This document shows, one piece after another, positions 1 through 26,633 of a stretch of DNA of 26,633 nucleotides (the first letter of the stretch is position 1; each line of letters begins with the position of its first letter). Under the pieces are notes generated by a model, which was not told the DNA's origin, did no database searches, and saw nothing but the letters and a program-made list of their open reading frames with translations. A program made the position numbers and the translations under genes. The stretch covers positions 1 through 26,633 of IMG/VR virus record IMGVR_UViG_3300046413_000604; one strand, given 5' to 3'. This DNA is from a virus.

Positions 1-340
1 TGGCATTATTGGTTTCGACATCCCTGTTATTCATAAACTATACCCTTGGTTTGATGACCCTGGGATCGTGGTTGATACTCTTCTACTTTCTCGTTTGTAC
101 CATCCCGACATGATCAAATTAGATCATAAGAGAAGTATTAAAGGGATGCCACTTCAACTATATGGCCGTCATAACTTGGAAAGTTACGGCTATAGGTTAA
201 AAGAATTTAAGGGATGCTTCTCTAAAACAACCGATTGGAAACAGTGGTCTCCTGAGATGGAAGAGTACTGTGCCCAAGATGTACGACTAACCACCAAACT
301 ATGCAAGCATTTCGAACCTTACCTGAGTGGGTCAAGCTAG
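1..340 (+). CDS. DNA polymerase (T7 gp5-like), 3'-5' exonuclease part, 5'-truncated
   Basis: This is the C-terminal part of the proofreading exonuclease domain of a family A phage replicative DNA polymerase. Reading starts at base 2 and the gene begins before the window. Visible features are a GFDIPVI segment (the Exo II region, whose Asp binds metal), VDTLLLSRLYHP, and YCAQDVRLT (Exo III, Y-x3-D) near bases 266-289. The frame ends at TAG 338-340, just after KHFEPYLS, where the family would continue straight into the polymerase domain. That domain is found in the -1 frame from about base 322. A GTG at 68 is internal and is not a start. The exonuclease identity is secure. Whether this is a separate polypeptide, one half of a frameshifted product or a sequencing error is open. 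Confidence 0.85.
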   Translation, partial: GIIGFDIPVIHKLYPWFDDPGIVVDTLLLSRLYHPDMIKLDHKRSIKGMPLQLYGRHNLESYGYRLKEFKGCFSKTTDWKQWSPEMEEYCAQDVRLTTKLCKHFEPYLSGSS

Positions 341-1575
341 AACACGAGGTTGCAAAACTATTAACTAAACAAGAACTACATGGATGGTATTTTGATGAAC
401 AAGCTGCATGGAAACTTGCATCTTCTCTCAGAGTCGAGCTTGAAGAAACTCATAGGCTATTACGTCAGCGGCATCCTTTCATCAGAGGATCAGAGTTTAC
501 TCCTAAGCGAGATAACAAAACATCCGGCTACATAAAGGGTGCCACATTTACCCGTCAAGTTCAGTTCAATCCGACATCAAGAGATCACATAGCATGGATA
601 TTAAAACATCACTACGGCTGGCAACCGAAGATCATGACGAATACTGGAAAACCTGTCATCGACGAAGTCATCCTAAAGACTATCGACTCACCGTTTGCCA
701 CGATGTGTCTGAAGAGCTTGGATTTAACGAAGACACTGGGGATGATATCCGAAGGCGTGAACGCATGGCTAAAGCTCGTTACTGCGAATAGTCGAATACA
801 TCATCACTGCTCAGTAGCTACAGCCACATCGCGTTGTGCTCACCGATCTCCAAACCTTGGGCAGACAAAAAGTGATCCAAGATGTAGGGCTTTGTTCTTA
901 CCTTCACCCAAGCAAGTAATGGTTGCGGCTGATCTTTCGGGAGTGGAATTAAGAATGCTTGCACATTACTTAGCAAGGTTTGATAAGGGTAGATACGCCA
1001 ACATTCTTTTAAACGATGACATTCACCAAATCAATGCAGACAAGATTGGTATCTCTCGCAAACAAGTTAAGACAGTTACCTATGGATTTCTATATGGTCA
1101 AGGCGCTGCGGGCATCGGGGCATCCTTCGATGATACGTTGTCCCCAGAAAAAGCCAAGGTCAAAGGCCAGGCTATTAGCAAAGCATTTATTGAAGCGATT
1201 CCTGGGCTTGGGGACTTATTGAAAGCTGTCAAAGGAAAAGTAGAACAGCATGGTTATGTCCGTGCTATCGATGGGCGTAAAATACCAGTAGATAAACCTT
1301 TCAAGGGTCTCAACTACTTACTCCAATCATCCTCTGCGATTTTGGCGAAGCGTTGGATGCTCATCAATCAACAACACATTAATGAACTTAAGCTTAGTTG
1401 TAATCAACTAGCATTTATACATGACGAATTGCAATTTGAATGTCAGCCGGGAGACGCCAAAGACTTGGCTTCATCCTTGGTACTCAGCAGTACAGAGGCT
1501 GGCGAATACTACGGACTCAGATGTCGAATTGACGCTGAAGCGAAACAAGGCTCCAATTGGGCAGAGACACACTAA
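301..1575 (+). CDS. DNA polymerase (T7 gp5-like), polymerase domain
   Basis: Polymerase (palm-fingers-thumb) domain of a T7-type family A DNA polymerase, which copies the phage genome. Numbering from the ATG at 301, motif A is D211-LSGVELRMLAHY, motif B is R253-KQVKTVTYGFLYG (K257 and Y261 match the dNTP-contacting Lys and Tyr), and motif C is H374-D375-E376. Both catalytic aspartates are therefore present. The conserved family region begins at about PEWVKLEHEVAKLL (base 322 on). The first few codons after ATG 301 overlap the exonuclease frame and look like out-of-frame sequence, and no Shine-Dalgarno precedes ATG 301. It probably belongs to the same polymerase gene as 1-340, joined by a -1 shift or separated by a one-base deletion. 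It ends one base into the next gene (TAATG). Confidence 0.9.
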   Translation: MQAFRTLPEWVKLEHEVAKLLTKQELHGWYFDEQAAWKLASSLRVELEETHRLLRQRHPFIRGSEFTPKRDNKTSGYIKGATFTRQVQFNPTSRDHIAWILKHHYGWQPKIMTNTGKPVIDEVILKTIDSPFATMCLKSLDLTKTLGMISEGVNAWLKLVTANSRIHHHCSVATATSRCAHRSPNLGQTKSDPRCRALFLPSPKQVMVAADLSGVELRMLAHYLARFDKGRYANILLNDDIHQINADKIGISRKQVKTVTYGFLYGQGAAGIGASFDDTLSPEKAKVKGQAISKAFIEAIPGLGDLLKAVKGKVEQHGYVRAIDGRKIPVDKPFKGLNYLLQSSSAILAKRWMLINQQHINELKLSCNQLAFIHDELQFECQPGDAKDLASSLVLSSTEAGEYYGLRCRIDAEAKQGSNWAETH

Positions 1576-2345
1576 TGAAACTACTAATTGATGCTGATTT
1601 CACAGTCTATAAAAACTGCGCTAGTGCAGAAGACGAGATCGACTTTGGTGATGATGTCATCATGGTTGTCAGTAGGTTCAGTGAAGCCTATAACAATGTT
1701 AGAAATGAAATCAATAGAATCAAGTCCCAATACCTGTGGGATGTACCTGAGCTAGTTCTTTTCTTTAGTGACTCAGTTAATTTTCGGAAGAAAATTTATG
1801 CTGATTACAAAGGAAGCCGTCAACGTAAAAAGCCCTGTGGCTACAAGCGTGTCATTAACAAACTAAGAGAAGAGTATGAGCTTGTCATCATGCCGACTCT
1901 TGAAGCTGATGATGCAATGGGTATTTATGCAACAACTAATCCTGATTGTATTATTTGTAGTCCTGATAAGGATATGCGCCAAATCCCTGGACGTCTCAAC
2001 ACTCTTTCTGAAACACTAGTTATTAGTGAAGAGGATGGCTACAAATGGTGGCTTATTCAATCATTAGCAGGAGATCAAACTGACGGCTATGCAGGAGCTC
2101 CTGGTTATGGCGTGAAGACAGCAACTAAATACCTAGATGCTAATGGTTACACATGGGAGTCGATTGTTGAAGCATATAAATCCAAAGGTCTGTCTGAGGA
2201 TATTGCTTTGATGAACGCTCGTCTGGCAAAGATCCTTACAGCAAATGATTATGACACAACAAAAGGAGAACCAATCCTTTGGTCCCCCAATGCCAGTAGT
2301 AACACTGACGATGGAACAGGATCTGAAGATGCGTCAAATAACTGA
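1575..2345 (+). CDS. 5'-3' exonuclease (T7 gp6-like, flap nuclease family)
   Basis: A 256-aa homologue of T7 gp6, the 5'-3' exonuclease that degrades host DNA and removes RNA primers at the replication fork. Metal-binding acidic clusters typical of the FEN/5'-3' exonuclease family are visible: LLIDADF (D6, D8), FFSDSVNFRKKIYADYKGSR, LEADDAMG, SPDKDM, and LAGDQTDG followed by a helix-hairpin-helix-like GAPGYGVKTATKYL. I chose ATG 1575, which overlaps the polymerase stop codon (TAATG), over an in-frame upstream ATG at 1557 that lies inside the polymerase gene. The first residues MKLLIDAD then fit the family's N-terminus exactly. Directly following gp5 is the expected T7 order. The 3' end overlaps the next small gene by 35 bases. 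Confidence 0.92.
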   Translation: MKLLIDADFTVYKNCASAEDEIDFGDDVIMVVSRFSEAYNNVRNEINRIKSQYLWDVPELVLFFSDSVNFRKKIYADYKGSRQRKKPCGYKRVINKLREEYELVIMPTLEADDAMGIYATTNPDCIICSPDKDMRQIPGRLNTLSETLVISEEDGYKWWLIQSLAGDQTDGYAGAPGYGVKTATKYLDANGYTWESIVEAYKSKGLSEDIALMNARLAKILTANDYDTTKGEPILWSPNASSNTDDGTGSEDASNN

Positions 2346-2523
2346 TGCTCTACCCAAGGCCGACAAAGAAGACATCATTACGGTCTTCTTAGCCTTACAA
2401 AGACAATGCTTTGTACTGTCTAACAACATTTCCCAATTAGTTAAAACATGGCCCACTATTCACCCACTTACTACACCCGAGGATCAATTGAATGCTGGGA
2501 TGCAATCAGAGACTGGGAACTAA
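2311..2523 (+). CDS. Small conserved-looking protein of unknown function, 70 aa
   Basis: Not recognised. The 70-aa product has an N-terminal helical half (MEQDLKMRQITDALPKADKEDIITVFLALQRQCFVLSNNISQLVKTW, given here only to its midpoint) with charged and hydrophobic residues alternating as in an amphipathic helix. The tail is polar. I prefer ATG 2311 to the frame's earliest ATG at 2245, because the upstream codons lie wholly inside the exonuclease gene and read as a shadow. It overlaps the exonuclease by 35 bases and the DUF3310 gene by 76 bases. It bridges two nucleotide-metabolism genes, and every gene around it is packed without gaps, which supports a translated ORF. No function can be inferred. 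Confidence 0.6.
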   Translation: MEQDLKMRQITDALPKADKEDIITVFLALQRQCFVLSNNISQLVKTWPTIHPLTTPEDQLNAGMQSETGN

Positions 2524-2741
2524 ATTACCACCTTGGTTGTGCAATTAAATATATTTGCCGTGCCGGTCACAAAAGTACTGCAACAAAGACTTCCGACATC
2601 AAAAAAGCTATCCACTATCTTGAAAATGAATTACAACACACATTGTCAGACGCAAAGCCTAATGGATATGGCGGAGGAATTCCGAGCAGCATACTCATTG
2701 GGGATGACAGCAATGACGACACAGAAGTCTTTGATCGATGA
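2448..2741 (+). CDS. DUF3310 protein (T7 gp1.7 nucleotide kinase-like)
   Basis: A 97-aa protein with the DUF3310 signature. CWDAIRDWELNYHLGCAIKYICRAGHK runs from about residue 16, followed by the KKAIHYLENEL helix, matching the family pattern CWD-x-I-x-DW ... KYICRAGxK ... DLKKAxWYLEREI. In T7 the related gp1.7 is a nucleotide kinase, and the family is frequent in cyanophages near MazG and RNR. The start at ATG 2448 gives a short 15-residue lead into the domain, as in relatives. The 3' end after residue ~70 is low in recognisable sequence, and its last 80 bases overlap the start of the MazG-like gene. A nucleotide-metabolism role is inferred from family and neighbours. Confidence 0.8.
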   Translation: MAHYSPTYYTRGSIECWDAIRDWELNYHLGCAIKYICRAGHKSTATKTSDIKKAIHYLENELQHTLSDAKPNGYGGGIPSSILIGDDSNDDTEVFDR

Positions 2742-3000
2742 AGAATATCTAGAATTTTGTAAGGCTTTTCTACATGAGGGTTTTGAAGAGCAACTAAAAG
2801 AATTAGCTGACCTTATATATGTCTGCTACCAATACGCTGCTGCTAAGGAATGGGACCTGGACGAAGCAATGAAGCGTGTTCATCAATCTAACTTGTCAAA
2901 GCTAGATGAGAATGGACAACCTATCCGTCGTGAAGATGGAAAGATTTTGAAAGGACCTAACTACGCACCACCACTACTTACCGACTTAATTAATGACTGA
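2662..3000 (+). CDS. mazG: MazG-like nucleotide pyrophosphohydrolase
   Basis: All-alpha MazG/HisE-like protein of about 112 aa. It shows the family metal-binding pattern EExxE followed by ExxD: IDEEYLEFCKAF, then QLKELADLIYV. The C-terminal block is typical of phage members (RVHQSNLSKLDENGQPIRREDGK..LKGPNYAPP). Relatives hydrolyse NTPs or (p)ppGpp-like nucleotides, and in cyanophages they are thought to influence host nucleotide or alarmone pools. Several in-frame ATGs exist (2533, 2626, 2662, 2668, 2704, 2713). I chose 2662 because MDMAEEFRAAYSLG aligns with the usual first helix, whereas 2533-2625 reads as a shadow of the DUF3310 gene. The stop overlaps the RNR alpha start by 8 bases, so translation is probably coupled. 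Confidence 0.82.
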   Translation: MDMAEEFRAAYSLGMTAMTTQKSLIDEEYLEFCKAFLHEGFEEQLKELADLIYVCYQYAAAKEWDLDEAMKRVHQSNLSKLDENGQPIRREDGKILKGPNYAPPLLTDLIND

Positions 3001-4366
3001 ACTAATATCTCGTACCGGTCGTGTCCAGTCATGGATTGACGAACCCGATGGCCGCTTGCCGGTCAGCTGCACTATTCACGTTCCAGAAGATTCTTTTGAC
3101 GGACCTGATGGTTTAAATGCATCCTTTAAATTCGTGACTCATGGCCTCAGATACGGGGCAGGAGTTGCTGTCCATTTATCTAAGCTCCGTCCTAAAGGGA
3201 CTGAGAGTCCACGTGTTACTGCAAGTGGACCCGTAAGTTTTGGTCGTATCTACAATGTAATTAATGATGTTGTTAGACGTGGAGGATCACGGTTTAAAAA
3301 AGGTGCAGTTGTTTTACATCTTGATCTCAATCATCCTGATATCCTTGACTTCATTACAGCTACAAGAGCTGAACTCCCTTGGGTCAAGCGGTGTGTCAAC
3401 ATCACCGAAGATTGGTGGAAGAATACGCCGTCTAACATCAAGGAAGCTCTTATCAAAGGGATCCGTGCTGGTGATATCTGGTTAGGTAAGGTTAAGTATG
3501 ATAAAAATGGCAAACGTATCCGATTAAATGTATGCTTAGAGGTATTTTTACCTAGCCGTGGTAGTTGTCTTTTGTCACATGTGAACCTCGCAGCATGTGA
3601 TTTTATTGATATCCCTAGGGCATTCGAACAGGGCATGACTGAGCTTTGTGAACTACATGGCAAGACTGGTGTTGGTGATCAAGGTGAATACTTAAAGCCA
3701 GAGGTTGATCGTCAGGTTGGCCTTGGAATGCTCGGCCTTGCTCAGCTTCTTGCTCGCTATGACGTAACTTATTCACAGTTCGGTCGTGCGCTAGAGCAGG
3801 TTAATAATGGTGAGCAACTAAATTCACCTGCATTTAATCTTGCACTTCAACTTAAGAGTGGCATTGATGTCGCTACTAGAATTGCAAAAGAAAACAATAT
3901 GGATCGAGCGTTCGCTATTGCACCCACAGCGAGCTGCTCTTACCGTAGTAAGTCCTTAGAGGGCTTCACTGCAACACCTGAGATTGCACCACCTATCGCA
4001 CGTAGCGTCGATCGTGATAGCTCTACTGAAGGAGTGGTGAACTATCAATATGGTGAGTGTGAAATCGCGTCTGAGGTCGGCTGGGACGCTTTTAAAAAGG
4101 TAGCCGATAACATCATGACGATGTTAGATAGGACTGGGCTTCTTCATGGATACTCTTTTAACTGGTGGTCTGATATGGTCACGATGGATGAAGGGTTCAT
4201 TGAAGAGTGGCTGAAATGCCCTCAGACTTCCTTGTACTATTCGCTTCAAGTGATGTCGAATACTCAGGATAAGTCAAGCGTATATGCCGCTCTGAATGAG
4301 ACTGAAGTAGAAGATTACTTGGAGGGACTTCTTAATGAACCCCTTGAGTGTGATTGCCAAGAATGA
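2993..4366 (+). CDS. Ribonucleotide reductase alpha (catalytic) subunit, cyanopodovirus class I type
   Basis: A 457-aa RNR large subunit that makes deoxynucleotides for phage replication. First active-site Cys: C26 (VSCTIHVPEDSFDGP). The radical loop is N179-V-C181-L-E183, with the N-x-C-x-E pattern and C181 as the thiyl-radical cysteine. Second active-site Cys: probably C192 or nearby C-terminal to it. The loop APTASCSYR is conserved. A tyrosine pair, Y415-Y416, sits where class I enzymes pass the radical from beta to alpha. The C-terminal C453-x-C455 is the shuttle thiol pair. It is much shorter than cellular NrdA and has no ATP cone at the N-terminus. Such cyanophage proteins were long annotated as B12-dependent class II. 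The Tyr pair and the adjacent beta gene support class I. The start ATG 2993 overlaps mazG by 8 bases, and the stop forms ATGA with beta. Confidence 0.9.
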   Translation: MTELISRTGRVQSWIDEPDGRLPVSCTIHVPEDSFDGPDGLNASFKFVTHGLRYGAGVAVHLSKLRPKGTESPRVTASGPVSFGRIYNVINDVVRRGGSRFKKGAVVLHLDLNHPDILDFITATRAELPWVKRCVNITEDWWKNTPSNIKEALIKGIRAGDIWLGKVKYDKNGKRIRLNVCLEVFLPSRGSCLLSHVNLAACDFIDIPRAFEQGMTELCELHGKTGVGDQGEYLKPEVDRQVGLGMLGLAQLLARYDVTYSQFGRALEQVNNGEQLNSPAFNLALQLKSGIDVATRIAKENNMDRAFAIAPTASCSYRSKSLEGFTATPEIAPPIARSVDRDSSTEGVVNYQYGECEIASEVGWDAFKKVADNIMTMLDRTGLLHGYSFNWWSDMVTMDEGFIEEWLKCPQTSLYYSLQVMSNTQDKSSVYAALNETEVEDYLEGLLNEPLECDCQE

Positions 4367-5085
4367 GACTAAATCCTTATCAAAAAATACTGAATAACAA
4401 ACGGAAGTGGACACCGGTACAAACCACTGCAGGTCAACTAAAAGAAGGCTCCGAAGCCACCATTCGTAGAGCCCTGGCGATGAGACATATGGAGTTACCA
4501 GTTGGTGAATTCATCAAAGAGACACTAAAGGGTGAATTCCCTGAAGCAGCTCGTGAACTCCTTCTGTCTAATGTCAAAGACGAAGAAAACCATGATGTGG
4601 CATTAGGCTACGCAGCTAATGCTATTGGAGTCGATCCACAATCTGAATTAGAAGCACTACGTTTACGTAAAGCATGGGAAGACCATCCTGACCATACAAT
4701 CACTAAAGCACTAGTTGCTGAACGTAGTATCTTTTTTGTGTTGCTTCCTTTCTTCCGTTTTTGCGGAGATGCAGGGCTTAGAACTACATCAGCTGACGTG
4801 TCAAGAGATGAAGTTGGGCACGTATTAACTAATACGATTGTTTGTAGAGAGATGGGATTAGAAGTATCTCCGTCACTAGACAAGCTACGTAAAGCAACCA
4901 TTAATTGGGTTATGCAGCCGCTGTCAGGTACTAACCCTGATAAATATTTGAACAAAAATTTTTGGCTGGAATCCAGCGATCGCTTGATGTATGAAGGCAA
5001 GGCTCCACAACTTGCCGAAACTAAAGCAAGCAGAATGCCAGCTTTTTTTGAGCACTCTAATAACAACCTACCTCAATATGCTTGA
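4363..5085 (+). CDS. Ribonucleotide reductase beta-like (radical-generating) subunit
   Basis: A 240-aa ferritin-like helical protein that fits the divergent class I RNR beta subunit of marine cyanopodoviruses (the overlooked beta subunit described for P-SSP7). Candidate di-metal ligands are E44, E74-x-x-H77, E120 and E150-x-x-H153, with the two ExxH pairs as in NrdB. The residue four after the first ligand His, where canonical NrdB carries the radical Tyr, is Leu81 here, and Y83 is the nearest Tyr. The radical cofactor must therefore differ from the standard tyrosyl type. ATG 4363 overlaps the alpha stop as ATGA, which suggests translational coupling. A TTG at 4354 is less likely. The end overlaps the next small gene within ATGCTTGA. 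Confidence 0.8.
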   Translation: MRLNPYQKILNNKRKWTPVQTTAGQLKEGSEATIRRALAMRHMELPVGEFIKETLKGEFPEAARELLLSNVKDEENHDVALGYAANAIGVDPQSELEALRLRKAWEDHPDHTITKALVAERSIFFVLLPFFRFCGDAGLRTTSADVSRDEVGHVLTNTIVCREMGLEVSPSLDKLRKATINWVMQPLSGTNPDKYLNKNFWLESSDRLMYEGKAPQLAETKASRMPAFFEHSNNNLPQYA

Positions 5086-5200
5086 CGAAACAAAAGTAAT
5101 CAAGTGCAAGGTGTGTGGAGAGGATGTAACAGTAAATGCTATGTACCCAATCTCTACAGTAACTTGTCAAAAGTGTTATGCAAACTCTAAACATGCTTGA
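5078..5200 (+). CDS. Small zinc-ribbon-like protein, 40 aa
   Basis: A 40-aa protein with two CxxC knuckles, IKCKVCGEDV (C11/C14 region) and TVTCQKCYAN, separated by about 17 residues. This is the arrangement of a tiny zinc ribbon. It could bind nucleic acid or a protein partner, but no function is known to me. I chose ATG 5078 because the frame's longer upstream part (from 4991) lies inside RNR beta and reads as a shadow. The ATG overlaps the beta stop within ATGCTTGA, and this gene's own stop overlaps the next ATG within the same eight bases at 5193-5200. Tight coupling to the RNR genes is therefore likely. Confidence 0.7.
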   Translation: MLDETKVIKCKVCGEDVTVNAMYPISTVTCQKCYANSKHA

Positions 5201-5360
5201 AGCCCTTGGTATGGAAACCCATGCCATGGCTAGACAGCTAGAAGAAAACTTTCCACCTACTACACCCACACCTGGTGACAGTATCGAACAGATTATGTAT
5301 CGATCAGGTCAGCGTTCAGTTGTGGAGTGGCTTCTAAATCGAATAGAAGCAAATGAATAA
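5193..5360 (+). CDS. Small protein of unknown function, 55 aa
   Basis: Not recognised by name. The 55-aa product starts MLEALGMETHAMARQLEENF, has a Pro/Thr-rich linker (PPTTPTPGD), and ends in a helical segment IEQIMYRSGQRSVVEWLLNRIEANE. That arrangement looks like a small, folded, soluble two-helix protein. ATG 5193 lies in the ATGCTTGA overlap with the zinc-ribbon gene. An in-frame ATG at 5178 would add only five residues. It is the last gene before the portal, separated from it by 25 A+T-rich bases, so it closes the nucleotide-metabolism block. Confidence 0.65.
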   Translation: MLEALGMETHAMARQLEENFPPTTPTPGDSIEQIMYRSGQRSVVEWLLNRIEANE

Positions 5361-5385
5361 TGTCAATCCTTCTTTAACATAAACA

Positions 5386-7062
5386 ATGAACGCTCGACAA
5401 AGGTATGATTCTTTACAAGGTGATCGTTCTCAATATGTACAGATAGCAAAAGAAGCAGCAAGACTAACTCTACCTTATCTCTTTAGAGGAGAAGAGGAGC
5501 TTATTAAAGGAGCTAGGATTTTACCTACTCCATGGCAATCAGTTGGTGCCAAGGGTGTTGTAACCCTCGCATCAAAGCTGATGCTTGCACTCCTACCTCC
5601 ACAAACTAGTTTCTTTAAGTTGCAACCTAACGAAAGTAAGTTGCCAGAACTAGGTGGAGATCCAGAGATGAGATCAGAGTTGGAATTATCCTTCGCTAAG
5701 ATTGAACGTACAATCATGGAAACTATTGCAGCTTCCGATGATCGTGTGACAGTACACCAGGCTCTTAAGCATTTGGTTGTAACTGGAAACGTTCTTATCT
5801 ATATGGGAAGAGATAAGCTGAAACTATATCCTTTAAATCGCTATGTTGTAGATCGAGACGGTAACGGTAATGTAACTGCAATTGTTACCAAGGAAAAAAT
5901 TAGTAAAAAATTTATAGGGCATCTCCTGCCACCCGAATTACAGGAGCGTAAACCAAATGATGTTTCTCAAGATAATAATCCTGCAGAAGAGGTAGACGTA
6001 TACACATGCGTTAAGTATGAGAACAACAGAGTCATTTGGTATCAAGAAATCTTCGATAAGATTATCCCTACTAGCTATGGCAAAGCACCTAAAGATGCGG
6101 ATCCTTGGATGCCACTTAGGTTTAATGCAGCAGCTGATGGTGAAGTCTACGGACGTGGACGTGTTGAAGAATTTATTGGTGATCTAAAGTCACTCGAAGC
6201 ATTGTCTCAGGCTCTCGTAGAAGGCTCTGCAGCTGCTGCAAAAGTTGTGTTTGTCGTATCCCCTTCAAGTACTACTAAGCCAGCCACTCTGGCCTCTGCA
6301 GGTAACGGTGCGATCGTGCAGGGAAGACCTGACGACATTGGTGTCATTACTGTTGGCAAAACAGCTGACTTCCGTACTGCATATGAAATGATGCAGACAT
6401 TAGAGAAGAGATTATCTGAAGCATTCTTGATCCTCAGTGTACGTCAATCTGAACGTACTACTGCTGAGGAAGTAAGGATGACACAGATGGAATTGGAACA
6501 ACAGTTAGGAGGCTTGTTCTCTGTACTGACTACTGAATTCCTAGTACCTTATCTAAACAGAAAACTAAATGTCCTCCAGAAGACTGGAGTGATTCCACGT
6601 ATTCCAAAAGAAATTGTTTCACCAACTATTGTTGCTGGTGTTAATGCTCTTGGCCGTGGTCAGGATAGGGAAAGCTTAACTGCATTCCTTACAACCATCT
6701 CACAAACGATGGGACCTGAAGCACTGGCTACTCATATCAATTCTGAGGAAGTTATCAAACGACTGGCAGCATCACAAGGTATTGATGTTCTAAATCTAGT
6801 TAAGTCTATGGCTGAAGTTGAAGAGAAACAGATGCAACAGCAACAGACAATGCTTGAAGGACAGAAGGAACTTGAGATGACTAAACAGGCTGGTCAATTC
6901 GCTAAGTCTCCAGCAATGGATCCAGCGAGAAACCCTGAAGCAATGAGTATTATTGATGGACAAATGCAAGCCCTCTCGCCCACCCAGGGCGCGGAAGACC
7001 CAGGTCAAGCCCAACCCGGTGGACCGGGCGGAGCACCTCCAGCCCCTGGAGGCCAACCCTGA
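5386..7062 (+). CDS. Portal (head-tail connector) protein, T7 gp8-like
   Basis: A 558-aa T7-type portal protein. A ring of it sits at one capsid vertex, nucleates head assembly and forms the channel for DNA packaging and ejection. The order and length match T7 gp8 (536 aa). Recognisable stretches include the N-terminal MNARQRYDSLQGDRSQYVQIAKEAARLTLPYLF (helical clip side), RILPTPWQSVGAKGVVTLASKL, EVYGRGRVEEFIGDLKSLEALSQ, and SVRQSERTTAEEVRMTQMELEQQLGG. After residue ~470 it becomes a Gln-rich coiled coil and then a Pro/Gly/Gln-rich tail (bases ~6965-7060). The tail is coded by an unusually G+C-rich patch that overlaps the next small gene. Start ATG 5386 has no strong Shine-Dalgarno. Confidence 0.95.
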   Translation: MNARQRYDSLQGDRSQYVQIAKEAARLTLPYLFRGEEELIKGARILPTPWQSVGAKGVVTLASKLMLALLPPQTSFFKLQPNESKLPELGGDPEMRSELELSFAKIERTIMETIAASDDRVTVHQALKHLVVTGNVLIYMGRDKLKLYPLNRYVVDRDGNGNVTAIVTKEKISKKFIGHLLPPELQERKPNDVSQDNNPAEEVDVYTCVKYENNRVIWYQEIFDKIIPTSYGKAPKDADPWMPLRFNAAADGEVYGRGRVEEFIGDLKSLEALSQALVEGSAAAAKVVFVVSPSSTTKPATLASAGNGAIVQGRPDDIGVITVGKTADFRTAYEMMQTLEKRLSEAFLILSVRQSERTTAEEVRMTQMELEQQLGGLFSVLTTEFLVPYLNRKLNVLQKTGVIPRIPKEIVSPTIVAGVNALGRGQDRESLTAFLTTISQTMGPEALATHINSEEVIKRLAASQGIDVLNLVKSMAEVEEKQMQQQQTMLEGQKELEMTKQAGQFAKSPAMDPARNPEAMSIIDGQMQALSPTQGAEDPGQAQPGGPGGAPPAPGGQP

Positions 7063-7261
7063 AGTAACTGATCCCTTGAGTCTCAAGGACAGACTTTACT
7101 TTCATAATCAACAACAATCTAAATACACCCGACGTAAGAAGATCGGTGCACCAACCCTTGGTAGGTCTACTGAATATGTATCTGATGTCGGTCTCGGTAA
7201 CCTTGAAGTAACCACCGCTTATGACAACCCTAACGTACAACCCAAATCAGGATCAACCTGA
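7019..7261 (+). CDS. Small overlapping protein between portal and scaffold, start uncertain
   Basis: Open frame covering the 158-base gap between portal and scaffold. Past the portal stop it reads EVTDPLSLKDRLYFHNQQQSKY.. RRKKIGAPTLGRSTEYVSDVGLGNLEVTTAYDNP, with codon use like its neighbours, so I think it is translated. It would otherwise be the only sizeable gap in this block. The start is unclear. GTG 7019 lies in the portal tail and gives 80 aa, and an ATG at 6956 gives about 101 aa, but those codons overlap the portal's low-complexity tail. The end overlaps the scaffold start by 41 bases. The product is basic with no known motif, and function is unknown. Confidence 0.55.
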   Translation: MDRAEHLQPLEANPEVTDPLSLKDRLYFHNQQQSKYTRRKKIGAPTLGRSTEYVSDVGLGNLEVTTAYDNPNVQPKSGST

Positions 7262-7979
7262 GTTCACTGAAGACGAGTTAAACTCTATCCAAGTTGGTGA
7301 GCAGATGGAAGCTGAACAGCAGCAAATGCTGGCTGGTAAGTTTCAGGATGCTGAACAGCTTGAGCAAGCCTACATCGAACTACAAAAGAAACTTGGTCAA
7401 CAGCCTGACGCTGAAGAACAAGTAGAAGAACAAGTAGAAGAGGAGTCACAAGAGATTGATGCTTCTTTACTTGATCGTCTATGGGAGGAGTCACAAGATG
7501 AATTCTCTCAAGAACTTATCGATGAGCTGAAGTCTAAGGATCCTATTGATATTGCTGAGATGTTCCTTGCTTATAAAGCCAATCAATCTGAAGGGACTGA
7601 AGCACAAGCACTATCTGATGGTGATATCGACGTCTTGTATAACGTAGTTGGTGGACAGGAAGAGTATACAAACATGCTCTCTTGGGCCTCGGATTCACTA
7701 AGTCAAGATGAGATTGATATGTATGACGGGGTGATGGCACAGGGTGATCCTGCCGCTTGCTTCTTTGCTGTACAAGCTTTGGCATTTAGATATGCAGAGC
7801 TTCAAGGCTGGGATAATGGCGACATGCTTACTGGCCGTGAGTCAGCGCGCACTGTCGATGCATTCCGTAGTCAAGCTGAGGTTGTTGAAGCAATGAATGA
7901 CCCAAGGTATGACCGTGATCCTGCATATCGTCAGGATGTATTTGAAAAACTTGAACGATCCAAACAACTAGTTTATTAA
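7221..7979 (+). CDS. Capsid assembly scaffolding protein, T7 gp9-like
   Basis: A 252-aa, strongly acidic, Gln/Glu-rich protein with no cysteine-rich or catalytic motif, in the exact T7 gp9 position between portal and capsid. The N-terminal third is a Glu/Gln coiled-coil-like stretch (EQMEAEQQQMLAGKFQDAEQLEQAY, residues ~27-51) including a short EEQVEEQVEEE run. The C-terminal part is helical and ends in a charged ERSKQLVY. Scaffolds line the inside of the procapsid and leave during DNA packaging. Here the assignment rests on position, composition and the NxxQxAYxELQ-like start seen in podoviral scaffolds. ATG 7221 overlaps the preceding small gene. Confidence 0.85.
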   Translation: MTTLTYNPNQDQPEFTEDELNSIQVGEQMEAEQQQMLAGKFQDAEQLEQAYIELQKKLGQQPDAEEQVEEQVEEESQEIDASLLDRLWEESQDEFSQELIDELKSKDPIDIAEMFLAYKANQSEGTEAQALSDGDIDVLYNVVGGQEEYTNMLSWASDSLSQDEIDMYDGVMAQGDPAACFFAVQALAFRYAELQGWDNGDMLTGRESARTVDAFRSQAEVVEAMNDPRYDRDPAYRQDVFEKLERSKQLVY

Positions 7980-7981
7980 TT

Positions 7982-8233
7982 ATGAATTACAACCCTGATG
8001 ATCCGCTAGCAAATATCGGCAGCAATAATCAAATGAAGGTTGGAGCAGGTGCTCCTAAAACACCAGCAAGTCCTAAAAAACCAGCCGATACTAACAAAAA
8101 GCGGAAAGGGTTTATGTCTGGTACTAAGTCTGAAAAGAAAGGTGACATGGAGTCTGTTGCCGGTGGCTTGAAGGGAGCACAGATGCTAATCAAAACCTTG
8201 TTTCCAACTGACGAGCCTATCCCTCGTCGCTAA
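7982..8233 (+). CDS. Small Lys/Pro-rich protein of unknown function, 83 aa
   Basis: An 83-aa, very basic protein two bases after the scaffold stop. The middle is Lys/Pro/Thr-rich and looks disordered (APKTPASPKKPADTNKKRK), followed by a Gly-containing helix (MESVAGGLKGAQMLIKTLF) and a short tail DEPIPRR. It could be a small virion or DNA-binding protein by composition and position, but I recognise no family. After it come 38 A+T-rich bases before the next gene, which mark the entry into the cargo region. Confidence 0.65.
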   Translation: MNYNPDDPLANIGSNNQMKVGAGAPKTPASPKKPADTNKKRKGFMSGTKSEKKGDMESVAGGLKGAQMLIKTLFPTDEPIPRR

Positions 8234-8271
8234 TTAATTATTTACATTCTAAACATACTTACTTTTTAATA

Positions 8272-8610
8272 ATGAAAATTCTTGCTATCCTCCCTGCAGC
8301 ATTGTTTGCTGCTGCTCCAGCATTGGCTGGACCCTACGCCAATGTGGAAACCAATTCTGGATATTCGGGCTCGGATTTCACTGGATCCGCGACAGATATT
8401 CACGTAGGATTTGAAGGTGCTAACTGGTATGTCCAGGCTGGACCTGCTCTACTTGCACCTGATGATGCTGATGGAGAGGTAGAACTCTCAGGAAAAGCAG
8501 GTGGTTCTTATGGAATCAATGATGCGCTTTCTGTATATGGAGAGGTGTCATTTCTAACTGGTGATACTACTAGCTACGGAACTAAAGCAGGGCTTAAGTA
8601 CAATTTTTAA
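8272..8610 (+). CDS. Exported small outer-membrane beta-barrel-like protein, 112 aa
   Basis: A 112-aa protein with a clear Sec signal peptide, MKILAILPAALFAAAPALA, ending in an A-L-A cleavage site before GPYANVE. The mature ~93 residues alternate polar and hydrophobic positions (TDIHVGFEGANWYVQAGPAL, GSYGINDALSVYGEVSFL) and end in an aromatic residue, YGTKAGLKYNF. This resembles a strand-rich porin-like or opacity-type protein, with a C-terminal Phe as in outer-membrane barrel proteins. A typical barrel needs eight strands, and this is near the lower limit. It sits directly before hli, whose ATG overlaps its stop. No structural role in the virion is expected of an exported protein. Host-envelope alteration during infection is an inference. 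Confidence 0.7.
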   Translation: MKILAILPAALFAAAPALAGPYANVETNSGYSGSDFTGSATDIHVGFEGANWYVQAGPALLAPDDADGEVELSGKAGGSYGINDALSVYGEVSFLTGDTTSYGTKAGLKYNF

Positions 8611-8780
8611 TGAACGATACACAGATCTGGCCTACTGAACCTCGCATGTATATGGAACAAATTACAGTGACACATAATGAAAAAGCTGAAAAACTTAATG
8701 GACGCTTGGCTATGCTTGGTGTGGTCGCCGCACTGGGTGCGTATGCCATTACCGGCCAGCTCATTCCTGGGATCTGGTAA
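8610..8780 (+). CDS. hli: High-light-inducible protein (Hli), single-helix chlorophyll-binding stress protein
   Basis: A 56-aa high-light-inducible protein. Residues 25-56 carry the conserved transmembrane chlorophyll-binding helix AEKLNGRLAMLGVVAALGAY, with the E-x2-N-G-R-x-A-M-x-G motif (E27, N30, G31, R32, A34, M35, G37), then AITGQLIPGIW. Hli proteins sit in thylakoids, bind chlorophyll and carotenoid, and help protect or assemble photosystem II. Phage copies are thought to keep photosynthesis going during infection alongside phage D1. Its ATG overlaps the TAA of the barrel-like gene and its TAA overlaps the next ATG (both TAATG), so the three genes are coupled. It is too short to be found by a length cut-off of 60 codons. 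Confidence 0.92.
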   Translation: MNDTQIWPTEPRMYMEQITVTHNEKAEKLNGRLAMLGVVAALGAYAITGQLIPGIW

Positions 8781-8896
8781 TGCACCAAAAGAAAAAAACT
8801 TCAAAAATTAAAGGTGCTGATGGTAAAGCTTGCTGGAAAGGTTACTCCTATGCGGGTACTAAAAACGGCAAGGACAAATGCGTTAAATCTAAATAG
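8780..8896 (+). CDS. Two-cysteine basic peptide, 38 aa
   Basis: A 38-codon gene starting in the TAATG overlap with hli. It is very Lys-rich, with the motif KACWKGYSYAGTKNGKDKC (C18 and C34). This pattern, Cys-Trp-Lys-Gly-Tyr followed by an AGTKNGKDxC, looks like the small conserved peptides I associate with marine phages, but I cannot name a family or function. A single disulfide or a metal site shared with a partner is possible. Overlap on the 5' side and the intact short frame support translation. Downstream lies the 105-base leader of psbA, which holds a stable hairpin. Confidence 0.65.
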   Translation: MHQKKKTSKIKGADGKACWKGYSYAGTKNGKDKCVKSK

Positions 8897-8909
8897 CTAA
8901 ATAGAATAA

Positions 8910-8933
8910 GGGAGGTGCAATTCCTCCCCTAGC
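8910..8933 (+). repeat. Hairpin repeat, copy 1 (upstream of psbA)
   Basis: Stem GGGAGG (8910-8915) pairs perfectly with CCTCCC (8923-8928) around a 7-base loop TGCAATT. CTAGC follows. An outer 5-bp helix AGCTA (8895-8899) with TAGCT (8930-8934) could extend it. The 24 bases 8910-8933 match 10479-10502 at 22 positions. There is no U-tract, so it is not a standard terminator. It begins 92 bases upstream of the psbA start codon, in the only intergenic gap of this cargo block besides 10279-10620. It could be an RNA processing or stability element, part of a phage promoter, or a relative of the PhotoRC RNA motifs known upstream of psbA. I cannot tell which. Confidence 0.7.
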
Positions 8934-9001
8934 TCTAGACAGCCAAGTCTTAAAAATGGTCTTACTTAATTATACATACCCAACCATGAACTATTACTTA
9001 A

Positions 9002-10060
9002 ATGATCGCTGTACTCGCAAGACCACAACAAAAAAATAATTGGCAGATTTTCTGCGACTGGGTGACGTCCACCAATAACCGTCTCTATGTCGGCTGGTTT
9101 GGAATCTTGATGATTCCTACTTTACTAGCCGCAACCATTTGTTTCATCATCGCATTCGTAGGAGCCCCACCAGTTGACATCGACGGGATACGTGAACCAG
9201 TTGCTGGATCGCTCCTTTACGGAAATAACATTATATCGGGAGCAGTTGTCCCGTCTAGCAATGCTATCGGACTCCACTTCTATCCCATCTGGGAAGCAGC
9301 AACCCTCGACGAATGGCTCTACAACGGAGGACCATTCCAACTCGTTGTCTTCCACTTTCTTATCGGTATCTACTCTTACCTGGGACGCGAATGGGAACTT
9401 AGCTACCGGCTAGGTATGCGTCCCTGGATCTTCGTTGCTTACTCAGCTCCGGTAGCTGCAGCAACAGCTGTCTTCTTGGTATACCCCTTTGGACAAGGTT
9501 CATTCTCAGATGCAATGCCACTTGGAATCTCTGGAACATTTAATTACATGTTTGTATTCCAGGCTGAGCATAATATTCTGATGCATCCTTTTCATATGCT
9601 TGGTGTTGCCGGTGTATTTGGCGGAAGCCTTTTCTCGGCAATGCACGGATCTCTTGTCACTAGCTCCTTGGTTAGAGAGACTACTGAAACTGTCTCCCAG
9701 AACCAAGGTTATAAGTTTGGACAAGAAGAAGAAACGTACAACATCGTAGCCGCCCATGGTTACTTTGGTCGATTGATCTTTCAATATGCATCGTTTAATA
9801 ACTCGCGTTCGCTTCACTTTTTCCTGGCTGCTTGGCCTGTGGTTGGGATTTGGTTTACTAGCCTTGGTGTTAGCACTATGGCTTTCAACCTTAACGGATT
9901 CAACTTTAATCAATCCATTGTCGATTCTCGGGATCATGTCATTCCTACTTGGTCTGATGTTCTCAATCGAGCAGGACTTGGAATGGAAGTAATGCATGAG
10001 CGTAATGCTCATAACTTTCCACTTGATTTGGCTACTTACAAAACTCCTACTATCGGATAA
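9002..10060 (+). CDS. psbA: Photosystem II D1 protein (PsbA), phage-encoded
   Basis: Full-length 352-aa D1, the fast-turning-over reaction-centre core protein. Its expression by the phage sustains photosystem II electron flow when host synthesis stops. Standard numbering holds throughout: Y161 (TyrZ), D170, E189, H190, H198, H215, H272, H332, E333, H337, D342 and A344 (mature C-terminus) are all present, so the Mn-cluster, quinone and chlorophyll ligands are intact. Residue 130 is Glu, the high-light D1:2 type. Only eight residues (TYKTPTIG) follow A344 as the CtpA-cleaved extension. The first 12 residues differ from host D1, and 231-235 reads VSQNQ where hosts usually have ESQNY. ATG 9002 directly follows a TAA with no Shine-Dalgarno. 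It lies between scaffold and capsid, as in known cyanopodoviruses. Confidence 0.98.
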
Positions 10061-10065
10061 TTATT

Positions 10066-10278
10066 ATGGGACTTGCTTACAATCCTAAGAACCGTGCTAA
10101 TGATTTTCAAGTCCAGTATGTTGTAAAAACAACTGGCGACCAATGGTTCAATGTAACCACTGGTTATGGTGATAACGCCAACTCTGGTACATCTGCACAG
10201 CGTGTCGTTCAGAACGATATCCTTGCTGGTGATACTGCAGATGGAACACCTGCTGCTGCTGAACTAGTAGCTAGCTAA
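10066..10278 (+). CDS. Small protein of unknown function after psbA, 70 aa
   Basis: A 70-aa product, MGLAYNPKNRANDFQVQYVVK..., with an Asn/Gly/Thr-rich middle (WFNVTTGYGDNANSGTSAQRVVQNDILAG) and an Ala-rich end. It lacks a signal peptide, transmembrane helix or known motif. Its composition resembles the two small genes after the capsid gene (Gly/Ala/Thr/Asn-rich), so a minor structural or capsid-associated protein is possible, but that is a guess. It starts five bases after the psbA stop and ends nine bases before the riboswitch-like leader. It is therefore the last gene before the long regulatory stretch. Confidence 0.65.
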   Translation: MGLAYNPKNRANDFQVQYVVKTTGDQWFNVTTGYGDNANSGTSAQRVVQNDILAGDTADGTPAAAELVAS

Positions 10279-10286
10279 TTTAAAAA

Positions 10287-10342
10287 GTCCGTTCATCCCG
10301 CAAGGGACGCATGACATGAGGTGACATGGAACGGGGTCCCTC
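10287..10342 (+). promoter_or_regulatory. Candidate glutamine riboswitch (Downstream-peptide/glnA-type RNA)
   Basis: The leader folds by eye into a packed three-way junction. P1 is CCGTTC 10289-10294 with GAACGG 10329-10334. P2 is TCCC 10296-10299 with GGGA 10304-10307, closed by a GCAA tetraloop. P3 is CATG 10310-10313 with CATG 10325-10328. The junction has only A10295 and CG 10308-10309 unpaired. The landmarks CGTTCA-TCC ... GGGACG ... GGAACG are those I know from the glnA and Downstream-peptide glutamine aptamers, which also occur in cyanophages upstream of short genes, exactly as here. CCTC 10339-10342, just after P1, can pair with GAGG 10354-10357 of the Shine-Dalgarno. GTCCC 10336-10340 can instead pair with GGGAC 10304-10308 of P2. 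A translational switch is a reasonable inference. Confidence 0.75.
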
Positions 10343-10362
10343 AATTCTCTATGGAGGATACT

Positions 10363-10464
10363 ATGCCAAACGTTGAAGTTCGTCAGCGTGTGCGTGAACA
10401 AGCCCAAGCTCTAAAAGAGCAGAAGCTTGTCTATCGCGGGGTGGCTTACCTTAAAAGCCGCTAA
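10363..10464 (+). CDS. 33-aa DUF4278 / PirA-like peptide under riboswitch control
   Basis: A 33-codon gene with the best ribosome binding site in this region, GGAGG 10353-10357, five bases before ATG 10363. The first 20 residues are a charged helix rich in Arg, Glu and Gln (NVEVRQRVREQAQALKEQ). The end is KLVYRGVAYLKSR, with the YRGV-x-Y signature (residues 24-29) of DUF4278. That family includes PirA, the small Synechocystis protein that binds PII and modulates arginine synthesis, and whose gene is also preceded by a glutamine riboswitch. The candidate aptamer directly upstream makes the same pairing here. A role in nitrogen or glutamine signalling during infection is inferred, not shown. 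It is shorter than cellular members, so it may keep only the motif. Confidence 0.75.
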   Translation: MPNVEVRQRVREQAQALKEQKLVYRGVAYLKSR

Positions 10465-10478
10465 GTAGTTCTGTCATT

Positions 10479-10502
10479 GGGAGGTGCAAATCCTCCCTTA
10501 GC
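10479..10502 (+). repeat. Hairpin repeat, copy 2 (upstream of capsid gene)
   Basis: Second copy of the element at 8910-8933. Stem GGGAGG 10479-10484 pairs with CCTCCC 10492-10497 around the loop TGCAAAT, followed by TTAGC. It differs from copy 1 at two of 24 bases, one in the loop and one just after the stem, and the stem is unchanged. ATTG 10476-10479 and CAAT 10502-10505 could extend it slightly, at the cost of the first stem G. It starts 15 bases after the stop of the 33-aa gene and 142 bases before the capsid ATG. There is no U-tract. Confidence 0.7.
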
Positions 10503-10516
10503 AATTGGCTTTGGCC

Positions 10517-10531
10517 CTCTACGGAGGATAC
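10517..10531 (+). repeat. Decayed copy of the small-gene ribosome-binding leader
   Basis: CTCTACGGAGGATAC repeats 10347-10361 (CTCTATGGAGGATAC) at 14 of 15 positions. In the first copy this segment carries the Shine-Dalgarno of the 33-aa gene and is followed by TATGCC with the start codon. Here it is followed by CCTTAGCC and the ATG is lost. No aptamer-like three-way junction precedes this copy. It is probably the remnant of a duplicated leader-plus-peptide unit. Confidence 0.5.
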
Positions 10532-10537
10532 CCTTAG

Positions 10538-10549
10538 CCGTCTAGACGG
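10538..10549 (+). other. Perfect 12-bp palindrome
   Basis: CCGTCTAGACGG is a perfect inverted repeat, flanked by CCC at 10531-10533 and GGG at 10551-10553. As RNA it could form a short hairpin with a CTAG loop. As DNA it could be a site for a dimeric protein. It lies 72 bases upstream of the capsid start codon. Function is unknown. Confidence 0.5.
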
Positions 10550-10576
10550 TGGGATAGACCACACATAATTGAATAT

Positions 10577-10590
10577 CTTTGACGTCAAAG
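10577..10590 (+). other. Perfect 14-bp palindrome
   Basis: CTTTGACGTCAAAG is a perfect inverted repeat 31 bases before the capsid ATG. Its last four bases are also the start of the 5' arm of the next hairpin (10587-10593), so as RNA the two hairpins cannot form together. As DNA it looks like an operator for a dimeric protein. No regulator is visible in the window. Confidence 0.55.
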
Positions 10591-10615
10591 AGGAAGTAAA
10601 CTACACCTCTTTTTT
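10587..10615 (+). terminator. Terminator-like hairpin directly upstream of the capsid gene
   Basis: AAAGAGG 10587-10593 pairs with CCTCTTT 10606-10612 (7 bp, 12-base loop), and the T-run reaches 10615. This has the form of a Rho-independent terminator and would end the psbA/small-gene transcript only a few bases before the capsid ATG at 10621. The stem is A/T-rich and the loop is large, so it may be weak. It could instead act as an attenuator, together with the overlapping palindrome 10577-10590, or as an RNA processing site. It leaves the capsid gene without a Shine-Dalgarno. Confidence 0.5.
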
Positions 10616-10620
10616 ATATA

Positions 10621-11673
10621 ATGGCTAACGCTACTATTACTCCAATTGGTTCGCTAAACTCGAACCCCTCTTCTATCGCCCTGAGTCAGGGTTATAACGA
10701 TGGAAGCACTACGGGCAAGTACGCCACTTATCTGAAACTATTTTCAGGTGAGATGTTTAAAGCGTACGAGTCCAGCTGTATCGCAAAAGGAACTGTACAG
10801 AACCGTACTCTTAAGAACGGTAAGTCGATGCAGTTCATCTTCACTGGCCGTATGACGGCCGATTACCATGTACCTGGGACACCGATCCTTGGTAGTGGTG
10901 ATCCTCCAGTAGCAGAGAAGACAATCATCATGGATGACCTGCTGATTAGTTCAGCATTTGTCTATGATCTCGATGAGACTCTTGCACACTATTCACTTAG
11001 GAGCGAGATAAGTAAAAAAATCGGCCATGCTCTTGCCGAGGCTTACGATAAAAAAGTCTTCCGTAAAATTGCACTTGCTGCACGTGAAGCACATCCTGTA
11101 ACTGCTGCTCCTGGCCCTGAGCCCGGTGGTTCTATCATCAATCTTGGTGCTAACAACCAGTACAATGCTCAATCCTTAGTTGACGCATTTTTTGAAGCTG
11201 CGAGTATTTTAGATGAGAAGAATATTCCTCGTGATGGACGTACTGCTGTACTTTCTCCACGACAGTATTATGCACTTGTCTCACAGGTTGACAGCAACAT
11301 CCTGAACCGTGACTTTGGCAACAGCCAAGGTAACTTGAACTCAGGTGATGGCCTGTATGAGATCGCTGGTATTTCTATCAAGCGTTCTAACAACCTCCCA
11401 TTCATGGTTACGGGTGCAGGTACTGGCGGTTCAGCCGGTCACATCACTCGCGTTGATGGTGAGAACAATGACTACTCCGGTGACTTCCGTACTTCCTGTG
11501 GACTTATCTACATGAAGGATGCTGCTGGTGTTGTCGAGGGAATCGGCCCTAGTGTCCAGACTACTGGTTCGGACGTGAAGGCGATGTACCAAGGAGACGT
11601 AATCGTCGGGCGACTTGCTATGGGCGTGGGAACTCTGAACCCCGCTTGTGCAATTGAGCTTCGCGCTGCTTGA
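10621..11673 (+). CDS. Major capsid protein, T7 gp10-like
   Basis: A 350-aa HK97-fold major capsid protein, very close in length to T7 gp10A (345 aa) and in its position. Typical podoviral stretches are visible: LKLFSGEMFKAYESSCIAKGTVQNRTLKNGKSMQF near residue 40, the E-loop-like GRMTADYHVPGTPILG, IIMDDLLISSAFVYDLDETLAHYSLRSEISKKIG, and AVLSPRQYYALVSQVDSNILNRDFG. No gp10B-type frameshift extension is apparent, because the frame ends cleanly at TGA 11671-11673. It starts at ATG 10621 directly after a T/A-rich run with no Shine-Dalgarno, so initiation or transcript processing is unusual for such a highly expressed gene. The codon use is optimised-looking, rich in C-ending codons such as AAC and TAC. 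Confidence 0.96.
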   Translation: MANATITPIGSLNSNPSSIALSQGYNDGSTTGKYATYLKLFSGEMFKAYESSCIAKGTVQNRTLKNGKSMQFIFTGRMTADYHVPGTPILGSGDPPVAEKTIIMDDLLISSAFVYDLDETLAHYSLRSEISKKIGHALAEAYDKKVFRKIALAAREAHPVTAAPGPEPGGSIINLGANNQYNAQSLVDAFFEAASILDEKNIPRDGRTAVLSPRQYYALVSQVDSNILNRDFGNSQGNLNSGDGLYEIAGISIKRSNNLPFMVTGAGTGGSAGHITRVDGENNDYSGDFRTSCGLIYMKDAAGVVEGIGPSVQTTGSDVKAMYQGDVIVGRLAMGVGTLNPACAIELRAA

Positions 11674-11687
11674 TAGGGGGACTACTA

Positions 11688-11879
11688 ATGTCTCTCATTC
11701 CTGGTGTACAACGCAAGGATACTTGCACAAACAACATGGGTGCTGTTGGTTCAGTAACCATGAACCCTGCTACTCCTCAAGAGTACGGTCGCCTATCTGG
11801 CACTGCTGCTAATGGCAGTAATTCGACTGTTGCTTGTTGGGGTGGTGCAGGAGCTAACGATACTGATACTGAGGCTTAA
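11688..11879 (+). CDS. Small probable structural protein after capsid, 63 aa
   Basis: A 63-aa product, MSLIPGVQRKDTCTNN..., rich in Gly, Ala, Asn and Thr, with two Cys (C13, C52) and no recognised motif. I chose ATG 11688, with AGGGGG at 11675-11680 as ribosome binding site. An earlier in-frame ATG at 11670 lies inside the capsid gene. It stands between capsid and the terminator, where many podoviruses carry small head-decoration or minor head proteins. That role is inferred from position and composition only. Confidence 0.65.
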   Translation: MSLIPGVQRKDTCTNNMGAVGSVTMNPATPQEYGRLSGTAANGSNSTVACWGGAGANDTDTEA

Positions 11880-11884
11880 ATTAA

Positions 11885-12190
11885 ATGGCTAATCCAACTG
11901 TTGCAGCTGGTGGCGGTGGTGTCTCTGGACCTACTGCTGCTCAAATTGCTGCAGGAGCAAAGCTCCCTTATGCAGCTGTAACTGGTACTTTGGCTGCGAA
12001 CAATCGTTACGCTACAAAGACCACTTCTATTCGTCACTCTGTGGCTAAGACCAAGAAAGGTTTCGGTTCTGCCGTTGCTGCTTCTGAAGTCTATTCGGAG
12101 ACCATGTGTCTTCGTAATGCTTATGCGCTGACTGAGATTGACTCACCAGCTATTAAGGAAGCAGCTGACGACGCAACTCGCACTGCTTGA
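11885..12190 (+). CDS. Small probable structural protein, 101 aa
   Basis: A 101-aa product, MANPTVAAGGGGVSGPTAAQIAAGAK..., with a Gly/Ala-rich flexible N-terminus, a basic middle (NRYATKTTSIRHSVAKTKKGFG) and a helical acidic C-terminus ending in DSPAIKEAADDATRTA. I recognise no family. It begins five bases after the preceding small gene and ends five bases before the strong terminator, so it is the last gene of the capsid transcription unit. Like its neighbour it may decorate the head, but that is inference. Confidence 0.7.
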   Translation: MANPTVAAGGGGVSGPTAAQIAAGAKLPYAAVTGTLAANNRYATKTTSIRHSVAKTKKGFGSAVAASEVYSETMCLRNAYALTEIDSPAIKEAADDATRTA

Positions 12191-12195
12191 TCATG

Positions 12196-12219
12196 GGGAC
12201 CTTCGGGTCCCTTTTTTTT
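12196..12219 (+). terminator. Rho-independent terminator with UUCG tetraloop
   Basis: GGGACC 12196-12201 pairs perfectly with GGTCCC 12206-12211 around a TTCG tetraloop, followed by eight T (12212-12219). This is the clearest terminator in the window. It lies after the capsid unit and before tail tube A, the same place as the T7 late terminator T-phi after gene 10. It would allow high capsid expression with reduced read-through to the tail genes. Confidence 0.93.
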
Positions 12220-12230
12220 ATTTATAAGTT

Positions 12231-12890
12231 ATGACTACTTCTTTCCCTGGATATCGTGATTATCCCACGACTCCTGTTACACCACTACAGAGGGGTGCAG
12301 TCAATGAGGTTTTACAATCCATTGGTCAGGCTCCTGTCTCTACTCTAGATTCATCCAACCCGGACGTTGCGATTGCTTGGAATACGCTGGTGTCTTCGTC
12401 GAGGGATATCCAGGCTGAAGGATGGACTTTTAATCGTGAGTATCATGTACAACTAACTCGCGATGAAAATAATAAATTACTTGTTCCAGCTAACTATATT
12501 CAGATTGATCTTACAAATGATCCATCTAATTTAAACCATGATGCAGTTATTAGAACTGATGCTACAGGTCAACGCTACCTATATGATCGCTTTCAGCATT
12601 CTGATAATTGGTATTACAATCCGTATGTTGATGTCATTCTAAAATTTGATTGGGAAGACATCCCAATACCAATCGCCAACTATGTTATTGCTAGGGCTGC
12701 AGCTATTACTTCTAGCAGAATAACTGGTGATACTACTCAGTACAAAATGCTCCAAGAACGTGAAGACTATTGCAGAGCACAAGCGATGGAGTATGAAACA
12801 TCGCAAGGTGATTACAACTTCTTAGGTATTGAGAGAAGCGATAATATGTATCAACCTTTTTCTCCTGTTGATATGTTAAGGAGGTTTTAA
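12231..12890 (+). CDS. Tail tubular protein A, T7 gp11-like
   Basis: A 219-aa gatekeeper/adaptor protein that binds below the portal and carries the nozzle. Podoviral landmarks are AVNEVLQSIGQAPVSTLDSSNPDV near residue 24, SSRDIQAEGWTFNRE, NLNHDAVIRTDATGQRYLYD, and PIPIANYVIARAAAITSSRITGD. Length matches T7 gp11 (196 aa). The stop overlaps the next start as TAATG, and the codons for its last residues (LRRF) double as AGGAGG, the Shine-Dalgarno of the next gene. Confidence 0.93.
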   Translation: MTTSFPGYRDYPTTPVTPLQRGAVNEVLQSIGQAPVSTLDSSNPDVAIAWNTLVSSSRDIQAEGWTFNREYHVQLTRDENNKLLVPANYIQIDLTNDPSNLNHDAVIRTDATGQRYLYDRFQHSDNWYYNPYVDVILKFDWEDIPIPIANYVIARAAAITSSRITGDTTQYKMLQEREDYCRAQAMEYETSQGDYNFLGIERSDNMYQPFSPVDMLRRF

Positions 12891-15004
12891 TGGCAGCTGT
12901 TACTCAAACTGTACCTGACTTTTTAAAAGGGGTATCACGTAGGCCGGACCAAGATAAGGAACTTGGACATGTACGTGATGCTATTAATGTATATCCAGAC
13001 ATGACTTTTGGTATGTCTAAGCGTCCCGGTGTTTCATGGGTTGCTGATCTTGGTACACAAGCTGCGTACAATAATGCGTTCTGGTTTAAATTTGAACGTT
13101 CAGCTTCTGAAATTTATTTTGGAGCAATAGTTAATAATACTGTAAGCATATGGAACCTGAATACTGGTAGTGCTGTTACTGTCAATAATGCTACCAATGC
13201 TTATCTCAATGGTACACGTAATAGTTTTTCTGTTGCTCACCGTAAAGATCAGATGATCATTGTCAATAAGACAAAGGTAACAGCTACAACAGGTACTACG
13301 TCTGGATCACTAACTGGAACTGTTACAGCTGTTGGTGATCTACCAACTAGTCCTAATGCTAATGACCTCTACCATGTAACTAATACATTTATTGCAGAGG
13401 ACGATTACTATGTCATCTATCAAAATGGTGCTTGGCAAGAAACTGTAAAGCCTGGAATTGTTTTGGGACTCGATCCCACCACCATGCCATTGGAACTTAA
13501 GTTTAATACTAGTTCTAATAACTTTACCTTAAGCTCACCTTCCTATATAAATAGACTGACTGGAGACGATACTACTAATCCATTCCCAAGTTTTATTGGT
13601 AGTACTATCAATGAGGTCTTTTTTTATAATAACCGTCTTGGTTTCTTAAGTGATGATAACGTAATACTTTCTAGGGTACGTTCAGTATTTGATTTCTTTA
13701 GAGAGTCTGCTCTTACTTTGTCTGATGCAGATGTCATTGATCTCCTTACCACTAGTCAAAAACCTGTAGATCTTTTTGCAGTGATTCCACAGCAGCAGGG
13801 TTTGGTCCTATTTAGTAGGAGTGAGCAGTTTCTAATGTATACAGATGAAGGTGTGTTGACACCATCTAAAACTGTTATTAGGACAATTGCTAACTTTGAA
13901 ATGGACGTCAGTATTGACCCAGTTCAAATTGGTAAACAGATTATATTCACTGGTTCTGCTCCTACATATACTCGTGTGTTCTCTATGAACGTACAGGGTG
14001 ATCAGAGTAACTCCCTCTATGATGATATAGGTAAGGTTGTATCTGAATGGATTCCAACAGGATTAGACCGTCTTGTAGGTAGCTCTCAGAACTCATTCAT
14101 TGCATTGTCTGGACCTGGTTTAGATTATGTTTATCTCTTCCGCACATATGAGGAAGGTGAAAAAGTACTATTCAAGTCTTGGTTTAAATGGCAGCTACCA
14201 GGCCCAGTACAAGCCTTTGATACATCTCAAGATCAAGTTCAGGTTATATGTACAGTAGGCGGTCGTACGGTACTACTAAGAGGCTTTATAAGTCCTACTG
14301 CTGCTACTGCAACACTTACAACTGAAGACGGATTAGTAGTAGTTAACCCTTGTGTAGACATGCTGGCACAAGCATCTGCATTTGAACAGGTTCTATCAAG
14401 TGGTGTTACTAGCAATTATGTTGCTGTTCCTTTTTCACCGATTTTAGATGCTGACGGAAATCCTGATTTTACTAATGCAATTGTAATGCAAACCGATAGT
14501 TCTTCTGGATCTAGTTCAGGTGCATTCTTCCGCCCTTCTGAAATCGTTCAACGCACTATTAGTGGAAATTCTTATTGGACATTTAATGTTAAAAATGTAG
14601 ATCTATCGGCTTATAATACTGCGTCCACATTGTTTGTTGGATATACGTATTCTATGGATATGGATCTACCAAAGGTTTATTTTCGCAACGGTGATTCCGT
14701 AGATTATACAGCATCATTGATCATTAATAGACTTAAATATAGTTGTGGTAATACTGGAGCTATAAGCTTTTCTCTTCGAGAACGTGGAGAAACTAAATTC
14801 CTCACTGTTGGTGAAGTTGTCCAGTCTAACTATTATAAATTAGATTCCGTTCCTATTGATGATGAGCGTATATTTGATTTACCAGTACATATGAGGAATG
14901 ACGCCTTTGATATAAAGATTTCCTCTGATAGCCCCTACCCTGTATCTCTTCTTTCCATGTCATGGGAAGGTCAATATTCACCTAGATATTACAAACGAGC
15001 ATGA
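12890..15004 (+). CDS. Tail tubular protein B (nozzle), T7 gp12-like
   Basis: A 704-aa beta-propeller-type tail nozzle protein. It starts with the family signature MAAVTQTVPDFLKGVSRRPD, then GHVRDAINVYPDMTFGMSKRPG, and later FFYNNRLGFLSDDNVILSRVRSVFDFF and GLVLFSRSEQFLMYTDEGVLTPSKT, all typical of T7 gp12 (794 aa). Six copies form the tail tube tip to which fibres attach. It follows gp11 with a one-base overlap and an internal AGGAGG site. Its last codon region overlaps the next gene as ATGA. Confidence 0.95.
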   Translation: MAAVTQTVPDFLKGVSRRPDQDKELGHVRDAINVYPDMTFGMSKRPGVSWVADLGTQAAYNNAFWFKFERSASEIYFGAIVNNTVSIWNLNTGSAVTVNNATNAYLNGTRNSFSVAHRKDQMIIVNKTKVTATTGTTSGSLTGTVTAVGDLPTSPNANDLYHVTNTFIAEDDYYVIYQNGAWQETVKPGIVLGLDPTTMPLELKFNTSSNNFTLSSPSYINRLTGDDTTNPFPSFIGSTINEVFFYNNRLGFLSDDNVILSRVRSVFDFFRESALTLSDADVIDLLTTSQKPVDLFAVIPQQQGLVLFSRSEQFLMYTDEGVLTPSKTVIRTIANFEMDVSIDPVQIGKQIIFTGSAPTYTRVFSMNVQGDQSNSLYDDIGKVVSEWIPTGLDRLVGSSQNSFIALSGPGLDYVYLFRTYEEGEKVLFKSWFKWQLPGPVQAFDTSQDQVQVICTVGGRTVLLRGFISPTAATATLTTEDGLVVVNPCVDMLAQASAFEQVLSSGVTSNYVAVPFSPILDADGNPDFTNAIVMQTDSSSGSSSGAFFRPSEIVQRTISGNSYWTFNVKNVDLSAYNTASTLFVGYTYSMDMDLPKVYFRNGDSVDYTASLIINRLKYSCGNTGAISFSLRERGETKFLTVGEVVQSNYYKLDSVPIDDERIFDLPVHMRNDAFDIKISSDSPYPVSLLSMSWEGQYSPRYYKRA

Positions 15005-15507
15005 CCACACCAACTCAACGTGAAGTAATTCACAATAAAACAGCAGACATGATTAAACGTGCGGCTGGTGATAATGATGAAGCTTTTGATTATCTTGCTT
15101 TTATCTTCCAAGCCACACGTGTTATCGACGATGTTGTTGATAATGACAAGGAGATTAACCACAAGTCTTATTTTACTTGTATGGAAAATCTCTTTGTCAG
15201 GCTTCATACTAATAAGTTTTTTACTGCTAACTATGCAGCCCTCGTCTCTCAACATGTAACTATATGGAACACCTGGTTAGCTGCTAATCATGCAGAAGAA
15301 AAAGGAGACCTTATAGATAAAGTACATGCTAGAACTTGGCGTCTTTACATTGATGAATTACTACCGTTGGTTGCTTTACTTACACAAGGATACGAAAAAA
15401 TGAAGGAGTTAGACAACGACATCCGTGTCTTTACAGCTTTGTACCATCGCATGGATCCACCAGATTTTAATTTAGAGGAGGTTTTAGAAGATGTCAGGAG
15501 GAACTAA
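15001..15507 (+). CDS. Protein of unknown function in the gp13 position, 168 aa
   Basis: Not recognised. A 168-aa, mostly helical, soluble protein in the slot where T7 has gene 13, but with no visible similarity to T7 gp13. The segment FIFQATRVIDDVVDNDKEI (residues 34-52) contains D43-D44-x-x-D47, the aspartate pattern of isoprenoid synthases. The protein is far shorter than those enzymes and no second aspartate motif is evident. The start overlaps gp12 (ATGA), and the last 17 bases overlap the next gene. GAGGAGG within the codons near its C-terminus serves as that gene's Shine-Dalgarno. Confidence 0.75.
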   Translation: MTTPTQREVIHNKTADMIKRAAGDNDEAFDYLAFIFQATRVIDDVVDNDKEINHKSYFTCMENLFVRLHTNKFFTANYAALVSQHVTIWNTWLAANHAEEKGDLIDKVHARTWRLYIDELLPLVALLTQGYEKMKELDNDIRVFTALYHRMDPPDFNLEEVLEDVRRN

Positions 15508-17227
15508 TAGTAATATCAAAAGACAGAATAAGCAAATTGCAAAGCAATATAAGTATGATAAGAAGTTTAGAACGTATCAGCATGACACTAATATCGATAG
15601 GTACAAAGAGTCCCTATCTAAAGTTGAACTAGCTAGAGATCAGGAGAAATCAAATCGGAATTATAGAAATAAAACTCAAGGTCAACAGTTTAAATATCAA
15701 AAGGCCATTCAGGCTCAAGAGTATCAAGCACAAACAGAGGCTTTTGATAAATCTGAATCAATCTATAAAAAACAGATTGGTTTAAATAAAGAAGCTGCTG
15801 CTTTAACTCTGGAATCAGAACAGAATAAGTTAGACGAAGCTCTATTAGCAGCATCTTTTGATAAGAAAGATCTTGATATTGGACAACTTGAGAACAAAGC
15901 TACAGCAAAGTATGACAAAGAAGGTACTGCGATAAAGCGTACTGACGCTAACACTATGTCAACTCTTGACAAAAGCTCTGTTACCTCAGACCTTTCAGAA
16001 AAGATTGAAAAAAGCACAATTGATCAATCAAAATTAGAGTCTGTTTACTCACATGAGGGAAGGGCTTACACTATCCAACAAGCACAGATGGATCGTGAAA
16101 CAGCCAAGATTGGATCTACTGAAGGCTGGGGTCTTCAAGGTAATCAACTTGAGTTTCAGGAAGCCGCTGCAAAAAATCTTGCAAATAGAATTGATAACAG
16201 AGTTGAATTAATCCGTACTAAGGGTGCATTGATTGCACGTGGAGTAGAGGGTAATACAGCTACTGGTTTGGCTCAATCTGCACTAGCTGAATATGGCAGA
16301 AAACAAGCTGCCTCAGCACTGGACCTAATTTTTAGCTCGAAGCAGAAATCCCTTTCTGATGAAAAAGTCAAAGGGACTGCAACCTACAGTTCAGCTGATG
16401 TTGCATCTAAAAAATCCCTCTCTACTATTGGTAGGGAAAAGTCCACTGATATCCTTAAACTTGATAAATCTAAAATTTCTGTTGATACTAAGTTTGCAAA
16501 AGAAAAAGCTACTAACAAAACTAGTAAGCTTGATGCTGCTTTGAGTTCTACTTTAAAGCAATTGACTCTTAGTGATACTAAAACTGACTCGAAACTTGGA
16601 TTCCAGACTCAGCGTTATACACTTGGTAAGGAAAAGATTGTTGAGACAGAAAAGAGTGCTAAAAAAGCATTCAAACTGTCTAAGAAAAAATTAGAACTGG
16701 ATCAAAGGGGAGCTGACCTTAAAGCTTTTGGTCAGCAAATGATCAAACCGACTAAGCCGCCCAAAATACCTAGACCACTTAAACTGCCTAAAACTCTATT
16801 CATTGATCCAACTAAACCTAGGAAACCGCCTAAGCCTGTTAAAGGTGCACTTGGTAAGACTAGTGTTTGGAATACTGTCAGTGATGGTCTTGGTGCTCTG
16901 AGCCAGGTTGCATCTATTGCGGCCCCATTTGTGTCCGATATTAAAACCAAGCATACAGTTGAACCTATTGTAAATGCTTCAACCAAGCTATCTAATCTGA
17001 AGCCTGTCAGCTTCTACTACACACCTGAATATACTGCTGACCCTGATCGACTGCATCATGGTTTCGTAGCACAAGAATATAAGGAAGTTATGCCAGATGC
17101 TACATACGATCTTAAAGGTACTCTTGCCATTGATACTAATGACCTCATCGGTCTACTTGTCAAAGGTCATCAAGAACTTCAAGAACAAATTGTACAGCTG
17201 GAAAACAAACTCTCTGCAACTAATTAA
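15491..17227 (+). CDS. Internal virion protein (gp14-like) with C-terminal peptidase_S74 chaperone domain
   Basis: A 578-aa protein in the gp14 position. Residues ~1-130 and 220-410 are highly charged, Lys/Gln/Glu-rich coiled coil. Residues ~235-285 (NRVELIRTKGALIARGVEGNTATGLAQSALAEYGRKQAASALD, shortened) resemble the conserved core of phage internal virion protein B. A Pro/Lys-rich linker spans ~417-452. The last ~97 residues form an intramolecular chaperone auto-processing domain: S482-D483-IKTK at the cleavage site, LKPVSFYY, HHGFVAQEYKEVMPDA, a Leu-rich ending helix and a final coiled coil. In other phages this domain trimerises fibres and then cuts itself off at the Ser of SD. The start ATG 15491 has GAGGAGG nine bases upstream. 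Confidence 0.8.
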   Translation: MSGGTNSNIKRQNKQIAKQYKYDKKFRTYQHDTNIDRYKESLSKVELARDQEKSNRNYRNKTQGQQFKYQKAIQAQEYQAQTEAFDKSESIYKKQIGLNKEAAALTLESEQNKLDEALLAASFDKKDLDIGQLENKATAKYDKEGTAIKRTDANTMSTLDKSSVTSDLSEKIEKSTIDQSKLESVYSHEGRAYTIQQAQMDRETAKIGSTEGWGLQGNQLEFQEAAAKNLANRIDNRVELIRTKGALIARGVEGNTATGLAQSALAEYGRKQAASALDLIFSSKQKSLSDEKVKGTATYSSADVASKKSLSTIGREKSTDILKLDKSKISVDTKFAKEKATNKTSKLDAALSSTLKQLTLSDTKTDSKLGFQTQRYTLGKEKIVETEKSAKKAFKLSKKKLELDQRGADLKAFGQQMIKPTKPPKIPRPLKLPKTLFIDPTKPRKPPKPVKGALGKTSVWNTVSDGLGALSQVASIAAPFVSDIKTKHTVEPIVNASTKLSNLKPVSFYYTPEYTADPDRLHHGFVAQEYKEVMPDATYDLKGTLAIDTNDLIGLLVKGHQELQEQIVQLENKLSATN

Positions 17228-17244
17228 TTACACACCTTTGAGGT

Positions 17245-20025
17245 ATGGCCGAATTTAAAAGTAGTGCACGAAGAATAGCCTTCAACCCTATTACATTACC
17301 TGATACTGCATCCACCTACCTACGGGCGGAGGAAAAGCGTATAGATAAATTGAGAGAAGCGTATTCACGCGACATCGATAATAGGGAACAGTACGCTGAT
17401 GCACTAGAGAAAAAACAAGAAACTGAAAGACGTAATGTCGAGAGTAATTCTCAGCTTAAGAAACAATTTGATCAAACTTATACGAACGCATTACGTCAAC
17501 GTTATAACCAGATAAATCAAAAAGAAGCCGATAAAACCAGAGCTTATGAAAATAGGCTTAAGCAGATGTCTGAGTTTTCAAAGAAAGCTGGTGCTGAGTT
17601 AAAAGCTTTTGGTGAACGCCGTTCGGAAGAACAACAGAATATTGGTTTCAATATCTACAACGAGACTGGTGTAGACCCTGTACAGCTTCAGGAATTCCGT
17701 ATCAAAATGGCGGACCTCGAAGCTGAGGGTATTGCTGAGGAAGGTTATATAAACAGTCTTGAGGCTAAGGGTGTTGATGTTGCCGCTTTACGACGTGTAC
17801 AGGGTCTTAGTGGCTGGCGTCTCGTGGGTGCTCAAAAAGCCATGGCTAAGAACGCTGGAGCAGACTGGAAAGCATTTACTGAGAACCCTGAAAATAGAGA
17901 GAAAAAGTACGACATTGGTGATGGAACCATGTTGTCTCTTGAGGAAGCATTGAATGACCCGGACCCTAATCAGGCGCACTTCAATACAGTTCTAAGCGCT
18001 ATGCGTGCGGAATTTACTAAACCCTATTCTGATTTAAGCCCTGAATTTTCACATGAGCATTTTTGGCCTGGTGTCAATGGTGTTACTGAAACCTTGCAAT
18101 CTGAGTTCCATAGTAAGGATCAAGCTGCTTTCCGTGCAGCGCGTGCAGAAGGAGATATTAATCTTCTCACTACTACTTTTCTTGAAAGCGAAGGTGAAAT
18201 CGATTTATCTAATCTTCTCGAACATTATGGTGGTGGAACTCTTGGATATGATCGTCTTCATGTAGCTGTCAATAAGCTAATTGAGATCGGACGGTTTGGA
18301 GATAGGGAGCTTGAAGCTTTAAAAAATGCAACCATCTTTAAGGATGGAAAAGCAGTTAGTTATTTAGATGCTTTCTCTAAAGGTAAAGGTTCTACTAAGC
18401 ATCTTGCGTTCCTTAATACTGCAGCAAAAAATATTCATAACCAATCTGAAAATGTTAGGACGATGACTGAAGCACAGCTTGATGCTAGTGCCGAGTCAGC
18501 TGTCGAAAAGTTTGTTGCTACTGCTACTACTAGTGGTATTAGTCCTTCGCAGTATCAAAAATGGGAAGCAACTTATATCCAGACTTACAATAAGCAACCA
18601 CCAGCTTGGCTTAAGACATATGCAACCAATGAAACATATGGTGTAGCTGAAGCCGAAGCGATCCTTGAAGAGAAATGGAGAGATGGAACTTTAACTAGTG
18701 ACGTTCTCAAGATGAAAGCATATCAACAATTGCTTCCTGAACGTCGCCAGTACTACCAAACACTAGCAGGTATGTACGAAGAGCAAGCCAGCTCTGATCA
18801 GATAAAAGCACATGAAAAAGATATTAAGGGTCTTGTATCAAAAGCTTTAAAGATGTCTACCGTTGATGATATAAATGGAGAAGTAAATACTGTTGCTTTT
18901 CATATTACTCAGGATTATAAGAATCTTGTTCAACGAAACATTAGTAGTGGTGCATACTCATCAGCTGGTGAGGCTACTTCTGCAGCAATGGAACAGATTA
19001 GAAAAGAACTAGCTTTAGGAGCTGAAAAAGAAGGGCTTCCTTATTCTTTGAATCGGCTAGAAGATGGATCTTTGGATTTAAAAAATCCTGGCTTTGCAAT
19101 GATGAAATCGCTTTCCTCTCCTCATAAAGATACCGCCACATTAATTAAAGGATACGATAAGCAGTATGCGCTAGATAATGATGTAATCACTAAGAAACAA
19201 TTATTTGGAAGTATTGATGACTCGAATTCGCTTATTAGCCGTATCGATTCTGGCTATAGGAATGGTGGCTTCATCCCTGAAGCTATCAAAGACATAGCGG
19301 TGAAAGACAAAGATCGTAGTGTTTTAGATATTGTCAATAGTCAACTTGAGAAATACAACTTACCACTTATCAAAGCTTCTAGGGATCAAGCAGTTCAATA
19401 TGCAACTGATCCTGAGTTCCGACGTTTGATTACACACATGACTTCTGAAAGTCGTGTCTTTCGTGGTTTGACAAACACTAATTATAAAAACGGAGTTGTT
19501 GGTATTCCGGCGTACAAACCTATGTTGGATCTTATTGCCAGCAAGGAATCTGCTAACGACACTGAGTATGGTGGTTATGATTCGTTGAACACTGGCGGTG
19601 CTGACGGTGGTCACACAGCATTTGGTTCTAGTACTGGTACTAAAAAGTTCCAGACTCCATTAACTGAGATGACAGTAGAGGAAGTAATGAATCTCCAGAA
19701 TGATGGAGTTCTGCATGCTACTGGTCGATATCAAATTATCCGTTCAACACTGGCAAATGTTGTAAGCCAGGTTGGTCTTGATCCGAAAACAACAAAATAC
19801 GATGAAGCAACACAAGATCTACTAGCAATCCATTTGCTATGGGGGCGTGTTGGTAAACAACTTAGAACTGATGGTCAAGCATTAATTGGGCTTGGTCAAG
19901 AGTGGATTGGTCTGCAAAACGTTTCTTCTGAACGTAAAATTGCTGCACTTGAACTTATTAAATCAGATCCACGTTATAAGAACTTTGATTCAGTTCGCTT
20001 GTACCCGAACCTACTAGGTAAATAA
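17245..20025 (+). CDS. Internal virion protein (gp15-like) with C-terminal muramidase-like domain
   Basis: A 926-aa ejected internal core protein in the T7 gp15 position (747 aa in T7). Most of it is helical: a coiled coil spans residues ~25-120, and long helical repeats follow. From about residue 758 it changes to a compact lysozyme-like domain: LDLIASKESANDTEYGGYDSLNTGG (E768 as likely catalytic Glu), TEMTVEEVMNLQ, ATGRYQIIRSTL, and YDEATQDLLAIHLLWG. This pattern matches phage muralytic domains that open peptidoglycan so that internal proteins can form the ejection channel. In T7 the lytic domain is at the start of gp16 instead. It starts 17 bases after the preceding gene and overlaps gp16 by one base (TAATG). 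Confidence 0.8.
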   Translation: MAEFKSSARRIAFNPITLPDTASTYLRAEEKRIDKLREAYSRDIDNREQYADALEKKQETERRNVESNSQLKKQFDQTYTNALRQRYNQINQKEADKTRAYENRLKQMSEFSKKAGAELKAFGERRSEEQQNIGFNIYNETGVDPVQLQEFRIKMADLEAEGIAEEGYINSLEAKGVDVAALRRVQGLSGWRLVGAQKAMAKNAGADWKAFTENPENREKKYDIGDGTMLSLEEALNDPDPNQAHFNTVLSAMRAEFTKPYSDLSPEFSHEHFWPGVNGVTETLQSEFHSKDQAAFRAARAEGDINLLTTTFLESEGEIDLSNLLEHYGGGTLGYDRLHVAVNKLIEIGRFGDRELEALKNATIFKDGKAVSYLDAFSKGKGSTKHLAFLNTAAKNIHNQSENVRTMTEAQLDASAESAVEKFVATATTSGISPSQYQKWEATYIQTYNKQPPAWLKTYATNETYGVAEAEAILEEKWRDGTLTSDVLKMKAYQQLLPERRQYYQTLAGMYEEQASSDQIKAHEKDIKGLVSKALKMSTVDDINGEVNTVAFHITQDYKNLVQRNISSGAYSSAGEATSAAMEQIRKELALGAEKEGLPYSLNRLEDGSLDLKNPGFAMMKSLSSPHKDTATLIKGYDKQYALDNDVITKKQLFGSIDDSNSLISRIDSGYRNGGFIPEAIKDIAVKDKDRSVLDIVNSQLEKYNLPLIKASRDQAVQYATDPEFRRLITHMTSESRVFRGLTNTNYKNGVVGIPAYKPMLDLIASKESANDTEYGGYDSLNTGGADGGHTAFGSSTGTKKFQTPLTEMTVEEVMNLQNDGVLHATGRYQIIRSTLANVVSQVGLDPKTTKYDEATQDLLAIHLLWGRVGKQLRTDGQALIGLGQEWIGLQNVSSERKIAALELIKSDPRYKNFDSVRLYPNLLGK

Positions 20026-23000
20026 TGGAAGAACAAAATTTAACTGCAGAAGATATTGCAGCTAAGGAAGAGAGGGAACGTCAAGCGAAAGTCTTCAATG
20101 AAACTATGGCTGATGCAAACGCCGTAAGTCAAAGCTCTTCTGATCAACAGCAACAACAATCTGAGGATACTGCTAAGACTTTATCTAAGGTCAATGACGA
20201 TGGTTCATTGAAACCTACACAGGAGACAATGGATGACCCTAAAGACTTTGGTATTACTGAGAATATCCAAGACGGAGCTAATGCTGTAGTTGCTGGTCTT
20301 CAGGATTCTTGGAATAATACTGTTGACCTTGGGAAGTTTTTTGATCCTGCTTTTTATCAGAAGTCCACAAAAGAAGACCCTTATGAGTTTAAGTCTGATT
20401 GGAAGTTTGATGAGCAACCAATTGTAAGAACTAGATGGGGTAAATTACTTCGTGGGGTTACTGATATTGGTGTTGGATTCATCGGTGTCGGAAAGATTGG
20501 TACGGGTATCAAAGGTGCTCGTGCGCTTATGTTCGGACAGAAGGCTGCAAAAGCTGCACAGTTTGGCCCACTGACAGCCTCTGCTATGAGACTTCAGAAA
20601 GCAAAGAACCTAGGTAAGACTTTTAAGGAAGGTGCTATTGCTGGTGCTTTAGTTGATGCTTGGGATAGTGATTCCCATGATGCCAATATGGCTCGTACAC
20701 TTATTGAAATTAATCCTTCATGGGCACCAACGTTAGAAGTAATTGCAACTAATGATGATATGTCACCGGCTCAAAGGTCTCTATACAACGTTATGGAGGG
20801 TGTTGGAATTGGTGGTTTAATGAACGTAGCTCTTGATGGTGTCAAAGCAGGCGCTAGGGCTCTAAGTGGTAACAAGCAGAAAGCACTTAAGAATGCTAAA
20901 AAGCTCAACCCTGAGATGGCTAAGGAGTCAAACAGTACTCCTATGGCAGCTGTTGAAAGGGCTTCTGATGTTGAATACAACAACAAGGTTCAGTTTGTAG
21001 CTGAACAGGCTGAAGCTAAATACCAACGTGAACAGTTTAAGTCACTTAAGAAGAATGGTTTTATTCCTGAGGATATGGACTATGAAAACTTTAAGGCTAA
21101 CTATAAGGGTTCTAAGGATCCTAATGCACGTAAAAACTGGTCACAGTTATCTGATCAAGAGGTTGAATTTGAAAAACAGCTTTATGCAGCTAACAATAAA
21201 ATTGACGTTGGTCCTGAAAGAGATTTCTCTCGTCAGACAATTAAACAATCAGAGCAGTTCACTGAGATTGGTAAGGATCAATTAAATGTTGACCTTGACC
21301 GTGGTACTCCTAGAGATACACCGTATTACTACCAAGGTGCTGAGTTCCATGAGAACCAGCCACTGACATCGACGTCACGCCCTGCTAAAGCGTTAAGGGA
21401 TCAAGTTCAGATCCGTAATGACCCTGCAAATAAGTATGGAGCTAATCGTGCTCCTATGACTGAAGCGGCTATCCGCCGTGCTGCTGATGCTTCTGGTTCT
21501 TCTATCAAGGAACTAGAGAAGATGGCTGAGCAGTTTGCTGAGAGTCCTGAATACTCAACCCTGTATGGATCTACATCTAGGGCACAGATGAGGAATGACT
21601 TTATTGACTCTGCTGCTGATCTTAAATCCTTTCTTGATGACACAGGTCATAGTCGTATGACTGATATGAGTGAAGACTCCATGTTGGAATTCTTGGCTTC
21701 ATTACGTTCAATTAATAAAACACAGATTGAAGGTATTGATGTTTTGAATCATCGTCAGACAGTTGCTGCTGATGTGATGATTGGACAGCTTACTCAACAG
21801 ATCCGTGATCTATCTAAAGCATCATTAAGTGTTGATGGTGTTATTGATACCACATCACCTGGCGGCATCCTAGATGGAATGATTGCTAGGTATAAGACAC
21901 TTACTCGTTTGAGAGCTGAAACGTCTGCATTGTCATCTTATAACCTCCGTAGGTTTAAAGCTGGTAGTGAGTCTGTTAAAGACATTAACTTTAAAAATGT
22001 ACAAAAATCTGCATCTGATGAAGCTGCAGCACGAGTTGACCTACTAGCAAAAGTTATTAGGGAAGACAAGGATGGATCAATGTTTGAAGCGTTTAGGTAT
22101 TTTACTGCTGCTTCAAACGGTAGTGCTCAGACATTTAAGGATATGGATGAGTTTTTCCGTCGTAAGCTCGTTGGTTTTTCTGATGGAAACACACAGCAAC
22201 GTAATGCTGTACTTAACGAGATGATGACCATGGGCATTAACTCAATGCTTAGTGGTCCTAAGACTCCTGCTAGAGCTGTTATCGGTACAGGTATTGGTAC
22301 GTTCATGCGTCCAGTTGCTGCAATCATCGGTTCAAAACTTCCTGGTGGCGATCCCCGTATAGCGCGTGAATCATATGCTGCGCTTGGTGCTATGTGGCAA
22401 GCACGTGGTGAAGCATGGCATAAGGCTATTGCTGACTACAGAACCTACATGACTAAGGAAGATCCTTTCCGTGGTTTTATCGTCACTAAGGGTGATGAAG
22501 AATTCGAAGCTTTACAAAATTACTATAAAAGTAATGGGACTCGAAATGAACAAGCTCAAATGGCTTTGTTCCAAACAATGCGTGGTCTTAACAAAAGCCC
22601 TTTGTTGAACTATGGCCCAAGAATGATGGCTGCAGCTGATTCATTTTTTACTCAGCTAATTGGTCGTGGTCGTCAAAGAGCACTTGCTTTTAATGAAATC
22701 TATGACAGGTTTGAACATACAACTAAGTCTGTCAGTTCTGATGATTTCAAACAATTAGTCCGTGATGCTGAAAATAAATTTCAGAAAGATATCTGGGATG
22801 CTGACGGTAAAGTAATCGATGAGATGGTTAAGTATGCTTCTGATGAAGCGAAGTTGACTAAAGAGCTGCCATTGTTTTTTAAGCAAATTGATAATGCTAT
22901 GAATAATGCACCATTTCTCAAACCCTTTGTTGGTTTGTTTATGAAAACTGGTGTGAACGCTCTTGAAATGACTGCAAAATATACACCAATTCTCAATAAA

Positions 23001-24185
23001 ACCTTGCAAGAAAGTAAGGACATTATGACCAAGGCTTGGGATGATCCTGCTCTATTACGATATGGAATCAAGAGTCCAGAGGACCTAGCTAACTACAAAG
23101 CCGTACTTAAAGGAAGAGAGGCTATTGGTTTTGGCGCAGTAAGTACAGCAGCCATGTTGTATCTCGATGGAAGGTTGACAGGTAACGGGCCACCAGATCG
23201 GCTGTTACGTGACTCTTGGAGACAGGCTGGATGGCAGCCACGTTCAATCCGTATCGGAGATGCTTATGTCAGTTACGAATCGCTTGAACCTTTTAACAGC
23301 TTCCTTTCAATGGTTGCTGATGTAGGTGATGGTCAAAAGGTAATGGGTGAAGAATGGGCAGAAAACTGGTTTGGCCGTATGGGTCATTTACTTTCAGCCA
23401 ACATTACTAATAAGACTTTCTTAGCTGGTCTCATGCAACTGATGGATCTTCTTGAAAGTAAAGGACAGCGTGCTGGTTCTGTCGCAGCTAATCTAGTGAA
23501 TAACCAATTCCCACTAGGTGGATTGCGGAATGAAATAGGTAAGCTGTTGAGCCCTGGTATGCGTGAACTCGAAGCTGGCTTTGTTGAGTCAGTACGTAAC
23601 CGTAACCTTTGGGGTGATCTAGTAATGAATGAGGAAGGTAAGCTTCCTTATCGTTATGACATTCTTACTGGTGATCGCTTAAATGACTGGGATCCTTTAA
23701 CCCGTCTTACTAACGCTATTCTTCCATTCAACATTAACCTCGGCACCAGCCAGACTCGTGATCTTTTATTTAGATCTGGTATTAATTTAAAGCAAACTTT
23801 TAATTCTGGACCTAGTGGTGAATCGCTTGAAGGTTACCCTGAACTTAAATCTAAGTATCAATACTTGATGGGTAAACAAAACATAGAAGCTCAATTAGAA
23901 AAGCTTTTTAGGAACCCTCAGATACTTGATTCTATCTTGACTATGGAAGGAGATCGATCTGCTAACCGTGTGTATGAACCACGCCAAACTCTTCATGCAA
24001 ATGAAATTAAACGTGTGTTTGATGTAGCTAAAAAAGCTGCTTGGATGCAGTTAGAGCAAGAGGAATCCTCTGCACGTGAATTGACAAGACAAGAAAATAT
24101 CAAGAAACTATCTGCCCGCTATAGAGAAAGAGGTAATACAGATGAAGCTAATCAGCTTACCGACCTTTTAAAAATGACTAAATAA
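20025..24185 (+). CDS. Internal virion protein (gp16-like), 1386 aa
   Basis: The largest protein, in the T7 gp16 position and of matching size (1318 aa in T7). It should form part of the internal core and the trans-envelope channel for DNA entry. The first ~80 residues are acidic and Gln/Ser-rich, and a Gly-rich hydrophobic stretch follows at ~140-175 (LLRGVTDIGVGFIGVGKIGTGIKG). The remainder is helical, with amphipathic and Gly/Ala-containing segments such as residues ~760-790 (PARAVIGTGIGTFMRPVAAIIG). I see no transglycosylase Glu-Ser motif at the N-terminus, in contrast to T7 gp16; that activity seems to be carried by the preceding gene. Assignment rests on order, length and composition. 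Confidence 0.88.
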   Translation: MEEQNLTAEDIAAKEERERQAKVFNETMADANAVSQSSSDQQQQQSEDTAKTLSKVNDDGSLKPTQETMDDPKDFGITENIQDGANAVVAGLQDSWNNTVDLGKFFDPAFYQKSTKEDPYEFKSDWKFDEQPIVRTRWGKLLRGVTDIGVGFIGVGKIGTGIKGARALMFGQKAAKAAQFGPLTASAMRLQKAKNLGKTFKEGAIAGALVDAWDSDSHDANMARTLIEINPSWAPTLEVIATNDDMSPAQRSLYNVMEGVGIGGLMNVALDGVKAGARALSGNKQKALKNAKKLNPEMAKESNSTPMAAVERASDVEYNNKVQFVAEQAEAKYQREQFKSLKKNGFIPEDMDYENFKANYKGSKDPNARKNWSQLSDQEVEFEKQLYAANNKIDVGPERDFSRQTIKQSEQFTEIGKDQLNVDLDRGTPRDTPYYYQGAEFHENQPLTSTSRPAKALRDQVQIRNDPANKYGANRAPMTEAAIRRAADASGSSIKELEKMAEQFAESPEYSTLYGSTSRAQMRNDFIDSAADLKSFLDDTGHSRMTDMSEDSMLEFLASLRSINKTQIEGIDVLNHRQTVAADVMIGQLTQQIRDLSKASLSVDGVIDTTSPGGILDGMIARYKTLTRLRAETSALSSYNLRRFKAGSESVKDINFKNVQKSASDEAAARVDLLAKVIREDKDGSMFEAFRYFTAASNGSAQTFKDMDEFFRRKLVGFSDGNTQQRNAVLNEMMTMGINSMLSGPKTPARAVIGTGIGTFMRPVAAIIGSKLPGGDPRIARESYAALGAMWQARGEAWHKAIADYRTYMTKEDPFRGFIVTKGDEEFEALQNYYKSNGTRNEQAQMALFQTMRGLNKSPLLNYGPRMMAAADSFFTQLIGRGRQRALAFNEIYDRFEHTTKSVSSDDFKQLVRDAENKFQKDIWDADGKVIDEMVKYASDEAKLTKELPLFFKQIDNAMNNAPFLKPFVGLFMKTGVNALEMTAKYTPILNKTLQESKDIMTKAWDDPALLRYGIKSPEDLANYKAVLKGREAIGFGAVSTAAMLYLDGRLTGNGPPDRLLRDSWRQAGWQPRSIRIGDAYVSYESLEPFNSFLSMVADVGDGQKVMGEEWAENWFGRMGHLLSANITNKTFLAGLMQLMDLLESKGQRAGSVAANLVNNQFPLGGLRNEIGKLLSPGMRELEAGFVESVRNRNLWGDLVMNEEGKLPYRYDILTGDRLNDWDPLTRLTNAILPFNINLGTSQTRDLLFRSGINLKQTFNSGPSGESLEGYPELKSKYQYLMGKQNIEAQLEKLFRNPQILDSILTMEGDRSANRVYEPRQTLHANEIKRVFDVAKKAAWMQLEQEESSARELTRQENIKKLSARYRERGNTDEANQLTDLLKMTK

Positions 24186-24187
24186 CT

Positions 24188-25279
24188 ATGGCTTGTAATC
24201 CAGTCGCAACCTACAACCAATATACAAGTAATGGTAGTACTACTACCTACAATTTCACTTTCCCATATCTAAAGACCTCAGACGTTCAAGTACAAGTAAT
24301 CGCTGACGATCCAGCCAGTGTGAACGATGTCATAACTGATCTGACGGTAACAACTCATTATTCTGTCTCATCATCAAACCCTACTCAGATTGTATTAACG
24401 TCTGCAGGTTTGACTATTGCGGCTAATGGATCAACAATTCGTATTTACAGATGTACAGCTAATCAGTTTCTTACGGCTGAATTCCAAGCTGGCTCTGCTA
24501 TCCGTGCTACTGACCTGAATACAAACTTTGATCAGGTTCTGTATACCACCCAGGAATCGAACGTTAGATCAACAGACGCAAATACTACAAGTAGAACAGC
24601 TGTTACGACCGCAGAAACCCTTGGTAACCAAGCTATTGCTACGTCTAACTCTGCAGTTACTACAGCTAACTCTGCAGTTACTACAGCCAATAGTGCTGTT
24701 ACTACGGCTAACGGTGCTGTTAATACAGCTAACTCTGCGGCTAGTGCAGTTGCCAGTGCCGTTCTTTATGACCCAATAACTAACGTTGCATCTATTCCAG
24801 GGTCGCCTAGTAATAATACTTATGTAGAGGTTAGTAACTCTACTGGTATTGAATCATTCAATCCCCTTTCTGGACTTCCATCTGGGTTTGTTGGTGACTC
24901 AGGTTTAACAGTACGTCTTAGGTATCAAACAAATACCTGGGTTTGGCAGATGTATTTTGCCAATGATGTGAACGATCGGTTCATTAAAAAAACTGGTGAT
25001 ACTTTTACTGGATTGGTAACTCTTTCTGGAGCACCAACCTCTAATTTACATGCAGCTACAAAAGCTTATGTAGACACTACTTCTGGTAATGCACTGCCAC
25101 TTGCCGGTGGAACTATGACAGGTCTTCTTACATTGTCAGGAGCGCCAACATCTAATTTACATGCAGCTACAAAGCTTTACGTAGATTCCAATGCAATCCT
25201 TGTAGCTGACGGCGGCAACTTTGACAGTGGAGCATCACTTGTCACATCATCATCAACATTCGACGGAGGATCATTCTAA
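24188..25279 (+). CDS. Tail fibre protein with T7 gp17-type N-terminal domain
   Basis: A 363-aa fibre protein. The first ~125 residues are the T7 tail-fibre attachment domain: YNFTFPYLKTSDVQVQVI, then IRIYRCTANQFLTAEFQAGSAIRATDLNTNFDQ (shortened), which docks to the tail tubes. Residues ~154-188 are heptads of the form SAVTTAN, a short triple-helical coiled coil. A beta-rich segment follows, then two 27-residue repeats, GDTFTGLVTLSGAPTSNLHAATKAYVD-like (written in part), as found in many phage fibres. It ends in a Gly/Ser-rich tip, GGNFDSGASLVTSS. The stop overlaps the next fibre gene (TAATG). The distal adhesin role is probably shared with the next two genes. Confidence 0.9.
   Translation: MACNPVATYNQYTSNGSTTTYNFTFPYLKTSDVQVQVIADDPASVNDVITDLTVTTHYSVSSSNPTQIVLTSAGLTIAANGSTIRIYRCTANQFLTAEFQAGSAIRATDLNTNFDQVLYTTQESNVRSTDANTTSRTAVTTAETLGNQAIATSNSAVTTANSAVTTANSAVTTANGAVNTANSAASAVASAVLYDPITNVASIPGSPSNNTYVEVSNSTGIESFNPLSGLPSGFVGDSGLTVRLRYQTNTWVWQMYFANDVNDRFIKKTGDTFTGLVTLSGAPTSNLHAATKAYVDTTSGNALPLAGGTMTGLLTLSGAPTSNLHAATKLYVDSNAILVADGGNFDSGASLVTSSSTFDGGSF
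24647..24730 (+). repeat. Four 21-bp tandem repeats coding the fibre coiled coil
   Basis: Units of 21 bp start at 24647, 24668, 24689 and 24710, and a degenerate fifth follows at 24731. Units 1 and 2 differ by one base; later units diverge mainly at third codon positions. Each encodes one heptad such as NSAVTTA. Slippage between units could change the length of the fibre shaft. Confidence 0.8.
24995..25186 (+). repeat. Two 81-bp fibre repeats
   Basis: Copies at 24995-25075 and 25106-25186 encode nearly the same 27 residues. They share the core TLSGAPTSNLHAATK and end in YVD. A 30-base spacer coding TTSGNALPLA lies between them. The modules are of the kind exchanged between phage fibre genes by recombination. 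Confidence 0.75.
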
Positions 25280-26007
25280 TGCCAACACCTGCTAATCGGA
25301 CTCCTCTGCGTGTAGCACGAGGTACATATTCAAATCTTAATAGCTCAGTAGCTGATATTCAGGAAGGAGAGGTTTGTTATGCAACTGACCAAAACAAACT
25401 ATATGTCAAGGAAGGATCAGCCCTTGTAAGTACACAGGCTGCTGCTGTTGATATTTCAACTAAAGCAAATATTGCTGGACCTACTTTCACTGGAGTACCA
25501 GCAGCTCCTACAGCAACCAGTGGTACTAATACAACTCAATTAGCTACAACAGCGTTTGTAACTGCTGCTGTCCCTGATATCAGTGGTAAAGCCAACACGT
25601 CAGACATTGGTTCTACTATTCAAGCCTTTGATGCTGACACTGCAAAGACAGATACAGCACAGACGTTTACCAAGGCACAACGTGGACAGGTGACGACACT
25701 TACGTCTGCTGCTTCTATCACTATTGACTTTGCACTGTCTAATAATTTCTTGTTAACCACAGGACATGCAGCAATTCTGTTTGCTAATCCCACCACAGAA
25801 GTAGCTGGTCAAAGTGGTTCTATTTTTATTGTTCAAGGTTCTACTACTTGTGCTGCTCCTACTTGGGGTAACCAATGGTACTTTGCTGGCGGTACTGCTC
25901 CAGCTCTAACAGGTACAACTGGTAAATGTGCACGTGTTGATTATATTGTTCAAGAAGCTGGAAAGATCCATGCAGTAGCTACAGATAACCTAACGTACAC
26001 GTCTTGA
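25279..26007 (+). CDS. Tail fibre-like protein, 242 aa
   Basis: A second fibre component. The N-terminal segment TPLRVARGTYSNLNSSVADIQEGEVCYATDQNKLYVKEG (residues ~8-46, shortened) is a small beta-rich head that I associate with phage tail-fibre and appendage proteins. Residues ~65-98 hold two fibre-type repeats (GPTFTGVPAAPTATSGTNTTQLATTAFV) as in shaft segments. The C-terminal half (SAASITIDFALSNNFLLTTGHAAILFANP ... GNQWYFAGGTAP) is a beta-structured tip. It begins within the stop codon of the previous fibre gene and ends three bases before the next. No catalytic motif is visible. Confidence 0.8.
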   Translation: MPTPANRTPLRVARGTYSNLNSSVADIQEGEVCYATDQNKLYVKEGSALVSTQAAAVDISTKANIAGPTFTGVPAAPTATSGTNTTQLATTAFVTAAVPDISGKANTSDIGSTIQAFDADTAKTDTAQTFTKAQRGQVTTLTSAASITIDFALSNNFLLTTGHAAILFANPTTEVAGQSGSIFIVQGSTTCAAPTWGNQWYFAGGTAPALTGTTGKCARVDYIVQEAGKIHAVATDNLTYTS

Positions 26008-26010
26008 TAT

Positions 26011-26633
26011 ATGCCAGTATTTAATAACATGCTAGCCGGTGCCAGTGGTGGTGCCGGTGCTGGCTACGAGATTGAACGTAGTCTTAGGTTCAACTCAGGT
26101 GATTCTGCGTACCTTAGTCGTGCGTTTTCAGCAGGTAATCGCAAGACGTGGACTTGGAGTTCATGGATAAAATTAAGCTCTTTAAGTGGACGCCGCTTTT
26201 TATTTTCTAATCGTACATCGGCTTTAAACGGACACGCCAATTTATATTTTGAGTTTGATTCTTCGCATAAACTTCGTATTGGAGAATGGAACAGTTCCTG
26301 GAGTTGGAGGCTAGAAACTAACGCTTTATTTAGAGACCCCTCTGCTTGGTATCATATTGTAGCGGCAATTGATACAACACAATCAACAGCATCAAACAGA
26401 GCAAAATTATATATCAACGGTGTCGAGCAAACTCTTTCAATAAGTGATTATCCATCGCAAAATTCAGACACTTATATCAACCAAGCGGCGGACCATGTAA
26501 TAAATCTAAGCAATGACAATTCCAGTTTTGGTGATTTTTACTATGCCGACGTACATTTTATTGATGGTCAAGCATTAACAGCAGATGATTTCGGAGCTCC
26601 TGATGACAACGGTGTGTGGCAGCCGAAGGAGTT
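26011..26633 (+). CDS. LamG/concanavalin-like lectin adhesin, 3'-truncated by window
   Basis: An open frame from ATG 26011 to the window end (at least 207 codons, no stop). After a Gly/Ala-rich start (MPVFNNMLAGASGGAGAGYEIERSLRFNSGD, shortened) it reads SAYLSRAFSAGNRKTWTWSSW and WYHIVAAIDTT, with KLYINGVEQTLS and FYYADVHFIDGQALTADDFG. These are landmarks of the laminin-G/concanavalin-A jelly-roll lectin domain found in marine phage tail proteins, where it probably binds host glycans. It is the third appendage gene in a row and is likely the receptor-contacting one. A Shine-Dalgarno is not evident. The missing 3' end prevents judging total length. Confidence 0.82.
   Translation, partial: MPVFNNMLAGASGGAGAGYEIERSLRFNSGDSAYLSRAFSAGNRKTWTWSSWIKLSSLSGRRFLFSNRTSALNGHANLYFEFDSSHKLRIGEWNSSWSWRLETNALFRDPSAWYHIVAAIDTTQSTASNRAKLYINGVEQTLSISDYPSQNSDTYINQAADHVINLSNDNSSFGDFYYADVHFIDGQALTADDFGAPDDNGVWQPKE

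Follow-up and report, generated by a model that had tools for sequence, protein, structure and literature searches.

The window analysed here – the whole 26,633-nt stretch, corresponding to IMG/VR record IMGVR_UViG_3300046413_000604 – carries an ejection cassette in the order gp12, small gene, gp14, gp15, gp16 and fibre (Table 1), an arrangement comparable to that of S-TIP37 and also to those of S-CBP4 and S-CBP3, where the small gene is missing. A photosystem II D1 (psbA) gene at 9002–10060, recognised by eye from its translation, marks the phage as a cyanophage. The gp14-like position assigned to the 578-residue protein by the first-pass annotation is real, and it is the C-terminal end of this protein that concerns us most. 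Among its neighbours, the 168-aa gene shows a sub-threshold match to thymidylate synthase (17.4 bits versus 24.3), which is probably due to chance. In the gp15-slot protein, residues 750–905 (19492–19959) are 40% identical to cyanomyovirus proteins annotated as endolysin/lysozyme murein, with no Pfam match in this stretch; a cell-wall-cutting domain on gp15 instead of gp16 would differ from the T7 arrangement. In the fibre region (24188–26007), a 363-aa protein that has the T7 fibre N-terminal domain precedes one of 242 aa that matches Mtd_N weakly, below the cut-off; neither carries an S74 domain.

Table 1. The gp14-slot gene, its parts and its neighbours, numbered along the window
Feature	Position	Strand	Basis
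168-aa gene between gp12 and the gp14-slot gene	15001–15507	+	phrog_21390, E 4.5e-12; syntenic with S-TIP37 gp36, annotated as internal virion protein
gp14-slot protein, 578 aa: helical body, Pro/Lys linker, hydrophobic tail, S74 domain	15491–17227	+	ORF; phrog_20153, E 5.9e-29; gp14-slot alignments
Long helix 1, residues 6–208	15506–16114	+	AlphaFold2, pLDDT about 76–95 at residues 11–180, lower beyond
Long helix 2, residues 301–414	16391–16732	+	AlphaFold2, pLDDT at least 89 at residues 331–420, low at 301–320
Pro/Lys linker, residues 416–453 (KPxxPPKPxKG), common to S74-less gp14-slot proteins	16736–16849	+	Alignment A7, several invariant prolines
Hydrophobic stretch ahead of S74, residues 454–481	16850–16933	+	Maximum 19-residue hydropathy 1.21; matches C-terminal ends of S74-less gp14-slot proteins, L153 included
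Predicted scissile bond, Val481–Ser482	16931–16936	+	PF13884 start; equivalent of the endoNF S911 and MyRF S587 cuts (PMC8326128)
Peptidase_S74 / intramolecular chaperone domain, residues 482–578	16934–17224	+	PF13884; model matches 7dc3, 3gw6, 3gud
Lys487, predicted catalytic lysine (Ser +5)	16949–16951	+	Equivalent of K916/K592; lysine conserved without exception in the 25 aligned relatives
S74 C-terminal helix, residues 549–577 (in MyRF a trimerising coiled coil, PMC8326128)	17135–17221	+	Both AlphaFold2 models
gp15-slot protein, 926 aa	17245–20025	+	phrog_24152; similar S-TIP37 and S-CBP4 genes in the equivalent place
gp16-type internal virion protein, 1386 aa	20025–24185	+	phrog_6651 internal virion protein, E 4.3e-224

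The C-terminal end of the 578-aa protein is confirmed as a Peptidase_S74 domain. Residues 482–537 match positions 1–56 of the 58-position Pfam profile PF13884 with an E-value of 5.2e-12 and 46.3 bits, against a curated cut-off of 22 bits, and a record-wide search returns 16934–17104 (50 bits) as the sole S74 match of the whole 26.6-kb record. The first-pass annotation had proposed such a domain from the letters, and the profile check bears it out: the Ser482–Asp483 pair, the LKPVSFYY motif and GFVAQEYKEVMPDA are all present, although the feature had been started at 16920, 14 bases ahead of codon 16934, where the domain begins. Ser482 and Lys487, five residues apart, form an intact catalytic pair that aligns with those of endosialidase NF (endoNF; S911/K916) and MyRF (S587/K592) (PMC8326128; PMC3742443), and the Asp and Lys columns are invariant in all 25 rows of alignment A5.

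Structural modelling points in the same direction. In an AlphaFold2 model of residues 439–578, built on 27 sequences, the S74 part reaches pLDDT values of 83–92 from about residue 489 and ends in the long C-terminal helix, and the region upstream has block means of at most 52. A Foldseek search of the PDB places MyRF (7dc3) at the top (E 1.5e-5), followed by endoNF (3gw6), the GA-1 neck appendage (3gud) and the T5 fibre (4uw8); the three 7dc3 chains are the only ones to pass an E-value of 0.001, and the TM-scores are modest (0.54–0.57 for these) because the part upstream of S74 is unfolded in the model. The window domain shares with endosialidase NF and the other phage S74 domains (3gw6, 3gud, 4uw8) its fold, Ser–Lys pair, C-terminal position and predicted cut before the serine. 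The endosialidase NF-type domain, however, follows the triple β-helix of a fibre or spike, whereas that of the window follows the hydrophobic stretch of a helical gp14-type protein: neither AlphaFold2 model contains a strand of a β-helical stalk upstream of S74 (where confidence is low), hydrophobic sequence standing in its place, and none of the 28 residues before the predicted cut corresponds to R897, the arginine of the endoNF stalk. The best structural match, the ICA domain of MyRF, likewise sits on a non-fibre protein, whose N-terminal part is freed by a cut that is described as independent of such stalk help (PMC8326128); unlike the window protein, MyRF is a eukaryotic membrane transcription factor, and it still has a β-helical stalk.

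The body of the protein belongs with the ejection proteins. The long helical region seen at first pass is borne out by the full-length AlphaFold2 model, which predicts two long helices (residues 6–208 and 301–414) with shorter, less certain ones in between. The Pro/Lys linker said to precede S74 is also real (about residues 416–453), but a hydrophobic stretch (454–481) intervenes between the two; it is moderately hydrophobic (maximum 1.21) and the only one in the protein, with none at the N-terminus. In alignments, the body is 30–32% identical to gp14-slot proteins of cyanopodoviruses, e.g. S-CBP3 and S-SRP01. All 18 members of alignment set A7 match phrog_20153 and 16 of them phrog_15746 (‘internal virion protein’), the window protein's own match to the latter being weak (E 0.0027), and the DSL-LC07 homologue of one member (L106) is annotated as internal virion protein gp14. 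Searched against PDB sequences, the family gives no direct match up to an E-value of 1. T7 gp14, cyanopodovirus gp14 and P22 gp7 resemble the window protein in gene position, helical body, near-C-terminal hydrophobic stretch and family matches; the T7, P-SSP7 and P22 versions differ in having no S74 domain and in being about 200–230 aa long, within the 181–240 aa given for gp14-type first ejection proteins (PMC8954989). At 578 aa, or 481 without S74, the window protein falls outside that range, and the gp14-slot proteins found here span 189–609 aa.

Given this homology, the gp15- and gp16-type genes that come next and the presence of a separate fibre gene, the 578-aa protein is best read, from sequence and model, as a gp14-type first ejection protein and not as a fibre. 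One of the two options offered at first pass, a fibre-like component encoded out of place, is not supported by homology, model or gene order. That the protein is nevertheless a fibre- or spike-like component of the virion surface, encoded within the ejection cluster, is very improbable. Such a role would fit the usual occurrence of S74 on tail fibres, and some S74 proteins in the ejection slot are annotated as tailspikes in GenBank; against it stand the homology of the body to gp14-slot proteins, the gene order, the all-helical model without a β stalk, the absence of any Pfam match to a fibre N-terminal, β-rich shaft or receptor-binding domain in the 578-aa protein, and a separate fibre gene (24188–25279) that carries the T7 tail-fibre N-terminal domain (Pfam).

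Relatives without the domain show what the protein looks like otherwise. A scan with the gp16 family yielded 80 contigs, 50 of them with an assignable gp14-slot gene, and all 50 of these proteins have a hydrophobic stretch near the end – ahead of S74 in the eight that carry one, as discussed below – with maximum 19-residue hydropathies of 0.65–1.80. Within the window's own gp14-slot family, S74 is present in one of 26 loci, on the contig of L006, the window's closest relative, and absent from the other 25, several of which are near-identical. Scans for close relatives with gp16 and gp12 returned only the L006 contig and L128, whose contig ends before the S74 position, and a scan of genome contigs returned three metagenome-assembled contigs; this exact architecture occurs in two records only, the window and L006. 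Among the 50 is L153, an S74-less protein 34% identical to the window body, which has the linker end and the tail in common with it (LGKTSVWN...DGL...QV.S.A.PFV) and whose TAA stop falls exactly at the predicted cut: the L153 protein ends in PFV, and in the window PFV is followed, across the predicted scissile bond, by SDIK. The three forward frames after the L153 stop contain no S74 remnant, and the gp15 start codon lies 16 bases past it. A cut at the predicted bond would thus leave the window protein with the usual terminus of a gp14.

In a quick 22-row tree of gp15, which has several long branches, the window and L006 form one clade (support 100) within a 98-supported group that also includes L153 and S-TIP37. 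As no other row has S74, a single gain suffices, and parsimony places it on the branch of these two. Comparison of the two also reveals how differently the parts of the gene have evolved. Between the window and L006, purifying selection has acted on the S74 domain (pS 0.27, pN 0.036, pN/pS about 0.13, identity 93%), and the hydrophobic stretch has a similar pS of about 0.27; the helical body, by contrast, is saturated, with a pS of about 0.6–0.8 in most windows of the comparison and identity down to 25%. The 3′ part of the upstream gene has a pS of 0.05–0.18. The saturated block spans 15521–16810, with far less diverged flanks on both sides, and looks like a cassette that was exchanged or diverges fast; inside gp15 there is another block of strong divergence (18781–19200, residues about 513–652, identity down to 37%). 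A saturated body between conserved flanks implies that the body was exchanged or diversified while S74 was kept by purifying selection, though its low pS may in part stem from recombination. It is hard to see the domain as a recently acquired passenger without function: the restriction of S74 to two records of this gp14 family and the gain on their branch in the gp15 tree would suit such a history, but the low pN/pS, the full catalytic pair, the contrast with a body diverged to saturation and the independent recurrence of S74 in other lineages make it a far-fetched one.

The 80 gp16 contigs contain 18 S74 ORFs: 11 lie in the fibre region, downstream of gp16, and seven in the gp14 slot, upstream of it; a profile built from the gp14-slot S74 tails added L182, so that eight of the 50 gp14-slot proteins have an S74-like tail (L177, L181, L182, L183, L185, L188, L196 and L197, of which L181, L183 and L188 are near-copies). 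Tested with Pfam – all eight but L182 – six of the seven tails score above the cut-off and L177 just under it (20.6 versus 22). Ser and Lys are kept in all eight, as is a hydrophobic stretch before the serine, and only 71–75 aa separate the serine from the end, so the C-terminal helix is absent. L196 and L197 are P-SSP7-type gp14 proteins (phrog_19322, which also matches the 200-aa protein of L198), and the end of phrog_4287, a 392-aa PHROGs family named ‘DNA ejection protein’, matches these S74 tails.

Cultured phages extend the pattern. From the matches of Tblastn searches with L196 and L185, 14 regions were picked by hand for inspection, and in 12 of them the ejection cassette opens with the S74 gene: H6/1, Vibrio 199E37-1, pCB2047-C, RHph_Y1_10, Mae-JY35, PAE2, DB virus 2, AH02, RHph_I3_18, EBPR podovirus 2, phiGT1 and phiM5. 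The call is based on position and gene sizes for Mae-JY35, PAE2 and RHph_I3_18, and on position and a following cell-wall hydrolase for pCB2047-C, DB virus 2 and EBPR podovirus 2. The other two regions, MW202675 and CRP-3, were not counted; in MW202675 (L222:5173–8730), an S74-like stretch lies within a 1185-aa protein annotated as internal virion protein D. In most of the 12, a Gly/Ala-rich stretch precedes the S74 serine (maximum hydropathy from 0.18 in DB virus 2 to 1.27, eight measured), and the tails are mostly short (64–79 aa in the eight measured). The phiM5 protein is noted as detected in the particle proteome, and in Pseudoalteromonas virus H6/1 the S74 domain on an ejection protein (gp17) is already annotated. 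H6/1 gp17, phiGT1_17, RHph_Y1_10 EVB56_081 and phrog_4287 are thus like the window protein in having a C-terminal S74 on the first cassette gene, mostly after a Gly/Ala-rich hydrophobic stretch; their domains differ in mostly lacking the C-terminal helix, and the likeness established here is one of tail and cassette position. The S74 protein of S-CBP42 was taken, by its length, as the 354-aa fibre gene gp22, and a structure search of viral proteins returned many S74 proteins, mostly fibres or without a name. The statement that S74 normally sits on tail fibres or spikes therefore holds for most cases but is too narrow, as the domain recurs on ejection proteins and had been annotated there before. 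Judged from sequence, these add-ons on the first ejection proteins of several short-tailed phages suggest a shared way of maturing the injection machine. As most of the other tails are short and have no trimerising helix, trimers cannot be assumed for them, and it is doubtful that they trimerise at all.

The closest kin of the window's domain lie elsewhere. A scan with the S74 alignment retained 80 of 107 loci (one of them, L018, being the L006 contig), and among the other retained loci the sequences closest to the window's, at 34–54% identity, belong to small proteins (L019–L050). These are 213–240 aa long where the start of S74 is present, as it is not in L045 and L050, with two exceptions in size: L037, truncated at the edge of its contig (165 aa), and L026, with another upstream frame (146 aa). 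Like the window protein, they have a full-length domain preceded by a hydrophobic stretch – the 25 residues before S74 have a mean hydropathy of +0.71 in the 31 parsed rows of L018–L050, and of −0.35 in 18 parsed rows from the 47 loci L051–L097, mostly classical fibres – but they are much smaller, at about 215–240 aa, and come from another type of phage. In a 65-row S74 tree (built without L058 and L017, which had no anchor), the window and L006 fall inside this helix-S74 group (28 rows, 91/85; inner fork 92/84; neither fork starred), and a cultured-phage fibre (L016) lies outside it; since the rows were chosen by similarity, the tree speaks of kinship and not of frequency. A first joint alignment of gp14-slot and small S74 proteins (A4) did not align the two groups properly and was left out of the folding input.

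The small helical S74 genes (e.g. L039:7647–8327, L021:7632–8354 and L048:7668–8321) come from uncultured marine phages and sit among small genes upstream of a terminase gene, several neighbours resembling related short helical proteins. For L039, eight of ten neighbours have no PHROG match at an E-value of 0.05 and the other two weak ones; a PF07068 search of the small-S74 phages gave no match, and neither did its controls. Of eight such records tested, three also carry S74 on proteins of 722–952 aa, so the small protein is not their sole S74 protein.

The parsed rows of L018–L050 have Ser as nucleophile in 28 cases and Cys in three, the small proteins L031, L047 and L048. The latter bear on the idea that S74 is never cut from the window protein and remains in the core for good, serving in oligomerisation or docking: cleavage there is, after all, a prediction from sequence, and the replacement of Ser by Cys may mean that some of these proteins can do without the usual cut. 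Yet Cys is itself a plausible nucleophile, Ser and Lys are kept in the window, L006 and all eight other gp14-slot proteins, and L153 and other relatives manage without any S74. We therefore regard a permanently attached domain as improbable, if less so than a passenger or a surface fibre.

On balance, and with somewhat better than even confidence, we favour a gp14-type first ejection protein with a removable C-terminal S74 chaperone and autoprotease, whose cut would leave an ordinary gp14 end. After translation, the S74 domains would bring chains together, most likely as trimers; this association would order the hydrophobic C-terminal tail and neighbouring helices and keep the tail inactive before assembly. 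Once the chains were correctly associated, Ser482, with Lys487, would cut the Val481–Ser482 bond, the S74 fragment would depart, and gp14, now with an ordinary C-terminus, would join the core alongside gp15 and gp16, to be ejected later. This reading corresponds to the better of the two options raised at first pass, in which an internal protein bears a trimerising chaperone that can be removed. The intact Ser–Lys pair, purifying selection, the L153 protein ending at the predicted cut and the recurrence on other podovirus first ejection proteins favour it; cleavage, trimerisation, location inside the head and the reason for removal are the parts that we infer.

What is known of model phages offers both encouragement and caution. 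T7 gp14 is described as the first protein out, insoluble alone, held by gp15 in the core and forming a hexameric pore (PMC8954989); the mature core contains eight copies of it, the ejected channel six (PMC11784390). P22 gp7, present at ~12 copies per virion, loses 20 N-terminal residues to a host protease before assembly (PMC4992974), which would provide, by analogy, a precedent for the processing of an ejection protein. Since three divides six and twelve but not eight, trimers could occur as intermediates of assembly without necessarily being the final arrangement. The eight copies in the T7 core, indivisible by trimers though six are observed after ejection, would nonetheless count by analogy against the proposal, as would the upstream β stalk that solved S74 proteins have and that neither model shows here; short tails without the trimerising helix may work differently or not trimerise.

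It could instead be the cut, rather than trimerisation, that matters, with S74 capping the membrane-active C-terminal tail of gp14 and being shed like a propeptide to arm the protein. The window protein, the eight gp14-slot proteins and most of the 12 cultured phages have S74 immediately behind a hydrophobic stretch, which speaks for such a cap, as do the short forms, which keep Ser and Lys in the absence of the trimerising helix, and the insolubility of isolated T7 gp14, held in the core by gp15 (PMC8954989). However, activation of known S74 domains depends on trimer formation (PMC8326128) and the window domain keeps its C-terminal helix, so that the cap and trimer roles may be combined; a cap alone we consider unlikely. 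The removable chaperone also allows a wider and more tentative reading, which is possible but which we would not yet back: that S74 is a recurrent, independently acquired maturation checkpoint of the podovirus first ejection protein, restraining its membrane-active tail and cutting itself off only once the protein is correctly oligomerised.

Neither the S74 domain nor gp14 proteins are new, and S74 had already been annotated here and there on ejection proteins. No discussion of S74 on ejection proteins was found in the open-licence literature, judged mostly by titles and abstracts: the accessible parts of the phiGT1 paper do not mention the domain, those of PMC3909814 place S74 on the tail fibre only, and those of PMC10783043, PMC4099482 and PMC13299392 contain nothing relevant to the subject. 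As far as these searches tell, three things are new: a cyanopodovirus gp14 that carries a full-length S74, a relative whose end coincides with the predicted cut, and the repeated occurrence of the domain on first ejection proteins. They bear on the assembly of ejection proteins in the head, in copy numbers unlike the portal's, and on the avoidance of premature membrane insertion. If the checkpoint reading is true, only competent parts of the ejectosome would be built in. Recognising a self-removing S74 on first ejection proteins, those of the cultured phages phiGT1, phiM5 and H6/1 among them, would also correct the tailspike annotations that some of these proteins now bear.
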